This document shows positions 1 through 62,368 of a stretch of 62,368 nucleotides of DNA, one piece after another. The notes below the pieces were generated by a model. That model had not been told where the DNA came from. It worked only from the letters and a program-made list of their open reading frames with translations, and did not search any database. The stretch is from Alphaproteobacteria bacterium (lineage in GTDB: Bacteria > Pseudomonadota > Alphaproteobacteria > UBA8366 > GCA-2717185): the NCBI GenBank assembly GCA_040905865.1, contig JBBDQU010000004.1, positions 1-62,368 on the forward strand, written 5' to 3'. Each line of letters starts with the position of its first letter. Positions within the stretch are counted from its first letter, which is position 1. A program made the translations under genes and the position numbers.

Positions 1-13
1 CCCGCATTGAATC

Positions 14-44
14 ACAAACCCCTCACCAAAGGCGAGGGGTTTGT
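14..44. repeat. Perfect inverted repeat, 11-bp arms
   Basis: Arms ACAAACCCCTC (14-24) and GAGGGGTTTGT (34-44) are perfectly complementary with a 9-base loop. The hairpin sits just upstream of a second, typical terminator hairpin, so both probably close a transcript entering from the left of the window. Confidence 0.75.
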
Positions 45-56
45 CAGCGGTCTGGA

Positions 57-80
57 GGGGCGGAAACGCCCCTTCTTTTT
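57..80 (+). terminator. Rho-independent terminator
   Basis: Stem GGGGCG / CGCCCC around a GAAA tetraloop (57-72), followed directly by TTCTTTTT (73-80). It would end transcription of an unseen plus-strand gene to the left and insulate the oxidoreductase gene that starts at 150. Confidence 0.85.
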
Positions 81-149
81 GCCTGAATCAGATCGTGTAC
101 GTATAGTTCGCGATTATACATCCAATGCGTTTGTCCGGGGAGGATAGGC

Positions 150-1016
150 ATGAAATTCGGGTTACGGTCGTGCAATTCCGGCCCCTTCGTCGACCCCGCA
201 AGGGCAACGGAACTGCTGCAGGCCGGCGAGGAAGCAGGATTCGAATCGGCCTGGACGGTCGATCATGTCGTCGTGCCGGATGGCTACGAATCCGCCTATC
301 CCTATTCCGATGACGGCAAGATATTCGCCGGCGTTAACACCAACCCGCGACCGGACCCGCTGATCTGGCTGGCCTATGCCGCCGCGGTGACCACCAGGAT
401 CAAGCTGGCGACCGGTGTCCTGATCCTGCCCCAACGCAATCCGGTTGTGACCGCAAAACAGGTCGCGACGCTTGACGTCATGACGGGCGGCCGGCTGATC
501 CTCGGCATCGGCGTCGGCTGGCTGGCTGAAGAATTCGACGCCATCGGCGCCCCCTTTGCACAGCGGGGCAAGCGGACCGACGAATATATCGCCGCAATGC
601 GGGAATTGTGGAAATCGGACTCGCCGACCTATACAGGCGATTTCGTCGAATTTCGGAACGCGAACTGCCGGCCGCAGCCGGTGAACGGTACGGTCCCTAT
701 TGTAATAGGCGGGCATTCCAGGGCAGCCGCGCGGCGTGCCGGAAAACTGGGCGACGGATTTTTTCCGGCCCGGGGTGTGCCGAAACCGGTGATTGAACTG
801 GCCCGTCGAACAGCCGCCGAAAACGGCCGCGATCCGGCTGACCTGGAAATCACCCTCAGCATGCCGGAGGATCCGGATGATATTCCGGCGCTGGCGAAGC
901 TCGGTGTCAGCCGGCTGATGATTCCGGTTTCGCCGATGTCCGGCCTGACATCCGTATCGACGCCGGAGGATGTGCTGCGCCTGCGCGATATCGTGGAAAA
1001 ATACGCGGATACCTGA
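150..1016 (+). CDS. LLM class F420-dependent-type oxidoreductase (copy 1)
   Basis: A 288-residue luciferase-like (LLM) TIM-barrel oxidoreductase. It resembles the Rv2161c-like F420-dependent subgroup, because residues 116-129 read LILGIGVGWLAEEF, followed by an RG-RTDEYI-AMRELW stretch and an IGGHS motif near residue 187. These enzymes move hydride between F420H2 or FMNH2 and an organic substrate; the substrate here is unknown. The start is fixed by GGAGGATAGGC just before ATG. A close paralogue begins 23 bases downstream, and a crotonase and a CoA-transferase follow on the same strand, so the group may degrade one acid via its CoA thioester (inference). Whether the host makes F420 cannot be seen here. 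Confidence 0.9.
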   Translation: MKFGLRSCNSGPFVDPARATELLQAGEEAGFESAWTVDHVVVPDGYESAYPYSDDGKIFAGVNTNPRPDPLIWLAYAAAVTTRIKLATGVLILPQRNPVVTAKQVATLDVMTGGRLILGIGVGWLAEEFDAIGAPFAQRGKRTDEYIAAMRELWKSDSPTYTGDFVEFRNANCRPQPVNGTVPIVIGGHSRAAARRAGKLGDGFFPARGVPKPVIELARRTAAENGRDPADLEITLSMPEDPDDIPALAKLGVSRLMIPVSPMSGLTSVSTPEDVLRLRDIVEKYADT

Positions 1017-1039
1017 TCAACCGACCAGAGAGGAACTCC

Positions 1040-1909
1040 ATGAAATTCGGATTGCGCTATATCAATACCGGGCGCTACACCGACCCGCCACAGGCCATCG
1101 AACTGGTCCAGGCTGGCGAGGAAGCCGGTTTCGAATCCGCCTGGACCGTCGATCATGTGGTCGTGCCGGAAGGCTACCAATCCGCATATCCATATGCCGA
1201 GGACGGCAGGATGGCCGGCGGGGTCAACGATATCCCCCTACCCGACCCTTTGATTTTCATGTCGTTTCTCGCATCCGCAACATCGCGAATCAGGCTGGCC
1301 ACCGGGATCCTGATTCTGCCCCAGCGAAATCCCGTCGTCACGGCGAAACAGGTCGCAACGCTGGATCATCTGTCGGGCGGGCGCATTCTGCTCGGCATCG
1401 GCGTCGGCTGGCTGGCGGAAGAGTTCAACGCCATCGGCACGCCCTTCGCCGACCGCGGACGACGTACCGACGAATATGTCGCCGCCATGCGGCAATTGTG
1501 GTCATCCGAATCGCCCACGTTTGACGGTGAATTTGTTCGCTTCAAGAACGCGCATTGCCGGCCGCGGCCGGTCAATGGATCGGTCCCCGTCATCGTGGGC
1601 GGCCATTCAAAGGCGGCGGCGCGACGCGCCGGGCGTCTGGGCGACGGTTTCTTCCCCGCGCGCGGCGCGTCCGCGGCCCTGTTCGACCTGGTGCGGCAAT
1701 CGGCGGTGGAAAGCGGGCGCAACCCAGATGATATCGAATTCACCGCCAGCCTGCCGGAGGACCTGGAGCAGATTCCCGAAATGGCGAAACTGGGAGTCAG
1801 CCGGCTGCTGGTGCCGGTTACGCCGATGATGGGCCTCAACAACACCATCGGCAACGTGGACGATATTCCGAGGTGGCGGAATATACTGGATAAATACGCG
1901 GATGCCTGA
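1040..1909 (+). CDS. LLM class F420-dependent-type oxidoreductase (copy 2)
   Basis: A 289-residue paralogue of the preceding gene, alignable end to end with almost no gaps. Both start MKFGLR and share EEAGFESAWTVDHVVVP, LPQRNPVVTAKQVATLD, LGIGVGWLAEEF and GDGFFPARG. This is a tandem duplication that has diverged mainly in the N-terminal 20 residues and the last third. The ribosome site is GAGGAACTCC before ATG. The two products could form a heterodimer or handle related substrates (inference). Confidence 0.9.
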   Translation: MKFGLRYINTGRYTDPPQAIELVQAGEEAGFESAWTVDHVVVPEGYQSAYPYAEDGRMAGGVNDIPLPDPLIFMSFLASATSRIRLATGILILPQRNPVVTAKQVATLDHLSGGRILLGIGVGWLAEEFNAIGTPFADRGRRTDEYVAAMRQLWSSESPTFDGEFVRFKNAHCRPRPVNGSVPVIVGGHSKAAARRAGRLGDGFFPARGASAALFDLVRQSAVESGRNPDDIEFTASLPEDLEQIPEMAKLGVSRLLVPVTPMMGLNNTIGNVDDIPRWRNILDKYADA

Positions 1910-2032
1910 ACGGCATTCCCCCTGCAAGAATGACCCCCGGGCGGAAATAACGACCCGCCGGCTTGCCCGCCCCCATCAAAGCGCAGACAATCGCATCGCA
2001 ACGATACTGCGTTCCGGCGACCGGGAGAGTGA

Positions 2033-2842
2033 ATGATGGCCGATTCCGAAGACAAGCTCGTTCTCGTCGACCATGACGGATATGCCGCCATACTGACGTT
2101 GAACCGCCCGGCAAAGAAAAACGCCATGAGCGACGCGTTGCTGGAACAGCTTATCGCCGCCGTCCGCGCCGCCAATGCCGACGATGCCGTCCGCGCCATT
2201 ATTATCACAGGAGCCGGTAGCTGCTTCACTGCGGGCCGGGATATTTCACAGTTCAACCGGAAGGCCATCCTGCAGGATGGATCCGTCGACAGAACCGTCG
2301 ATATCTTCCTCGAAACCCTCACATTGCTCATGGAATCGCCGAAACCGACCATCGCCGCGATTCACGGGGTCGCGCTTGGCGGGGGGCAGGCTATGTCCCT
2401 TGCCTGCGATTTCGTTGTCGCCGAAGCCGGCGCGAGATTCGGCAATGTCGAAATGGCCTACGGATTCCCGGCCGCCATGAATATCGCCCTACTGACCCGG
2501 CAGGTCGGCCGCCGTATCGGCCTTGAAATCGCGATGACCGGCAACCTTTATACAGCGGAGCAGTATCACGGGTATGGCCTCGTCAACCGGCTGGCGGATG
2601 CCGGCAGGCTGATGGAGACAGCACGGGAATTTGCCGCCTGTTTTACCGACAAGGCGCCCTGGGCGGTGCGGCGCACGAAATCCACCTACCGGCTCGCGGA
2701 GGATATGGCGGTGCATGGCGCGATGAATTTCGGCAATCAGTTAAACCAGCTCCTGATGCTGAACAGCCAGATCGAAAGCATCCACTCGGGCGATTCCCGC
2801 GCGAAGGATGCAATTCAGCGCAATATTTCAAAAACGGAATGA
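2033..2842 (+). CDS. Enoyl-CoA hydratase/isomerase family protein
   Basis: A 269-residue crotonase-fold protein. The two oxyanion-hole segments are visible as CFTAGRDIS and HGVALGGGQA, and the acidic residue of the usual active-site loop is present in FGNVEMAYGFP. It would hydrate or isomerise an enoyl-CoA in beta-oxidation-like degradation; the substrate is not predictable. GGGAGAGTGA precedes the ATG. The CoA-transferase gene starts 9 bases after its stop, which points to one transcript. Confidence 0.88.
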   Translation: MMADSEDKLVLVDHDGYAAILTLNRPAKKNAMSDALLEQLIAAVRAANADDAVRAIIITGAGSCFTAGRDISQFNRKAILQDGSVDRTVDIFLETLTLLMESPKPTIAAIHGVALGGGQAMSLACDFVVAEAGARFGNVEMAYGFPAAMNIALLTRQVGRRIGLEIAMTGNLYTAEQYHGYGLVNRLADAGRLMETAREFAACFTDKAPWAVRRTKSTYRLAEDMAVHGAMNFGNQLNQLLMLNSQIESIHSGDSRAKDAIQRNISKTE

Positions 2843-2851
2843 CAAGAAACC

Positions 2852-4066
2852 GTGCCTGACCTGCCCGAAACAAAGCGTAAACCCCGCGCCTTCGAGGGCG
2901 TCCGCGTACTGGAATTCGCCGCGCTGATCGCCGGCCCCTCCTGCGGCAAATACCTGGCCGATCACGGCGCGGACGTGATCAAGGTGGAGCGTTTCCCGTT
3001 CGGTGACGTATCGCGCGCCTATAACCGGATGCATGCCCCGCGCAGCCCCATGTATATGCAGCAGAACGCCGGCAAGAGGGGTTTGTGCATCGACCTGAAA
3101 CAGCCGGAGGGTATCGAAGCGGCAAAGGCGCTGGCCGCCCGGGCCGATGTGGTGATCGAGGCGTTCACCCCCGGCGTCATGGACAAGCTCGGCCTGGGAT
3201 ATGACGATCTGAAGAAACTGAATCCTGCCATCATTCTGTGCTCAATCAGCGGTTTCGGCCAGACCGGACCGAATGCGAACCGACCGGGATATGCCCATAT
3301 CAGCCACGCGATGACGGGATGGCTGGCGATGCAGTTCCTGCACTGCGATCCGCCGCAGGTCCCGCGCGGGCCCGGCATCGCCATCGGCGACACGACGGCG
3401 GGGCTGACGGCGTTCGGCGCTGTTTCCGCCGCGCTTTACCGGAAAGCCATGACCGGCGAAGGCGATCATATCGACATCGCCCTGTTCGACAGCCTTTTCG
3501 GATCGAACGATTTCAGCCTTCAGACCTATCTGACCGCGAATGAAGTTGATGTCTTCTATCATCCTGTCCATGCCACGCGGGACGGCTATATCACCGCGTC
3601 CGTTGGTCCGGATCACCGCTCCTGGCAGGGTACCTGCATCGCCATGGGACAGCCGGAACTGGCGGACGACCCCCGGTTTTCCGATACGGCCAAGCTGGAG
3701 GAGAACATGGCGGAAGCCGCCGCGATCATGCGGGGCTGGTTGCAGTCGATGCGTTCGGAAGACGCCGAGCGAATCCTGACCGCCAATCACGTCGCCTGCG
3801 GCATCGTTCAGACCGTCGACAAGGCCGTCGATCAGCCCCAGGTGACCGCACGCAACCTGACCGTCACCGTCGACGATCCCGTCATGGGGCCGGTCCGGCA
3901 GATCAATTCAGCCTTCCGATACAAAAATGCGGAATCCGGCGTCACGGGCCCGGCGCCCCTGCTGGGCCAGCACAATGCGGAAATCCTGCGCGAGGACCTG
4001 GGATACGACGAGGACCGGATCCGCCGCCTTCAGGAAACGGGGGTCCTCAAGTCCGGGCCGGGCTGA
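2852..4066 (+). CDS. Family III CoA-transferase (CaiB/BaiF)
   Basis: A 404-residue protein starting at GTG. Family hallmarks are the N-terminal [30 protein letters not shown] block, the [10 protein letters not shown] segment near residue 131, and Asp180 in AIGDTTAG at the position of the catalytic Asp of formyl-CoA transferase. It would transfer CoA between an acyl-CoA and a free acid. It sits directly after the enoyl-CoA hydratase gene and is probably its pathway partner. The window has three further members of this family. Confidence 0.9.
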   Translation: [404 protein letters not shown]

Positions 4067-4292
4067 CCGCGCTTTATTCCGGATACGCGGACAATTTCTC
4101 GAATTGCAACCGGTAGGCCTGCTGCCGGGCATTAACCTGAAGCGATTCCCTTGGGTTCACTGACACGTTAAGTCGCTTTTCCCGGCGACGATCCTCCTGT
4201 TTCACGGGATCAAATCGTCACCCGCAAGAGCGGACAGACCGGGCGCTTACTCAGAGCCTTCTACCAAAGGTCGAGAAGCGGGATCGGCCGGC

Positions 4293-5324
4293 CTACCCCC
4301 GCACCGGCGGGCGTCCGGGCCGGCCAGCTATCGCGCCACCGATGGCGGCGAGCAGGCCGAGCAGCAGCGTGAAAAAGGCGCCCCACGCCGCGCTGGCCGT
4401 CGCGTCGGCAGCGGCGCCCGCCGCCTCGGCAGCCCTCTGCTGCGCAGTCTGCAACGCCTCCTCCGCACCCTGGCGGTATTCCTGGACGGTCGCCTCGACC
4501 TGCTGAAGAAGTTCCTCGGCCTCCTGCGGCGTCACGCCGAAGCGCTCCTGCATGACCTGCAGCGCCTCCTGGCGATCCTCTTCGGAGAGCACACCGCCGC
4601 GCCCGAACATGTCGTCGATCATATCGTCGATCGTCTGACCGGCCGCGGATGGCTCCATCACCACCTCCGCCGCCGTCTCCTGCGCCAGCTCGGCGGTACG
4701 CTCCTGTTCCTGCGGCGAGACGACCTCGCGGAAGATCTCGCGCATCTCGCGGCCGAAATTGTCGGTGGTGATGCCGGCCCGCTCCATCGCCCGGCGCACC
4801 GGGTCCGGCAGATCCTGCATGTCCATATCGGTGATGTCGGACAGTTCGAAATCCTCCGGAATCGCCGCGCCGGCGGCGGAAGAAACCGCCGACCATGCCT
4901 GCGACAGCGCCGAACCGGTGAGGTTCACCAGGCCGACCGCTGCACTGGCGCCCAGCCACAGGGCTACGATCGTGGTCAGCGCCCACACGGTGGCGCCGTG
5001 CAGCGCCGAGCCGAGGCCGTGCAACACGCCGGCAAGCCGGCCGGCGACATAACCGCCGACGCCCAGCGCCACGATCGCAGAGATCGCCGTCCACCACGCC
5101 GACGCCGACGCCGCCGGTACGCCGGTCATCGGGTCCTGTTCGACCGCGGGATTGATGGTGCTCATGCCGATCGCAAGGCCCAGCAGGGTAAGCAGCGCGC
5201 TGACGGCCAAGGCGACGGCGGTGCCGGCGAAGAAGGCCCCCCATGACGCGCGGCCGCCGCGGTCGAGCGCTGTCTCGGCGTATGCCGCCGGAGCCGGGGT
5301 CTCGGTTCTCAGTTCGCTCGCCAT
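4293..5324 (-). CDS. Predicted membrane protein of unknown function
   Basis: A 343-residue protein if started at the ATG at 5324 (MASELRTETPAP); the open frame runs further upstream but that part looks non-coding. Hydrophobic segments lie near residues 27-50 and 75-135, followed by a long acidic, Gln/Glu-rich helical region likely to form a coiled coil. The C-terminal hydrophobic segment (AAWGAFFTLLLGLLAAIGG) is glycine-rich. The arrangement is of the PhnA-like/YrzE-like membrane protein kind, but no enzymatic motif is visible. Function not recognised. Confidence 0.7.
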   Translation of the reverse strand: MASELRTETPAPAAYAETALDRGGRASWGAFFAGTAVALAVSALLTLLGLAIGMSTINPAVEQDPMTGVPAASASAWWTAISAIVALGVGGYVAGRLAGVLHGLGSALHGATVWALTTIVALWLGASAAVGLVNLTGSALSQAWSAVSSAAGAAIPEDFELSDITDMDMQDLPDPVRRAMERAGITTDNFGREMREIFREVVSPQEQERTAELAQETAAEVVMEPSAAGQTIDDMIDDMFGRGGVLSEEDRQEALQVMQERFGVTPQEAEELLQQVEATVQEYRQGAEEALQTAQQRAAEAAGAAADATASAAWGAFFTLLLGLLAAIGGAIAGRPGRPPVRG

Positions 5325-5690
5325 GGGGCATCTCCTATGCGGATCGTCCGGTTGATACCAGACCAACGCAAGTCCGCGGCTTTTGTTCCGAAGGACGGCG
5401 ATGAAGACCGGTGGGCTTCGGACCGGCGCCAAGTACCGGACCCGGATCGGACGGGGCCTCGCGGGATGACATGCTACGCGAGACAGCGCTTGCAGTCGCG
5501 ATTGCCGCCGTCGGAGGAAGTGGAACCAGGGTCGAACGTTCTCTGGTCGGGACAAGCTTGGGTCGGACAAGCTTGGCGACGAGCACCCGGCCGGCATGCA
5601 ATGCGCCCGGCGGTCACGCGTAGTGCGCCGCGAGCTCTCCGCCCCGGACTGATGGCAAAGAAGACGTGTTCGTGCACCGGCTGCCGCCGG
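5325..5690. other. Intergenic region without a convincing gene
   Basis: These 366 bases between the membrane protein start and the stop of the TAXI protein gene hold no credible coding frame. The only structure seen is a near-perfect 16-base tandem direct repeat at 5545-5576 (GGTCGG followed by ACAAGCTTG in each unit). The region is presumably the upstream region of the membrane-protein gene. Confidence 0.5.
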
Positions 5691-6680
5691 TCATTGCCGA
5701 CGCAGCAGCCCCGCTTCGCGATAGTACCGGTGCGCACCCGGGTGGATGGGCATCACTGCTTCGCTCGGCGCCATGTCCCTCATGTCCAGGGTCGATAGCG
5801 CGGGATGCAGGCGCCGGAAAACGGCGAAGTTTTCGAACACCGCCTTGACCATGGCATAGGCCAGCGCATCCGGCTGATCGCTCGTCGTGATGAGCAGGGC
5901 CGGCGTGCCGAATGTGGGCACATCATGGGGATTCCCGGCGTACATCCCGCCAGGAATGACGGAGGCAATGTAATAGGGATGCGTCGCAAGCAGTCGGTCG
6001 ATTTCCGGTCCCGCAACGCGCACCAGCATCGCCCGGCAGCTTGTCGTCGCCTCCTGCGTCAGCCCGTCGGGGTGCCCCGCCGCAATGATGATCGCGTCGA
6101 CCCTATCGTCGCACAGTGCCCGGTACTGTTCGGCGGGTCCTAATTCCAGGAGACGCTCATGTTCCGATATGATCCAGTTGAAATATTCGAGGAGGACGTC
6201 ACGGGTGAAGGTGTATCCGGCGCCGCTCTTGCCGATGCCGATGCGCTTGCCGCGCAGGTCCCGGAAATCGCGGATGCCAGCATCGGCACGCGCGACGATG
6301 GTAAAGGCCACTGGGTAAAGAGAGATCAGGGTGCGCAGCTTCGGATCGGGGCCGGCGACGGCAAACGGCCCCTCACCGTGAAAGGCGGCATAGGCCAGGT
6401 CCGTCTGCGACAGGCCGAAGGTCGTCTCGCCGCTTTTGATTCGTCCGATATTGGCAACCGAGCCGTCGGAACGCACCGCGACGCACGGCTTCTCGTCATA
6501 TGGGCCCGCCAGGTTGTAAACGCGACAGATCGCATTTCCCACTGGATGATACTGTCCGCCCGGGATGTCGGTTGCAATGGCAACCGGGCTGGGCGCGAGG
6601 ACAACGGAAAACGCTGCGCAACCGGCAACGGCGCCCGCCATAAGCGCCGCGGCGACACGTAAAAGCTGTCTAATCGACAT
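5691..6680 (-). CDS. TAXI family TRAP transporter solute-binding protein
   Basis: About 329 residues from ATG at 6680, chosen because GGAGA lies 7 bases upstream; an upstream TTG at 6695 is less likely. The family pattern is clear: GGQYHPVGNAICRVYN, SDGSVANI-RIKSGE-TFGLSQTD-AYAAFHGEGPF, and DFRDLRGKRIGIGKSGAGYTF. These proteins capture small organic acids in the periplasm for TRAP transporters. The N-terminus has a hydrophobic leader ending VAGC, a possible lipobox. No TRAP membrane subunit gene is adjacent, so it is an orphan binding protein or works with a remote permease. Confidence 0.85.
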   Translation of the reverse strand: MSIRQLLRVAAALMAGAVAGCAAFSVVLAPSPVAIATDIPGGQYHPVGNAICRVYNLAGPYDEKPCVAVRSDGSVANIGRIKSGETTFGLSQTDLAYAAFHGEGPFAVAGPDPKLRTLISLYPVAFTIVARADAGIRDFRDLRGKRIGIGKSGAGYTFTRDVLLEYFNWIISEHERLLELGPAEQYRALCDDRVDAIIIAAGHPDGLTQEATTSCRAMLVRVAGPEIDRLLATHPYYIASVIPGGMYAGNPHDVPTFGTPALLITTSDQPDALAYAMVKAVFENFAVFRRLHPALSTLDMRDMAPSEAVMPIHPGAHRYYREAGLLRRQ

Positions 6681-6716
6681 GAGTGCGTTCTCCAACGCCG
6701 GCTGGACAGGCAGGTC

Positions 6717-7622
6717 TCACGGGTCGAGCCGATACTGAATCGTCGAGCCGTCGCGCTCGAAATCGCCGCGCACCCAGAGATTTGCCTCATCGTACCAGAT
6801 GCTGCCGGAGAGATACGGCGTAACAAAGCTATAGCGCGTCGCATGCACCGGGCGTCCGCCGACCGCGACTGGCTCATCGCCGACCCTGCGGGCGCTGACG
6901 CCAATGACGCCACCATGCTGCGCGTCGACCACGGTCTCCTGGCTCAGCACTGCCGGGGTCCAAAGGCTGTTGGACGTCAGGGTCGTGGCCGACGCGATAA
7001 AGGGGCCGCCCTTGCCGACGACGCGAAATCCCCCGGGCGTTGCGGCGCCAGCGACATTGAGCGTCTCGCCATCCTCCACCGTTTGACTGCTGAGCGACAT
7101 CAGACGTCCATCACGCCAGATCTCCTCCGAGCGGTGGCTGTAGGCGAACACGCTGAAGAACAGCGCCTTGACCGCGAGAGCGATTTCGGTGGAAATCCGC
7201 GCATCCCCGGTTATCTCCGAATACGTAATCGTATGCTCGCCGATCCGTTCGTTCGCGTAGAAGACGCTGAACCGCCTATTGGCGATCGAAGTCGGCACGG
7301 CGATGGGCGTCGACGCGCCCGCGAAACGCGGCAGAGCGTACACCGCCGCACCGGCAAGCGCAGACACCAGGAATTTTCGCCGCGGGATTAGTTCCCTGCT
7401 CGATGCGACCGGCAATACCGGTTCGCCACGGCGAAGCCGCGCGGCAACCCCTCGCTTGCGGGCCACGCTCTGCGGCTGCCTGCTGACCAACAGTCGTGCC
7501 GACATTCCCTGGCCGTCGGAAACCGTGGAGCAGCTGCGTTCTCCCCCGTTTTCCGACGGCCTATCGATCGTAACGGCCTTCTCAGGAAAGTCGACCACAA
7601 CATGGCCCTCCTCGAACACCAT
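6717..7622 (-). CDS. DUF6134-like secreted protein with Tat-type signal
   Basis: The open frame codes for up to 301 residues. A twin-arginine motif, PRRKFLVSALAG, appears at residues 80-91 and is followed by a hydrophobic stretch ending FAGA. The mature part (about 200 residues) starts with FSVFYANERIGEHTITYSE and resembles DUF6134 proteins, a beta-rich family of unknown role. The true start is uncertain: ATG at 7622, GTG at 7598 (preceded by GAGGAGG), ATG at 7505 and a start nearer the Tat motif are all possible, and the first 75 residues look atypical. It shares strand with the TAXI gene 36 bases downstream. Confidence 0.62.
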   Translation of the reverse strand: MVFEEGHVVVDFPEKAVTIDRPSENGGERSCSTVSDGQGMSARLLVSRQPQSVARKRGVAARLRRGEPVLPVASSRELIPRRKFLVSALAGAAVYALPRFAGASTPIAVPTSIANRRFSVFYANERIGEHTITYSEITGDARISTEIALAVKALFFSVFAYSHRSEEIWRDGRLMSLSSQTVEDGETLNVAGAATPGGFRVVGKGGPFIASATTLTSNSLWTPAVLSQETVVDAQHGGVIGVSARRVGDEPVAVGGRPVHATRYSFVTPYLSGSIWYDEANLWVRGDFERDGSTIQYRLDP

Positions 7623-7679
7623 GTTACATTGCTTTCGTGTTCAAGGAAATCGGCTCCGAATCGACCTGGTACATGCCCC

Positions 7680-7742
7680 CCGTCGTCGGAACGGCCGATG
7701 CGAATTTTCGGCCCGGTTGTTGAGCCAGCGCCCGCACACCCG
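7680..7742 (-). pseudogene. Remnant of IS6/IS240-type DDE transposase
   Basis: The minus-strand frame reads GRWLNNRAENSHRPFRRR at 7733-7680. This closely matches the NNRAENSH-PFRRRE segment just after the second catalytic Asp region of IS6/IS240-like transposases. Sequence before and after does not continue the family, so only about 20 codons survive. The rest of 7623-7955 shows no gene. It marks past insertion-sequence activity at one edge of the methyltransferase/sigma-factor block. Confidence 0.5.
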
Positions 7743-7955
7743 GAGTTGCGGGTTGCCGCTCAAGCGATTCGGAAACTGGCGGGCGGCGCCCAAACACGAA
7801 GAACCGGCCGCGGCGGGCAAGCTGCTTTTCCGCCGCCCGGGATCGAAGTCGCGCTGATCGGCGGCCGAAGGGTCCGCTTCAAGTGTGGCGTCGCTGTGGG
7901 AGTAAGGGGCCGCGGCGGAACGGGCCGACAGGACCCGTCCCACCGCCTTGTTGGG

Positions 7956-8432
7956 CTACTGCGTGCGGGGGTCGTCCGTTGGATCGACGTAGGTGAGGCC
8001 CCACGGACCGGTGCTGTTGAGTTGGATGACCGTCTCTTCCGCGGTATAGGCAAAATGGGCCATTCCTGGCGGGAACGCGAAGAAGCTTCCGGCTTCGAGC
8101 GCCCGGGCCTTATCGCGAACAATCTTTTCGCCCATGCCGATGTGGAACGTCCCCGAGACCACCGTGACGACCTCGGGTCGCGGATGGCGGTGGGGCGGCA
8201 GGACGTAATTCGCCGGCAGCTTCAGCCGGAGTGCGAATAACCCTTCTTCGCCAGGATTGCCATAGAGCGTCGCTGCCTTCGCTCCGTCCGGGATGGAAGC
8301 GGGACCCGGTCCCCATTCTATCTCTTTCGGCGTGGTCATGACGTGGTCGTCTTTCGCCGAAGCCGGTATGCCGTGCAATCCGAGAACCAAGGCAGCGGCG
8401 GCGATCGTCGATACGGATCGGGAAATATTCAT
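7956..8432 (-). CDS. Secreted cupin-domain protein
   Basis: About 158 residues from ATG at 8432, preceded by GAGGACGCC; the longer frame from 8447 lacks a ribosome site. A signal peptide runs to about residue 26 (ALVLGLHGIPASA), so the protein is periplasmic. The cupin metal site is visible as HRHPRPE, with a later His in PPGMAHF. Such small cupins bind one metal ion and may be dioxygenases or ligand binders; the reaction is unknown. It lies about 135 bases downstream of the ArsM-like selenoprotein gene on the same strand, with a hairpin between them. Confidence 0.82.
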   Translation of the reverse strand: MNISRSVSTIAAAALVLGLHGIPASAKDDHVMTTPKEIEWGPGPASIPDGAKAATLYGNPGEEGLFALRLKLPANYVLPPHRHPRPEVVTVVSGTFHIGMGEKIVRDKARALEAGSFFAFPPGMAHFAYTAEETVIQLNSTGPWGLTYVDPTDDPRTQ

Positions 8433-8534
8433 GGCGTCCTCTTTCATCGTTTCCGCAGGTGTTGCAGCATATGTCGCTGCATTATTTGTGACGCGACAAG
8501 TGATAAAGAGTTCCAGGAAAGTGAAAAGACGTCG

Positions 8535-8560
8535 CCCCGACCAATATTTATTGGTCGGGG
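8535..8560 (-). terminator. 12-bp perfect inverted repeat, likely terminator
   Basis: Arms CCCCGACCAATA (8535-8546) and TATTGGTCGGGG (8549-8560) are separated by two bases. Read on the minus strand, the hairpin begins 6 bases after the TAG at 8567 and is followed by a T-rich stretch (TCTTTTCACTTTCC). It probably ends or attenuates the sigma-to-methyltransferase transcript before the cupin gene. Its position supports TAG 8567, not TGA 8738, as the end of the upstream gene. Confidence 0.65.
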
Positions 8561-8566
8561 ACTCAC

Positions 8567-9355
8567 CTACTCGGGCTTCCGTGCGAGGAAGCTATAGCCA
8601 TATACTTCAAACAGGCGAGCCTTTTCTTCGCCACCTGCGCCGGAAAACGTATCCACCGGGTTGCTGATCCGAATATCGACGAAACTAGCGCGCGCCAGCA
8701 GTTCCCGCCAGCCTGCACACGGCAGGCCGCCAGCGATTCACGCAGTCCATAGGTCGACGTTGCGCGTGGCGGCCTCGGGCACCGGCTTGCCGGATGCAAT
8801 GTCGGCGAACTGCAAATGTCCCCCCGGACGCAGGACGCGGCGGATCTCGTCGAACACGCGTGCCTTGTCCGCACAGAGATTGATGACGCCGTTGCTGATC
8901 ACGACGTCGGCCCAGCCATCGTCCACCGGCAATTCCTCAAGCAGGCCTTCCCGGAACTCAACGTGGCCGAAGCCGAGGTGCTCCGTCGTCGACCGTGCCT
9001 TGTCGAGCATTTCTTCGGTCATGTCGATGCCGACGACCCGGCCGCCGGGGCCGACCTGACGCGCGGCGACGAAACAGTCGAAGCCGGCGCCGGAGCCCAA
9101 ATCGACGACCCGTTCGCCGTTTACCAGCGGACGGAGCGAGAAAGGATTGGCGACGCCGGCGAACGACTCCACCGCCGCGTCGGGTAAGGAGTCGACCGTC
9201 AGTGCATCGTATCCAAGATGCGCCGCGAGTGGCCGCCCTGTATGGAAGTGATAGGTACCGTGCGGGTCGACTGCGACGTCGCGGTACTTGCTCTTGACGG
9301 CCTCCCGCAGGATTTCGGCGTCGACCGGTAAGGCCACGTCTTTTGTGTCGCTCAT
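8567..9355 (-). CDS. ArsM-like SAM methyltransferase, probable selenoprotein
   Basis: 262 residues if the in-frame TGA at 8738-8740 is read as selenocysteine (residue 206), or 205 residues if it stops there. The SAM-binding Rossmann motif is VVDLGSGAGFD (83-93), followed by ISNGVINL (153-160) and VLRPGGHLQFADI. Up to the TGA the protein ends RNVDLWTA; homologues continue C-IAGGLP, and here the same frame continues IAGGLP, then WRELLARASFVDIRI and FEVYGYSFLARKPE, to TAG at 8567. Thus TGA replaces the conserved Cys that binds the arsenical or thiol in ArsM-type enzymes. The other family Cys position (GVGCPF in the neighbour's product) is Ala-Asn here. A SECIS-like hairpin lies at 8709-8729. It is 27 bases downstream of the related fused methyltransferase gene. 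A nonsense-mutated pseudogene is the main alternative. Confidence 0.75.
8709..8729 (-). promoter_or_regulatory. Candidate bacterial SECIS element
   Basis: On the minus strand an 8-bp stem (one G-U pair) with core CCTGC / GCAGG closes a 5-base loop CGTGT. The loop begins 17 bases after the TGA codon, so 16 bases separate them. Its second base is G, within the known rule for bacterial SECIS elements: apical loop roughly 16-37 bases after UGA with G in the first two loop positions. The bulged U of the E. coli fdhF element is not evident. Confidence 0.6.
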
Positions 9356-9382
9356 GAGCGTTCTCCTTTCTTCTATTCGGGT

Positions 9383-10645
9383 TCAAAAAGAGTCGGCGGA
9401 TTCCTCGGCGGCCAGACCGGCACGCTGTAAGGGCCGATGCGACCGGCGAACGGGGCGGTAGCGCCGGATCCAGTGATCCCATCCGACGCCAGCGGCGAGC
9501 ACGAGAAAACCGGCCGCTTCGATGGCCCGGTCGTAGCTGACGGTCATACTGTAGGCCACTGCGACCGCTCCCAGGATCGCCAGGAGCGTCGGGCCGATCC
9601 GCCGATGCTTGCGAATTCCCGCCGTGACGACGGCTGCCGCGGCAATGCTCAGCACAACGATGGTCGCAGCCCACGCGCCTTCGTCGATCATGAGCGTTGT
9701 CCCCATCGCCGCGAGGAGGGTGACCGCGGCGAGCGTGCCGTAGCAGGCGGCGAGCGCCAGAATCAGCGTCGCGAGTCCCCATAGACCCCGACGGCCAAGA
9801 CTGCGTGCGATCCGCCGCGGATGGACGCGCCGCGCCAGCACCGTGATCCAGGCGGGAGCGGCGGCGCGCCGGCGCATGCGAATCTCGAATGCCCGCGCCC
9901 CGAATCCCTCCGCAATCTCTCGGGTCTCGGCGCTCGGGCTGTGAGCGAAGTAATCGTAGCTCCGCACGATCTCGACGGCCTCGAACCCGGCGTCGCGGAA
10001 CATGTCGAGATAATCGTCGTCGACGGTGGCGCCGACCACGCATTCCGCCCACTGCTTCGGGTCGTCGAGACAGTCGGGTGTGACCGGGCGGTGGATCACG
10101 ATGTCGGCGATCTGCATCCGGCCGCCGGGTTTCAGCACCCGGAACATCTCCCGGGCGGCACGGCGCTTGTCGGGCACAAGATTGATTGCGCCGTTGCTGA
10201 TAATCGCATCGACGCTGGCGTCAGGCAAAGGTATGCGCTCTGCGTCGCCCTCGATCGCGTCGATATTATCGAGGCCGGCCCTGGCGGCGGTGTGGCGCAG
10301 CTTTTCGACCATCGCCGGGGTAATGTCCAGTGCATACACCTTGCCCGACGGGCCGACCGCCCGTGCCGCGATCATGCTGTCGACGCCGGCGCCCGATCCG
10401 ATATCAAGTATACGCTCGCCCGGGCGCGGCGTGCCGGCGTTGAAGGGACAACCCACGCCGGCGAACGAGTCGACGGCCTCTTCCGGCACCTCTTGCAGCA
10501 GCGACTCCGTATAGCCGGCGACCCGACATCCGTCGCGGCCGACCGGGAAATGGAAGTGTGCTTGTGGCGTCGCCGCGACCGCGGTGTACATGTCCTTTAC
10601 CGCTGCCGTGATCTCGTCTCGCGAGTAGCCCAAAGCCGCAACCAT
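9383..10645 (-). CDS. ArsM-like methyltransferase fused to a four-helix membrane domain
   Basis: 420 residues. Residues 1-260 form a class I SAM methyltransferase of the ArsM-like type: ILDIGSGAGVDS (79-90), ISNGAINLVPDK (149-160), VLKPGGRMQIADI, and Cys66 (GVGCPF) and Cys202 (QWAECVVGA) at ArsM cysteine positions. Residues 287-392 contain four hydrophobic helices with an ACYGTL motif, resembling MerC-like mercury or arsenic-associated membrane domains. The fusion suggests membrane-attached methylation of a metalloid or volatile product (inference). It is 44 bases downstream of the anti-sigma gene and 27 bases upstream of the related selenoprotein gene, so all probably share one transcript. 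Confidence 0.82.
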   Translation of the reverse strand: MVAALGYSRDEITAAVKDMYTAVAATPQAHFHFPVGRDGCRVAGYTESLLQEVPEEAVDSFAGVGCPFNAGTPRPGERILDIGSGAGVDSMIAARAVGPSGKVYALDITPAMVEKLRHTAARAGLDNIDAIEGDAERIPLPDASVDAIISNGAINLVPDKRRAAREMFRVLKPGGRMQIADIVIHRPVTPDCLDDPKQWAECVVGATVDDDYLDMFRDAGFEAVEIVRSYDYFAHSPSAETREIAEGFGARAFEIRMRRRAAAPAWITVLARRVHPRRIARSLGRRGLWGLATLILALAACYGTLAAVTLLAAMGTTLMIDEGAWAATIVVLSIAAAAVVTAGIRKHRRIGPTLLAILGAVAVAYSMTVSYDRAIEAAGFLVLAAGVGWDHWIRRYRPVRRSHRPLQRAGLAAEESADSF

Positions 10646-10689
10646 GCGATACCTCTCCGTTTACTTTGCCTGGGGGCGATGCCCCTGCC

Positions 10690-10947
10690 TCAGAAGCGCC
10701 CGATTATTGTCCGCACCCGCTCGCGCAGCCTCTCTGGCGCCGGCACCCGGGCGAGCTCGGCCAGCCTGGCCTTGAGCCGTCGTTCGAACTCGACCCGGCT
10801 GAAGCAGTCGCGGCATGCTTCGAGATGCCGGTCGATAACGATCTGGGCGTTCTCGTCCAGTTCGCCGTCGAGGTAGGTGAAGAGTTGTTCCATCACTTCT
10901 TCGCAGTTCAGCTCCCGGTGCTCGTGATGCTCATGATCCTTAGGCAT
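10690..10947 (-). CDS. RsrA-like zinc-binding anti-sigma factor
   Basis: 85 residues from ATG at 10947; the longer frame has no support. A zf-HC2/ZAS domain is present with His41, Cys45 and Cys48 (HLEACRDC) and an additional Cys15. The spacing (15, 41, 45, 48) is the same as that of Cys11, His37, Cys41 and Cys44 in Streptomyces RsrA, the thiol-redox-sensing anti-sigma of SigR. The N-terminus is His-rich (HEHHEH). It has no membrane segment, so it is cytoplasmic. The start codon overlaps the sigma gene stop by 8 bases, giving translational coupling. Oxidation or metalloid binding to the Cys/Zn centre could release the sigma factor (inference). Confidence 0.85.
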   Translation of the reverse strand: MPKDHEHHEHRELNCEEVMEQLFTYLDGELDENAQIVIDRHLEACRDCFSRVEFERRLKARLAELARVPAPERLRERVRTIIGRF

Positions 10948-11683
10948 TGTCACCGCCTTCCCGTAGGGGCTGCGCCGTCGCGCCGACCAGTCCGGCTTCC
11001 TTTCCTTGCGTCCAAAGCGACCGCTGCAGGCGGCTTCGCGCGCGCGCCAGCCGCGATCGGACCGTCCCGACCGGCAGTTCGAGCGCTTCGGCCGTTTCGG
11101 CATAGGACCACCCCTCAAGCTCGACCATGACCATGACGACGCGATAGGGCTCGGGAAGGGCGTCGAACGCCCGCTTGAGGTCCTCCGCGAGCAGCTTGTT
11201 GAGAAGCGTATGCTCCGGGGTCCCCCACCACAGAAGAAACGGCTGGTGCAAACGGCGGAACAGCGAAAATTCCTCTTCGGGACCGTCCTGCGCCGCGCGA
11301 GCCGGAGGTTCGGTCGTCAAGCGGGTGCGGCGGCGTCGCCAGTCGCTGATGAAGGTGTTGGTCAGAATGCGAAGCGTCCATACGGGGAAAGTCCGGCGGT
11401 CACGCAGCTTTGGCAGCGCCTCCCATGCCTTGGCGACGCTCTCCGCGACGAGATCCTCCGCGTCCGGTCCGTTGCGCGTCAGCCTCAGCGCTGTGCCGTA
11501 CAGTCGGTCCATCAGCTTCGAAACCTCGACCTCGAAGAACGCGCGGGCGGTACGGCGATCCTCGTCGCACTGACTATCCGTGGGAAGCTCTCTCTCGCCA
11601 CGGTTTGGAAGCATGCGGTCGGAGCCGGATGGTTTCCCGTTCCTGCGTCTCTGCCTGTATCTGAGGGCAGCGCCATTGGTCAT
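10940..11683 (-). CDS. ECF RNA polymerase sigma factor, SigR-like
   Basis: About 247 residues from ATG at 11683; the open frame extends to 11791 and ATG 11614 is also possible. Region 2 is seen as LYGTALRLTRNGPDAEDLV followed by TLRILTNTFISDWRRRR, close to the ILTNTYI pattern of SigR. Region 4 is seen as LPEPYRVVMVMVELEGWSY followed by LPVGTVRSRLARARS. It should direct polymerase to its own regulon, probably including the downstream methyltransferases. It is coupled to the RsrA-like anti-sigma gene and heads the minus-strand cluster. No own-type promoter could be defined by eye. Confidence 0.85.
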   Translation of the reverse strand: MTNGAALRYRQRRRNGKPSGSDRMLPNRGERELPTDSQCDEDRRTARAFFEVEVSKLMDRLYGTALRLTRNGPDAEDLVAESVAKAWEALPKLRDRRTFPVWTLRILTNTFISDWRRRRTRLTTEPPARAAQDGPEEEFSLFRRLHQPFLLWWGTPEHTLLNKLLAEDLKRAFDALPEPYRVVMVMVELEGWSYAETAEALELPVGTVRSRLARARSRLQRSLWTQGKEAGLVGATAQPLREGGDNA

Positions 11684-11819
11684 ACTGAACCTGTTTCCTT
11701 TCTCGCCAACCAAGACGTATCCCGCTGCTGAAAGTTCCCAAAAACATCGGATGCCTTCGACGGGGAGATGGCCGATCGGTCTGCCTGGCAACGGAACAGC
11801 GTGAAGCGCATCTCGCCGT

Positions 11820-11985
11820 CACCCGATTTTTTACTTTGGTTGAGGCGGTAGCTGTCTCCGTTCATCTCCAAGATATGAACGTGGCGGGTGAGGCGGTCGG
11901 CAACGCTTCGGTTAGACATTCGTAATCGAATACTTCGGTCTCGTCGAAAGGCAGACTGGAGGTCAGCAGGATCGAGACCGCCGCC
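11820..11985 (-). pseudogene. istB: Frameshifted C-terminal remnant of IS21-family IstB ATPase
   Basis: Two minus-strand frames together give the IstB C-terminus. One (11984-11904) reads LLTSSLPFDETEVF and DYECLTEA; the next, joined by a frameshift near 11904, reads VADRLTRHVHILEMNGD and SYRLNQSK, ending near 11822. Intact IstB continues from LLT-NLPF-EW--VF to LLDRLTHH-HI-E-NG-SYR in one frame. No istA, no ATPase core and no terminal repeats were seen. The rest of 11684-12277 contains nothing convincing. Confidence 0.7.
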
Positions 11986-12277
11986 GACCGGATCCCAACT
12001 GCAGCTGATGTTTTCACTGACCTCGACAACAAGGAAAGGGTTCACCACCATGCTGAAGGAACGGCCGCCTCCATGTGCATGGATGAGGTGTTGAAATAAC
12101 GGAATAGATTCTTCATCCTCCGAGGCTACGGACCACTCCTCCCCGTATCAGCCCCGTTGCTTTGACAAAGCCATTATCCCGGTTTCCAAATCGACGATAG
12201 ACAGACGCATTTCGCCGCTTGCGAATATGAGCCGCTTGGGCCCGGACCGCCGCTACCCGTTCAGCAATGCCGGGATA

Positions 12278-12907
12278 TTAGAAGACCGGATGTTTCTCCA
12301 CATACATCCGGATGATCGATGAGGTGTGGCTGACCGAGTCGTTCTGCTGCACGCTGCGCACCTGTTCGGACGAGGTGACGCGTTTCAGCGTCTCCAGATC
12401 CTTGAAGGACAGTTCCGCGCAGCCGTCGATGGCGCCGTCGGGGCCGTCCTCGGCCAGGACCACCTGGTAGTGGCGCAGTTCGGGAAATTCCAGGACCATC
12501 GCGACATGGCTGTCGAGCCACCAGGTCTTGAATTCCGGGCGGGTCATATGCGCGGCGCGCTTGAGAATGGAGATCATCTTGAACGGCGCCGGTTCGCCTG
12601 TGTCGATAAATTTATGTTCGACCAGTTCGACCGATTCCCGGCGCGAGGTATGTGCCTGGCCGCTGGCCCGGGCGGCCTGTCCTTCCGGGCTGGCGTAACC
12701 GGCCTGCGCCGCGGCGGTGTCGTCGAACCACAATTCGGCAACGCCGTCGAACGCTTCGTCCGCGCCGTCGGCAACCAGCGAGATCGTGTAATGCCGCAGC
12801 CCCGGAATCTTCGATCCCAGCGGCCGGTGTTCGTTCAGCCACCAGTCGAAAAATTCCTGCTGGCTCATATCGGCGCGGCGTTTCAGGAACGACATCGTCT
12901 TGCGCAT
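12278..12907 (-). CDS. EthD-domain protein, two repeats
   Basis: 209 residues made of two EthD-type ferredoxin-like repeats. Repeat 1 starts MSFLKRRADMSQQEFFDWWL and contains IPGLRHYTI; repeat 2 starts MISILKRAAHMTRPEFKTWW and contains FPELRHYQVVL. EthD domains occur in ether-degradation loci and in small dehydratase or monooxygenase-like enzymes; here no substrate can be named. GGGGG lies 8 bases upstream of the ATG. It is 68 bases downstream of the FAD oxidoreductase gene on the same strand, so the two may act together. Confidence 0.85.
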   Translation of the reverse strand: MRKTMSFLKRRADMSQQEFFDWWLNEHRPLGSKIPGLRHYTISLVADGADEAFDGVAELWFDDTAAAQAGYASPEGQAARASGQAHTSRRESVELVEHKFIDTGEPAPFKMISILKRAAHMTRPEFKTWWLDSHVAMVLEFPELRHYQVVLAEDGPDGAIDGCAELSFKDLETLKRVTSSEQVRSVQQNDSVSHTSSIIRMYVEKHPVF

Positions 12908-12975
12908 GCTTCAACCCCCGTACTGTATGGATCAAGAGTGGCGGGCGTTGGCGTCCCGTGTCAATTGCCGGCGGG

Positions 12976-14412
12976 TCAGGCGGGATCGCGCAGATGCGCC
13001 CCCTGCCGGCGCAGCGCCGCCTGCAGGTCGGGAACAGACACATCCCTTGGCGACACGCCGGCCTGCACGCTGAGCGCGGCGGCGACTCCGGCGGCATGGC
13101 CGGTCAGCCAGCATTGCGGGATTTCGCGCATATAGGTGTGGGTCTGCGCGTCGGTGGAGATGTGCCGCCCGGCCACAAGCAGGTTTTCGGTCGCCCGCGG
13201 CAGCAGCGCGCCATAGGGTACGGAAACATTCGGCAGGTTCGGGCTGAGGCTCGGGCTGACGCCGATTTCATCCGCTTCGACCGCGCCGGTTTTCGTCCGT
13301 TCGCCGGTCATCCGCCCAAGCCCGACGAGGCGGCGGCTGTGCCGCGCGCCGAGTTGCGGGGCGCTGAGCATGATCCAGGCGTTCTCGAATCCCGGCGCAT
13401 TGCCCCGGTAATAGTTCAGCAGGTCGACCAGGCTTTCCCGGGACAGGGTTTCCAGCGTCGTCAGGTCATCGATCTTCAGCACGTCGAACCCGGCGAAGCG
13501 CGGGCCCATGAAGACGGTGACATCGTTGCGCCAGCCGGGAAAGGGCAGCACGAAATGCTTCACCTGCTCGCGGCCCCGGCGCATGAAATCCCGGAAGGCG
13601 TCCGGCGGGTCATCCATGAATCGCAGCCAGCGGGCGTTATCGACCCCGCAAAGCAGCGAGGCGGTATTGGCCGTGTGATGGATATCATCGCTGTCGATAT
13701 CGCCGTCGAAGGCTTCACCGGCCCCGGCGAACATGTCGCCATCGCCGGTGGTATCGACGACGACCCGGGCGCGGATCGCCATGCGGCCCTGTTTCGATTC
13801 CAGGATCGCGCCGGTTGCCTTGCCATCCTCGACCAGCGGCGCCGCCACCCAGCTGTGCAGCAGCAGTTCGACGCCGGCTTCGCGCACCATGCGCAGCAGT
13901 TCTAGTTTCAGCCATTCGGGATCGATCATGGGCGCCCAGGTCACCGTGCCATGGAAGGCGGCGTGGCGTTTCTGCCATTGCGCGGACAGGACCGCGTCGC
14001 GCGATCCCCACTGTTCCCGCGGCGGACCGTAAATCGCGTCACGCGGCAACCGGTCGAGGATTTCCTCGGCAAGGCCACGGATAATGTGCTCGCCGTTCCA
14101 GTCCGACATGCGGTCGATCCAGATCACCAGCCCGCCGGTGGATAGCCCGCCCAGATGGTTGTAACGCTCTGTAAGGATGACATTCGCGCCCAGCCGCGCC
14201 GCGGCGACCGCCGCCGTCGTTCCCGCGGGCCCGCCGCCGACCACCAGCACATCGGTCGTCGCGAAGACGGGGGTTTCCCGCGCCGGTTCGACAATATGGC
14301 CGAGATCGCCCCGTATCCGCGGCGCTTCGCCGGCGCGGGCATCGAAAATGCGTCGTTCATTCGCGGCCCGGCCGGTCGGTTCGGGGCTCTTCGCCATGCT
14401 GAAGTTCCTCAT
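12976..14412 (-). CDS. FAD-dependent oxidoreductase
   Basis: 478 residues. An N-terminal dinucleotide-binding motif, VVGGGPAGTTAAVAAARLG, is followed by an acidic residue and YNHLGG, as in FAD-dependent dehydrogenases of the PF12831 type; near the C-terminus NLLVAGRHIS and a helix ending the FAD site are seen. The start ATG at 14412 has GGAGGACTTC upstream. No transmembrane segment or Tat signal is present. The substrate is unknown; the divergent gene is an HPPD-like dioxygenase, which makes an aromatic or alicyclic acid pathway conceivable. Confidence 0.88.
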   Translation of the reverse strand: MRNFSMAKSPEPTGRAANERRIFDARAGEAPRIRGDLGHIVEPARETPVFATTDVLVVGGGPAGTTAAVAAARLGANVILTERYNHLGGLSTGGLVIWIDRMSDWNGEHIIRGLAEEILDRLPRDAIYGPPREQWGSRDAVLSAQWQKRHAAFHGTVTWAPMIDPEWLKLELLRMVREAGVELLLHSWVAAPLVEDGKATGAILESKQGRMAIRARVVVDTTGDGDMFAGAGEAFDGDIDSDDIHHTANTASLLCGVDNARWLRFMDDPPDAFRDFMRRGREQVKHFVLPFPGWRNDVTVFMGPRFAGFDVLKIDDLTTLETLSRESLVDLLNYYRGNAPGFENAWIMLSAPQLGARHSRRLVGLGRMTGERTKTGAVEADEIGVSPSLSPNLPNVSVPYGALLPRATENLLVAGRHISTDAQTHTYMREIPQCWLTGHAAGVAAALSVQAGVSPRDVSVPDLQAALRRQGAHLRDPA

Positions 14413-14501
14413 GAAGTCCTCCGGGGGACCCTAGCAGCCGATGCGAGGGGTCGGCTAGACTGGCGGGAATCCCGACGACCCAATGTCCTGGAGGGAACCC
14501 G

Positions 14502-15584
14502 ATGGCCGATCTGTTTGACAATCCGATGGGGCTGAACGGATTCGAGTTCGTCGAATTCGCGTCGCGGCAACCGAACGTCCTGGAGCCGGTTTTCGAGATG
14601 CTGGGATTCTCGAAGATCGCGACGCACCGTTCGAAACGCGTGTCGCTGTACCGGCAGGGCGGCATCAATTTCATCGTCAACAGCGAACCGCACAGCGACG
14701 CCGCCTATTTCGCGGAAGAGCACGGGCCGTCCGCCTGCGGCATGGCCTTCCGCGTGGCCGATGCGCACAAGGCCTATGCCCGGGCGCTGGAACTGGGCGC
14801 CCGGCCGGTCGATATTCCGACCGGGCCGATGGAACTGCGGCTGCCTGCGATCAAGGGGATCGGCGGCGCGCCGCTTTACCTGATCGACCGCTATGGCGAC
14901 GAGTTATCCATCTACGACATCGACTTCACCTATCTCGACGGGGTGGACCGGCATCCGGCCGGATGCGGGCTGACGGAAATCGACCACCTGACCCATAATG
15001 TCTATCGCGGGCGAATGGCGCATTGGGGGCGCTTCTACGAGAAGCTTTTCAATTTCCGGGAAATCCGCCATTTCGACATCAGGGGCGAATACACCGGCCT
15101 GACCTCTCGCGCGATGACCGCGCCGGATGGCAGGATCCGCATCCCGCTGAACGAGGAGGCCTCGCAGGGTAGCGGCCAGATCGAGGAATTCCTGATGGCC
15201 TATAACGGCGAGGGCATCCAGCATATCGCGCTGGCGACCGACGACCTGCCGGATACCTGGGATCGGCTGAAGGCGAATGGCGTGCCCTTCATGACCGCCC
15301 CGCCGGACGCCTATTACGATATGCTGGAAGAGCGCCTGCCGGGCCATGGCGAACCGGTGGATCAACTGAAGGCGCGGGGCATCCTGATGGATGGATCGAC
15401 CGAAAAGGGCGATCCACGGCTCCTGTTGCAGATATTTTCCGAAACATTGATCGGGCCGGTTTTCTTCGAATTCATCCAGCGCAAGAAGGATGACGGCTTC
15501 GGCGAAGGCAATTTCAAGGCGTTGTTCGAATCCATCGAGCGCGACCAGGTGCGCCGGGGAATCATCGACAGGAAACCGGCCTGA
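14502..15584 (+). CDS. hppD: 4-hydroxyphenylpyruvate dioxygenase-like protein
   Basis: 360 residues with two VOC domains. The Fe(II) facial triad is complete: His162 (DHLTHNV), His241 (IQHIAL) and Glu323 (FFEFIQRK). The C-terminal signature [28 protein letters not shown] is typical of HPPD, which converts 4-hydroxyphenylpyruvate to homogentisate in tyrosine degradation. Related 4-hydroxymandelate synthases share the triad and cannot be fully excluded. GGAGGGAACCCG precedes the ATG. No homogentisate dioxygenase gene is adjacent. Confidence 0.9.
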
Positions 15585-15663
15585 TCGCGCTTGCGCGCGC
15601 GATCCGCTAGGATAAGCATTGAACGGTCGCGTCGCGGCGGCGAAACTGGCAGGGAATACGAAA

Positions 15664-16596
15664 ATGGGCGTCGGAGTCGGTTTGGGGCTGGCGGAATTCA
15701 CCTTCGCGGGTGCGAGGGGATACTGGGAATGGGTCGGTATGTGCGAGGAGCGCGGCGTAGACTCGATCTGGCAGATCGACCGCCTGGCCTCCAGGGAACC
15801 GTTTCTGGAATGCATGACGACCATGGCGGCGCTGGCCGGGGCCACCAGGAAGCTGAAATTCGGCATGAACGTGGCCTCCGCCGGGTTGCGCGACCCGCTT
15901 TTGCTCGCCAAGCAATGCGCCACGGTGGACATGCTGAGCGAAGGGCGGCTGCTGCCCGCCTTCGGGATCGGCAGCGCCTCCACCTCGATCTGGTCGGCAA
16001 CGAATCAGGTGACGAAAGCGCGCGGCAAGCGCACCAACGAGGCGCTGGAACTGATCCAGCGATTGTGGACCGAAGACAGCGTGAATTTCGACGGCGAATT
16101 CTACAAATATACCGATGCGTGCATCGCACCCAAACCGGTGCAGAAACGCATCCCCTTCTGGCTGGGCGGATCCAGCCCCGCCGCGGTCCGGCGGACGGCG
16201 CGGTTCGGCACCGGCTGGCTGGCCGGGCTGGAAACGCCGGCGGTCGTCGCCCCGGTCATCGCCGGCATAAAGGCGGCCGCGAAGGAAGCGGGCAGGCCGA
16301 TAGACGAGGACCATTTCGGCGCCAGCTTTCCCTTCCGTTTCGGCCGCATGGATGATGCGGTCGTGCAGCGCGCGGCGGCGGCGTTCGAAAAGCGTACCGG
16401 GCGGCATGCGCCGGAATATTTCGGCGTCGGCAATGCAGAGGACATTATCGAGCGGCTGCGAAATTTCGTCGGCGCCGGCGCCTACAAGTTCGTCCTGCGG
16501 CCGATTTCGGACGGCGATGCGGATACGATGCGCCAGACGGAATTGCTGATCGACGAGGTTCTGCCCGTCGTCCACGCGAAGGGCTTTGCCGCCTGA
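15664..16596 (+). CDS. LLM class flavin-dependent oxidoreductase
   Basis: 310 residues from ATG at 15664, preceded by AGGGAATAC; an upstream TTG at 15619 is less likely. Luciferase-like barrel features include SIWQIDRLASREPFLE, FGMNVASAGLRDP, LAKQCATVDMLSEGRL and PFWLGGSSPAAVRRTARFG. It is only distantly related to the tandem pair at the start of the window. F420 or FMN is the expected cofactor. It lies 79 bases after the HPPD-like gene on the same strand. Confidence 0.85.
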   Translation: MGVGVGLGLAEFTFAGARGYWEWVGMCEERGVDSIWQIDRLASREPFLECMTTMAALAGATRKLKFGMNVASAGLRDPLLLAKQCATVDMLSEGRLLPAFGIGSASTSIWSATNQVTKARGKRTNEALELIQRLWTEDSVNFDGEFYKYTDACIAPKPVQKRIPFWLGGSSPAAVRRTARFGTGWLAGLETPAVVAPVIAGIKAAAKEAGRPIDEDHFGASFPFRFGRMDDAVVQRAAAAFEKRTGRHAPEYFGVGNAEDIIERLRNFVGAGAYKFVLRPISDGDADTMRQTELLIDEVLPVVHAKGFAA

Positions 16597-16665
16597 CCAG
16601 CGGCTTGACGATCGTGTTCGCCGTGCCGTCACACCGGATGTTCCGCAGACCTGAATCGCCCGCAC

Positions 16666-18048
16666 ATGCTGTTTCATAGCCAGGTCTTCCTCGCCCTGTT
16701 CCTGCCGGTGGCGCTCATCGGCTATCACCGGATGGCGGCAAGCCGCGACCTGCGGATCTGCTGGCTGATCGCGGCGTCGCTGTTCTTCTACGGGTATTGG
16801 GACTACCGGCTGCTGCCGCTGCTGGCCGGTTCCATCGCCATGAACTGGCTGCTTGTCCGGCTGCATTACCGCTGGCGCCTGCGCTATCTGATCGGCATCG
16901 GCGTGTTCCTCAACCTGGGCCTGATAGGCGTGTTCAAATACGCCGATTTTGCCGCCTCGTCGATTGCCTGGATCGCCGGCGGGCAGCACGAGAACTGGTC
17001 GATCATCCTGCCGCTCGGGATCAGCTTTTTCACCTTTCAGCAGATTTCCTACATCGTGGATGTCAGCCGGGGCGACGCCCCGCGTTACCGGTTTCATGAA
17101 TACGCATTGTATGTGAGTTTCTTCCCGCAGCTCATTGCCGGGCCGATCATTCGCCACAACGAAATCATCTTCCAGTTCGACGCCGACCCGCGCCAGGGGC
17201 CTGTCCATGAAAACCTCTCGCGGGGCGCGATGCTGCTGTTATGCGGCCTCGTAAAGAAGCTGTTCATCGCCGACCGGCTGGCCCTGATCGCCAACCCGGT
17301 TTTCGGTGCGGCGGCGGACGGTGCGACGGCGACATTCGCCGATTCCTGGATGGCCTGCCTCGCCTTCGGCCTGCAGATCTATTTCGATTTTTCCGGTTAT
17401 TCGGACATGGCGATAGGCCTCGCGCTGATGTTCGGTCTTGTCCTGCCGATCAATTTCAACGTGCCGTACCGGGCCGCTTCGATCGGCGATTTCTGGCGCC
17501 GCTGGCATATGACCCTGTCCCGGTTCCTGCGGGACTACCTGTACATTCCGCTGGGCGGTAACCGGTTCGGCCCGGCGCGCCAGGCGCTGGCGCTGGCGGT
17601 CACCATGCTGCTGGGCGGGCTATGGCATGGCGCCGCGTGGACATTCGTCGTCTGGGGCGGGCTGCATGGCGCGGCGCTGGGCATTTACCATTTGTGGCGC
17701 AATGCGGGATACCGCATGCCGGCCGCTGCCGGATGGCTGGTCACGATGCTATTCGTTTTTGCCACCTGGGTGATTTTCCGTGCGGAAACGTTTCCAGCGG
17801 CATGGGGCATGCTGAATTCGATGGCGGGGCTGAACGGTCTGACCGGCGCCCTGACCGACTTGACCGCCAACTGGATTATCCCCGTGGCCTTTCTGGTGGC
17901 CGCGCTGGGTCCGACATCGCAGATGCTGGTGCACGCACGGCTTCATCCAAACCGGATGATCGCGGTCGCCGGCGGCCTTGCGCTGGCCGCCATCGTGTTG
18001 CATGTCGGCGGCGAATCCGGCCAGGAATTCATCTACTTTCAGTTCTGA
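16666..18048 (+). CDS. MBOAT family O-acyltransferase (AlgI-like)
   Basis: 460 residues, about ten membrane helices. The AlgI/DltB pattern is clear: PLGISFFTFQQISYIVD, PQLIAGPIIRH, IYFDFSGYSDMAIGLALMFG, FWRRWHMTLSRFLRDYLYIPLGGNR and the catalytic His in LGGLWHGAAWTFVVWGGLHG. Such proteins move acetyl groups across the inner membrane for O-acetylation of an exported polysaccharide. The next gene encodes a probable periplasmic SGNH-like partner, as in alginate and cellulose acetylation systems. The polymer is not known. Confidence 0.92.
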   Translation: MLFHSQVFLALFLPVALIGYHRMAASRDLRICWLIAASLFFYGYWDYRLLPLLAGSIAMNWLLVRLHYRWRLRYLIGIGVFLNLGLIGVFKYADFAASSIAWIAGGQHENWSIILPLGISFFTFQQISYIVDVSRGDAPRYRFHEYALYVSFFPQLIAGPIIRHNEIIFQFDADPRQGPVHENLSRGAMLLLCGLVKKLFIADRLALIANPVFGAAADGATATFADSWMACLAFGLQIYFDFSGYSDMAIGLALMFGLVLPINFNVPYRAASIGDFWRRWHMTLSRFLRDYLYIPLGGNRFGPARQALALAVTMLLGGLWHGAAWTFVVWGGLHGAALGIYHLWRNAGYRMPAAAGWLVTMLFVFATWVIFRAETFPAAWGMLNSMAGLNGLTGALTDLTANWIIPVAFLVAALGPTSQMLVHARLHPNRMIAVAGGLALAAIVLHVGGESGQEFIYFQF

Positions 18049-18073
18049 CCGGATCGGGGGCATCGCGGCGGCA

Positions 18074-19135
18074 ATGCAGTGGCAAAAATTCTGGCGATGG
18101 TTTTGCATCGCCGCCCTCTCGACGGCGGGGCTGCTGTATGGATTCGTCCTGGTCGTCGATCCATACGATACCTTGCCGTTCTCGCCGCCGCTGGACCGGC
18201 AACCCGTCGCCACCAATCAGCGGTTTTCCTATCCCGCCGTTGCCGCCAGTCCTGCATTCGACAGCGCGGTTTTCGGCACTTCCACGACGCGCCTGCTCCG
18301 GCCCGACCGATTGAACGTTGCACTGAGCGCCCGGTTCGCCAATCTGTCGATGAACAGCGGCACGACCTATGAACAGCTGCGGATCTTCGACCTGTTTACC
18401 GACCACCATCCCGCTCCCCGTTTCGTGATTTTCGGTATCGACGACGAATGGTGCAGCACGGCGCCTGATCTGCCCCGGTTCACCTTCCGGCCGTTTCCAC
18501 CCTGGCTCTATGACGGCAACCCCTGGAACGACGCGCTGCATTTGTTCGATGCCTTCTCTGTCGAGCAGGCGATCCGTCAGGTTGGATATCTGAGCGGCCT
18601 GCGCCCGGCGAAATACGGGCCGGACGGCTATATGAATTTTCTGCCGCCGGCGGCGGAATACGACCTGGTCCGCGCCCGGAAACATATTTACGGCGGGACC
18701 GAACCCCGGCGCCGCGAGCGGGAGGCAAGTCCCGCTGACGGCTATGGACCGCAACGATCCGCCTGGAATTATCCCGCCCATGCACGGATGTCTGCGATGC
18801 TGTCGCGCCTCCCCGCAGCGACCACCGCGGTGCTGGTGTTCGTGCCCTATCATCACGTCATGCAACCGGCGCCGGGTAGCCTGGATGCCGCCCGCTGGAC
18901 AGAATGCAAGATGCGATTGACCGCATTGGCCGGCGCACGGCCGAACACCCATGTCATCGATTTCATGTTCTATTCCGAGATAACCCGGCGGGATGAAAAT
19001 TATTGGGATGCGCTGCATTATTCGGCCGCCGTTTCGAATGAACTCGTCCGATTCATTGCGGAAGCCATCGAACGCCGCGAAGACCAGGCAGGTTACTATC
19101 GGTACCTGCAGCCGGGTATGGAACCGGCCTGGTAG
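18074..19135 (+). CDS. SGNH-hydrolase-like periplasmic protein, MBOAT partner
   Basis: 353 residues from ATG at 18074. An N-terminal membrane anchor (WFCIAALSTAGLLYGFVLVV) is followed by a periplasmic domain. FGTSTTRLLRP resembles the block I Ser segment of AlgJ/AlgX-like SGNH proteins, and WDALHYS near residue 315 fits the DxxH segment that supplies Asp and His. Located 25 bases after the MBOAT gene, it probably completes acetyl transfer to the polysaccharide. The catalytic assignment is inferred from motifs only. Confidence 0.72.
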   Translation: MQWQKFWRWFCIAALSTAGLLYGFVLVVDPYDTLPFSPPLDRQPVATNQRFSYPAVAASPAFDSAVFGTSTTRLLRPDRLNVALSARFANLSMNSGTTYEQLRIFDLFTDHHPAPRFVIFGIDDEWCSTAPDLPRFTFRPFPPWLYDGNPWNDALHLFDAFSVEQAIRQVGYLSGLRPAKYGPDGYMNFLPPAAEYDLVRARKHIYGGTEPRRREREASPADGYGPQRSAWNYPAHARMSAMLSRLPAATTAVLVFVPYHHVMQPAPGSLDAARWTECKMRLTALAGARPNTHVIDFMFYSEITRRDENYWDALHYSAAVSNELVRFIAEAIERREDQAGYYRYLQPGMEPAW

Positions 19136-19642
19136 TCAGGCCCGGTCGAGCGTCACGAAGGAATAGGCCGGGGTTTCGCCGTCGGCGGCGATATCCTCCC
19201 GGGCGATTTCCCGCCACATCGCGGGATCGATATCCGGGAAGAAAACGTCGCCATCGGGGGTATCGTGAATCTCGGTCAGATGGATGCGCGAAGCCATCGG
19301 TAATAAGCGCGCATACATTTCGCCGCCGCCAATCGCCATGATTTCATCGACGCCGTCGCGGCGCGCCGTTGCCCCGGCTTCCCGTAATGCCTCATCCGCG
19401 CTGCGAACCACGGTAATTCCGGGCGCGGCGAATGTCCGGTCCCGCGTCACCACGATATTCGTGCGGCCGGGGAGCGGCCGGCCGATCGACTGAAACGTCT
19501 TGCGGCCCATGATCAGCGGCCTGCCCATCGTCACCGCCCTGAAATGCCGCAGATCGGCCGGGATATGCCACGGCATGCCGCCATCGCGCCCGATGACCCG
19601 GTTCGACGCCATGGCCACGACCAGACAGCAGCGCAGCGTCAC
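19136..19642 (-). CDS. folA: Dihydrofolate reductase
   Basis: 168 residues. It carries [43 protein letters not shown] and [12 protein letters not shown], the standard chromosomal DHFR blocks. It reduces dihydrofolate to tetrahydrofolate with NADPH, regenerating the folate oxidised by thymidylate synthase. Its ATG overlaps the thyA stop by 4 bases, so the two are translationally coupled. The gene ends directly against the convergent SGNH-like gene, leaving no intergenic space. Confidence 0.95.
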
Positions 19643-20433
19643 ACCGCGACCTTGCCGGGGATATGCGCGTGGGTGCGGTAGTTCTCGAGGGTGAAATGCT
19701 CATACCGGAACGCGAAAAGGTCTTTAACATCGGGATCGAGCCGCATGACCGGCAGGGGGTAGGGCTCCCGCTGCAGTTGCAGGTCGACCTGTTCCAGATG
19801 GTTCATATAGATATGGGTATCGCCCAGGCAGTGAATGAATTCGCCCGGTTCCAGCCCGGTCACCTGCGCCACCATCATGGTCAGCAGGGCGTAGGACGCG
19901 ATATTGAACGGCACGCCGAGAAACATGTCCGCACTGCGCTGATACAACAGGCATGACAGCTTTCCGTTGGCGACCTGGAACTGGAACAGGCAGTGACAGG
20001 GGGGCAGCGCCATCGCATCTATCTGCCCCACATTCCACGAACAGACAATATGGCGGCGCGAATTCGGGTTGGAACGGATCTGTTCGACAACCTGTGAAAT
20101 CTGGTCGATATGGCGCCCGTCGGGCGCCGGCCATGACCGCCACTGCGCGCCGTATACCGGCCCCAGGTCACCCTGTTCATCGGCCCAATCATCCCATATC
20201 CGGACGCCGTTTTCGTTCAGATAGCGGGTGTTCGTATCGCCGGCGAGAAACCACAGCAATTCGTGGATGATGGAGCGCAGGTGCAGCTTCTTCGTCGTCA
20301 TCATGGGGAAACCGTCGGCCAGATCGAAGCGCATCTGCTGGCCGAACAGGCTGACGGTCCCTGTCCCTGTCCGATCCTCCTTGAAGACCCCGGTATCGCG
20401 GACACGGCGTATCAGATCGAGATATTGCTGCAT
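19639..20433 (-). CDS. thyA: Thymidylate synthase
   Basis: 264 residues, the usual length of bacterial ThyA. Cys146 in [11 protein letters not shown] is the nucleophile and has the same number as in E. coli; [11 protein letters not shown] and [18 protein letters not shown] are also conserved. It methylates dUMP to dTMP using methylenetetrahydrofolate. It is the first gene of a thyA-folA operon. The tmRNA gene begins about 90 bases away on the other strand. Confidence 0.97.
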
Positions 20434-20524
20434 GGCCGCATAATGTATCCGATTCGAACGCTGTAAAGCCCCCTATTATACCGACAGGCCTTTTTTCCCC
20501 GGCGCGGAACGCCTATATTGAACC

Positions 20525-20815
20525 TGTCGGGCAACCGACTATGGCGTTACAGGGCTTTGTAGAATAAGCGTTGCGGACCCGGGGGCGGTACCCGGCGCCT
20601 CCACCAGTCTCCCCTTCTCCGGAAGGGATCACGGGGGCGAAATAGGATCGACGCGCGTGGTAAAAACCTGGTCTGCGCCCGGCATGGTACCGCCGATATC
20701 GGACCAATTCGCTAATTGCGAACGATAACTTTGCGGGCGAAGCCCGTCTCGCTGCTTAGTCTGACTAAGTAAGCGCGGCCCGGGGGGCGCCGGGCAACAG
20801 AAGCCCCCCACCTGT
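20525..20815 (+). ncRNA. ssrA: Circularly permuted two-piece tmRNA
   Basis: The acceptor piece (about 20525-20606) comes first and ends CGCCTCC-ACCA at 20596-20606; the coding piece starts GGGGGCG at 20633. These 7-base strands form the tRNA-like acceptor stem with one G-U pair, and a T-arm-like CCCGGGGGCGGTACCCGG precedes the CCA end. The 26 bases between are the excised spacer. The tag frame (20718-20759) begins with GCG resume codon and reads ANDNFAGEARLAA then TAG. This permuted order is the alphaproteobacterial type. The outer ends are approximate. The SspB adaptor gene follows directly. Confidence 0.92.
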
Positions 20816-20870
20816 TTCTGGCCGGCTGCACGCCGGCTGTCGTGTAATGAGAAGGGTATCCCGGAACGTC

Positions 20871-21371
20871 ATGGCTCAGGATCTGATGCAATACGATGTG
20901 CTGGTCGAGGGCGCGCTGCGGCGGGTCGTCCATGATGCGCTGGTCCGCGTCGCAACCCGCGGCATGCCGGGCGATCATCATTTTTACATAACGTTCCGGA
21001 CAATGGATGCCGATGTCGTCGTACCGCAATATCTGCGCGAGAAATATCCTGCGGAAATGACCATCGTGCTGCAGCACCAGTTCGATTCGCTGCAGGTCGA
21101 TGACCTCGGCTTTTCCATATCGCTCAGCTTCAACGATAAACGCGAACAATTGCGCATTCCGTTTGCATCGCTGAACGCCTTTGCGGATCCATCGGTGAAT
21201 TTCGGCCTGCAGTTCCGGTCCGGTGAAAAAGCAAACGCCGAGGCGGATGGCGATGCGCCCTCAAAATCCGGGCCCGGTGCGCCGTCGTTGAATCCGTCCG
21301 CGCCGGAAAGCGACAGCAGCAGCGATCCCGGCGAAAAGGTCGTCGCCCTGGATCAGTTCCGCCGGAAATAA
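20871..21371 (+). CDS. sspB: SspB-family ClpXP adaptor
   Basis: 166 residues from ATG at 20871. The N-terminal domain ([72 protein letters not shown]) is the alphaproteobacterial SspB fold, which binds ssrA tags. The long acidic/Ser-rich linker and the C-terminal [10 protein letters not shown] match the ClpX-binding tail. It delivers tmRNA-tagged proteins to ClpXP. Its position immediately after ssrA links tag and adaptor physically. Confidence 0.93.
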
Positions 21372-21514
21372 CGTCGATTCGGACCGTCCCGTATTTTCAC
21401 GGCCCCTGCCCCGCTCGCGGTGGCATCCCGCATTCCAAAGCAGTAAGCTGCATGCTCCGGATTACAGGAGTATTGCGGAAGCAGGCGCATACTGCGGCAG
21501 AGGGGACAAGGAAC

Positions 21515-23125
21515 ATGGCCGACACAACACATTTTACAATGTTTCCCATGGGCGCGGACAGGACGCCGTATCGAAAACTGACCGGCGATTACGTCAGCAC
21601 GGGCGAATTTGACGGCAAGCCGGTCCTGAAGGTCGACCCCGAAGCGCTTTCCCTGCTGGCCGAAGAAGCCTTCGGCGATATCAACCATCTGCTGCGTCCG
21701 GATCATCTGGGGCAACTTGCTAAAATTCTCGATGACCCGGAAGCGTCGGACAATGATCGCTTTGTCGCCCTCGACCTGCTCAAGAATGCCAATATCGCCG
21801 CGGGCGGCGTGCTGCCCATGTGCCAGGATACCGGCACAGCGATCGTCATGGGCAAAAAGGGGCAGCAGGTCTGGACCGGCGGCAACGACGAAGCCGCCAT
21901 TTCCGATGGCATTCTGCGCACCTATGCCAAGCGCAACCTGCGCTACAGCCAGGTTTCCCCCGTTTCCATGTATGAGGAAACGAACACCCGCACCAACCTG
22001 CCGGGGCAGATCGAGCTCTACGCGGAACCGGGCGATGCGTACAAGTTCCTGTTCGTCGCCAAGGGCGGCGGCTCCGCCAACAAGACCTACCTGTTCCAGG
22101 AAACCCCGGCGATGCTGAACCCGGAAAAGCTGCTTCCCTTCCTGGAGGAAAAAATCCGCGCGCTCGGCACCGCCGCCTGCCCGCCCTATCACCTGTCCGT
22201 GGTCATCGGCGGGACGTCGGCGGAATTCAACCTGAAGACTGTCAAGCTGGCGAGTTGTCATTATCTCGACACGCTGTCGACCGAAGGCGGCGACAGGGGA
22301 CAGGCGTTCCGCGACCTGGACATGGAGGAAGCGGTCTTCAAAATGAGCCAGAAGATGGGGATCGGCGCACAGTTCGGCGGCAAATATTTTTGCCACGACG
22401 TCCGCGTCATCCGGCTGCCGCGACACGGCGCCAGCCTGCCGATCGGCATCGGCGTGTCGTGTTCCGCCGACCGGCAGGCCGCCGGCAAGATTACCGCCGA
22501 CGGCGTGTTCCTGGAGCAGCTTGAAACCAACCCGGCGCGTTTCATGCCCGAAACGGTATCGGAAGAACTGGGCGGGGAGGTGGTCGAGATCGACCTGACC
22601 CGGCCGATGCGCGAAATCCTCGGCACCCTGAGCCGCTACCCCATCAAGACCCGGTTGTCGCTGACCGGCACGATTATCGTTGCCCGGGACCTGGCCCATG
22701 CGAGGCTGAAATCCCTGCTCGATTCGGGCAAGGAACTGCCGCAATACATGAAGGATCACCCGGTTTACTACGCCGGCCCGGCGAAGACGCCCGAAGGCTT
22801 CGCGTCCGGATCCTTCGGACCGACCACCGCCGGCCGGATGGATTCGTATGTCGATCAGTTCCAGGCGGCGGGCGGCAGCATGATCATGCTCGCCAAGGGC
22901 AACCGGTCCGACATGGTCCGCCAGGCCTGCCAGAAACATGGCGGCTTCTATCTGGGATCCATCGGCGGCCCCGCGGCGCGGCTGGCGCAGGACTGCATCA
23001 GGAAGGTCGAGGTGATGGCGTATGAAGACCTCGGTATGGAGGCGATCTGGCGGATCGAAGTTGAAAATTTTCCCGCCTTTATCGTGATCGACGACAAGGG
23101 CAACGATTTTTTCAAGTCGCTATAA
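21515..23125 (+). CDS. Class I fumarate hydratase (4Fe-4S)
   Basis: 536 residues from ATG at 21515, with AAGGAAC upstream. Cys103 (MCQDTG), Cys222 and Cys316 (GVSCSADR) correspond to the three cluster ligands of E. coli FumA. Conserved blocks include [25 protein letters not shown] and KGNRSDMV. It hydrates fumarate to malate in the TCA cycle; class I enzymes are oxygen-sensitive. It appears monocistronic, followed by a palindromic element at 23153-23230. Confidence 0.95.
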
Positions 23126-23152
23126 GGAGTACGGCATCGCCGGGCGACGCTT

Positions 23153-23230
23153 CTATCTTATTGAAATACAGCACCTTCATTGGTTTAAACGGAACCTGTT
23201 TCGCTTACGTTTAAACCAGATGTGCTATAG
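23153..23230 (+). repeat. Palindromic dispersed element, copy A
   Basis: Outer arms AGCAC (23170-23174) and GTGCT (23222-23226) flank inner arms GGTTTAAACG (23182-23191) and CGTTTAAACC (23208-23217). It is preceded by CTATCTTATTGAA, which is shared with copies B and C. It lies between the fumarase stop and ettA, 77 bases upstream of the ettA start. Confidence 0.7.
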
Positions 23231-23306
23231 TAAAACACCAGTTGGGGCCGGGTCGCCGGGCCCAGACAACCCCGATTCCCTCAAGTGACATGGCGGTGCG
23301 CGAAAT

Positions 23307-24986
23307 ATGGCTTCGTATCAGTACATTTTTACAATGCAGTCCCTCAGCAAGACGTATCCGGGGGGCCGGGAAGTCCTGAAAGACGTTACGCTGGCATTTC
23401 TGCCGGGCGCGAAAATCGGTGTCCTGGGATATAACGGCGCCGGAAAGTCGACATTGCTGCGTATCATGGCGGGGCAGGAAACGGACTACACCGGGGAAGC
23501 GCGCGCAGCGGACAGCGCGACGGTCGGTTTCCTGCCGCAGGAGCCCGATCTCGATCCGGACAAGACCGTATATGAGAACGTCCTCGAAGGACTGGCCGAA
23601 CAGAAACGGATTGTCGACCGTTTCGAGGAAGTCAGCATGCAGCTCGGCGAGGTTACCGATCCCGATGAAATGACCGCGCTGATCGAGGAACAGTCCGAAC
23701 TTCAGGAAAAAATCGATGCCGCGGACGCCTGGAACCTTTCGCGGACCGTGGAAATCGCCATGGACGCCCTGCGGTGCCCCGACGGCGAAGCCAGTGTCGC
23801 GAAACTGTCCGGCGGCGAACGCCGCCGCGTGGCGTTGTGCCGGCTACTGCTTCAGAAACCGTCCCTGCTGCTTCTGGACGAACCGACCAACCATCTGGAC
23901 GCGGAATCGGTCGCCTGGCTGGAACGGCACCTGCGTGAATATGAGGGCACCGTCGTCATGGTGACCCATGACCGGTATTTTCTCGATAACGTAACAGGCT
24001 GGATCCTGGAACTGGACCGCGGAAGCGGTATTCCCTATGAGGGCAATTATTCCGCCTGGGTCGAACAGAAGCAGAAACGCATGGCGCATGAAGATCGCGC
24101 CGATCAGGCGCGACTGCGGACACTGGCGATGGAGCAGGAATGGATTGCGTCCAGTCCGCGGGCGCGTCAGGCAAAATCGAAAGCGCGAATCAGCGCCTAT
24201 GAAAAAATGCTGGCGGAAAGCCGGGACCAGGGACCGGGCAATGCGCAGATCATCGTCCCGCCCGGCCCGCGTCTTGGCGATGTGGTGATCACGGCGGAAA
24301 ATCTGCGGAAGGGCTTCGGCAATACCTTGCTGATCGAGGATTTGAGCTTTCGCATTCCACCCGGCGCCATCGTCGGGGTGATCGGCCCGAACGGCGCCGG
24401 CAAAACGACGCTGTTCCGGATGTTTACCGGCCAGGAACAACCGGATTCGGGCGAATTGCGGATTGGCGACACGGTGGTCCCGGGATATGTCGACCAGTCA
24501 CGCGATTCGCTGTCCGCGGATAGCTCGGTCTGGCAGGAAATCAGCCAGGGTGAAGAGGAAATCGATCTCGGCAAGCGACGGATGTCGAGCCGGGCTTATG
24601 TGGGGGCGTTCAATTTCCGGGGGCCCGACCAGCAGAAGAAGGTCGGCCAGTTGTCCGGCGGCGAACGAAACCGGGTCCATCTGGCCAAAATGCTGCGCAA
24701 GAGCGCCAATCTGCTGCTGCTTGACGAGCCGACCAACGACCTGGACGTCGATACCCTGCGGGCCCTGGAATCGGCGATCGCCGATTTTGCCGGATGCGCC
24801 ATCGTCATCAGCCATGATCGCTGGTTCCTCGACAGGATCTGCACCCATATGCTCGCCTTCGAAGGCAACAGCCAGGTTGTCTGGTTCGAAGGGAATTACC
24901 AGGATTACGAAGCAGACCGTCGGCAGCGCCTTGGCGCCATCGCCGATCAGCCGCACCGGATCAAATACAAGCCGTTGCGGCGCTGA
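23307..24986 (+). CDS. ettA: Energy-dependent translational throttle protein (ABC-F)
   Basis: 559 residues with two ABC ATPase domains and no membrane part. Walker A motifs are GYNGAGKST (41-49) and GPNGAGKTT (360-368); signatures are LSGGERRRVALC and LSGGERNRVHLA; Walker B LLLDEPTNHLD and LLLDEPTNDLD. Length and the inter-domain ASSPRARQAKSKARISAYE linker fit EttA rather than Uup. It binds the ribosomal E site and links ATP levels to the first peptide bond. No strong ribosome site precedes the ATG. Confidence 0.93.
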   Translation: MASYQYIFTMQSLSKTYPGGREVLKDVTLAFLPGAKIGVLGYNGAGKSTLLRIMAGQETDYTGEARAADSATVGFLPQEPDLDPDKTVYENVLEGLAEQKRIVDRFEEVSMQLGEVTDPDEMTALIEEQSELQEKIDAADAWNLSRTVEIAMDALRCPDGEASVAKLSGGERRRVALCRLLLQKPSLLLLDEPTNHLDAESVAWLERHLREYEGTVVMVTHDRYFLDNVTGWILELDRGSGIPYEGNYSAWVEQKQKRMAHEDRADQARLRTLAMEQEWIASSPRARQAKSKARISAYEKMLAESRDQGPGNAQIIVPPGPRLGDVVITAENLRKGFGNTLLIEDLSFRIPPGAIVGVIGPNGAGKTTLFRMFTGQEQPDSGELRIGDTVVPGYVDQSRDSLSADSSVWQEISQGEEEIDLGKRRMSSRAYVGAFNFRGPDQQKKVGQLSGGERNRVHLAKMLRKSANLLLLDEPTNDLDVDTLRALESAIADFAGCAIVISHDRWFLDRICTHMLAFEGNSQVVWFEGNYQDYEADRRQRLGAIADQPHRIKYKPLRR

Positions 24987-25049
24987 GGAAGGGCGGGACT
25001 ACGTCGCGCGGCATCGCTGCGTCCGAGGCAGGAAAGGACGGCAGATTGT

Positions 25050-25679
25050 CTACTGCCGTGATTTCAGGTTTCCTGTTTTCTTGCGCAGGGCGTCCAGCAG
25101 CGAATCGACATTGCCGCCACCCTGTTGAATCACGGCGGTGAATTCCTCGCGCTGGGTAAGGCTCATGCTCACCCCTTCGACCCGGACATCGATGATTTTC
25201 GCATCGTTGCCTTCACCGCGGACCTGCCAGTCGACCCGGATAGGCGTGCCACCGTCCGCGGGCCTTATTTCACTCATGACAATAGAATCGCCTTCGTTGC
25301 CCTGGGTCGTAACGCGCTTGATGTCGAACGTCTGTCCGGAATATTCCGCGAACCGCGCGGCATATGTCGCCACGATAAGGTCTTCGAACAGCGCGTTGTA
25401 TTCCTCCACCAGTGCGGGCTTCATGCTCCGGACATAACGGCCCAAAACGAATCGTCCGATCCTCCTGACGTCGAACCCATCGCGCAGCAGGGCGCGGAAT
25501 CGCTCTTCGCGCTCCGCTTCCGAAATTTCCTTTACCGTCAGCGTCTGTATCGCCCTGTCACCCAATTGCTTGACGAAGGCGCCTGCACCGCTGTCCGGCG
25601 CCGCGGAAGCGGCCTGAAACGACAGGACGCAATACACCAGCGCGGAACAAACGAATAATGTACGGGTAAGTCTGGTCAT
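25050..25679 (-). CDS. mlaC: MlaC-family phospholipid-binding protein
   Basis: 209 residues with a cleavable signal peptide (LFVCSALVYCVLSFQAASA). The Tol-Tol-Ttg2 domain is visible as RFRALLRDGFDVRRIGRFVLGRY followed by YNALFEDLIVATYA. MlaC ferries phospholipids through the periplasm between the outer-membrane MlaA complex and the inner-membrane MlaFEDB transporter. It starts 3 bases after mlaA. The inner-membrane transporter genes are not in the window. Confidence 0.9.
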   Translation of the reverse strand: MTRLTRTLFVCSALVYCVLSFQAASAAPDSGAGAFVKQLGDRAIQTLTVKEISEAEREERFRALLRDGFDVRRIGRFVLGRYVRSMKPALVEEYNALFEDLIVATYAARFAEYSGQTFDIKRVTTQGNEGDSIVMSEIRPADGGTPIRVDWQVRGEGNDAKIIDVRVEGVSMSLTQREEFTAVIQQGGGNVDSLLDALRKKTGNLKSRQ

Positions 25680-25682
25680 CGA

Positions 25683-26510
25683 TTATTTGACGAGTTCTGC
25701 ACGCGGTCCAAGCAATTGTTCATCTTCATCCAGCGAAATGCTTGGCGTTGGAATCGGATCGTCCGAACCGCCATTTCGGATGCCGTCATTACGAAGCTGC
25801 CGATACAGGCTGCGAACGGTTACATAAAAATCCAGCGATGATTTTTCGAGATCGTCCAGCGTTTTCAGATAACGGGAGCGCTCGTCGAGCCCGCGCACCA
25901 CAGTCCGGGCCAGCGGGATTTCATCGCGATCGGTATTCGCAGCCCATATATTAATCGGGTCGATCAGGGTATCGACAACCAGCCCGACAGCATCGCGCGG
26001 ATTGGAGGGGCCAAGGACCGGCAGCATGAGATAGGGCCCTTCACCGGCGCCCCAGACGGCAAGTGTCTGGCCAAAATCCTCGTCGCGGAACTTCGCCCCA
26101 AGGTCTCCGGCGGGGTCCCCGAATCCGGCGAATCCGATAATCGTATTGGTCGTAAATCGGGACACCGTCACCTTTGCCGCATCCACGTCACCCTGCAGCA
26201 GGTTGTTCGCCAGAATGACCGGCGTCCTGAGATTGTTCAGGAAATTACGAATCCCGTCACGCATCGTCTGCGGCAGGGCATCGCGATACAAGGTGGCTGC
26301 CGGCTTGAACAGGACGGCGTCCAACCCCCTGTTCAGCGAAAAAATGGCCCTGTTGAAGGGTTCGATGGGGTCGTTAGCCTCGTAATAGGCTTCCTGTCCG
26401 GCCTTGTCCGTCGGAACACCGGCACAACCGCCCAGCAGCATCAGGCTGGTGCACGCCACGAGAACGCCGTTTCTTGCATTCTGGAAAATCTTGTAACGAT
26501 TGGAGTTCAC
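25683..26510 (-). CDS. mlaA: MlaA/VacJ outer-membrane lipoprotein
   Basis: 275 residues. The signal peptide ends in lipobox LGGC with Cys29 as the lipidation site. The MlaA domain shows NDPIEPFNRAIFSLNRGLD, FLNNLRTPVILANNLLQGD and PYLMLPVLGPSNPRDAVG. It removes misplaced phospholipid from the outer leaflet of the outer membrane. It is the first gene of the mlaA-mlaC pair. Two palindromes lie 75-125 bases upstream, in the space shared with the ArsR-type gene. Confidence 0.93.
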   Translation of the reverse strand: MNSNRYKIFQNARNGVLVACTSLMLLGGCAGVPTDKAGQEAYYEANDPIEPFNRAIFSLNRGLDAVLFKPAATLYRDALPQTMRDGIRNFLNNLRTPVILANNLLQGDVDAAKVTVSRFTTNTIIGFAGFGDPAGDLGAKFRDEDFGQTLAVWGAGEGPYLMLPVLGPSNPRDAVGLVVDTLIDPINIWAANTDRDEIPLARTVVRGLDERSRYLKTLDDLEKSSLDFYVTVRSLYRQLRNDGIRNGGSDDPIPTPSISLDEDEQLLGPRAELVK

Positions 26511-26586
26511 GCCACAGCCTCAGACTTGTTCCCGGCAGGCACAACGCAACCCGTCATGCCCGTTCCATGCTTCTAGTCAACAAGCT

Positions 26587-26634
26587 CCGCGACGGCAATT
26601 GCCGTCGCGGATATTTATAAGTCTTTATAAATAT
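26587..26634. promoter_or_regulatory. Two adjacent perfect palindromes in divergent region
   Basis: A 24-bp perfect palindrome (26587-26610, centre CGGCAATTGCCG) is directly followed by ATATTTATAA (26611-26620) and its complement TTATAAATAT (26625-26634), spacer GTCT. They lie between the divergent mlaA and ArsR-methyltransferase genes. The first could be a transcript-end hairpin, the second an operator. Apart from these and the dyad at 26817-26844, the 370-base region shows no gene. Confidence 0.55.
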
Positions 26635-26816
26635 TACCTTTTTTCGATTTCTCCGACAACCTTGCCCAGGCAATGCACAGTGCTGACAGTCACCTGAATG
26701 ACGTAACACAAGTCAAGCAATATGGCCATATGGCTTCCCGCGGGACAGTGTGCATGATCACATCACTGTTGCAAATATATCTCTCACTTGAAAGCGCGAC
26801 TTACATTTTCCTTGCG

Positions 26817-26844
26817 ATACATAACGATATGTTTATATATGTAT
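26817..26844 (+). promoter_or_regulatory. AT-rich dyad, candidate ArsR-type operator
   Basis: Arms ATACATA (26817-26823) and TATGTAT (26838-26844) form a dyad, with a nested ACATA/TATGT pair at 26819-26832. It is centred about 50 bases upstream of the ArsR-methyltransferase start. ArsR/SmtB proteins commonly bind such ATA-rich dyads overlapping their own promoter. Confidence 0.5.
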
Positions 26845-26880
26845 TGGTGCAAGATACTCAAACAGACCGACGGTCGGCAG

Positions 26881-27903
26881 ATGGACGCGCTATTGCAGGG
26901 AATGAGGGCGGTTGCGGAGCCGACGCGGTTGCGGGTTCTGGCGCTGTGCGCGCATGCGGAATTGACGGTGACCGAATTGACGCAGATTCTGGGGCAAAGT
27001 CAGCCGAGGGTTTCCAGGCATCTGAAGCTCCTGGTCGACGCTGGATTGCTGGACAGGTTCCGGGAAGGAACCTGGGCCTTTTATCGCCTGGCCGAACAAA
27101 GCATTTGTGCGGCGCTGGGCCGGCAGATTGTGGATCTTATCCCGCAGGATGACCACGTTCTGGCACTTGATCTCGAACGGCTCAATGCGATCAAGCAGAA
27201 CCGCGCCGAACAGGCCGCCGCCTATTTCCGGATGAGCGCACCGAAGTGGGACGAGATCCGCAAATTCCATATTGGTGATTCGGAAATCGAACAGGCCATC
27301 CAGAAGCTGATGCCGCCCGCCGAAATCGGCGAGTTGCTCGATATCGGCACGGGCACCGGCCGCATGCTGGAGTTGTATGGTAAATCGGCTAAACGGGCGG
27401 TCGGAATAGACATGTCCCGGGAAATGCTGGCCGTGGCGCGCGCCAACCTGGAGCGGGCGGGACTGCGAAACTGTCAGGTCAGGCTTGGCGACATGTATCA
27501 GCTGCCCGTACCCAGCGGGTCATTCGATTCGGTCATGATCCATCAGGTGCTGCACTATGCCGACGCACCAGGCGACGCCATTCTGGAGGCGGCCCGGGTG
27601 CTTCGGCCGGGCGGGCGGTTGATCGTCATCGATTTTGCGCCGCATCGCGAGGAGTCGCTGCGGGTGGACCACGCGCACCGGCGGCTCGGGTTTACGGATA
27701 CGGAGATTGCCAACTGGCTGAAACGGGCGGGGCTGGTCGCTGCTGCGCCGACACGTTTACATGGCGATCCGTTAACAATATGCCTGTGGTGCGCAAGGCG
27801 TCCTGCCGTGAAAACGGCACCGGCGCATTGGCGCAGCGATGCCGACGAACGGCTTTCGCCAGACAACAAGAACAGAAGCAGACCGCAAAGAGAGGTGTCG
27901 TGA
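26881..27903 (+). CDS. ArsR-family regulator fused to SAM methyltransferase domain
   Basis: 340 residues from ATG at 26881. Residues 1-90 form an ArsR winged helix (PTRLRVLALCAHAELTVTEL, LGQSQPRVSRHLKLLVDAGL); no metal-binding Cys pair of the CxC type is present. Residues 115-330 are a class I methyltransferase domain with LLDIGTGTGRMLELYG (152-167) and VLRPGGRLIVIDFAPH. It overlaps metF by 4 bases and metH follows, so it probably senses SAM or S-adenosylhomocysteine through the methyltransferase fold and controls methionine synthesis. This role is inferred from context and from known SAH-responsive ArsR regulators. Confidence 0.88.
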   Translation: MDALLQGMRAVAEPTRLRVLALCAHAELTVTELTQILGQSQPRVSRHLKLLVDAGLLDRFREGTWAFYRLAEQSICAALGRQIVDLIPQDDHVLALDLERLNAIKQNRAEQAAAYFRMSAPKWDEIRKFHIGDSEIEQAIQKLMPPAEIGELLDIGTGTGRMLELYGKSAKRAVGIDMSREMLAVARANLERAGLRNCQVRLGDMYQLPVPSGSFDSVMIHQVLHYADAPGDAILEAARVLRPGGRLIVIDFAPHREESLRVDHAHRRLGFTDTEIANWLKRAGLVAAAPTRLHGDPLTICLWCARRPAVKTAPAHWRSDADERLSPDNKNRSRPQREVS

Positions 27904-28763
27904 GCAACATTCCATCCGTGAGTTTCGAATTTTTCCCGCCGCATAACGATGACGGCGAGAAGCGGCTATGGGACGTTACGGCGCGGCTGGAGCCACTTGC
28001 CCCCGCGTTCGTGTCCGTCACCTATGGCGCGGGAGGATCGACGCGGGTTCGAACGGACCGGGTCGTTCGAAGGATCCAGTCGGAGACGGGTATCGATGTC
28101 GCGGCGCATCTCACCTGCGTCGGCGCCAGCAAGGCGGACATCGATGAAATCGCCACCGGCTGGTGGGAGGCCGGAATTAGAAAGATCGTGGCGCTGCGCG
28201 GCGACATGCCGCCCGGCGCCGGCGCCTACAACCCCCATCCGGAAGGTTACCGGAACGCCGAAGACCTGGTCGGCGGCCTGAAACGCATCGCGGATTTCGA
28301 AATTTCCGTTGCGGCCTATCCGGAATCGCATCCGGACTCGCTTTCGCCGGAAGCCGACATCGACAATCTCAAGCGCAAGATCGACGCCGGGGCGACCCGG
28401 GCCATTACCCAGTATTTCTTCGACACGGACCTGTTTCTGCGGTTCCGGGACCGTGCCGTTGCGGCGGGGATCACGGTCCCCGTTACGCCGGGTATTTTGC
28501 CGGTGACAAATTTTGCCAAGGTCGTCGAATTCAGCGCCCGATGCGGCGCGACGGTCCCTGGATGGATGGCGGATCTGTTCGAAGGTCTGGACGACGATCC
28601 GGAAACCCGGAAGTTCGTCGCTGTATCTGTCGCCGACGACCAGTGCCAGCGTCTGCAATCCGAGGGAATCGATAACTTTCACTTCTACACACTGAACCGG
28701 GCGGATCTGAGCTACGCCATCTGCTGGCGTCTTGGGCTACGCCCCGGCAAAATAAAGGCCTGA
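27900..28763 (+). CDS. metF: Methylenetetrahydrofolate reductase
   Basis: 287 residues from GTG at 27900, preceded by AGAGAGG and overlapping the upstream stop (GTGA). MetF features: VSFEFFPPHNDDGEKRLWD, FVSVTYGAGGSTR, AHLTCVGASKADID, IVALRGDMP, AYPESHPDS and TQYFFDTDLFLRF. It reduces methylenetetrahydrofolate to methyltetrahydrofolate, the methyl donor for MetH encoded 3 bases downstream. Confidence 0.95.
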   Translation: MSNIPSVSFEFFPPHNDDGEKRLWDVTARLEPLAPAFVSVTYGAGGSTRVRTDRVVRRIQSETGIDVAAHLTCVGASKADIDEIATGWWEAGIRKIVALRGDMPPGAGAYNPHPEGYRNAEDLVGGLKRIADFEISVAAYPESHPDSLSPEADIDNLKRKIDAGATRAITQYFFDTDLFLRFRDRAVAAGITVPVTPGILPVTNFAKVVEFSARCGATVPGWMADLFEGLDDDPETRKFVAVSVADDQCQRLQSEGIDNFHFYTLNRADLSYAICWRLGLRPGKIKA

Positions 28764-28766
28764 ATA

Positions 28767-31700
28767 TTGACTGACTTACTGACGGCGTTACGCGAACGGG
28801 TCCTGCTCTGCGACGGCGGCATGGGAAGCCATGCCCAGGCGGCGGATCTTGATACCGACCGGGACTATCGCGGCGCGGAAAACTGCACGGAAATTCTGAA
28901 TCTCTCAAGACCGGATTTCGTCATCGGCGTCCACCAGACATATCTCACGGCCGGTTCCGATATCATCCAGACCAACAGTTTCGGCGGTTCCCCGATCACC
29001 CTCTCGGAATTCGACTTGGCCGACAAGGCGCCGGAAATAAACCGCATCACCGGCGAACTGGCGCGGGAGGCCATCGCCGCCATGCCCGACGACGGAAGGC
29101 AGCGGTTTGTGCTCGGTTCGATCGGCCCGGGAACCCGGCTGCCCAGCCTGGGGCATATCGATTACGACAGCCTCGAAGCCGCTATATACATACAGGCGGG
29201 GGGGCTGATCGAGGGCAGGGTCGACGGGTTCCTGATCGAGACCTGTCAGGATCCGCTGCAGATAAAGGCGGCGGTGAATGGTGTCCGGCGCGCAAAACGC
29301 GACGCCGGCGCAACCATACCGGTTTTCGTCCAGGTGACGGTCGAAACCACCGGCACGCTGCTGGTCGGCACGGATATCGCCGCCGCCGCCACGATAATTC
29401 ATTCGCTCGACGTCGATCTGCTCGGTCTGAACTGCGCGACCGGGCCGCAGGAAATGTCGGAACATGTCAAATGGCTCGGTGAGAACTGGCCCAAGCTGAT
29501 TTCCGTGCAGCCCAATGCGGGACTGCCGGAACTTCTGGACGGCGCGCCGCATTATCCGCTCGGCGCGACCGAAATGGCCGACTGGCTGACGCGTTTCGTC
29601 GGCGAGGATGGCGTCAACCTGATCGGCGGCTGCTGCGGCACCGACGCCTCGCATATCGCCGCGCTTGATGCGATGCTGCGCGGGATCGCGGAGGATGGAT
29701 ACAGGCCCCGCCCCGTCGACCGTTCGCCGGTCTGGGTTCCCTCGGTTGCGTCGCTGTACGGCGCAATGGCCTACCGGCAGGAAAACGCCGTTTTTTCCAT
29801 CGGCGAACGCTGCAATGCCAATGGCAGCCGGAAATTCCGCGAGCTCCAGGAAGCGCAGAACTGGGATGCCTGTGTCGAAATGGGACGCGATCAGGTACGC
29901 GAGGGCAGCCACGCCATCGATGTCTGCACGGCGTTTGTCGGCCGGGACGAAGTCCGGGAAATGAACGCGGTCGTCACCAGCATGCGCGGCTCGATCGATG
30001 CGCCGCTGGTGATCGATTCGACGGAACTGCCGGTCCTGGAATCCGCGTTGCGGCTGTATGGCGGCAAGCCGATCATCAATTCCATCAACTTCGAGGATGG
30101 CGAGGAACCGGCGGCAAAACGGCTGGAACTGGCGCGGCAGTTCGGCGCCGGCATCATCGCCCTGACCATCGATGAAGACGGCATGGCGAAAACGGCAGAC
30201 GAAAAACTGCGCATCGCGAAGCGCCTGTATGACTTTGCCGTCAACAAACACGGGTTGCCGCCATCGGACCTGCTGTTCGACCCGCTGACCTTTACCATCT
30301 GTACGGGCAACGAGGACGACCGCCTGCTGGGCGTGAACACCCTGGACGCGATCGAGATGATCGCCCGGGAGATGCCGGAATGCCAGATTATTCTGGGGCT
30401 TTCCAATATCTCCTTCGGCATCAATGCAGCCGCGCGGCACGTCCTGAATTCGGTGTTCCTCGACCATGCGGTCAAGCGCGGCATGACCGGCGCGATCCTG
30501 CATGTGAGCAAGATCATGCCGCTGCATGCCATTCCCGAACGGGAGGCCGCGGTTGCCGAGGACCTGATCTTCGATCGGCGGCGCGAGGGCTACGATCCGC
30601 TCGGCGAATTCCTCGGCCTGTTCGAGGGCAGGACAGCGGCGGAAGTCGTGAAAAAATCGCGCCCCGAGAAAGTCGAGGAGCGCCTGACGCTTCGGATTGT
30701 CGATGGCGACCGGCAGGGCCTGGAAGCGGACCTCGAGGAAGCGATGACGACACATGAACCGCTGCATATCGTAAACACCTTCCTGCTGGACGGCATGAAG
30801 ACGGTCGGCGAACTGTTCGGCGCGGGCAAGATGCAGCTGCCGTTCGTCCTGAAATCGGCGGAAACAATGAAGGCGGCGGTTGCCTGCCTGGAACCGCATA
30901 TGGAGCGGGTGGAAGGCCAGAAGAAGGGCACGATCGTCCTGGCGACGGTTAAGGGCGATGTGCACGATATCGGCAAGAATCTGGTCGACATCATCCTCAC
31001 CAATAATGGCTATGAAGTCGTGAATCTGGGCATCAAGCAGCCGATAGCGAACATCATGACGGCCGTTGAGGAACACCATGCCAATGCGGTCGGCCTGTCG
31101 GGGCTGCTGGTCAAATCCACTGTTGTCATGCGCGAGAATCTGGAGGAGATGAGCCGTGCCGGAATCGGAGTTCCCGTCATCCTGGGCGGAGCGGCCCTGA
31201 CGCGCGCCTATGTCGAGGAGGATTGTGTCCGGGCTTACGAATGCGGCCAGGTCGCCTATGCGCGCGACGCCTTCGACGGCCTGCACCTGATGGACAAGGT
31301 CGTGAACGGCGCGTTCAGCAGTCATATTTCGTCGGTGGCGGAGAAACGCGCGACCCGTCCCACCAACACAAAGAAGGCGCTAGGCGGGGTGAAACGGCAA
31401 GCGGCGCCGGTAACGGATGAACAGATCCGTTTGCGGCGCGACATGGTGCCGGATTCGGAAATACCGGAGCCGCCGTTCTGGGGCCCGCGCATCCTTGCGC
31501 GCGTTCCTGTGCCGACGCTTATGCCGTTTCTGAACGAACGCATGCTGTACCAGTTCCAGTGGGGCTACCGGAAGGACGGACGCAGCCTCAGCGAATATAT
31601 GGCCTGGGCGAAAAAGGAATTGCGCCCCATTCTCAAACGCATGGTCGATGTGGCGATTCAGCAGGACATTCTGGTGCCGCAGGCCGCCTATGGTTACTGG

Positions 31701-32258
31701 AAAGCCGCCGGTGACCTGAATGATCTCGTCCTGTTCGACACCGACGGCGAGACCGAGGTCGCCCGCTTTACCCTGCCCCGGCAACCGGACGGCGACAATA
31801 AGTGCATCGCGGATTATGTACGCGATATTGCGCAGGGGCCGGAAAACCGGGATGTAGTCGGCCTCCAGGTTGTCACCATGGGGCAGCACGCCTCGGAAGT
31901 GGCGCGGGACTGGTTCGGCGAAGACCGATACCAGGATTACCTGTATCTGCACGGGATCGGCGTGGAAATGGCCGAAGCGATGGCGGAATACACCCATAAG
32001 CGCATCCGCGCCGAACTGGGTTATTCCGGCGAGGAAGCCCGCGAAATCGAACGGATGCTGCAACAGGAATATCGCGGCAGCCGGTATTCCTTCGGGTATC
32101 CGGCCTGTCCGAATGTGGAGGACCAGAGCATGATCCTGTCGTTGCTCGGCGCGGAGCGAATCGGTATAGAACTGTCGGACGAATATCAGCTTCATCCCGA
32201 ACAATCGACCAGCGCGATTGTCATTCTGCATCCGGACGCGAAATATTTTTCCGTGTAA
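28767..32258 (+). CDS. metH: Cobalamin-dependent methionine synthase
   Basis: 1163 residues starting at TTG (28767). Module 1 binds homocysteine through zinc: Cys223 (LNCATGP), Cys289 and Cys290 (GGCCGT). Module 2, about 340-620, is the pterin-binding domain (SIGERCNANGS). Module 3 is the cap and B12 domain with His733 in DVHDIGKN as lower ligand. Module 4 is the SAM-dependent reactivation domain, with the RGSRYSFGYPACPN motif near the C-terminus. All four modules are in one chain, which is not always so in alphaproteobacteria. It methylates homocysteine using the MetF product. Confidence 0.96.
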   Translation: MTDLLTALRERVLLCDGGMGSHAQAADLDTDRDYRGAENCTEILNLSRPDFVIGVHQTYLTAGSDIIQTNSFGGSPITLSEFDLADKAPEINRITGELAREAIAAMPDDGRQRFVLGSIGPGTRLPSLGHIDYDSLEAAIYIQAGGLIEGRVDGFLIETCQDPLQIKAAVNGVRRAKRDAGATIPVFVQVTVETTGTLLVGTDIAAAATIIHSLDVDLLGLNCATGPQEMSEHVKWLGENWPKLISVQPNAGLPELLDGAPHYPLGATEMADWLTRFVGEDGVNLIGGCCGTDASHIAALDAMLRGIAEDGYRPRPVDRSPVWVPSVASLYGAMAYRQENAVFSIGERCNANGSRKFRELQEAQNWDACVEMGRDQVREGSHAIDVCTAFVGRDEVREMNAVVTSMRGSIDAPLVIDSTELPVLESALRLYGGKPIINSINFEDGEEPAAKRLELARQFGAGIIALTIDEDGMAKTADEKLRIAKRLYDFAVNKHGLPPSDLLFDPLTFTICTGNEDDRLLGVNTLDAIEMIAREMPECQIILGLSNISFGINAAARHVLNSVFLDHAVKRGMTGAILHVSKIMPLHAIPEREAAVAEDLIFDRRREGYDPLGEFLGLFEGRTAAEVVKKSRPEKVEERLTLRIVDGDRQGLEADLEEAMTTHEPLHIVNTFLLDGMKTVGELFGAGKMQLPFVLKSAETMKAAVACLEPHMERVEGQKKGTIVLATVKGDVHDIGKNLVDIILTNNGYEVVNLGIKQPIANIMTAVEEHHANAVGLSGLLVKSTVVMRENLEEMSRAGIGVPVILGGAALTRAYVEEDCVRAYECGQVAYARDAFDGLHLMDKVVNGAFSSHISSVAEKRATRPTNTKKALGGVKRQAAPVTDEQIRLRRDMVPDSEIPEPPFWGPRILARVPVPTLMPFLNERMLYQFQWGYRKDGRSLSEYMAWAKKELRPILKRMVDVAIQQDILVPQAAYGYWKAAGDLNDLVLFDTDGETEVARFTLPRQPDGDNKCIADYVRDIAQGPENRDVVGLQVVTMGQHASEVARDWFGEDRYQDYLYLHGIGVEMAEAMAEYTHKRIRAELGYSGEEAREIERMLQQEYRGSRYSFGYPACPNVEDQSMILSLLGAERIGIELSDEYQLHPEQSTSAIVILHPDAKYFSV

Positions 32259-32315
32259 CCCAGTGAAGATGCTCTGTTTTTTGTAGATCGGTGAATCCTG
32301 AACGGGACCGGCGAC

Positions 32316-32810
32316 ATGGACAACGAAGAAGCGCTGTTGCATCTGTATACCGATGTCGTCCGTCCCGAATGGATCGACTATAACGGGCATATGAATGTGG
32401 CGTATTACGTGCTCGCCTTCGACCATGCGACTGACGCGTTTTTCGACCATATCGGTCTCGACCATGCTTATAAAGCGGCGAACAACAGCACGACATTCAT
32501 CGTCGACATGAATGTTTCCTACCTCTGCGAGGTGCTGGAAGGCGACCCGTTGCGCTTTGTCACGCGCATTCTCGATTATGACGAAAAGCGGCTGCATTTC
32601 TTTCACGAAATGTTTCATGCCGAAAAGGGGTATCTCGCAGCGACCAATGAAATAATGGCTGTCCATATCAGCCTCGGGAACCGCCGCATGGCCCCCATGG
32701 GGGTCGGTCTGCAGCATCGGATCGCCGAAATAGGGAATCGGCACCGCCAACTCGAATTACCCGAAAAAGCCGGCAGAAAGATCGGAATTCGGCGAAAGAA
32801 GCTGATTTAA
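32316..32810 (+). CDS. 4HBT-fold acyl-CoA thioesterase family protein
   Basis: 164 residues. The hotdog thioesterase motif YTDVVRPEWIDYNGHMNVAYY carries the typical Asp of the 4-hydroxybenzoyl-CoA thioesterase family (D in WIDYNGHMN). It resembles small thioesterases found with carnitine and betaine catabolism, but those genes are absent here. It would release free acid from an acyl-CoA. It follows metH by 57 bases but is probably functionally independent. Confidence 0.85.
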   Translation: MDNEEALLHLYTDVVRPEWIDYNGHMNVAYYVLAFDHATDAFFDHIGLDHAYKAANNSTTFIVDMNVSYLCEVLEGDPLRFVTRILDYDEKRLHFFHEMFHAEKGYLAATNEIMAVHISLGNRRMAPMGVGLQHRIAEIGNRHRQLELPEKAGRKIGIRRKKLI

Positions 32811-32919
32811 GGTCGCGTCGGCTTAAGAAAAGCGATAATCACACAATATCCGTAACGTCTTGGTTACTTTTATTACCGCATAATTGCGGCGGCTGATTTT
32901 CAGGTTGTGGCGGTTTAGC

Positions 32920-33978
32920 ATGAAAAATGACGATGGTCTGGACCAGGCGGCTGAATATGCGGAATCCGCGATGCGGCTTATGTCCGAGCACAAGGTCGCA
33001 AAAACGCCGGAAAATTTCGAGATCTGGTATACGCATGCCAGCGGCCGGAACGACAGGCTCAGCAAGACCCTGGATATCCTTGTTTCGAACAACCAGCCCT
33101 TCACGCCGGAACAGAACCAGTCCCTGTACGATGAGTACCTGACGGAAAACAGCGCGGCGTCGGCCGTCGCAACTGCGGGAGAGGCCATTAAAAAATCGAT
33201 AGGAACGGTTCTCGGTTTCCTGAAGGAAGCGAGTAGCGGCGCCGATACCTACAGCGAATCCCTGGAAAACAACCTGGGCAACATGGCGCGCGCCGATGAT
33301 CTGGACGCCCTGCGTCGGGCCGTCGAATCGCTGGTTTCCGATACCAAGGATATGCAGGCGCAGAATGCATTGCTGAAAAGCCGTCTGGAAAAATCGTCAG
33401 GCGAAATTCGGACACTTCGCCAGAATCTCGAAAATTCGCAGAAGGATGCGATGACCGATGCCCTGACCGGCATTGCGAACCGCAAGTATTTCGACACTTG
33501 CCTGCGCCAGGAAGCCGCCGACGTGATGGAGTCCGGCGACAGCCTCTGCCTGATGCTGGGCGACATCGATCATTTCAAGAAATTCAACGACAATTACGGG
33601 CACCAGGTTGGGGACCAGGTCCTGAAGCTTGTCGGCATGATCCTGCGGCAGGCAACCGAGGATACCGACAATATCACGCCGGCGCGCTATGGCGGCGAGG
33701 AATTCGCCATCGTCATGCCGAGGGTCGACATTGACTGGGCGCAGAGCTTCGCCGAAAAAATCCGGACCACTGTTGCATCCAAACGGATACGGAAGAAAGC
33801 GACCGGCGAGGATTTCGGCAATATCACCATGTCGATGGGCGTGGCGGTCTTCAAGCCGGGCGAACCGCTGCCCGACCTGATCCAGCGCGCCGACCAGGGC
33901 CTGTATCACGCGAAGGCCACCGGCCGGAACCGCGTGGTCACCGAGCAGGAGCTGGAGCGCGCCGAGCTCGAGGGATAG
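32920..33978 (+). CDS. GGDEF-domain diguanylate cyclase
   Basis: 352 residues from ATG at 32920. The N-terminal 150 residues are soluble and helical with no recognised sensor domain; residues 145-178 look like a coiled coil. The GGDEF domain starts at DALTGIANRKYFD and has active-site GGEEF at 258-262, so it should make cyclic di-GMP. No RxxD inhibitory site is seen before GGEEF (the segment is EDTDNITPARY), so product inhibition may be absent. Seems monocistronic. Confidence 0.9.
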   Translation: MKNDDGLDQAAEYAESAMRLMSEHKVAKTPENFEIWYTHASGRNDRLSKTLDILVSNNQPFTPEQNQSLYDEYLTENSAASAVATAGEAIKKSIGTVLGFLKEASSGADTYSESLENNLGNMARADDLDALRRAVESLVSDTKDMQAQNALLKSRLEKSSGEIRTLRQNLENSQKDAMTDALTGIANRKYFDTCLRQEAADVMESGDSLCLMLGDIDHFKKFNDNYGHQVGDQVLKLVGMILRQATEDTDNITPARYGGEEFAIVMPRVDIDWAQSFAEKIRTTVASKRIRKKATGEDFGNITMSMGVAVFKPGEPLPDLIQRADQGLYHAKATGRNRVVTEQELERAELEG

Positions 33979-34072
33979 CGGTTGCCTCAACCGGCACGCA
34001 CGTTGCCGCCAGACCGAATCTTTGTATTAATGCACAAGCGATAGCGGCAAGCGCTATGTTCATGGCAAGATT

Positions 34073-35845
34073 TTGCATTTTCGACCCTTAGAAAAGCCCC
34101 TGCAGCGCCTTGGCCGGATGGTCAAGAACGAGCAGATCATTCTGACGATCCTGGCGGCCGTTGTGGGCCTCCTCGGCGGCGGGGCGGCTATTGTCTTCCG
34201 CGAAGCCATATCCCTGGTCCAGGAAATCGCGCTCGGTTTCGATTCCGATTCCGTTTTCACCCTGGCCGGCGAACTGCCCTTCTGGCGGATCCTGCTGGCG
34301 ACCACCGGCGGCGGGCTGGTCGTCGGGCTGCTGCTCCGGTATGCGATGCCGGGCCAGCGCGTGCACGCGGTTGCCGACGTCATCGAGGCCGCGACCCTGC
34401 GCAATGCGGAAATGAACCTGCGCGACGGTATCGTATCCGCCGTCATCAGCGCAATATCGCTTGGCGCCGGCGCCTCGGCAGGCCGCGAGGGGCCGGTGGT
34501 CCATCTGGGCGCGACCCTCAGCGCCTTTGTCGCCGACAGGCTGCATCTCGGCCGGGCGCTGGCGCGGACCCTGCTGGGCTGCGGCGTCGCAGCGGCCGTG
34601 GCGGCATCGTTCAACGCGCCGATCGCCGGCGTCTTCTTCGCGCTGGAGGTGGTCATCGGCCATTACGCGCTGAAAGCATTCGCGCCCATCGTTATCGCGT
34701 CGGTGACCGGCACGATTGTCAGCCGCATCTATTTCGGCGATTTCCCGGCCTTTCTCATCCGGGAATATCAGGTCGTCTCGTTTCTTGAATTCCCGGCCTT
34801 TGCGTTGCTGGGCGTGATCAGCGCGATCATGGCGATCATCTTCATGCATTCCGTCGCCTTCTCCCAGAATGTCGTGAAAAAGGCCAATATCCCGATCTGG
34901 CTGCGTCCGGCCTGCGGCGGGCTGCTGGTCGGGATCATCGCCCTGGCCTTCCCGCATGTCCTGGGCGTCGGCTATGAAGCGACCGACGCCGCGATACAGG
35001 AGCGCATGGGGCTGTGGCTGCTGATCGGCCTGCTGGTCGCCAAGACGGCGGCCACGGCGATTACCCTCGCATTCGGCTTCGGCGGCGGCGTGTTCTCGCC
35101 GTCGCTGTATCTGGGCGCGATGCTGGGCGGCGCCTTCGGCGTCATCGCAACGATGATGTTTCCCGAACTGTCATCCGGCAACGGCGCCTATACGATTGTC
35201 GGTATGGGCGCTGTCGCCGGCGCCGTGCTGGGGGCGCCCATCTCGACCATCCTGATGATTTTCGAACTGACCAACAACTACGCAATCACCATTGCCGTGA
35301 TGATCGCCACGGTAACCGCATCGCTGATCACCCGGCACGTCTTCAAGCATTCCTTTTTCAGCTGGCAGCTGGCGCTGCGCGGGCTGGACGTCAAGGGCGG
35401 CCGCGAACAGAACCTGCTGCGCTCGATCCGGATCGATACCGTAATGAAAAGTGAATATGAAACGGTCGACCCGACGGCCTCCATGAGCGAGGTCCGCCAA
35501 TCGCTGCTGGAATCCTATTACGGCGAAATCTTCGTGGTCGACGAAATGGGGATACTGGAGGGCACGATCACGCTGCACGATCTCGGCGATTCTGCCTTCG
35601 ACATGTCGAATGATTTCCGGCTGACCGCGCATGATGTCGCCCGGCGCCCCCCGCCGACGCTGATCCCCGATGACACGCTGGACCGGGCCATCGCGCTGAT
35701 GGATTCCGTCCATGAGGAACATATCGCCGTCGTGAACGACCGTTATGTCATGCGGGTCGTCGGCTTCGTCCATCAGCTGGACGTCATGTCCGCTTATAAC
35801 CGGGCGGTGCTGGAAAGCCGCGCGGAGGAACAGGGCGAGGTATAA
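34073..35845 (+). CDS. ClC-type chloride channel/antiporter with CBS domains
   Basis: Up to 590 residues from TTG at 34073; ATG at 34118 (MVKNEQIILT) is an equally good start. Selectivity-filter motifs are GAGASAGREGPVVHLGA (first helix pair) and FGFGGGVFSPSLYLGAMLGGAFG (second); GREGP carries the gating-Glu position. The C-terminal 150 residues hold a CBS pair (SIRIDTVMKSEYETVDP onward). It moves chloride across the inner membrane, either as channel or Cl-/H+ exchanger, with adenine-nucleotide control through CBS likely. Confidence 0.92.
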   Translation: MHFRPLEKPLQRLGRMVKNEQIILTILAAVVGLLGGGAAIVFREAISLVQEIALGFDSDSVFTLAGELPFWRILLATTGGGLVVGLLLRYAMPGQRVHAVADVIEAATLRNAEMNLRDGIVSAVISAISLGAGASAGREGPVVHLGATLSAFVADRLHLGRALARTLLGCGVAAAVAASFNAPIAGVFFALEVVIGHYALKAFAPIVIASVTGTIVSRIYFGDFPAFLIREYQVVSFLEFPAFALLGVISAIMAIIFMHSVAFSQNVVKKANIPIWLRPACGGLLVGIIALAFPHVLGVGYEATDAAIQERMGLWLLIGLLVAKTAATAITLAFGFGGGVFSPSLYLGAMLGGAFGVIATMMFPELSSGNGAYTIVGMGAVAGAVLGAPISTILMIFELTNNYAITIAVMIATVTASLITRHVFKHSFFSWQLALRGLDVKGGREQNLLRSIRIDTVMKSEYETVDPTASMSEVRQSLLESYYGEIFVVDEMGILEGTITLHDLGDSAFDMSNDFRLTAHDVARRPPPTLIPDDTLDRAIALMDSVHEEHIAVVNDRYVMRVVGFVHQLDVMSAYNRAVLESRAEEQGEV

Positions 35846-35861
35846 GCAAGCCCCGAGCCGG

Positions 35862-36476
35862 TCAATCTTCGGGCCGCAGCATTTCGAAGACCGTTTGGGT
35901 CGCGCTGTAATCCATGTAGCCGTGCCGGGCCAGCGGATGGTAGGCGGCGGTGTTGACCATCCCGTCCTCGATGATCCGGTCGTCGATATGGACGCCGACC
36001 ACCTCGCCGATGATCATCGTATTGCGCGATACCGGGTTGGAACTCGGCATGCTGATGCGGGTCAGGAACCGGCATTCCAGGCTCGCCGGCGCTTCCTTCA
36101 CGCGCGGCGCCTTCACATGCACGCAATCGGCGGGCGTCACGCCGGCCAGCGCGAATTCATCCACGCCGGGGTCGACATGCGCCGAGGATTTGTTCATCGC
36201 CTCGCGCAGCTCCCAACTGCACAGATTGACGACGAATTCGTTGCTTTCCTCGATATTGTTCAGCGTGTCTTTCGCGCCGCCCCTGGGCCGGGGACCGTTC
36301 GGCGCGAAGAACACCATCGGCGGGCTGTCCGCCACCGCGTTGAAATAGCTGAACGGCGCCAGGTTCAGCACGCCATTGCCGTCCATGGTGCTGACCCAGG
36401 CGATCGGGCGCGGCGCGACCAGCGCCTTGAACGGGTTGTGCCGCAGGTTATGCTTCTTGGGGTCATCGTAAAACAT
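35862..36476 (-). CDS. Flavin reductase family protein (FMN-binding split barrel)
   Basis: 204 residues. NPFKALVAPRPIAWVSTMDGNG, NLAPFSYFNAVADSPPMVFFAPN and NEFVVNLCSWELREAMN are the hallmarks of the flavin-reductase-like FMN-binding domain. Members reduce FMN for partner monooxygenases or act as flavin-dependent oxidoreductases; LLM and Baeyer-Villiger-type enzymes nearby are possible users. It lies 54 bases downstream of the carboxymuconolactone-decarboxylase-like gene on the same strand. Confidence 0.87.
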   Translation of the reverse strand: MFYDDPKKHNLRHNPFKALVAPRPIAWVSTMDGNGVLNLAPFSYFNAVADSPPMVFFAPNGPRPRGGAKDTLNNIEESNEFVVNLCSWELREAMNKSSAHVDPGVDEFALAGVTPADCVHVKAPRVKEAPASLECRFLTRISMPSSNPVSRNTMIIGEVVGVHIDDRIIEDGMVNTAAYHPLARHGYMDYSATQTVFEMLRPED

Positions 36477-36530
36477 GGCATGCTCCTGAATACAAAAATA
36501 CGCGTGCGCAGCATACAGCCCGCCGCGCCG

Positions 36531-37292
36531 TCAGCCCACTGCCTCGCTGAAGGCGACCAGCGCGTTCAGGGCGCGCGGAAAGCCGGTATAGGGCCCGGTC
36601 TGGATGATGGTTTCGATCACCTGCTGTTTCGTGACCCCCGCATTCATGGCTGCCTGGCCGAATTTTGCCACCTGCGGCAGGAAATCGATGGCGGTAAAGG
36701 CGGCGACGGCGCAGATTCCGCGCTGCCGGTGGTCGAGGTCCGGCCGCCCCCAGATATCCCCGTAGCCGTAGGCAATCGCCGTCGGATAGAGTTGCGAGGT
36801 CACCGGGTGGTCCGGCGCGGCGTAACCCTTCTGCGCCCGGTCGCCATGCAGCTTGTTCATTGTCTCGACGCCAAGGCCCATCAGCGCCTCCGCATCGAGA
36901 TTCGGCATTTCCGTTTCGGGCACCGTGACGCCGGCGGCCTCGAAGGCTTCCTTCGCCACGATCAGCGCATTCAGCATCGCCGGAAAGCCGTTATACAGCG
37001 CGCAATGCACGAAGACCTCCTGGATCGTCCGCGCAGGTACGCCGATGTTCAGCGCCCCGGAAATATAGCGCTTCAACTGCGGCAGCCGCTGCTGCGACAT
37101 CAGGGCGGCGAGCACCGCCAGCATCCGGTCTTCCAGCGCCAGGTGCGGGCGCGCCCAGACCGACCCGAACACCATTTCCTCGGTCAACTGCTCCAGCCCC
37201 GGCGCCAGCGTGCCGATATTGCTGGTACCGACAAATCCCAGTTTCTCGCGGATGGCGGCGCCCTTCTGCCGCAGTTCTTCCCGTGTGGTCAT
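36531..37292 (-). CDS. Carboxymuconolactone decarboxylase family protein, two CMD domains
   Basis: 253 residues from ATG at 37292, chosen because AAGGGA lies 7 bases upstream. Two CMD repeats are visible: one around LALEDRMLAVLAALMSQQRL with VPARTIQEVFVHCALYNGFPAMLNAL, one around LDHRQRGICAVAAFTAIDF with VTKQQVIETIIQTGPYTGFPRALNAL. The first has a single Cys (FVHC) and lacks the CxxC of AhpD-like peroxidases, so decarboxylase or another gamma-CMD role is more likely than peroxidase. Substrate unknown. Confidence 0.85.
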   Translation of the reverse strand: MTTREELRQKGAAIREKLGFVGTSNIGTLAPGLEQLTEEMVFGSVWARPHLALEDRMLAVLAALMSQQRLPQLKRYISGALNIGVPARTIQEVFVHCALYNGFPAMLNALIVAKEAFEAAGVTVPETEMPNLDAEALMGLGVETMNKLHGDRAQKGYAAPDHPVTSQLYPTAIAYGYGDIWGRPDLDHRQRGICAVAAFTAIDFLPQVAKFGQAAMNAGVTKQQVIETIIQTGPYTGFPRALNALVAFSEAVG

Positions 37293-37429
37293 GATTTTTC
37301 CCTTCGTTTCATGCGCGGATACGCGTCGGCGGCAATTCTGCACAGCCGCCGCCGCGACAGGCAAGCCGGCTTCGCATCCCGGATGGAATGGCGCATAATC
37401 AGCCCAGGTCGCAACAGGGAGGAATCGGC

Positions 37430-38191
37430 ATGGATCTCGGACTCAGGGGCAAAAAGGCGATTGTGACGGGCGGGACGCGGGGTATCGGCCGCGCCATCGC
37501 CGAAACACTGGCGGCGGAAGGCTGCGCCGTCGCCACCTGCGCCCGCGACGGCGCGGCGGTGGACAAAATTGTAAAGGCGCTGGCGGCGAAGGGCGTGAAG
37601 GCGACGGGCCGCGCCGTCGATGTGACCGACACCGAAGCCACCGCAAAATGGGTCGGGGATGCCGCCGCCGAACTGGGCGGGATCGATATCGTGATCGCCA
37701 ATGTGAGCGCGCTGGCCGGCGGCGCGGGGGAAGACGCCTGGCGCCGCATGATGGAAGTGGACATGCTGGGCACGGTCCGTGTCGCCGAAGCGGCGCTGCC
37801 CTGGCTGGAAAAATCGGACGCGGCTTCGTTCGTATCCATTTCCAGCACCGCGGCGCTGGAATCCTCGCAGGGTATCCGCGCCTACAGCGGCATGAAGGCC
37901 GCGATCATCGCCTATATGGCCAATGCCTCGAATGCCTGGGCCGAACTGGGCATCCGCGCCAATACGGTGTCGCCGGGCAATGTCTTTTTCGAGGGCGGCG
38001 TCTGGGACATCCGCAGGAAGGAAAGCCCGGAACTGTTCCAGGCCAGCCTGGAACACAACCCGCTGGGCCGCATGGCGACCCCGCAGGAAGTCGCCAACGC
38101 GGTCGTCTTTCTGGCCAGCCCGGCGGCCAGCTTCATCACCGGCGTCAACCTCGTGGTCGACGGCGCGATGACCCGGCGCATCCAGTACTGA
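37430..38191 (+). CDS. Short-chain dehydrogenase/reductase
   Basis: 253 residues from ATG at 37430, preceded by GGGAGGAATCGGC. The NAD(P) motif is VTGGTRGIG (12-20); the catalytic Ser lies in VSISSTA near 137, with Tyr152 and Lys156 (YSGMK). The NNAG motif is replaced by NVSA. It would oxidise or reduce a hydroxy/keto substrate. It is 7 bases upstream of a CoA-transferase gene and likely in its operon. Confidence 0.9.
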   Translation: MDLGLRGKKAIVTGGTRGIGRAIAETLAAEGCAVATCARDGAAVDKIVKALAAKGVKATGRAVDVTDTEATAKWVGDAAAELGGIDIVIANVSALAGGAGEDAWRRMMEVDMLGTVRVAEAALPWLEKSDAASFVSISSTAALESSQGIRAYSGMKAAIIAYMANASNAWAELGIRANTVSPGNVFFEGGVWDIRRKESPELFQASLEHNPLGRMATPQEVANAVVFLASPAASFITGVNLVVDGAMTRRIQY

Positions 38192-38198
38192 TCCGTGC

Positions 38199-39425
38199 AT
38201 GATCGACAAAACGGAACAACGACCCGGCGCGCTTTCCGGCGTCACCGTGCTGGATTTCACCCGCGTCCTTGCCGGCCCCTATTGCACCATGCAACTGGGT
38301 GACCTGGGCGCGGAAATCGTCAAGGTCGAGAATCCGAAAGGCGGCGATGACAGCCGCGCCTTCCGGCCGCCGGCCAAGGGCGATGAATCGAGCTATTTCC
38401 TGGCCATCAACCGCAACAAGAAAAGCATCGCCCTGAACATGGCTTCGCCGGAAGGCCGGCAGGTGGCGCGGGACCTTGCCGACCGCGCCGATGTGGTGGT
38501 GGAGAATTTCAGCGCCGGGATCATGCAGCGCTTCGGGCTGGACTACGACAGCCTGACGCCGACCAACCCCGGCGTGATCTATTGTTCGATTTCCGGTTAT
38601 GGCCGCGACGGGCCCTTCGCCGCGCGGGCGGGGTACGATCCGGTGATCCAGGCGGAAAGCGGGTTGATGGCGGTCACCGGCGATCCGGCGGGCGAACCGA
38701 TGCGGATGGGCGTGTCGCTGATCGACATCTTCGCCGGGATGTTTGCATCGCAGGCGATCCTCGGCGCGCTGTACAGCCGCAAGGTTTCGGGCAGGGGCCA
38801 GCGCATCGACGTGCCGCTGTTCGATTCCGCCAGCGCGGTAATGATCCCCTACGCCAGCGGCTACCTGACCGCCGGGGTGGACGCCACCCGATTTGGCAAT
38901 TCCTCGCCGGTGGCGCAGCCGGTCGGCACGTACAGCGCCGCCGACGGCCCCTTCATGCTGACAGTCGCCGGCGATGCCGTCTTCCGAAAGCTCTGCCTGA
39001 CAGTGCTGAAACGTCCCGACCTGCCGGGCAACCCCGAATTCGCCACCAATGAAGGGCGGGTCAACAACAAGGACCGGCTGAACGAAATACTGAACGGGCT
39101 GTTCGCCGGCGATGATCGCGGCAACTGGATCGCCGCCATGCGCGCCGCCGGCGTCCCGGCGGGACCGATCCGCACGATTGCCGAAGCCATGCAATCGGAA
39201 GAAATGACGACCAGCGGGCTGATCAGGCAGGCGCCGCATGCGAGCCTCGGCGCCGTGCCGGTCGTGGGATCGCCGATGCGGCTGGGCGGCACGCCGGTCC
39301 GCGACCCGGCGGGGGCGCCGGTGCTGGGCCAGCATTCGCGGGAGATATTGCGGGATATGCTGGGCTATGACGACGACCGGGTCGCCGCGCTGGCGGCGGC
39401 GGGCACGATCCTTCTATCCACTTAA
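38199..39425 (+). CDS. Family III CoA-transferase (CaiB/BaiF)
   Basis: 408 residues. GVTVLDFTRVLAGPYCTMQLGD begins the fold, SISGYGRDGP is near 130, and Asp176 in SLIDIFAG is the catalytic position. It would load a carboxylic acid with CoA. The short distance to the SDR gene suggests a shared pathway. The gene ends 3 bases from the convergent merR gene. Confidence 0.9.
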   Translation: MIDKTEQRPGALSGVTVLDFTRVLAGPYCTMQLGDLGAEIVKVENPKGGDDSRAFRPPAKGDESSYFLAINRNKKSIALNMASPEGRQVARDLADRADVVVENFSAGIMQRFGLDYDSLTPTNPGVIYCSISGYGRDGPFAARAGYDPVIQAESGLMAVTGDPAGEPMRMGVSLIDIFAGMFASQAILGALYSRKVSGRGQRIDVPLFDSASAVMIPYASGYLTAGVDATRFGNSSPVAQPVGTYSAADGPFMLTVAGDAVFRKLCLTVLKRPDLPGNPEFATNEGRVNNKDRLNEILNGLFAGDDRGNWIAAMRAAGVPAGPIRTIAEAMQSEEMTTSGLIRQAPHASLGAVPVVGSPMRLGGTPVRDPAGAPVLGQHSREILRDMLGYDDDRVAALAAAGTILLST

Positions 39426-39428
39426 TCT

Positions 39429-39818
39429 TCAGCCGGTGAAGAGCTCTTCCAGGGCCGGGCATGCGGTATGCCCTTTGCGGCATTCCGAAACCAGCGCTTC
39501 CAGCGCTGCCTCCAGTTGCCGCAGCGCTACTATCCGATTGCGCACATCCGCGATATGCCGTTCGGATATCGACCGAACCTCGTCGCACTGGTCGTCTGTT
39601 GCGTTCCGCAACGCCAATAATGCGCGCGCATCGGACAGGGAAAAACCCATGTCACGGCACCGTTTGACAAACACCAGAACCGAGACCCCGTTTTCCGTGT
39701 AGACCCGGCGACCCGTTGCGGTTCGGTCGGGGGCTGGCGTAACGCCTTCCCGCTCGTAATAGCGGATCGTTTCAATCTTGACTCCGCTGCGCCTGGATGC
39801 CTCGCCTATTGTCGCCAT
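39429..39818 (-). CDS. merR: MerR-family metal-responsive regulator
   Basis: 129 residues from ATG at 39818, with AGGAAC upstream; the longer frame overlaps the promoter. The HTH (MATIGEASRRSGVKIETIRYY) is standard. Cys78, Cys113 and Cys120 correspond in layout to the three Hg(II)-binding cysteines of Tn501 MerR (82, 117, 126), although the last pair is spaced closer. It would repress and, with Hg(II), activate the divergent merF promoter by untwisting its 19-bp spacer. Confidence 0.88.
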   Translation of the reverse strand: MATIGEASRRSGVKIETIRYYEREGVTPAPDRTATGRRVYTENGVSVLVFVKRCRDMGFSLSDARALLALRNATDDQCDEVRSISERHIADVRNRIVALRQLEAALEALVSECRKGHTACPALEELFTG

Positions 39819-39837
39819 CGCATCGTTCCTTTTTCGC

Positions 39838-39868
39838 TTGATCCTGTAGTCGCTACAGGAAGGATACT
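39838..39868 (+). promoter_or_regulatory. MerR-type promoter with 19-bp spacer and dyad operator
   Basis: TTGATC (39838-39843) and GATACT (39863-39868) are separated by 19 bases, the long spacing typical of MerR-controlled promoters. Between them lies a perfect 7-bp dyad, CCTGTAG / CTACAGG (39843-39849 and 39853-39859). Transcription would start about 39875, at or next to the merF ATG, so the mRNA may be leaderless. Confidence 0.8.
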
Positions 39869-39874
39869 GCATTC

Positions 39875-40081
39875 ATGACGAATAAATCACTCCTCCGCCT
39901 GGGCGTTATCGGCGCCATGGTCACGGCGCTGTGCTGTTTCACGCCGCTGCTGGTCATTGTCCTTGGCGCCGTGGGGCTGTCCTCGGTGCTGGGGATGCTG
40001 GATGCGGTCCTGCTGCCGCTGCTTGGAATATTCCTTTTCATTACCGGATATGCGCTATGGAAACGTCGCCGCGTGAGCTAA
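39875..40081 (+). CDS. merF: MerF-like mercury transport protein
   Basis: 68 residues with two hydrophobic helices (about 7-32 and 37-61) and a vicinal Cys pair, Cys20-Cys21, in ALCCFTPLL in helix 1, as in MerF and MerT. The second Cys pair of classical MerF is absent. It would carry Hg(II) across the inner membrane. No merA (mercuric reductase) or merP is adjacent, so the route of detoxification is unclear. Confidence 0.85.
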   Translation: MTNKSLLRLGVIGAMVTALCCFTPLLVIVLGAVGLSSVLGMLDAVLLPLLGIFLFITGYALWKRRRVS

Positions 40082-40281
40082 CCCTGCAATCGGATATCAC
40101 CTGCCCCGAATGCGGGCATACCGAAACGGAAACCATGCCGACCGATACGTGCCAGTGGTTCTATGACTGCAAGGGCTGCGCTACAGTACTCAAGCCAAAT
40201 CGGGGCGATTGTTGCGTGTTCTGTTCCTACGGCACGGTGCCCTGCCCACCGATCCAGGCCCGGAAAAATTGCGGCGGGTAA
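40057..40281 (+). CDS. GDCCVxC-domain small cysteine-rich protein
   Basis: 74 residues from ATG at 40057, overlapping merF by 25 bases. It contains GDCCVFCSYGTVPCPPIQ (50-67), the signature of GDCCVxC (seleno)proteins often found with mer genes, plus CPEC (16-19) and CKGC (38-41). Some homologues carry selenocysteine in this motif; this copy is all Cys. A soluble Hg(II)-binding role is inferred from the operon and the many thiols. Confidence 0.85.
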   Translation: METSPRELTLQSDITCPECGHTETETMPTDTCQWFYDCKGCATVLKPNRGDCCVFCSYGTVPCPPIQARKNCGG

Positions 40282-40439
40282 ATCTGGATGCGGGTCCCGG
40301 CAATGCCTGTAAAATGCCGATATCCGGTGCCACAAACCTTTTGTCGCCGCTTGCATGGCACGAATTCAATGGATAGCCTGAGTGCAGTCTGGCGGATCGC
40401 CGCCGTAAATTGCCTCCAAATATTTAAAAAGGACTGCAA

Positions 40440-42080
40440 ATGAGCGCCCTGCAGGAAGAACAGGCCAGCGAAAGGCCGGAAGACGACCTGGACTACGACG
40501 CCGTCATTGTCGGTGCGGGTATTTCCGGCCTGTACCAGCTGCATCTGCTGCGCCAGCTGGGCATGCGGGTGCGGGTGTTCGAGTCGGGCACCGGTGTCGG
40601 CGGCACCTGGTACTGGAACCGTTATCCCGGCGCACGGTTCGATTCCGAAAGCTATTCCTATGGCTATTCCTTTTCCCAGGAACTGCTGGATGAATGGGAC
40701 TGGACCGAGCATTTTTCGCCGCAGCCGGAAACCCTGCGCTATCTCAATTATGTCGCGGACAAGTTCGACCTGCGCCGCGACATACAGTTTTCCAGCCGCG
40801 TGACCGCCACCCATTACGACGACGCCACCAGCAGCTGGGACGTCATCCTGGAGGACGGCAGCCGCCACCGGACGCGGTTCCTGGTCATGGCGATCGGGCC
40901 GCTGTCGATGCCGACCATGCCGCGCGTCCCGGGGATCGAGGATTTCGAGGGGCCGTCCTTCCACACCGCGCGCTGGCCGCATGAACCCGTCAGTTTCGAA
41001 GGCAAGCGCGTCGCCGTCATCGGCACCGGCGCGACCGGGGTGCAGACCATTCAGGAAGTCGCCAAAACGGTCGGCCACCTGACCGTGTTCCAGCGCCGGC
41101 CCAACTGGTGCACGCCGCTGCACAACCGGCCCATCGACAAGGCCGAAATGCAGCGGATCCGAGAAGGATACCCGGAACTGTTCAGGCGCTGCCGGGAAAC
41201 CTTTGCCTGCTTCGTCCATACGATCGACCCGCGCGGCACCTTCGAGGTGACGCCGGAAGAACGCCGGGCCTTCTGGGAAAAACTCTACGCCTCGCCCGGC
41301 TTCGGCATCTGGCAGGGCAATTTCCGCGATATCCTGACCGACCGGGACGCGAACCGGGAACTGTCCGATTTCGTCGCCGAAAAGATCCGCGAACGGGTGA
41401 AGGACCCGAAGACGGCGGCAATGCTGATCCCCGACGATCACGGTTTCGGGACGCGGCGCGTGCCGCAGGAATCCGGCTACTACGAGGTCTATAACCAGCC
41501 CAATGTGGAACTGGTGAGCATCCTGGACACGCCCATCGAGCGCATTACGGCGAAGGGGCTGCGGACCAGCGAGAAGGATTACGAATTCGATCTCATCATC
41601 TACGCTACCGGTTTCGATGCGATCACCGGCAGCTTCGACCATATCGATATCAGGGGGAGCAACGGGTTGCCACTGAAGCGGAAATGGGCCGGCGGCCCGC
41701 AGACCTTTGTCGGTGTCATGGTGGAAAACTTCCCCAACATGTTCATGGTGATGGGGCCGCATACGGCGCTGGGTAATATCCCGCGCAGCATCGAATACAA
41801 TGTGGAATGGATCCAGCGCCTGATCCGCTTCATGCGCGAACGCGGACTGACCCGTGCGGATGCGACAGCCGAAGCGATGGCGGAATGGACCGGCTTCGTG
41901 CGGGAAAAGGCCGAGGGGCTGCTGTCCAACGAGATCGATTCCTGGATGACCGGCGTGAACCAGAATGTCGAGGGCAAGCAGACCCGCATCCTCGCCCGCT
42001 ACAGCGGCAGCGCCCCGGATTACCGCAAACGGTGCGACGCGGTGGCCGAAGGCGGCTTCAGGGAACTGACGCTGTCGTAA
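40440..42080 (+). CDS. Flavin-containing (Baeyer-Villiger-type) monooxygenase
   Basis: 546 residues. FAD motif GAGISG (25-30), NADPH motif GTGATG (195-200) and, before the second, FEGPSFHTARWP (169-180), which matches the BVMO fingerprint FxGxxxHxxxWP exactly. These enzymes insert oxygen next to a ketone using NADPH and FAD. AAAAAGGACTGCAA precedes the ATG. It stands alone between the mer-type operon and the convergent dehydrogenase. Confidence 0.92.
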   Translation: MSALQEEQASERPEDDLDYDAVIVGAGISGLYQLHLLRQLGMRVRVFESGTGVGGTWYWNRYPGARFDSESYSYGYSFSQELLDEWDWTEHFSPQPETLRYLNYVADKFDLRRDIQFSSRVTATHYDDATSSWDVILEDGSRHRTRFLVMAIGPLSMPTMPRVPGIEDFEGPSFHTARWPHEPVSFEGKRVAVIGTGATGVQTIQEVAKTVGHLTVFQRRPNWCTPLHNRPIDKAEMQRIREGYPELFRRCRETFACFVHTIDPRGTFEVTPEERRAFWEKLYASPGFGIWQGNFRDILTDRDANRELSDFVAEKIRERVKDPKTAAMLIPDDHGFGTRRVPQESGYYEVYNQPNVELVSILDTPIERITAKGLRTSEKDYEFDLIIYATGFDAITGSFDHIDIRGSNGLPLKRKWAGGPQTFVGVMVENFPNMFMVMGPHTALGNIPRSIEYNVEWIQRLIRFMRERGLTRADATAEAMAEWTGFVREKAEGLLSNEIDSWMTGVNQNVEGKQTRILARYSGSAPDYRKRCDAVAEGGFRELTLS

Positions 42081-42104
42081 TTCCGCGGCAACAGGCGCCG
42101 CCGT

Positions 42105-43040
42105 TCAGTAGCCCGATGCGGGGTCGATTTCCTGCAGCAGCGACTGGCCGGCTTCGACCCGTTTGATGTTTTCGGCGATCCCGGCCACCAGCAGGGCGAC
42201 GGTTGGCCGCCGCGCCACATGCGGCATGACCGTAACCTTCGGATGCGCCCATAACGGGCTTTCCGGCGGCAGCGGTTCCGGGTGATGCGCGTCCAGCGCG
42301 GCATAGGACAACTGCCCGGAATCCAGCGCAGCGATCAGGTCTTCCGTGACCACATGCCTGCCGCGGCCGACATTCACCAGCATCGCGCCCTTCGGCATCA
42401 TCGCGAAGGTGCGGGCGCAGAAGATGCCTTCGGTTTCCCTTGTCAGCGGCAGCAGGCAGACCGCGATATCGGTTTCGCTGAGGAAGGCCGCAAGCTGGTC
42501 CTTGCCGTGGAAAATCGGCACTTCTTCCTTTTCCCGCGGGCTGCGGACCCAGGCCTTCACGTCGAATTCCAGCGATTTCAGCACCAGCGCCGGCGCCTTG
42601 GCCATCATGCCATAGCCCAGGAACCCGATGCGCCGCTGTTCCGGCCGGACAATCGGCACCCGGTACCATTCCTTCTCGGCCTGGGCCTGCTGGTAGCGGG
42701 GCATGTCGCGGTGCAGCCGCAGCACATGCATGACGACATATTCGGTCATCATCGGGTCGCCGCGCGACGGCTCCACCTTGCCGAGCGGCACCTTGGGGAT
42801 TCTCGGATGGTTGATGAAGTCGTCCACGCCGGCGGAGCGGGAGAACATCGCCTTCAGATTGGGCAGGTCCGGCAGGACGCCAAAATCGGGCCGCATGAAG
42901 GCAAGATACTCGATATCTGCCGGATCGCCGATATCGGGCCATATCCGGACCTCCATTCCGGGCATCTGCCGGGCGATAGTGTCAATCCACTCCGCCGCGT
43001 TGCCGATCATCCTGTCCAGATTGACGATAAGTAACGCCAT
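42105..43040 (-). CDS. D-2-hydroxyacid dehydrogenase, GhrA-like
   Basis: 311 residues from ATG at 43040. RIGFLGYGMMAKAPALVLKSL is the NAD(P) site, NVGRGRHVV and LDAHHPEPLPPESPLWAHP and VMPHVARRP are typical of GhrA-type glyoxylate/hydroxypyruvate reductases, the last carrying the catalytic His. It reduces 2-oxoacids such as glyoxylate to D-hydroxyacids. Substrate range is inferred from family only. Confidence 0.88.
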   Translation of the reverse strand: MALLIVNLDRMIGNAAEWIDTIARQMPGMEVRIWPDIGDPADIEYLAFMRPDFGVLPDLPNLKAMFSRSAGVDDFINHPRIPKVPLGKVEPSRGDPMMTEYVVMHVLRLHRDMPRYQQAQAEKEWYRVPIVRPEQRRIGFLGYGMMAKAPALVLKSLEFDVKAWVRSPREKEEVPIFHGKDQLAAFLSETDIAVCLLPLTRETEGIFCARTFAMMPKGAMLVNVGRGRHVVTEDLIAALDSGQLSYAALDAHHPEPLPPESPLWAHPKVTVMPHVARRPTVALLVAGIAENIKRVEAGQSLLQEIDPASGY

Positions 43041-43165
43041 GCCATCCCCCAAAGATTTGATACCGCCATCCGCCGACGTTACGCGTGCGGACCGGGCGTG
43101 TCAGTCAGATTATGGCAGGCCGCCTTGAATCCTGTAATGGAAACCAGAATCGAGCTGACGGCGCG

Positions 43166-43567
43166 TTATTGCCCAAGCGCGGCAATTCCCGCGACGGCGC
43201 AATCCTCGTCCTCCTGCGCGGTGCCGCCGCCGACGCCGCAGGCGCCGATGACCCTTCCGTCGCGGAAGACCGGCATCGCCCCCTGACCGAAGATCATGTG
43301 ATCGCCTTCCGCCACGCGGATGCCGATCAGGGTCGGATGACCGGCGCGTTCCTGCAACTCGGCGCTTGAGCGGCCGAAGGCGGCGGAAGCGATGGCCTTG
43401 CCCTGGCTGCCATACATCCCCGCCCAGGTGGTGTTATCCATGCGCTGGAAGACGATCAGCCGCCCGCCGCTGTCCACCACGGCGACATTGATGCCGATGC
43501 CCAGTGCTTCGGCCTTCGCGATTGCCGCATCGGCGATCCGGTTGGCTTCCTTGCGTGTCAGTGACAT
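43166..43567 (-). CDS. GlcG/HbpS-family heme-binding-like protein
   Basis: 133 residues covering the whole PF03928 domain: LGIGINVAVVDSGGRLIVFQRMDNT, SQGKAIASAAFGRSSAEL and MIFGQGAMPVFRDGRVIGACGVGGG. No signal peptide, so it is the cytoplasmic type. Members bind heme or cobalamin, or accompany glycolate and diol catabolism; the exact role is unknown. It is 32 bases downstream of the PhyH gene on the same strand. Confidence 0.85.
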   Translation of the reverse strand: MSLTRKEANRIADAAIAKAEALGIGINVAVVDSGGRLIVFQRMDNTTWAGMYGSQGKAIASAAFGRSSAELQERAGHPTLIGIRVAEGDHMIFGQGAMPVFRDGRVIGACGVGGGTAQEDEDCAVAGIAALGQ

Positions 43568-43599
43568 GGCGTCCTCTCCCTCGTTGCGCTTTTCCCGTG

Positions 43600-44451
43600 T
43601 CAGCTGCGGACGCGGCCTTCCTCGTGCCAGGCGATCTGTTCCGCATAGCCGGTATTGTAGCTTTCGATGCTCTTGTCGTATTCGGCCTGGTTCGCGGCCG
43701 CATCCGCGCCGGGATGCGGCTCCAGCTCGAAATTCCCATAGCGGTCCGCGCCCCGCACCAGCATCGCGCGCTGCCGCGTCGTGCCGATATGCCGGGTGCT
43801 GGCGGGAATATAGCTGATGCCGTAGCCGATGCGCCGGTCATCCGATTCGTTCGGCGGGGAACTGTGGATACACAGCGTGTGATGCAGCGAGAATTCGCCG
43901 GCATTCAGCATGCCGCGCACGCCGGATTCGCGGTCGAAATCCTCGACGATGGTCTGGCCGCCGCCATTCATGCTGTTCGGGTCGGCCTTCGCCTTGTGGT
44001 GATACAGCCGCGGCGCGCCGTTTTCCGGAATGAAGGTCATGCAGCCCGATACCGCCGAGGCTTCGCTCAGCGCCACCCAGGCGGTGACGTGGTCATGCGG
44101 GCGCAGGCCGAAATAGGTCGCGTCCTGGTGCCACAGGGTGACCGCCGGGGTCTTCGGTTCCTTGATGAAAAACGTGCTCGTCCAGACCAGGATGTCCGGG
44201 CCGATCAGGGCTTGCACCGCATCCAGGATCGCGGGATGGGTGACGATGCCATGCGCCCAGGGCAACTTCACATGCAGCTTGTAGCGGGCGGCGCGGCCAA
44301 GTTCAGTCAGCTTGCCGCCCATGGCGGCCTCGTAGGCTTCCAGGTCCGCCCGTGCCCGGCGCGCGTGTTCCGCACCGATACCGGCCACGGGAAAATAAAA
44401 ACCGTCATGACGGTATCCCGCAACCTGTTCCGCCGTCAGTACGCTGGTCAT
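43600..44451 (-). CDS. Phytanoyl-CoA dioxygenase (PhyH) family protein
   Basis: 283 residues from ATG at 44451, which has GGGAGGCAATCC upstream. The Fe(II) ligands are visible as HQD in LWHQDATYFG and a distal His in the LHHTLCIHSSPPNES stretch; RIGYGISYIP supplies the 2-oxoglutarate Arg. Such enzymes hydroxylate acyl-CoAs or other metabolites with O2 and 2-oxoglutarate. Diverges from an LLM oxidoreductase gene 157 bases away. Confidence 0.9.
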   Translation of the reverse strand: MTSVLTAEQVAGYRHDGFYFPVAGIGAEHARRARADLEAYEAAMGGKLTELGRAARYKLHVKLPWAHGIVTHPAILDAVQALIGPDILVWTSTFFIKEPKTPAVTLWHQDATYFGLRPHDHVTAWVALSEASAVSGCMTFIPENGAPRLYHHKAKADPNSMNGGGQTIVEDFDRESGVRGMLNAGEFSLHHTLCIHSSPPNESDDRRIGYGISYIPASTRHIGTTRQRAMLVRGADRYGNFELEPHPGADAAANQAEYDKSIESYNTGYAEQIAWHEEGRVRS

Positions 44452-44608
44452 GGATTGCCTCCCGACGCTGTCGTCCGATAGGCCAAGTATCGGCGAGGCC
44501 GGCGCGTCGACGCAAGCCCCGCGCTGGGCGGCGCGGGCGAAGGCGTTTAACATGGCCACCGGAATGAGCGTCCGCGCGATGACGGGCGGCGTAATCGAGG
44601 AGAAAATA

Positions 44609-45643
44609 ATGACCGAGAAGAAAATGCAGTTCGGCGTGATGCAGCGCGGCGTGTTCGACTGGAACGACGACATGCCGGCCCGGTTCGAGGAGTTGATGGA
44701 GCAGGCCCGGGTTCTCAACCGGCTCGGCTATGATTCGATCACCAAGGGCTCGCATTTTTCCTCCTATCCGCACCGGGAGATGACGCAGATTCCCTATCTC
44801 TGCCGGGTCATGGCGGAGGCGCCGGACATGCGGCTGAACGCGGGCATCGTGCTGCTGACCCTGCACAACCCGCTGGAGGTGGCGGAGACGTTCGCGACCA
44901 TGGACCTGATGTCCGGCGGGCGCATGATCTTCGGCTGTGCGCTCGGCTACCGGGATGTGGAGTACAAGGCCTTCGGCGTGAAGAAGGGCGAAGGCGTGAA
45001 GGGATTCGAGCAGAACCTGGAAGCGATCAGGCGGCTGTGGACCGAGGAAAGCGTCACCATGAAGGGCGACAGGTTCGAGCTGGACAATGCGGGCATTTCC
45101 TCGCCGCTGCAGCAGGACCCGCACCCGCCGGTCTGGATCGGCGCGAATGCGGACAACGCGATCCGCCGCGCCGCGCGGCTGGGCGATTGCTGGTACCTGA
45201 ATCCGCACCAGAAAATGGAAACCTTCCGGCGCCAGATGGATATCTACCGGGAGGAACTGGACCGGGTCGGCAAGCCCTTCCCGAAGGAACTGCCGATGCG
45301 GCGCGAGGTGTTCTGCGCCCGCACCCATGACGAGGCGGTGAAGGTCGCCGGGCCGTATATCAAGTCCATGTATGACGTCTATGCCGAATGGGGACAGGAC
45401 AAGGCGATGGCGGCGGGCGACCGCGACATCACCCAGGATTACGAGGAACTGGCCCGCGACCGCTTCATCGTCGGCGACCCGGACGAGGTGGCGGAGGAAA
45501 TGCTGCGCTACAACGAAGTGCTGGGCGTGAACCACATCATCATGAGCGTGCAGGGCATCGGCATGCCGCAGGGGCAGGTGCTCGATTCCTTTCATCTGAT
45601 GGCGGAGGAAGTCTTCCCGAAAGTGCAGAAGGGCATGCCGTAA
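44609..45643 (+). CDS. LLM class flavin-dependent oxidoreductase
   Basis: 344 residues from ATG at 44609, preceded by GAGGAG. Features include LNAGIVLLTLHNPLEVAETFATMDLMSGGRM, FGCALGYRDVEYKAFG, RLWTEESVTMKG and PPVWIGANADNAIRRAARLGD, as in alkanal-monooxygenase-type LLM proteins with FMN. Substrate unknown. The last codons and stop are part of a 24-base tandem duplication. Confidence 0.9.
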   Translation: MTEKKMQFGVMQRGVFDWNDDMPARFEELMEQARVLNRLGYDSITKGSHFSSYPHREMTQIPYLCRVMAEAPDMRLNAGIVLLTLHNPLEVAETFATMDLMSGGRMIFGCALGYRDVEYKAFGVKKGEGVKGFEQNLEAIRRLWTEESVTMKGDRFELDNAGISSPLQQDPHPPVWIGANADNAIRRAARLGDCWYLNPHQKMETFRRQMDIYREELDRVGKPFPKELPMRREVFCARTHDEAVKVAGPYIKSMYDVYAEWGQDKAMAAGDRDITQDYEELARDRFIVGDPDEVAEEMLRYNEVLGVNHIIMSVQGIGMPQGQVLDSFHLMAEEVFPKVQKGMP

Positions 45644-45672
45644 GGGAAGCAGAAGGGCATGCCGTAAGGGAA
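45625..45672 (+). repeat. 24-base tandem duplication across a stop codon
   Basis: The 24-base unit at 45625-45648, starting GCAGAAGGGCATGCC and containing the TAA stop of the oxidoreductase gene, is repeated exactly at 45649-45672. The second copy is untranslated. It looks like a recent replication slip. Confidence 0.9.
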
Positions 45673-45683
45673 AAAGGGGCCGG

Positions 45684-46394
45684 TTACCCCTTCGGCATCT
45701 CCGCCAGCAGCCGGCCCAGCCCCGGCATCCTGTCGGTGATGCCGAGCAGGTTCATGCTGGCCCAGACCAGCGCCGGGTTGGTGGCGATCACGGGCTTGCC
45801 GAACTGTTTTTCCCAGCCCTCGATATGCGGCATGGTCTGGAAGTTGCCGCCAGGGACGATAAAGGCCTCGACCTCCGGCGAATCCAGCCGCTCGAAGGCC
45901 GCGGTCGCATTTTCGGCGCCGAGGCTGAAAATCGCATAGGCGTCGGTCGCCTGGAAGGCTTCCAGCGCCGCGGCCTCCAGCCCGAAGCCGGTCCTGTAGT
46001 ATGCCGCCGCGCGCTCGATCACCTCGGTCGAATAGGGGGTGACGATGGCGACCCGCTTGACTCCCAGCGCTTTGGCCGCGGCCCCGATGGCCTCCGCCGA
46101 GGTCAGGGCCGGAATGCCGGAATTGTCGGTGATCAGCGTCTTCACCCGCGCGTCATAGCCATCCTCGAACAGGCTGGCGGAGGTCTGGATCAGACCGATC
46201 ACCTCGACCCTGGCCTTGCCCAGCATCTTCGACTGATAGGCGACGTCTTCATCCTTGCTGGGATGGAAGGGCGAACCGCCGCCCTTGTCGCAGCGCGCAT
46301 AGTGGAACTGCAGCACATCCTGCGGCAGCCGGCTGTATTCGGTTTCGATGGTCGTGTTGGTCGCCGGCAGCAGCGCCCCGATATGCCGCGTCAT
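45684..46394 (-). CDS. Maleate isomerase/arylmalonate decarboxylase-like protein
   Basis: 236 residues of the Asp/Glu racemase superfamily. The start IGALLPATNTTIETEYSRL, GVKRVAIVTPYS and GFGLEAA fit maleate cis-trans isomerases. The segment that normally carries the first catalytic Cys reads IGLIQTSASLFEDG, and the second reads PVIATNPALVWAS; the only Cys of the protein is in YARCDKGG. The two-Cys mechanism is therefore not possible and the reaction must differ, or the protein is a binder. Confidence 0.75.
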   Translation of the reverse strand: MTRHIGALLPATNTTIETEYSRLPQDVLQFHYARCDKGGGSPFHPSKDEDVAYQSKMLGKARVEVIGLIQTSASLFEDGYDARVKTLITDNSGIPALTSAEAIGAAAKALGVKRVAIVTPYSTEVIERAAAYYRTGFGLEAAALEAFQATDAYAIFSLGAENATAAFERLDSPEVEAFIVPGGNFQTMPHIEGWEKQFGKPVIATNPALVWASMNLLGITDRMPGLGRLLAEMPKG

Positions 46395-46490
46395 GGTCTG
46401 GTCCCCCTGAAGTGTTCCATAATTGCGCCAACTATGGAGGATCGGGCCGCGCCGGCCAAGAGGGACCTGCCGCCGCGTCCATCACACGAA

Positions 46491-47183
46491 TCAGACCGGA
46501 ACGCCCGTCAGCGGCCCCCGACCGAGATTGTTTTCGACCTGCGTCACACCGGGCAAGGCCTTCGCCGCCCGCTCGGCCGCTTCGGCTTCCTCCGCGTTTT
46601 CGACCACGCCCCATAGCCTTACCCTGCCATCGGAAACCATGACATTGACCAGAACCGTATCCAGTTCGTGCTCGTCCAGCAGCATCTGCTGCAGTTTATC
46701 GCGCATTTCCCGGTCCTTTGCGGCACCCGGATCGTGCCGTTCGACGATCGCGCCGGCAAGGCCGTGCAGCAGATTGGCGCGACTGACGATCCCGACCAGT
46801 TTTCCGCCGTCGACCACCGGGACGCGCTTTATGTGATGTCGTTCCAGAAGCCCGGCGATTTCGGTCGCCTGCATTTCCGGATCAACGGTAAATACGTTCC
46901 GCGTCATGACCGAACCAACCGTACGGCCGTGCGATTTTTCGAAATCAACGGTTTTCCCCGCGAACACAGCCTCCAGCCACCAGGGCCGATTGAGCGGGCT
47001 TCGCGCGTCGCCTTCCGGCCGCAGCAGGTCGCCTTCGCTCACGATACCGATGACCTTCCTGTCCTGGTCGACAACCGGGACCGCACTGATCCGGTGTTGC
47101 AGCAGCAGCGACACGACTTCATGCACCGCCGTATCCTCGGTAACCGAAATGACATTGACCGTCATGATATCCTTGGCCTGCAT
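46491..47183 (-). CDS. CBS-CBS-BON domain protein
   Basis: 230 residues. Two CBS motifs (MQAKDIMTVNVISVTEDTAV and VGSVMTRNVFTVDPEMQATE, each followed by a VPVVD--K-VGIVS segment) are followed by a BON domain (about 155-225, with VNVMVSDGRVRLWGVVENAEE and PGVTQVENNL). CBS pairs bind adenine nucleotides; BON domains bind membranes or other proteins. Likely a stress- or energy-sensing protein. Single-gene unit. Confidence 0.9.
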   Translation of the reverse strand: MQAKDIMTVNVISVTEDTAVHEVVSLLLQHRISAVPVVDQDRKVIGIVSEGDLLRPEGDARSPLNRPWWLEAVFAGKTVDFEKSHGRTVGSVMTRNVFTVDPEMQATEIAGLLERHHIKRVPVVDGGKLVGIVSRANLLHGLAGAIVERHDPGAAKDREMRDKLQQMLLDEHELDTVLVNVMVSDGRVRLWGVVENAEEAEAAERAAKALPGVTQVENNLGRGPLTGVPV

Positions 47184-47383
47184 GGCAGAACTCCCTTTCC
47201 TCGTGGAATTGCGACCAGAATGCGCCTTACGATGCGCACGCCGCCTTGACTTGAATCAACGGTGTATTTGCCGCCGGGTTCCTGTGAACGTATTCACGGG
47301 ACCCTTTTGGATAAATTCGCGTTACAATGAGGCGCCGATACCGCTGTAACACAGGCGATCCATCGGCGCAGGAGGATCCGGAG

Positions 47384-47950
47384 ATGCATTTCGAAGATTA
47401 TACCCCACTGTTTCAGGAACAGGTTCTGGCGCTGGCCGACCGCATTTCGGGCAAGGGTTATTTCCCGAACCCGTCGGCGATTTCGAAAGGGCCGAATGCC
47501 TATATGGTGCTGTGCCTGTCGGATGACGACGAACTCATCGGCTTCGCGCATGGCACCGTGTTGAAGAAGAACACGCTGGCAGAATTCCTCGATAACCGGG
47601 TAACGGACTTTCCGGACGACCTGCGCAAGGCGGATGAGGAAGGCACCATCGGCGTGATCCAGACAGTCGGCGTGCTGCCCGAATACCGGGGCGAGCGAAT
47701 CGGCTCGAAACTGCTGACCATCGTGCATGACAAGCTGGTCGGGCTGGGCGGCGACAAGCTGATCGCCACCTTCAAGCGCGGGCCCGGCTCCACCAATATC
47801 GAGGGCGTGATGGAACGCCTGGGATTCGAATTCTGGACCCGGCAGGACAGCTACTGGCGCGAACAATGCGACCGCGGCGAATTTCTGTGCGCACAGCGCA
47901 CCGACAAATGCAATTGCCAGGCGCTGTTCTTCCGCAAGGCGGTTTACTAG
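47384..47950 (+). CDS. GNAT family N-acetyltransferase
   Basis: 188 residues from ATG at 47384 with AGGAGGATCCGGAG upstream. The acetyl-CoA loop is visible in TVGVLPEYRGERIGSKLL, and the C-terminal motif in GVMERLGFEFW. The last 30 residues are unusual, with four Cys (CDRGEFLC and CNC). Acceptor substrate unknown. The stop codon adjoins palindromic element copy C. Confidence 0.82.
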   Translation: MHFEDYTPLFQEQVLALADRISGKGYFPNPSAISKGPNAYMVLCLSDDDELIGFAHGTVLKKNTLAEFLDNRVTDFPDDLRKADEEGTIGVIQTVGVLPEYRGERIGSKLLTIVHDKLVGLGGDKLIATFKRGPGSTNIEGVMERLGFEFWTRQDSYWREQCDRGEFLCAQRTDKCNCQALFFRKAVY

Positions 47951-48030
47951 ATCAGATCGTGTCTGTCTGGAATCGCCAGAGGCGATCCAACCAACATGTG
48001 AATCTGATTTATCTTATTGAAGATATAGCA
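47950..48030 (-). repeat. Palindromic dispersed element, copy C
   Basis: Outer arms ATCAGAT (47951-47957) and ATCTGAT (48002-48008); inner arms TGGAATCGCC (47968-47977) and GGCGATCCA (47981-47989) with one bulged A. It is flanked by TATCTT-ATTG-AAGATA, itself a small hairpin. The inner arms match copy D. Lies between convergent GNAT and hydrolase genes, where it may act as a terminator. Confidence 0.7.
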
Positions 48031-48032
48031 TC

Positions 48033-48833
48033 TTATCTCTCCCGGTGCTCGCGCAGAAACGCGGCGACCGCGGTGTTGAAGGCATCCGGGCGTTCGATGT
48101 TGCAGATATGGCTGGCGCCTTCGATGACATGGTGGCGGGCGTTCGGTATTTCGGTCGCCAGTTGCGCCATGATCTCGCGCGGCCCGCCGCCGCGGTCCTC
48201 GCCGCCGCCAATCAGGAGAGTCGGCGCGCTGATGCCGCCGATGCCCGCACGGTAGTCGAGGCCCAGGAACGCCGCGATAAAACCGCGAAAGCCGGCTTCG
48301 GTCGTGCGCAGGAACATACGGCGCACCGCCTCTATTGTCTCGGGATTTTCGCGACGGAAAGGCTCGGTAAACCAGCGCTCGACGGTCGCCGCGCCCAGAC
48401 CCTCCATGCCGGTCTCTTCCACCATCGTGAGGCGTTGGCGCCAGTTGGCGGCAAATTCTTCGGTCATGACCGCCCGGCAGCAGCACGGCACCAGGCTGAT
48501 GGTGCGACGCGGATGGCCGATTGCGATGCCGAAGGCGGTCGAGCCGCCGAATCCCAGTCCGACGACATGCGACCGCTTGATGGCGAGCGCATCCCACAGT
48601 CCGGCAACGTCTCCGACGGCATCGTCGAAGGAATACGGCCCCGTCGGCGTATCGCTTCCGGCATGACCGCGCGGGTCGTAACGCAATATCCGGAAATCCT
48701 GCGCCAGCGCCGGCGCCAGCGCGTCCCAGAAGGTCAGGTCATTGCCGATGCCGGGCACCAGAGTCACCCAGTCACCGACCGAGTTGCCGTCGATACGGCA
48801 GTTGATGGTGATGCCGTTCGCCTTGACCTTCAT
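48033..48833 (-). CDS. Alpha/beta hydrolase
   Basis: 266 residues from ATG at 48833 (GGAGAAAC upstream). The nucleophile elbow is GLGFGGSTAFG, where Gly replaces the usual Ser of GxSxG, and the oxyanion region LVPGIGNDLTFWDALAPAL and C-terminal HHVIEGASHICNIERPDAF supply the other landmarks, including the His. LRYDPRGHAGSD is typical of 3-oxoadipate enol-lactonase-like hydrolases. The missing nucleophile Ser makes classical esterase action doubtful. Confidence 0.85.
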   Translation of the reverse strand: MKVKANGITINCRIDGNSVGDWVTLVPGIGNDLTFWDALAPALAQDFRILRYDPRGHAGSDTPTGPYSFDDAVGDVAGLWDALAIKRSHVVGLGFGGSTAFGIAIGHPRRTISLVPCCCRAVMTEEFAANWRQRLTMVEETGMEGLGAATVERWFTEPFRRENPETIEAVRRMFLRTTEAGFRGFIAAFLGLDYRAGIGGISAPTLLIGGGEDRGGGPREIMAQLATEIPNARHHVIEGASHICNIERPDAFNTAVAAFLREHRER

Positions 48834-48940
48834 GGCTGCTGTTTCTCCGGAAATCGATGTTGGGCTACACTGATGGCGGGAACGAATCGCAGGGCCGGCC
48901 CCACAAGGCAAGGCCCCAGGCAGGCTGAGGGGGAAAACAG

Positions 48941-49747
48941 ATGCCGATTATAGACGCGCAAATCCATCTCTGGCGCAAGGGGATCGGGACGCCGCCCCAT
49001 CAGACGGCGCCCTATCTGGTCGAGGACGCCATCCGCGACATGGACGCGGCGGGCATCGACGGCGCTGTCATCCATCCGCCCGCGAGCTGGGACCCGGATT
49101 CCAACGAACAGGCGGTCGAGGCCGTGCAGGCCTTTCCCGACCGTTTCCGGATCCTCGCCTACCCGCCGCTCGACCGGCCGGAGAGTCCGACCTTCATCAG
49201 AACCTGGAAAGACCGTCCCGGCGTACTGGGTTTCCGGTTCTATTTCAACAAGCCGGCAAACCGGAACTGGCCGGTGGACGGCACGCTGGACTGGCTGTGG
49301 CCCGCCGCGGAGGAAGCCGGCATGCCGCTGGCCCTGCTGGCCGGCGACTGGATGCCGCAGTTGGGCGAAATTGCGGAACGCCACCCGGGACTGAAGCTGA
49401 TGGTGGACCATATGGGCGCGCTGCGGGGCGCGAAGGGCGATGCGGCGTTTCCGAAGATGAACGAGCTGACGGCGCTGTCGCGTTTTCCCAATGTCGCGGT
49501 CAAGCTGACGGGCGGTCCGTTCTACGCGGATGACGCATATCCCTTCAAGAGCCTGCACAAACACTACCGCGCCATGTATGACGCCTTCGGCCCGGACCGG
49601 CTGTTCTGGGGCACCGACATCACGAAGATGCCCTGCTCGTGGCGGCAATGCGTGACGCACTTCCAGGAGATCGACTGGCTTACCGACGCCGACAAGAAGC
49701 GGATCATGGGCGAGGCCCTGTGCGACTGGATCGACTGGCGGCGATAA
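48941..49747 (+). CDS. Amidohydrolase family protein (PF04909-like)
   Basis: 268 residues. IIDAQIHLWRKG carries the metal-binding DxH-like start, MVDHMGALRG the middle His and LFWGTDITKMPCSW the terminal Asp. Such proteins hydrolyse lactones or decarboxylate aromatic acids (2-pyrone-4,6-dicarboxylate lactonase and ACMSD relatives). Substrate unknown. Followed after 123 bases by a Gfo/Idh/MocA dehydrogenase gene on the same strand. Confidence 0.87.
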   Translation: MPIIDAQIHLWRKGIGTPPHQTAPYLVEDAIRDMDAAGIDGAVIHPPASWDPDSNEQAVEAVQAFPDRFRILAYPPLDRPESPTFIRTWKDRPGVLGFRFYFNKPANRNWPVDGTLDWLWPAAEEAGMPLALLAGDWMPQLGEIAERHPGLKLMVDHMGALRGAKGDAAFPKMNELTALSRFPNVAVKLTGGPFYADDAYPFKSLHKHYRAMYDAFGPDRLFWGTDITKMPCSWRQCVTHFQEIDWLTDADKKRIMGEALCDWIDWRR

Positions 49748-49870
49748 CGCCCACGATTGGGACAGCCGCACGCCCGGAGCTTATTGCGGGAGTCGGCCTG
49801 TGCGGCGTGGCGTGCTACGATCTACCGTCAGGCGATGCCTGGCAATTGAACGCAAGCAAAGGAAAAAATC

Positions 49871-50971
49871 ATGGCAGACAGAATCAGGGTGGGAATTGTC
49901 GGGGCGACCGTGACGCCGGGCGGTAGCGGCTGGGGCGCCAATGCGCATGTGCCGGCATTGCAGGCCTTGCCGGGCTACGAGCTGAAGGCCGTTTGCACCG
50001 CGCATGAAGAGACCGCGAAAGCCTCGGCGGCGAAGTTCGGCGCCGGGCTCGCCTTCAGCGATATGAACGAGATGGTCGCGCATCCGGAAATCGACCTTGT
50101 CGCGGTCGTTGTGCGCGTGCCGCTGCACAAGCAACTGGTCATGGCGGCGATAAAGGCGAAGAAGCCCGTATGCTGCGAATGGCCGCTGGGGGCCGACCTG
50201 GCGGATGCGACGGCAATGGCTGACGGCGCAAAAGCGGCCGGGGTAAAGACGCTGGTCGGGCTGCAGGGGCGAAGTGATCCGGCGATAATGTATGCCTGCG
50301 ACATTGTCGCCAATGGCGATATCGGGGACATCGTGACCGCCAACCTGAAGGTGATGGTCAATTCGATCCCCACGCGCGGCGATGGCCGCATCTGGCAGGG
50401 AATCCGCAAGAACGGCGCGAACCCGATGACCATCCCGGGCGGGCATTCCATCGATGCCTTGTGCCATATCCTGGGCGAATTCGCCGAGATCAGCGCGCGG
50501 GTAACGACGCGTATCACGATGTGGAAGCATGAAGTGACGGGGGCGGATTTCCCCGTTGACGCGCCGGATACCGTCACCGCCGCGGGCGTACTGAAAAGCG
50601 GTGCGGAAGTGGCCTATCAGGTGGCCAGCGTGCCCCAGAACGCAAGCGGCATCTGCATGGAGATCTACGGCCGCAAGGGAACCCTGGTGCTGACATCCAA
50701 TTCGCTCAACATCGGGCCGACAAAACTTCACATGGCCGTCGGCAGCGGGACTTTGGCGGAAGTAACCCCGCCGGCCCACTATACGGTGATTCCGGCGGGC
50801 CTGGCGTCCGATCCGGGCAGGAACGTCGCGCAGGCCTATGCCCGCTTTGCCGGCGCGTTGCAGTCGGGGAAGGCGGACACGCCCGATTTCAGCGACGCCA
50901 TCGTGCGCCATGCGCTTATCGACGCCATGGAGCGGTCGCACCGGGACGGCAAGGTCATCAAGCTGACCTGA
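49871..50971 (+). CDS. Gfo/Idh/MocA family oxidoreductase
   Basis: 366 residues. The N-terminal NAD(P) domain begins RVGIVGATVTPGGSGWGANAH, and KKPVCCEWPLGADLADA corresponds to the EKP motif, here CEW instead of EKP. The C-terminal domain is GFO-like. The family oxidises or reduces sugars, inositols and related compounds. AAAGGAAAAAATC precedes the ATG. Substrate unknown. Confidence 0.9.
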   Translation: MADRIRVGIVGATVTPGGSGWGANAHVPALQALPGYELKAVCTAHEETAKASAAKFGAGLAFSDMNEMVAHPEIDLVAVVVRVPLHKQLVMAAIKAKKPVCCEWPLGADLADATAMADGAKAAGVKTLVGLQGRSDPAIMYACDIVANGDIGDIVTANLKVMVNSIPTRGDGRIWQGIRKNGANPMTIPGGHSIDALCHILGEFAEISARVTTRITMWKHEVTGADFPVDAPDTVTAAGVLKSGAEVAYQVASVPQNASGICMEIYGRKGTLVLTSNSLNIGPTKLHMAVGSGTLAEVTPPAHYTVIPAGLASDPGRNVAQAYARFAGALQSGKADTPDFSDAIVRHALIDAMERSHRDGKVIKLT

Positions 50972-50979
50972 AACGAATC

Positions 50980-51050
50980 AATGGAAAAAGCGGATTCAAA
51001 CGGTCGGTTGGATCGCCACATGCGATTCCAACCGACCGCGATCCGGGCTA
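50980..51050 (+). repeat. Palindromic dispersed element, copy D
   Basis: Inner arms CGGTCGGTTGGATCGC (51001-51016) and GCGATTCCAACCGACCG (51022-51038) pair fully apart from one bulged A. Outer parts AGCGGAT (50989-50995) and ATCCGGGCT (51041-51049) also pair. Its right end reaches into the TAG stop of the minus-strand racemase gene (51048-51050). Between convergent genes, so it may serve as a bidirectional terminator. Confidence 0.75.
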
Positions 51051-52190
51051 ACCCGCAACCGCGCCGGATTTTCGCAGCGCGGCGATCCGGTCCGCGGAAA
51101 TGCCCCAGTCGGCCAGCGCCTCATCCGTATGCTGACCCGGCGTCGAGGGCGGTCGCTGGATCTTGCCCGGTGTGCGGCTGAACCGCGGCGCCGGGCCCGG
51201 CTGCACGATACCGGCGTTGGTGATGAAGGTTTCGCGCGCCACGTTGTGGGGATGCGACGGAGCTTCACCCATGCTCAGCACCGGGGCGAAACAGATATCG
51301 GTGCCTTCCATGATCGCGCACCATTCGTCGCGGGTCCTTGTCAGGAAAATCGCGCCGATGCGCGCCTTCATTTCCGGCCATTTCGACTGATCGCCCTGCG
51401 CCGGAAGGTCCTCGCCCGCGAGGCCAAGCGCATCGAGCAGCATTGCGTAGAAATGCGGCTCGTTCGATCCGACGCTGACGAACTTCCCGTCGCGGGTCTT
51501 GTAGACATTGTAGTGATGCGAGCCGCCGTCGAGCCGGTTCACCCCGCGCTCGTCGCGGTGGAACCCGCCGGCCAGGTAGCCGTAGCAGGCCGCCATCAGC
51601 GACGAGGCGCCGTCGATCATCGCGGCATCGACCACCTGTCCCTTGCCGGTGCGGTTCGCCTCCCACAGCGCGCTCATGATTCCGAAGGCGAGATAAATGC
51701 CCCCGCCGCCGAAATCGGCCACCAGGTTGAGCGGCGGGATCGGCGCTTCCGGCGTGCCTATGGCGTGCAGCGCGCCGGTCAGCGCGATGTAGTTGATGTC
51801 ATGCGCGGCGGCCATTTTCATCGGCCCCTCCTGTCCCCAGCCGGTCATCCGGCCGTAGACGAGTTTCGGATTGCGGGCGAAGCAATCCTCCGGGCCGACG
51901 CCGAGGCGCTCGGTGACGCCGGGACGCATCCCCTCGACCAGCGCATCCGCGCCTTCGATGAGTTTCAGGACGGTTTCCACGCCGTCGGGGTTTTTCAGGT
52001 CTACCGCGACGGAACGGCGCCCCCTGTTATGCAGCATGTATTCATGCGGTACACGCGGGCTGGAGCCGACTTCGGCGGCGCGGTCGATCCGCAGCACATC
52101 GGCGCCCAGATCGGACAGCAGCATCGCGCACATCGGCCCCGGCCCGATACTGGCGATCTCGACAACCTTCAACCCCGTCAACGGTCCCAT
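51048..52190 (-). CDS. Alpha-methylacyl-CoA racemase-like family III protein
   Basis: 380 residues. The family III fold starts GLKVVEIASIGPGPMCAMLLSDLGADVLRID. His130 (AAAHDINY) and Asp159 (LVADFGGGG) match the proton-shuttling His and Asp of alpha-methylacyl-CoA racemase, so racemisation of 2-methylacyl-CoA is more likely than CoA transfer. That would feed beta-oxidation of branched acids; the divergent gene encodes a multifunctional beta-oxidation enzyme. Confidence 0.9.
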   Translation of the reverse strand: MGPLTGLKVVEIASIGPGPMCAMLLSDLGADVLRIDRAAEVGSSPRVPHEYMLHNRGRRSVAVDLKNPDGVETVLKLIEGADALVEGMRPGVTERLGVGPEDCFARNPKLVYGRMTGWGQEGPMKMAAAHDINYIALTGALHAIGTPEAPIPPLNLVADFGGGGIYLAFGIMSALWEANRTGKGQVVDAAMIDGASSLMAACYGYLAGGFHRDERGVNRLDGGSHHYNVYKTRDGKFVSVGSNEPHFYAMLLDALGLAGEDLPAQGDQSKWPEMKARIGAIFLTRTRDEWCAIMEGTDICFAPVLSMGEAPSHPHNVARETFITNAGIVQPGPAPRFSRTPGKIQRPPSTPGQHTDEALADWGISADRIAALRKSGAVAG

Positions 52191-52291
52191 GATTTCCCCC
52201 GATTCGCTTCACATCCCCGTAGTCACTACCACAATCCGGCAGCGCCCCATACAATACCGGCAATTCAATACCGAAACGGGGAGCGGGACAA

Positions 52292-54385
52292 ATGGCCGAA
52301 CTGGTGAAATTTTCAAAACAGGGCGCGATCGGAATCATCACGGTCGATAATCCCCCGGTCAACGCGTTGAGCCCCGGGGTACCGGAAGGCATTATCGAAT
52401 GCGTCAACCAGGGCAATGCCGACCCCGAAGTGAAGGCCATGGTGTTCACCGGGGCCGGGCGCGCCTTTATCGCCGGCGCGGATATCAAGCACCTGGGCAA
52501 GCCCAAGACCGAGGCCGGCCTGACCTATCGCCCGATCATCGACGACAGTTCGAAACCGATCGTCGCCGCGATCCACGGTTTCGCGCTGGGCGGCGGGCTG
52601 GAAACCGCCCTGTCCTGCCAGTACCGGATTGCCGCGAAAAGCGCCAAAGTCGGCCTGCCGGAAGTCACGCTGGGCGTGCTGCCGGGCGGCGGCGGCACCC
52701 AGCGGCTGCCCCGTATCGTCGGCCCGAAGAAGGCGCTGGAACTGATCACCACGGGCCGTCATATCCCGGCCCCGGAAGCCTGCGAACTGGGCATTCTGGA
52801 CCGGGTGGTCGCGGACGACGACCTGCAATCCGCCGCCATCGCCTTCGCGGCGGAAATCGCCGATGTCCGGCCGCTGCCGCGCATTCGCGACCGTGACGAA
52901 AAACTGGCCGAGGCGAAAGCCGATCCGGGCATGTTCGACGCCGCGCGAAAGACGGTGGAACGACGGGCGCGCGGCCAGATCGCGCCATTGCAGGCGATCA
53001 AATGCGTCGAGGCCGCGGTGACCCTGCCCTTCGATGAGGGCCTGCAGCGGGAACGCGACCTGTTCGACGAAATCGCCAATCTCGACCAGGGCAAGGCGAT
53101 GCGCTACGCGTTCTTCGCCCAGCGCCAGGCCAACAAGATTCCCGATATCGGCAAGGACATCGCCGCGCGCAATGTCGACAGCGCCGCGGTGATCGGTTCC
53201 GGCACCATGGGCGGCGGCATCGCCATGGTTTTCGCCGATGCCGGCATTCCGGTGAAGCTGCTGGATATGAGCCAGGAGGCGCTGGATTACGGTATCGCCA
53301 GGATCACGGCCAATTACGAAACCAGCGTGAAACGCGGCAGCATGCCGGCGGAAGACCTGCCCAAACGCCTCGCGCTCATTGAACCGGTGCTCGACTTCAA
53401 CGCGATCCGGAACGTCGATATGGTCATCGAGGCCGTTTACGAGGAAATGAACGTCAAGAAGGCGGTCTTCGCCCGGCTGGACGAGATCATGAAACCGGAT
53501 GCGGTGCTGGCGACGAACACCTCGACCCTGGATATCGATGAAATCGCCGGCGCGACCAACCGGCCGGAATCGGTGATCGGCACGCATTTCTTCAGCCCGG
53601 CCAATGTCATGAAGCTGCTGGAAATCGTGCGCGGCAAGGCGACGGGCAAGGATATCGTCGCCACCTGCACGAAACTGTCCCGGCGGCTCGACAAGGTCGG
53701 CGTGGTGTGCGGCAATTGCGACGGGTTCCTGGCCAACCGCAGCCGCGGGCCCTTCGGCACCGAAATGAACATCCTGGTCGAGGAAGGGGCGACGCCGCAG
53801 CAGGTCGACCGGGTCATGGTCGAATTCGGCTATCCGATGGGCCCCTTCGCGGTCGCCGACCTCGCCGGGCTGGACATCAGCTACGCGGTCCGCAAATACC
53901 GCGCCTCGCTGAACCCGAACGGTTACCGCAAGCTGCCGATTCCCGACAAGCTGGTCGAAATGGGCCGTCACGGCCAGAAGACTCGCGCCGGCTGGTATCT
54001 GTACAAGGAAGGCGACCGCACCCCCTGGCCCGACCCGCTGGTGACCGAGGTTATCGCCGGCGTCGTGAAGGACCTGGCCATCGAGCAGCGCGAATTCACC
54101 GATGACGAAATCCTGCAGCGGCTGCTGTTTGCCTCGGTCAACGAAGCGGCGAAGATCATCGAGGAGGGCATCGCCTACCGCGCCAGCGATGTGGACGTCA
54201 TGTGGGTCAACGGCTTCGGCTTTCCGCGCTACAAGGGCGGGCTGATGTACTGGGCCGACGGCATCGGCGTGAAAAATATCCACGACACGATGCTGCAATG
54301 GCAGGACCGCTACGGCGACCGCTGGAAACCGGCGAAACTGATCAGCGACCTCGCGGCGGCGGGCAAGGGATTTCTGGCGGCGTAG
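52292..54385 (+). CDS. Enoyl-CoA hydratase / 3-hydroxyacyl-CoA dehydrogenase fusion
   Basis: 697 residues. The N-terminal crotonase domain has [11 protein letters not shown] and [13 protein letters not shown] as oxyanion parts and [20 protein letters not shown] with the catalytic Glu. The dehydrogenase domain begins [19 protein letters not shown] (Gly302 onward), has [11 protein letters not shown] and [18 protein letters not shown], and the C-terminal domain is present. It performs two successive beta-oxidation steps, as FadJ/FadB do. The thiolase partner is not adjacent. Confidence 0.93.
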
Positions 54386-54401
54386 GAACCAGCGGCCTGC
54401 C

Positions 54402-54456
54402 TTGATAACTGTAATTAAACTGATTATCTTATCTAAATTGATCAATTTGATTACAG
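54402..54456 (+). promoter_or_regulatory. Promoter and palindromic operator of the toxin-antitoxin pair
   Basis: TTGATA (54402-54407) and TATCTT (54425-54430) with a 17-base spacer form a sigma70-like promoter. It overlaps inverted arms CTGTAATTAAA (54409-54419) and TTTGATTACAG (54446-54456), one mismatch. A 14-base perfect palindrome, AAATTGATCAATTT, lies at 54435-54448. This fits autoregulation by the antitoxin. Confidence 0.65.
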
Positions 54457-54466
54457 GTCGGTCTGG

Positions 54467-54712
54467 ATGGATATTTACACCGCAAGCGATGCCAAACGGG
54501 AATTTGGCGAATTGCTCATGAAATCGCAGAAAGCCCCCGTCGGTGTGACCCGAAACGGCAAACCCGTTGCGGTCATCCTTTCCGATAGTGACTATCGGGC
54601 CCTGAAATTGCAGGCGTTGCGGGCGGCGCTGATCGAAGGAGAGCAGAGCGACGACGCCGGCATTCTGGATATGGAAGCGATCCGGCAGAAAGCCCGGCGA
54701 CTGACAACCTGA
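54467..54712 (+). CDS. Phd/YefM-type antitoxin
   Basis: 81 residues. MDIYTASDAKREFGELLMKS and PVGVTRNGKPVAVILSDSDY are the DNA-binding Phd/YefM domain; the C-terminal third (GILDMEAIRQKARRLTT) would wrap the toxin. It binds the upstream palindromes and neutralises the ParE-type toxin encoded 10 bases downstream. Confidence 0.92.
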   Translation: MDIYTASDAKREFGELLMKSQKAPVGVTRNGKPVAVILSDSDYRALKLQALRAALIEGEQSDDAGILDMEAIRQKARRLTT

Positions 54713-54722
54713 AACAACCGGG

Positions 54723-55013
54723 ATGTTCAGTCTTCATATCCAGACTCTGGCGGAGCAGGATATTATCGATATCTGGCGATACTCTTTCGAGAACTGGGGC
54801 GAGCGACAAGCAGACAGATACCACGACCAATTGACGGCAGCGTTCAGGCTTATCGCCGAAAACCCTGAAATTGGCGTCCGTTGCAACGAAGTCCGGCCAG
54901 GTTACAGAAAGTTTCCCGCAAACCGCCATCTGATCCTGTATCGGATCAGCGATGCCACGATCCATATCATCCGGGTCCTCGGTGCGGATATGGACTACGA
55001 GGCGCAGTTGTAA
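54723..55013 (+). CDS. ParE/RelE-superfamily toxin
   Basis: 96 residues. LAEQDIIDIWRYSFENWGERQADRY followed by GVRCNEVRPGYRKFPANRHLILYRI matches the ParE-type fold; ParE members poison gyrase while RelE members cleave mRNA, and the sequence leans to ParE. Its gene follows the Phd/YefM gene in the usual antitoxin-first order. Intact and in frame. Confidence 0.9.
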   Translation: MFSLHIQTLAEQDIIDIWRYSFENWGERQADRYHDQLTAAFRLIAENPEIGVRCNEVRPGYRKFPANRHLILYRISDATIHIIRVLGADMDYEAQL

Positions 55014-55027
55014 GCTTCAGCGAAGAC

Positions 55028-56230
55028 TCATTCCGCCGCCTGCGCCTGTTCCCATATCCCGACCGCGCCGTTCGCGCCCAGCGCATCGATGGCGGCGTCG
55101 TCATAGCCGATTCCGCGCAGGATTTCCCGGCTGTGTTCGCCGATATACGGTGAATGCGCCAGCGGATCGCCCTGCCGCGCGGGCGGCAGGCCGGGAATGT
55201 TGGGGAAGGGCACGCGGCCGACATCCGCATGGTCGATCCACTGCACGGCATTCACCGCCCTGACATGCGGATCGTTGAAATAATCGCCGTAATCATGCAC
55301 GGGCGCGTTCAGCACGCCGCCGTCGTTCAGCGCCGCATGCAGTTCCGCCACGGTCAGCTTCTTCGCCCCTTCGCGCATTATCGCCATCAGTTCGGCTTCG
55401 TTCTCGAAGCGGGCGGCAACGGTCGCATAGCGCGGGTCGGTCGCCAGATCGTCGCGGCCGATCACCTTGCAGAAGGCGACGTAATGGGCATCGCGGCGGC
55501 CGTTGATATTGATATAGCCGTCGCTGCATTCGAAGGTGCCGACCGGTACGCCGGACGGTAGAACGGCGTCCCCTTCAAGCTGGTACTCGACCATCTTGGC
55601 CGCCTGGAAGGCGCCGATGGCTTCCATCAGGCTGGTCGCGATCCGTTTCCCCTTGCCGGTCATCGCCCTGCGGTACAGCGCCGGCGCCACGGCCTGGAAC
55701 GCGTACAGCCCGGTGGAGATATCGATGGCCAGCAACCCCACACGCGTCGGCATGCCCCCGGAATCGCGGGTGGCGGACATCAGCCCGGAATAGGCCTGCA
55801 TGACCGAATCCGTCGCCGGCAGGCTGGCGTTCGGGCCTTCCTGGCCGAAGCCGGTAATCGACAGGTAGACCACCGACGGGTTGCCCTTCACGACGCCGGG
55901 ATAATCGAGCCCGAAGCGCGCCATCACGCCCGGCCGGTAGTTCTCCAGGATGACGTCCGCTTCGCTGGCGAGTTTTTTGGCGATGGCGAGTCCGTCGGCG
56001 CTCTTGAAGTCCAGCGCGATGCTCTTCTTGCCCCGGTTGAAGGGGATGCTGTGCGCGCAGTGCTGGCCGTGCTGCTTGCCGATGGCCCGGCCCCAGTCGC
56101 CCGCCAGCGGTTCCAGCTTCACCACATCGGCGCCGTGCTGCGCCAGCAGCATGCCGCAATGCGGCCCCGCCACGCCCTGCGAGGCATCGAGAACCTTTAC
56201 GCCACGGAACGCCAGATCGTCGTCACTCAT
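55028..56230 (-). CDS. Family III CoA-transferase (CaiB/BaiF)
   Basis: 400 residues. GVKVLDASQGVAGPHCGMLLAQHGADVVKLE opens the fold, SITGFGQEGPN is near 125 and Asp170 in LLAIDISTGLYAFQ is the catalytic Asp. It ends 14 bases from the convergent toxin gene and diverges from a dienelactone hydrolase gene. The acid substrate is unknown. Confidence 0.9.
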   Translation of the reverse strand: MSDDDLAFRGVKVLDASQGVAGPHCGMLLAQHGADVVKLEPLAGDWGRAIGKQHGQHCAHSIPFNRGKKSIALDFKSADGLAIAKKLASEADVILENYRPGVMARFGLDYPGVVKGNPSVVYLSITGFGQEGPNASLPATDSVMQAYSGLMSATRDSGGMPTRVGLLAIDISTGLYAFQAVAPALYRRAMTGKGKRIATSLMEAIGAFQAAKMVEYQLEGDAVLPSGVPVGTFECSDGYININGRRDAHYVAFCKVIGRDDLATDPRYATVAARFENEAELMAIMREGAKKLTVAELHAALNDGGVLNAPVHDYGDYFNDPHVRAVNAVQWIDHADVGRVPFPNIPGLPPARQGDPLAHSPYIGEHSREILRGIGYDDAAIDALGANGAVGIWEQAQAAE

Positions 56231-56448
56231 CGGTCACTATATCCTTGCTGCATTTCTGAATTGCGCCATTCGACCGAAACAGGGCGACCGAATCCAGCGA
56301 AAAATAGACCACGGGTCAGCACTTGTCGCCCGTCTTCGCCCGTGAACCCGCCGACCGCCGGAGCAACAGCCCGAATTCGGCTACCCGCCGAACCGGATGC
56401 GCGGTACTGTCGATCAAACGACCGGTACAAATATGCAGGGAGGAAAGC

Positions 56449-57162
56449 ATGTACAGGATCGAAACGCTGGTTGTGAACGACAGCCCCATGGAGGTCTTCG
56501 TCTTCGAACCGGAAGGCGCGGGGCCGTTTCCCGGCATGGTCGTGGCGCAGCATATTCCCGTCGGGCACACCGGGCTGGAAAACGATACGTTCACGCTGGA
56601 TGTCGGCGAAAGAATGGCGGCGAACGGCTATGTCACGGCAATTCCGTTCATCTTCCACTGGTGGCCGAAGACGGACGAGATGGCGGTCAAGCGTGCGGGT
56701 TTTCGCGACGACTGGACCATCGCGGACCTGAACGCCGCCTTCGATTTCCTGGCGGCGCGGGAGGATGTGGATGCCGCGCGCATCGGATTGCTGGGCCACT
56801 GCTGGGGCGGTCGGGTCGCCTGGGTCGGCGCCGCGACCAACCCCCGGTACCGGGCCATGACGATGCTGTATGGCGGGCGGGTCCGGCTGCCCATGGGCGG
56901 CATTCCCGCCATCGAACTGGTGGACCGGATCAAGTGCCCGGTGCTGGGCATCTTCGGCAACGAGGACCAGAGCCCCTCGCCGGAAGACGTCGATGTCATG
57001 GACGCGGCGTTGACCGGCGCCGGCGTCGAACACACATTCCATCGGTATGACGGCGCCGGCCACGGGTTTCAGGATTATACGAATCCGGACCGCTTCCGCG
57101 AAGGACCGGCGAAAGACGCCTGGGGCAAACTGTTGGCCTTTTTTGAAAAGGAGCTGAAATAG
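56449..57162 (+). CDS. Dienelactone hydrolase family protein
   Basis: 237 residues from ATG at 56449, preceded by GGGAGGAAAG. The nucleophile is Cys in LLGHCWGGRVA (GxCxGG), with Asp in IFGNEDQSPSPEDV and His in YDGAGHGFQDY, the Cys-His-Asp triad of dienelactone hydrolases. It opens lactones in chlorocatechol-like or other degradation. Followed 2 bases later by the DUF1194 gene. Confidence 0.92.
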   Translation: MYRIETLVVNDSPMEVFVFEPEGAGPFPGMVVAQHIPVGHTGLENDTFTLDVGERMAANGYVTAIPFIFHWWPKTDEMAVKRAGFRDDWTIADLNAAFDFLAAREDVDAARIGLLGHCWGGRVAWVGAATNPRYRAMTMLYGGRVRLPMGGIPAIELVDRIKCPVLGIFGNEDQSPSPEDVDVMDAALTGAGVEHTFHRYDGAGHGFQDYTNPDRFREGPAKDAWGKLLAFFEKELK

Positions 57163-57164
57163 CC

Positions 57165-57902
57165 ATGCGCTGTCCGGGTTTCGCACTGATCCTGCTGCTG
57201 GGTGCCACGGGCGTGGCCGCGGCGCAGGGAAGCGGCACATCCGAAGCAAACAAGGTCGATGTGGAACTCGTGCTGCTGGCCGATGCATCCGGATCGATCG
57301 ACGAGGCGGAAATCCGTCTGCAGCGCAAGGGCTATGCGGACGCGATAACCCATCCCAAGGTATTGAACGCGATCCGCGACGGGCTGTACCGGCGTATCGC
57401 CGTGACCTATGTGGAATGGGGCGATCAGTATTCGCAGGAAATCGTGGTGCCCTGGACCGTCGTGGACGGGCCGGAAAGCGCGGCAAAAGTGGCGAAGATC
57501 CTCGTGGAAACGCCTCGCCTCGCCATCGGGCCGAACGCCATCGGCGCCGCCATCGCCTTCGGTCAGGGACTGATCGAAAGCAACGATCTGATCGGCACGC
57601 GCCGGGTGATCGATTTTTCGGGCGACAGCGCCAATAACTGGGGCGGCATTTCGATTGCCGAGGCGCGGGCCGCCGCATCCGCCGGCGCGATCACGATCAA
57701 CGGGCTGGCCATCATGTGCCGGCAATGCAACGGAAGGCCGGTCGAATACGATGTCGAGGAAGCCTTCAAGAACAACATCATCACGGGCCCCGGCAGTTTC
57801 GTCGTGACCGTGGACGAGAACCAGAGCTTTTCCGAAGCGGTGCTGCGCAAGTTCCTGCTGGAAATCGCGGACAATCCGGCCCCCGCCGGCAAGGGCGGCT
57901 GA
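57165..57902 (+). CDS. DUF1194 secreted von Willebrand-A-like protein
   Basis: 245 residues. A signal peptide (ALILLLGATGVAAAQ) is followed by VELVLLADASGSIDEAEI, a MIDAS-type DxSxS metal site, and RRVIDFSGDSANNWGG, the second MIDAS part. Extracytoplasmic location expected; ligand unknown. The 2-base gap from the dienelactone hydrolase gene implies co-transcription, but no functional link is evident. Confidence 0.9.
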   Translation: MRCPGFALILLLGATGVAAAQGSGTSEANKVDVELVLLADASGSIDEAEIRLQRKGYADAITHPKVLNAIRDGLYRRIAVTYVEWGDQYSQEIVVPWTVVDGPESAAKVAKILVETPRLAIGPNAIGAAIAFGQGLIESNDLIGTRRVIDFSGDSANNWGGISIAEARAAASAGAITINGLAIMCRQCNGRPVEYDVEEAFKNNIITGPGSFVVTVDENQSFSEAVLRKFLLEIADNPAPAGKGG

Positions 57903-57911
57903 AACGGAAAA

Positions 57912-57942
57912 CGGCGCGCCCTGGAAATTCCGGAACGCGCCG
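57912..57942. terminator. Probable bidirectional terminator hairpin
   Basis: CGGCGCG (57912-57918) and CGCGCCG (57936-57942) pair around a loop that itself contains TGGAAATTCC. It lies between the convergent DUF1194 and TPP-enzyme genes. There is no clear T-run, so termination efficiency is uncertain. Confidence 0.55.
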
Positions 57943-57961
57943 CTTCCTGCAAACCGATAAA

Positions 57962-58603
57962 TTACGCCTTGCCAAGCACCGCTTCGCGGAACCAGTCCTT
58001 GTTGGTCGCGGCATCGCGGTTGCGCGGCACCGAGGGCGGGTCGCTGACCCCGACCTTCAGAAGCACAAAGGATGTCCCGTTGCCGGAATAGAGCACCTGC
58101 GAGGCTTCCGGGATGTCTTCCTCATTGATCACCGTGCGCACCGCCTGGATGCCGGATCCTTCGGCGATCTTCGCCAGATCGACGCCGAGCCCCGTATGCG
58201 AACGCTGGAACCCGGTTTCGCCGTAATGTTCGTTGTCGACGCACAGGATACTGAGGTTCGGCGGGTTGAGGATGCTGATCGTCGCCAGCGTACCGGCATT
58301 CATCAGCAGTTCGCCGTCGCCGGTCACGCAGACCACCCGCTTGTGCGGCTGCGCCAGCGCAAGGCCCAGCGCCATGCCGGCGGCCGCGCCCATCGCGCCG
58401 AACAGCGGATAGACCCGCTTGCTGTCCGGCCCGACCGCTTCCAGCACGTCGTTCTTGGATCCCGCCAGGCCGGTGATGAACAGGATATCGTCGCTGGACG
58501 TGTCGCCGAGGATCGCCTTGACCGCCGCGCGCCGTTCCAGGTGACCCGTCGCCGTCTTGCCGGCGGAGCGTCCGGCGCCAAGCGCCTTGGATTTATCGTT
58601 CAT
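57962..58603 (-). CDS. TPP-binding decarboxylase, C-terminal-type subunit
   Basis: 213 residues from ATG at 58603. GDGELLMNAG (95-104) to VDNEHYG with Asn124 is the TPP/Mg motif, as in the beta subunit of sulfopyruvate decarboxylase and in phosphonopyruvate decarboxylase. Its partner N-terminal-type subunit is encoded 14 bases upstream on the same strand. Together they would decarboxylate a 2-oxoacid; the substrate is inferred only. The open frame upstream of 58603 overlaps the partner gene and is not used. Confidence 0.87.
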   Translation of the reverse strand: MNDKSKALGAGRSAGKTATGHLERRAAVKAILGDTSSDDILFITGLAGSKNDVLEAVGPDSKRVYPLFGAMGAAAGMALGLALAQPHKRVVCVTGDGELLMNAGTLATISILNPPNLSILCVDNEHYGETGFQRSHTGLGVDLAKIAEGSGIQAVRTVINEEDIPEASQVLYSGNGTSFVLLKVGVSDPPSVPRNRDAATNKDWFREAVLGKA

Positions 58604-58617
58604 GTTGAATTCTCCCT

Positions 58618-59130
58618 TTACCCGAACGCTTTCGCGCCGATCAGCCGCTGTGTCAGCAGGACCGCGATCGACATGCCCGACTGGAAGACCATCGACAGCG
58701 CCGCTTCGGTGATCTCCGCGACTTCGTCCGGCGTCTCGGCCCGGAAACAGGTCACGCCCATTGCTTCGAGCGCTGGCTGCGTGCCCTGCCCCATGGGTAT
58801 CTGCCAGGAATTCGCCTCGCCAAAATCGCCCCGCATGGTGACATAGGTCAGGAACGGAAACCGCCCGCCCTTGATCAGCGACAGCAGGTTGATGCAGTTG
58901 CCCGAACCGCTGCTCTGCATCAGCAGCACGGCTTTCGCGCCGCCCAGATGCGCCCCGGCGCACAGCGCAACGCCTTCTTCCTCCGTCGTCAGCGCCACCG
59001 AATGCACATCGGGGTCCGCCAGCGACCTGTCGATGACGGTCGCATGCCCCGCATCGGGCACATAGGCAAACTGGGTCACCCCGGCCGCCTTCAACTGGTC
59101 GTAAAGCTTGTCTGGCCAATCCGTCGCCAT
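58618..59130 (-). CDS. TPP enzyme, N-terminal-type subunit (sulfopyruvate decarboxylase alpha-like)
   Basis: 170 residues from ATG at 59130. LYDQLKAAGVTQFAYVPDAGH, VALTTEEEGVALCAGAHLGG with the conserved Glu that activates TPP, and LLMQSSGSGNCINLL are typical of the PYR domain of split decarboxylases. It forms the active site with the downstream-encoded TPP-binding subunit. The gene order alpha-beta matches ComD-ComE of coenzyme M biosynthesis and related catabolic pairs. Confidence 0.87.
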   Translation of the reverse strand: MATDWPDKLYDQLKAAGVTQFAYVPDAGHATVIDRSLADPDVHSVALTTEEEGVALCAGAHLGGAKAVLLMQSSGSGNCINLLSLIKGGRFPFLTYVTMRGDFGEANSWQIPMGQGTQPALEAMGVTCFRAETPDEVAEITEAALSMVFQSGMSIAVLLTQRLIGAKAFG

Positions 59131-59205
59131 ATCTCGTTTCTCCGCTTGTGGTTTCAGGCGCGCAATCAGGAGCCCGCGCCATGGCTGTTCACTGGGCACG
59201 CCAAT

Positions 59206-59291
59206 CTATTATAGCACATCAGGTTTGAATGGAACCGGAACAGGTTCCATTCAAACCTGTGAAGGTGCTATATCTTCAATAAGATAGATCA
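59206..59291 (-). repeat. Palindromic dispersed element, copy B
   Basis: Outer arms TATAGCAC (59210-59217) and GTGCTATA (59265-59272); inner arms AGGTTTGAATGGAACC (59221-59236) and GGTTCCATTCAAACCT (59243-59258), 16 bp perfect with a 6-base loop. Followed by TATCTT-CAAT-AAGATA. The closest relative is copy A. It lies between the thiolase-like and TPP-enzyme genes. Confidence 0.8.
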
Positions 59292-59358
59292 GAGCCGCCT
59301 TGTACCGCAGTTCCGCCGGGCGGGAAACCGGCAGATGCCGGAATCCCGCCCGTGACGG

Positions 59359-60510
59359 CTACAAGGTGTTTTCGCTTCCCAGCAGCACCGTGCACTGGCT
59401 GGAGAAAACGCCGCCATTGCCATGCGCCAGCGTGACATTGGCGTTTTCAATCTGCCGCTTACCGCAGACGCCGTGGATCTGCCGCGCCGCCTCGATCAGC
59501 ACCAGCAGGCCGTACATGCCAGGATGGCAGTAGGACAGCCCGCCGCCATTGGTATTGACCGGCAGGCGGCCGCCCGGCGCGATGCCGCCGTTTTCGACGA
59601 AGGAGCCGCCTTCGCCCTTCTTGCAGAAACCGAGATCCTCCAGGAACATCAGCGTGCAGATCGTGAAAGCGTCATACAGCACCGCCACGTCCACATCGGT
59701 CGCGCCCAGGCCGGCCGCCGTATAGGCCTGCCGCCCCGATTCCACCGCGCCGGATACGGTGAAGTCCGGCATGTTTGAAATGCTCTGATGGGTCGTCGTT
59801 TCGCCGGCGCCCAGAATGAAGGCCGGCTTGTGCTTGAGATCCTTCGCGCGTTCCGCCGTGGTCATGATGACCGCGCCGCCGCCATCGGTGACGAGGCAGC
59901 AGTCCCGAACCGTGAAGGGATAGCTGACCATGCGGGCGTTAATCACATCCTCGATGGACAGGGGCTCTTTCTCCCACGCCTTCGGGTTCAGCAGCGCCCA
60001 TTTGCGCGCCGCGACGGCAATTTCCGCCAGTTGTTCGCGCGTTGTGCCGTACTGGTACATATGCCGCGAGGCCGCCATCGCGTAGGCGCTTGGCGGCATC
60101 ATCGGCCGGTAGGGATCCTCGTAGGGCAGCGGTTCGCGCGACGATGCCACCGCGCGGCTGACCGAACGCTGCGTGCTGCCATAGGCGATCAGCGCCACTT
60201 CGCACATCCCGGACTCGATCGCCGCCTGGGCATGCCTGACATGCGCCATGAAGGACGAGCCGCCGACCTGGGTCGAATCCAGGTAGCGCGGCCGCAGGCC
60301 GAGATATTCGCACAGCATCAGCCCGACCATGCGCGACTGGCTGGCGGCAACGAAAACGCCGTCGATATCGAACAGTTTCAGCCCGCAATCCTCCAGCGCG
60401 CGATGCGTCGCCTGGCCCATCAGATCGGCAATGGTCATATCGGGCGACACGAGACCCAGATCCGATTCCGCCGTGCCGACGATGGCTGTCTTTCCTCTTA
60501 AACCGGTCAT
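59359..60510 (-). CDS. Thiolase-like protein (acetyl-CoA acetyltransferase/SCP-x superfamily)
   Basis: 383 residues of thiolase fold. At the nucleophile site the sequence is QVGGSSFMAHVRHA, with no Cys, and the C-terminal CxG motif is AHGNGGVFS, also without Cys. NGGGLSYCHPGMYG supplies the His segment. The lack of both cysteines and the adjacent DUF35 gene (3 bases away) recall Ltp2-ChsH2-type retro-aldolases of steroid side-chain cleavage rather than true thiolases (inference). Confidence 0.87.
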   Translation of the reverse strand: MTGLRGKTAIVGTAESDLGLVSPDMTIADLMGQATHRALEDCGLKLFDIDGVFVAASQSRMVGLMLCEYLGLRPRYLDSTQVGGSSFMAHVRHAQAAIESGMCEVALIAYGSTQRSVSRAVASSREPLPYEDPYRPMMPPSAYAMAASRHMYQYGTTREQLAEIAVAARKWALLNPKAWEKEPLSIEDVINARMVSYPFTVRDCCLVTDGGGAVIMTTAERAKDLKHKPAFILGAGETTTHQSISNMPDFTVSGAVESGRQAYTAAGLGATDVDVAVLYDAFTICTLMFLEDLGFCKKGEGGSFVENGGIAPGGRLPVNTNGGGLSYCHPGMYGLLVLIEAARQIHGVCGKRQIENANVTLAHGNGGVFSSQCTVLLGSENTL

Positions 60511-60513
60511 GTT

Positions 60514-60900
60514 TCAGCCCTCCGCCGGATCGAATACAGGATAGGAAGGCTGCTTGTCCGTTCCGGGGATCATGCGCACCTTCACGCGCATGCCGATCTT
60601 CACATCCATCGGGTCGATGGATTCAACACGGCTCATCATCTTGAAGCCTTCATCGAGTTCGACCATGGAAACGTCATACGGATCCTTGTCGCGCGGGAAC
60701 AGGGTCGTTGTGGCGTAGACCGTGCCGAGCCCCTTGCTGACCCGCCATTCCAGGTTCGGGCTCGCGGTGCCGGGCGCGGTCAGCCGGGGATAGAACACCA
60801 CCGATCCGTCGTCGGTGCACACCTGATAGGCAAGCTCACCACGCTCGCAGTGCTGCCGGTATATCGCCAGCGGCGAAATCGGCCCGGTTGCTTCGGCCAT
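60514..60900 (-). CDS. DUF35 OB-fold protein, thiolase partner
   Basis: 128 residues. The OB-fold part contains LEWRVSKGLGTVYATTTLF and VDP-like KIGMRVKVRMIP. The N-terminal rubredoxin-like zinc ribbon is degenerate: only Cys18 and Cys28 are present, where members usually have four. GGGGGATCC lies before the ATG. It would bind the thiolase-like protein encoded directly downstream and help bind CoA substrate. Confidence 0.87.
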   Translation of the reverse strand: MAEATGPISPLAIYRQHCERGELAYQVCTDDGSVVFYPRLTAPGTASPNLEWRVSKGLGTVYATTTLFPRDKDPYDVSMVELDEGFKMMSRVESIDPMDVKIGMRVKVRMIPGTDKQPSYPVFDPAEG

Positions 60901-61031
60901 ATTTTGGATCCCCCTTGATTCCTGATTGTCTCTGATTGCAGTACACGATTCCGTCGCCCGACCGGGCGGGCGCTAGAGTGGCGCGAAGGACGGGTCGATG
61001 GCAAGAGCGTATCGCCCCGCCACCACTCGGC

Positions 61032-61874
61032 TCATACATGCTGCGCCAGGAAGCCCTTCATCAGATCGATGGCGCGGTCGGTGTCCCGTCCCGGCTTCTG
61101 GGCGAAGGCGTGCGGCATGTCGGGGAACAGGATGCGCTCCACATCGCCGCCGCTGGCGCGATAGGTTTCCACAAAGCGTTCGGAGATTCCCAGCGGCACG
61201 TTGTCGTCCTTCGTCCCCTGCAGGATCAGCATCGGCGGCAGCGCACTGTAATCGCCGCGTTCCAGCGATTGCTGCGGGCTGCCCTCCATCATGGCTGCTT
61301 CATCGGGAAAATAGGCTTCCGACGGTTCGATCAGCCGGGCGACGCCCGACGCCTTCGCGTACAGGTAGCGGGCATGGGAATCGAGTACCGGCCAGCCGGT
61401 TATCGCGTAACGCAGGGATGCATCCCTGTCCTCGCCGCCGGGCACCGGTTCGGCGGCGTATTTCGGGTCGTCATAGCGCAGCGCGCTCAACATCATCGAA
61501 TGGCCGCCGCTGGAAGTGCCGAGACCGCCGACATTGTCCGGATCGCCGTTGAATTCACCCGCATGGGCCTTTGCCCACCTGGTGCCGTAATTCACGTCCA
61601 TCACCTGGGCCGGGTAGATGTGTTTCGGCGCCTGACGGAATTCCAGCGCCATGACCAGCATGCCGGTCGCCGCCAGCGCGGTATCGATATTCTCGTTGTT
61701 CAGGTAGGCGCCGCGCGACCATGCGCCGCCATGCACGTCGACCAGCACGGGAAACGGCCCGTCGCCCTGCGGCTGGTAGATCCGGACCGGCCAGTCTTCG
61801 CCGTCGCCGCTGCGATAGATACGGTCAAGGGTTTCGACCTTGAAGGTCGCGTTGCGGTCATACGAACTGGTCAT
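61032..61874 (-). CDS. Alpha/beta hydrolase, HSL-like
   Basis: 280 residues from ATG at 61874, chosen because GAGGATCGCC is upstream; the longer frame to 62006 runs through the rpoD terminator. VDVHGGAWSRG is the HGG oxyanion motif of hormone-sensitive-lipase-like enzymes, GLGTSSGGHSM the nucleophile elbow (GTSSGG), and DMPHAFAQ supplies the His. Likely a carboxylesterase; substrate unknown. Confidence 0.87.
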   Translation of the reverse strand: MTSSYDRNATFKVETLDRIYRSGDGEDWPVRIYQPQGDGPFPVLVDVHGGAWSRGAYLNNENIDTALAATGMLVMALEFRQAPKHIYPAQVMDVNYGTRWAKAHAGEFNGDPDNVGGLGTSSGGHSMMLSALRYDDPKYAAEPVPGGEDRDASLRYAITGWPVLDSHARYLYAKASGVARLIEPSEAYFPDEAAMMEGSPQQSLERGDYSALPPMLILQGTKDDNVPLGISERFVETYRASGGDVERILFPDMPHAFAQKPGRDTDRAIDLMKGFLAQHV

Positions 61875-61925
61875 GGCGATCCTCGGGTGCAGGAAGAAAC
61901 GAAACCGAAATGCCGCGCAAACAAA

Positions 61926-61952
61926 AACGGCGGCACCCATGATGCCGCCGTT
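61926..61952 (-). terminator. Rho-independent terminator of rpoD
   Basis: Arms AACGGCGGCA (61926-61935) and TGCCGCCGTT (61943-61952) pair around a 7-base loop. On the minus strand the hairpin is followed by TTTTTGTTT. It ends rpoD transcription about 100 bases after the stop and just before the hydrolase start. Confidence 0.88.
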
Positions 61953-61980
61953 TCGCACACAATAAAAGGCGATCTGCTCT

Positions 61981-62056
61981 ATCTTTTGGATTAAAAGCAA
62001 ATTCACGTGTTAATCGGAATCACCCGGGTGATTCCGATTAATCACGATTTGCTTTA
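61981..62056 (+). repeat. Palindromic dispersed element, copy E
   Basis: Outer arms AAAGCAAAT (61994-62002) and ATTTGCTTT (62047-62055); the inner arms 62006-62025 and 62026-62046 pair fully except for one bulge, with centre CACCCGGGTG. The left flank ATCTTTTGGATTA resembles the TATCTTATTGAA flank of the other copies. The right end overlaps the TAA stop of rpoD. Confidence 0.72.
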
Positions 62057-62368
62057 GTGATCGAGGAAGCTGCGCAGCTTGCGGCTACGGCTCGGATGCT
62101 TGAGCTTGCGCAGCGCCTTCGCCTCGATCTGGCGGATACGTTCGCGCGTCACCGAGAACTGCTGGCCGACTTCCTCCAGCGTGTGGTCGGTATTCATGCC
62201 GATGCCGAAACGCATGCGCAATACCCGTTCCTCGCGCGCCGTCAGGCTGGCCAGCACACGGGTCGTGGTTTCGCGCAGATTGGCCTGGATCGCGGCGTCG
62301 GACGGCAGGATCGCGTTCTTGTCCTCGATGAAATCGCCGAGATGGCTGTCCTCCTCGTCGCCGATCGG
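62054..62368 (-). CDS. rpoD: RNA polymerase primary sigma factor RpoD, C-terminal part
   Basis: The last 104 residues of a gene running off the right edge. [19 protein letters not shown] is region 3-4 linker; [30 protein letters not shown] followed by [20 protein letters not shown] is region 4.2, which reads the -35 element. The [10 protein letters not shown] end is characteristic of RpoD/SigA. Partial at the window edge, otherwise intact. Confidence 0.96.

Follow-up and report, generated by a model that had tools for sequence, protein, structure and literature searches.

Codon 206 of an ArsM-like methyltransferase gene on the minus strand of the window, i.e., the whole stretch of 62,368 nucleotides analysed here, almost certainly specifies insertion of selenocysteine (Sec). 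The gene (8567..9355) is a single frame of 262 codons, in which 205 codons precede an in-frame TGA (8738..8740, minus strand) and 56 follow it before a TAG stop at 8567-8569; the protein product would comprise 262 residues and carry Sec at position 206. In the standard code TGA means stop, and the list of open reading frames for the window contains a 205-residue frame ending at this codon, as standard gene calling would have it, so that genes of this kind are easily overlooked or cut short. The codon stands in the context WTA-U-IAGGLP, and Sec206 aligns with Cys224 of CmArsM when compared with CmArsM chains by phmmer. An earlier note on this DNA had placed the TGA at a conserved cysteine, let the frame run on for 56 codons to the TAG and proposed Sec. 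The observations were confirmed: alignment revealed the exchange of Cys and Sec at residue 206, where homologues carry Cys, the continuation is conserved among relatives, and the Sec reading is strongly supported by the Sec machinery, the SECIS hairpin, the Cys homologues, the 84 TGA and three TAG codons among 87 loci, the matching CUA anticodon and the constraint past the stop. Taken as a whole, we consider it likely that the gene encodes a selenoprotein, a methyltransferase of ArsM fold, in which Sec206 and Cys161 act on a soft substrate.

In profile searches the protein came out as a SAM methyltransferase with ArsM as its nearest family. The three best structure matches (VIA-align) of an AlphaFold2 model calculated with Cys in place of Sec (pLDDT 91.3, pTM 0.90) are ArsM proteins, with Z values of 24.8-25.7 over 209-222 residues and an rmsd of 2.2-2.4, followed by a first non-ArsM structure with Z 21.2. 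The product is thus very probably a SAM methyltransferase, and the term ArsM-like, as used in the earlier note, is right for both fold and sequence. The cut-off of the ArsM family NF008823 was missed (218.6 vs. 263 bits), whereas three annotated ArsM proteins that keep the Cys set scored 351-366 bits. In the phmmer alignment with CmArsM, from which our numbering was counted, Val68 falls on Cys72, Gly156 on Cys174 and Cys161 on Ser179, such that Val68, Gly156 and Sec206 occupy the places of the arsenite-binding cysteines 72, 174 and 224. These three cysteines are conserved in all ArsM sequences of the set given in PMC5552862.

We followed these positions in 87 loci, made up of the 80 best among 256 relatives found in species genomes and seven from the window's family, its own gene included; they lie on 85 distinct contigs, since L065 and L101 as well as L083 and L103 each share a contig, judged by its length, and an identical protein. 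Two culturable species, Desertibaculum subflavum and Enhydrobacter aerosaccus, are among the carriers. Val and Gly occupy the Cys72 and Cys174 places in 87/87 loci, residue 206 is invariant, and Cys161, located five residues past the Cys174 place and likewise found in 87/87, is the only other invariant cysteine of the clade; a Cys form of the clade may be among the other 176 of the 256 relatives. Classical ArsM was rejected as a family label on the grounds of the missed cut-off and the invariant replacement of two of the three ligand cysteines. Judged by sequence, the clade is a separate subfamily beside ArsM, with CmArsM and the annotated ArsM proteins, as distinct from published Sec-ArsM sequences, serving as the standard of comparison.

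SelB-dependent insertion of Sec at a UGA codon followed by a hairpin is established bacterial biology. In the mechanism that we propose, SelB together with Sec-tRNA of anticodon UCA would recognise the hairpin immediately downstream of the UGA, inserting Sec206 into a class I SAM-dependent methyltransferase of ArsM fold, where it would stand in place of the arsenic ligand Cys224. The alignment with ArsM suggests that Sec206, helped by Cys161, may bind or activate a soft, thiophilic substrate, for which a trivalent, perhaps already methylated arsenical as well as another metalloid, chalcogen or thiol species are candidates; the methyl group of SAM would be passed to this substrate or a species bound to it, and the Sec206/Cys161 pair may form a selenenylsulfide when oxidised. 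Such assignments of substrate and of a catalytic role for Sec206 are predictions, among which a soft metalloid or a chalcogen/thiol species as substrate appears rather probable.

The strongest competitor is a true Sec-dependent arsenite methyltransferase, holding As(III) on Sec206, Cys161 and small thiols despite the loss of Cys72 and Cys174. It is consistent with ArsM as nearest structures, with the exact coincidence of Sec and Cys224, with the fusion of a MerC-like domain of metal-transport type to the neighbouring paralogue, and with the listing of UxxG Sec-ArsM as a selenoprotein family in PMC13188914. On the other hand, two of the three cysteines conserved in the ArsM set of PMC5552862 are invariantly absent, the score stays below the ArsM cut-off and no ars gene is present among the seven neighbouring window proteins scanned. 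For these same reasons the arsenic side of the earlier proposal, with Sec as the arsenic-reactive residue of the enzyme, is its weaker part, and arsenite itself is a possible but weaker choice of substrate that we regard as unlikely.

To our knowledge, methyltransferases are few among selenoproteins. In this clade two usually intermixed roles come apart: most of the arsenic ligands are gone and Sec is nevertheless kept in 87/87 loci, from which it follows that Sec does more than complete the classical three-cysteine arsenite site. We read the enzyme as a Sec-dependent SAM methyltransferase whose soft, thiophilic substrate need not be arsenite.

Of the 87 loci (own locus included), 84 have TGA at codon 206 and three have TAG, within an otherwise open frame. 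All three TAG loci stem from Geodermatophilaceae, namely Modestobacter sp. DSM 44400 and two Blastococcus, and the tRNA-Sec of each of these genomes has the anticodon CTA (CUA). Furthermore, an internal TAG is present in 4/4 formate dehydrogenase genes found in these same genomes (G011, G012, G013). A stop codon that tracks the anticodon of tRNA-Sec is hardly explicable except by Sec, and the switch from UGA to UAG renders the assignment unusually secure while adding one more gene to those of UAG-Sec organisms. The same observations bear on the view that the TGA is a nonsense mutation in a pseudogene, or a real stop behind a 205-residue enzyme, with the sequence past the TGA as a relic. The standard meaning of TGA and the 205-residue frame ending there would agree with this, as would the somewhat lower identity of the window's own protein to the other rows past the codon (65%, compared with 71% ahead of it). 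However, a stop stands at exactly this codon in 87/87 loci, a conserved continuation of 55-67 residues follows in the 84 TGA loci, TAG occurs only in genomes with CUA tRNA-Sec, a switch for which no mutational process accounts, and pN/pS, pooled from 37 close pairs of relatives with 86-99.9% identity that do not include the window's own gene, amounts to 0.146 ahead of the codon and 0.141 past it. The codon/anticodon switch, the 87/87 stops and the constraint past the codon led us to reject the pseudogene, which we deem highly improbable.

The genome from which the window derives possesses adjoining selB (461 bits) and selA (563 bits) genes and a selD gene (300 bits), all above cut-off in profile searches, as well as a tRNA-Sec gene (68 bits) with anticodon TCA (UCA); selA, selB, selC and selD, for which the earlier note had asked to search the genome, are therefore all present. 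Decoding of UGA by near-cognate suppression or in a code with UGA as Trp or Gly, for which nothing speaks beyond the open frame, has a negligible chance of being correct in view of the UCA tRNA-Sec with selA, selB and selD, of Cys instead of Trp or Gly as the aligned residue in homologues, and of TAG in genomes with CUA tRNA-Sec.

The putative SECIS element is located at 8709..8729 on the minus strand and consists of a stem of eight pairs (one of them G-U) and the loop CGUGU, which starts 16 nt after the UGA; the earlier note had given the same coordinates and loop. It fits the bSECIS rules given in PMC13188914, i.e., a loop of 3-9 nt with G in one of the first two places, a stem of 4-16 pairs, a spacing of 16-37 nt and a minimum free energy of -7.5 or below. 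The 51 nt from the TGA onwards fold with -25.5 kcal/mol (z -1.80; 9/200 shuffles as good), the minimum-energy fold lengthening the stem and pairing part of the loop differently. Compared with synonymous recodings of the same residues, the hairpin of the window reaches z -2.18, with 1 in 200 recodings as stable. Over 84 sequences the mean z against such recodings is -0.67, compared with -0.05 to -0.56 for eight control stretches elsewhere in these genes; the folding-energy excess across the set is modest. The adopted hairpin was picked by applying the bSECIS rules to the sequence of the window itself, a choice that gives it an advantage in slid controls.

The loop CGUGY recurs after the TGA, and 95.5% of the cells of seven pairs are standard in 82 distinct sequences, with a mean of 6.7 of the seven SECIS pairs and a minimum of five in the Sec set. 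Pair 18-26, which joins position 3 of codon 211 to position 2 of codon 214, occurs as GC in 58, UA in 23 and GU in one sequence; in most rows the change in codon 211 leaves Leu unaltered (CTG/CTT). Double-sided changes were counted in 24 cells as opposed to 7.2 in shuffles, a total reached by 0/500, whereas the count of doubly changed pairs (277/500) and that of pair types (500/500) do not exceed shuffles. On the tree, the covarying pair accounts for about four changes of each base and one contrast pair on well-supported branches, not enough for a sign test. The hairpin preferred by RNAalifold (columns 6-25) was set aside because it contains no double changes. These mixed results from energy and covariation give the SECIS hairpin good support in the window and moderate support for the set as a whole. 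Of the nine Cys homologues that were checked, seven match one or two of the seven pairs and two match five and six. The loop CGUGY is found again in six Actinobacterial loci, the three TAG loci included, with four of five pairs checked; by our own reading, the hairpin appears to be shifted there by 3 nt.

With respect to distribution, 385 genomes of the class yielded eight full-length matches (428-469 bits), each with one TGA, followed by 11 matches of 158-212 bits without the stop; at least five of the eight lie on contigs that match one of the 87 loci in length, so that the two sets overlap. In 398 genomes of the phylum, searched at E 1e-60, the hits were confined to the window's genome, with the paralogue in the window as a further match, and a single open homologue (241 bits), so that no match above 241 bits lacks the stop in the 385 class and 398 phylum genomes. 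The gene selA is present in 8/8 class genomes containing the methyltransferase gene vs. 56/385 overall (hypergeometric 1.3e-7, kinship ignored). A formate dehydrogenase above the TIGR01553 cut-off is encoded in only one of these eight genomes, where it carries a TGA, and none of the formate dehydrogenase-like genes of the window's genome has an internal stop. In seven of the 87 loci (L021, L053, L058, L061, L062, L068 and L082) selA, selB or selD is situated within 3 kb of the gene; ten Sel proteins near the gene were checked by profile, two of which are SelB fragments below cut-off because the locus ends there. Within the window's family, selA is present in 11/11 genomes but a full-length relative in only 7/11, several of these genomes being incomplete. 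The gene is consequently not the sole reason for the Sec machinery there, and the idea that the machinery is kept on its account was dismissed as a general explanation. More tentatively, and with some reserve, we propose a widespread, Sec-only subfamily in which Sec206/Cys161 might replace the cysteine site of ArsM, the substrate might be other than arsenite (e.g., methylated arsenicals, selenide or another chalcogenide or thiol) and the enzyme might rank among the main users of the Sec machinery wherever a genome lacks a matching Sec formate dehydrogenase.

The genes around the Sec gene share its strand in the order ECF sigma factor, zf-HC2 protein, Cys paralogue fused to MerC, Sec gene and cupin, all coordinates referring to the minus strand. 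The ECF-type sigma factor (10940..11791) was assigned by Pfam sigma-70 regions 2 and 4; its homologues align from residue 73-83, so the true start is probably downstream of the listed one. The zf-HC2 protein (10690..11118; Pfam PF13490), whose true start is unsure, is a probable anti-sigma factor on account of its profile and the conserved order. Profiles identify the gene at 9383..10645 as an ArsM-like methyltransferase paralogue in which Cys stands at the Sec site (WAECVVGA) and to which a MerC-like domain is fused, at about residues 290-391. The cupin-domain protein encoded downstream (7956..8447), whose link to the system is uncertain, did not turn up in any of the other 86 loci. The same trio of sigma factor, zf-HC2 protein and fused paralogue stands ahead of the Sec gene in two further loci, L030 from Alphaproteobacteria and L028 from Betaproteobacteria, a separate MerC-like open reading frame lies beside it in L033, and a Chelatococcus plasmid combines sigma factor, zf-HC2 protein and a Cys methyltransferase, while neighbours vary in most other loci. 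By Pfam, two of the neighbours would point to metal or redox sensing, and the cluster may be under ECF-sigma control. A recurrent small open reading frame near the Sec gene in four of the 87 loci (L043, L056, L074, L081) looks DsrE-type in our reading. Elsewhere in the window, ARAGORN reported a tmRNA gene on the plus strand (20512-20850) with a starred (permuted-type) label and the tag ANDNFAGEARLAA.

Just beyond the TAG stop a strong hairpin (8535..8560, minus strand) may represent the 3' end of the message. The 51 nt past the TAG fold with -21.4 kcal/mol, matched by 0/200 shuffles. The hairpin mentioned in the earlier note is therefore real, but its description as terminator-like is only partly right since no T-run (U-run in the message) follows directly and the terminator scan does not list it.

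Sec-containing ArsM proteins as such are already known: the UxxG form is listed under 'experimentally verified' in PMC13188914, 41 such selenoproteins in 39 organisms are counted in PMC5029168, and such proteins had been in print earlier (PMC2398784). What we did not find in the literature searched is a clade with the changed ligand set or a UAG form of it. Our protein has the ArsM fold, the SAM domain, Sec at the Cys224 place and the UxxG motif (here UIAG) in common with Sec-ArsM (PRK11873/NF008823); it differs from the family NF008823 by its score below cut-off, by Val and Gly instead of Cys72 and Cys174 and by Cys161, as judged against CmArsM and the annotated ArsM proteins. UxxG is also listed in PMC13188914 for three fused selenoproteins, NF041537 (ArsM/AhpD), NF041536 (ArsM/DUF2284) and NF047649 (methyltransferase/UXPK-star). 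Their methyltransferase part aligns over about 220 residues, with scores of 222, 192 and 196 bits against cut-offs of 510, 575 and 460 bits, respectively, but the protein described here has no second domain and a single Sec, and the matches end near residue 231. In Geodermatophilaceae, UAG-encoded Sec is known for formate dehydrogenase, UGSC proteins and AhpC (PMC5330540). The ArsM-like gene of this family resembles these in obtaining Sec by UAG and a CUA tRNA-Sec, and an ArsM-like protein was not found among the UAG-encoded selenoproteins named there.

The closest Cys-containing sisters are the paralogue in the window, the protein of the Chelatococcus plasmid (L158) and those of haloarchaeal plasmids (L157, L161), the latter two genes (2389-3774 and 926-2265, respectively) adjoining OsmC-family genes. 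Among the loci inspected, these sisters together with the paralogues of L028 and L030 match one to five of the seven SECIS pairs, compared with five to seven in the Sec set. They share Val and Gly with the Sec clade but differ from it by Cys instead of Sec at residue 206 and by the absence of Cys161, which suggests that the arsenite site was lost in the wider group and that Sec together with Cys161 marks this clade.
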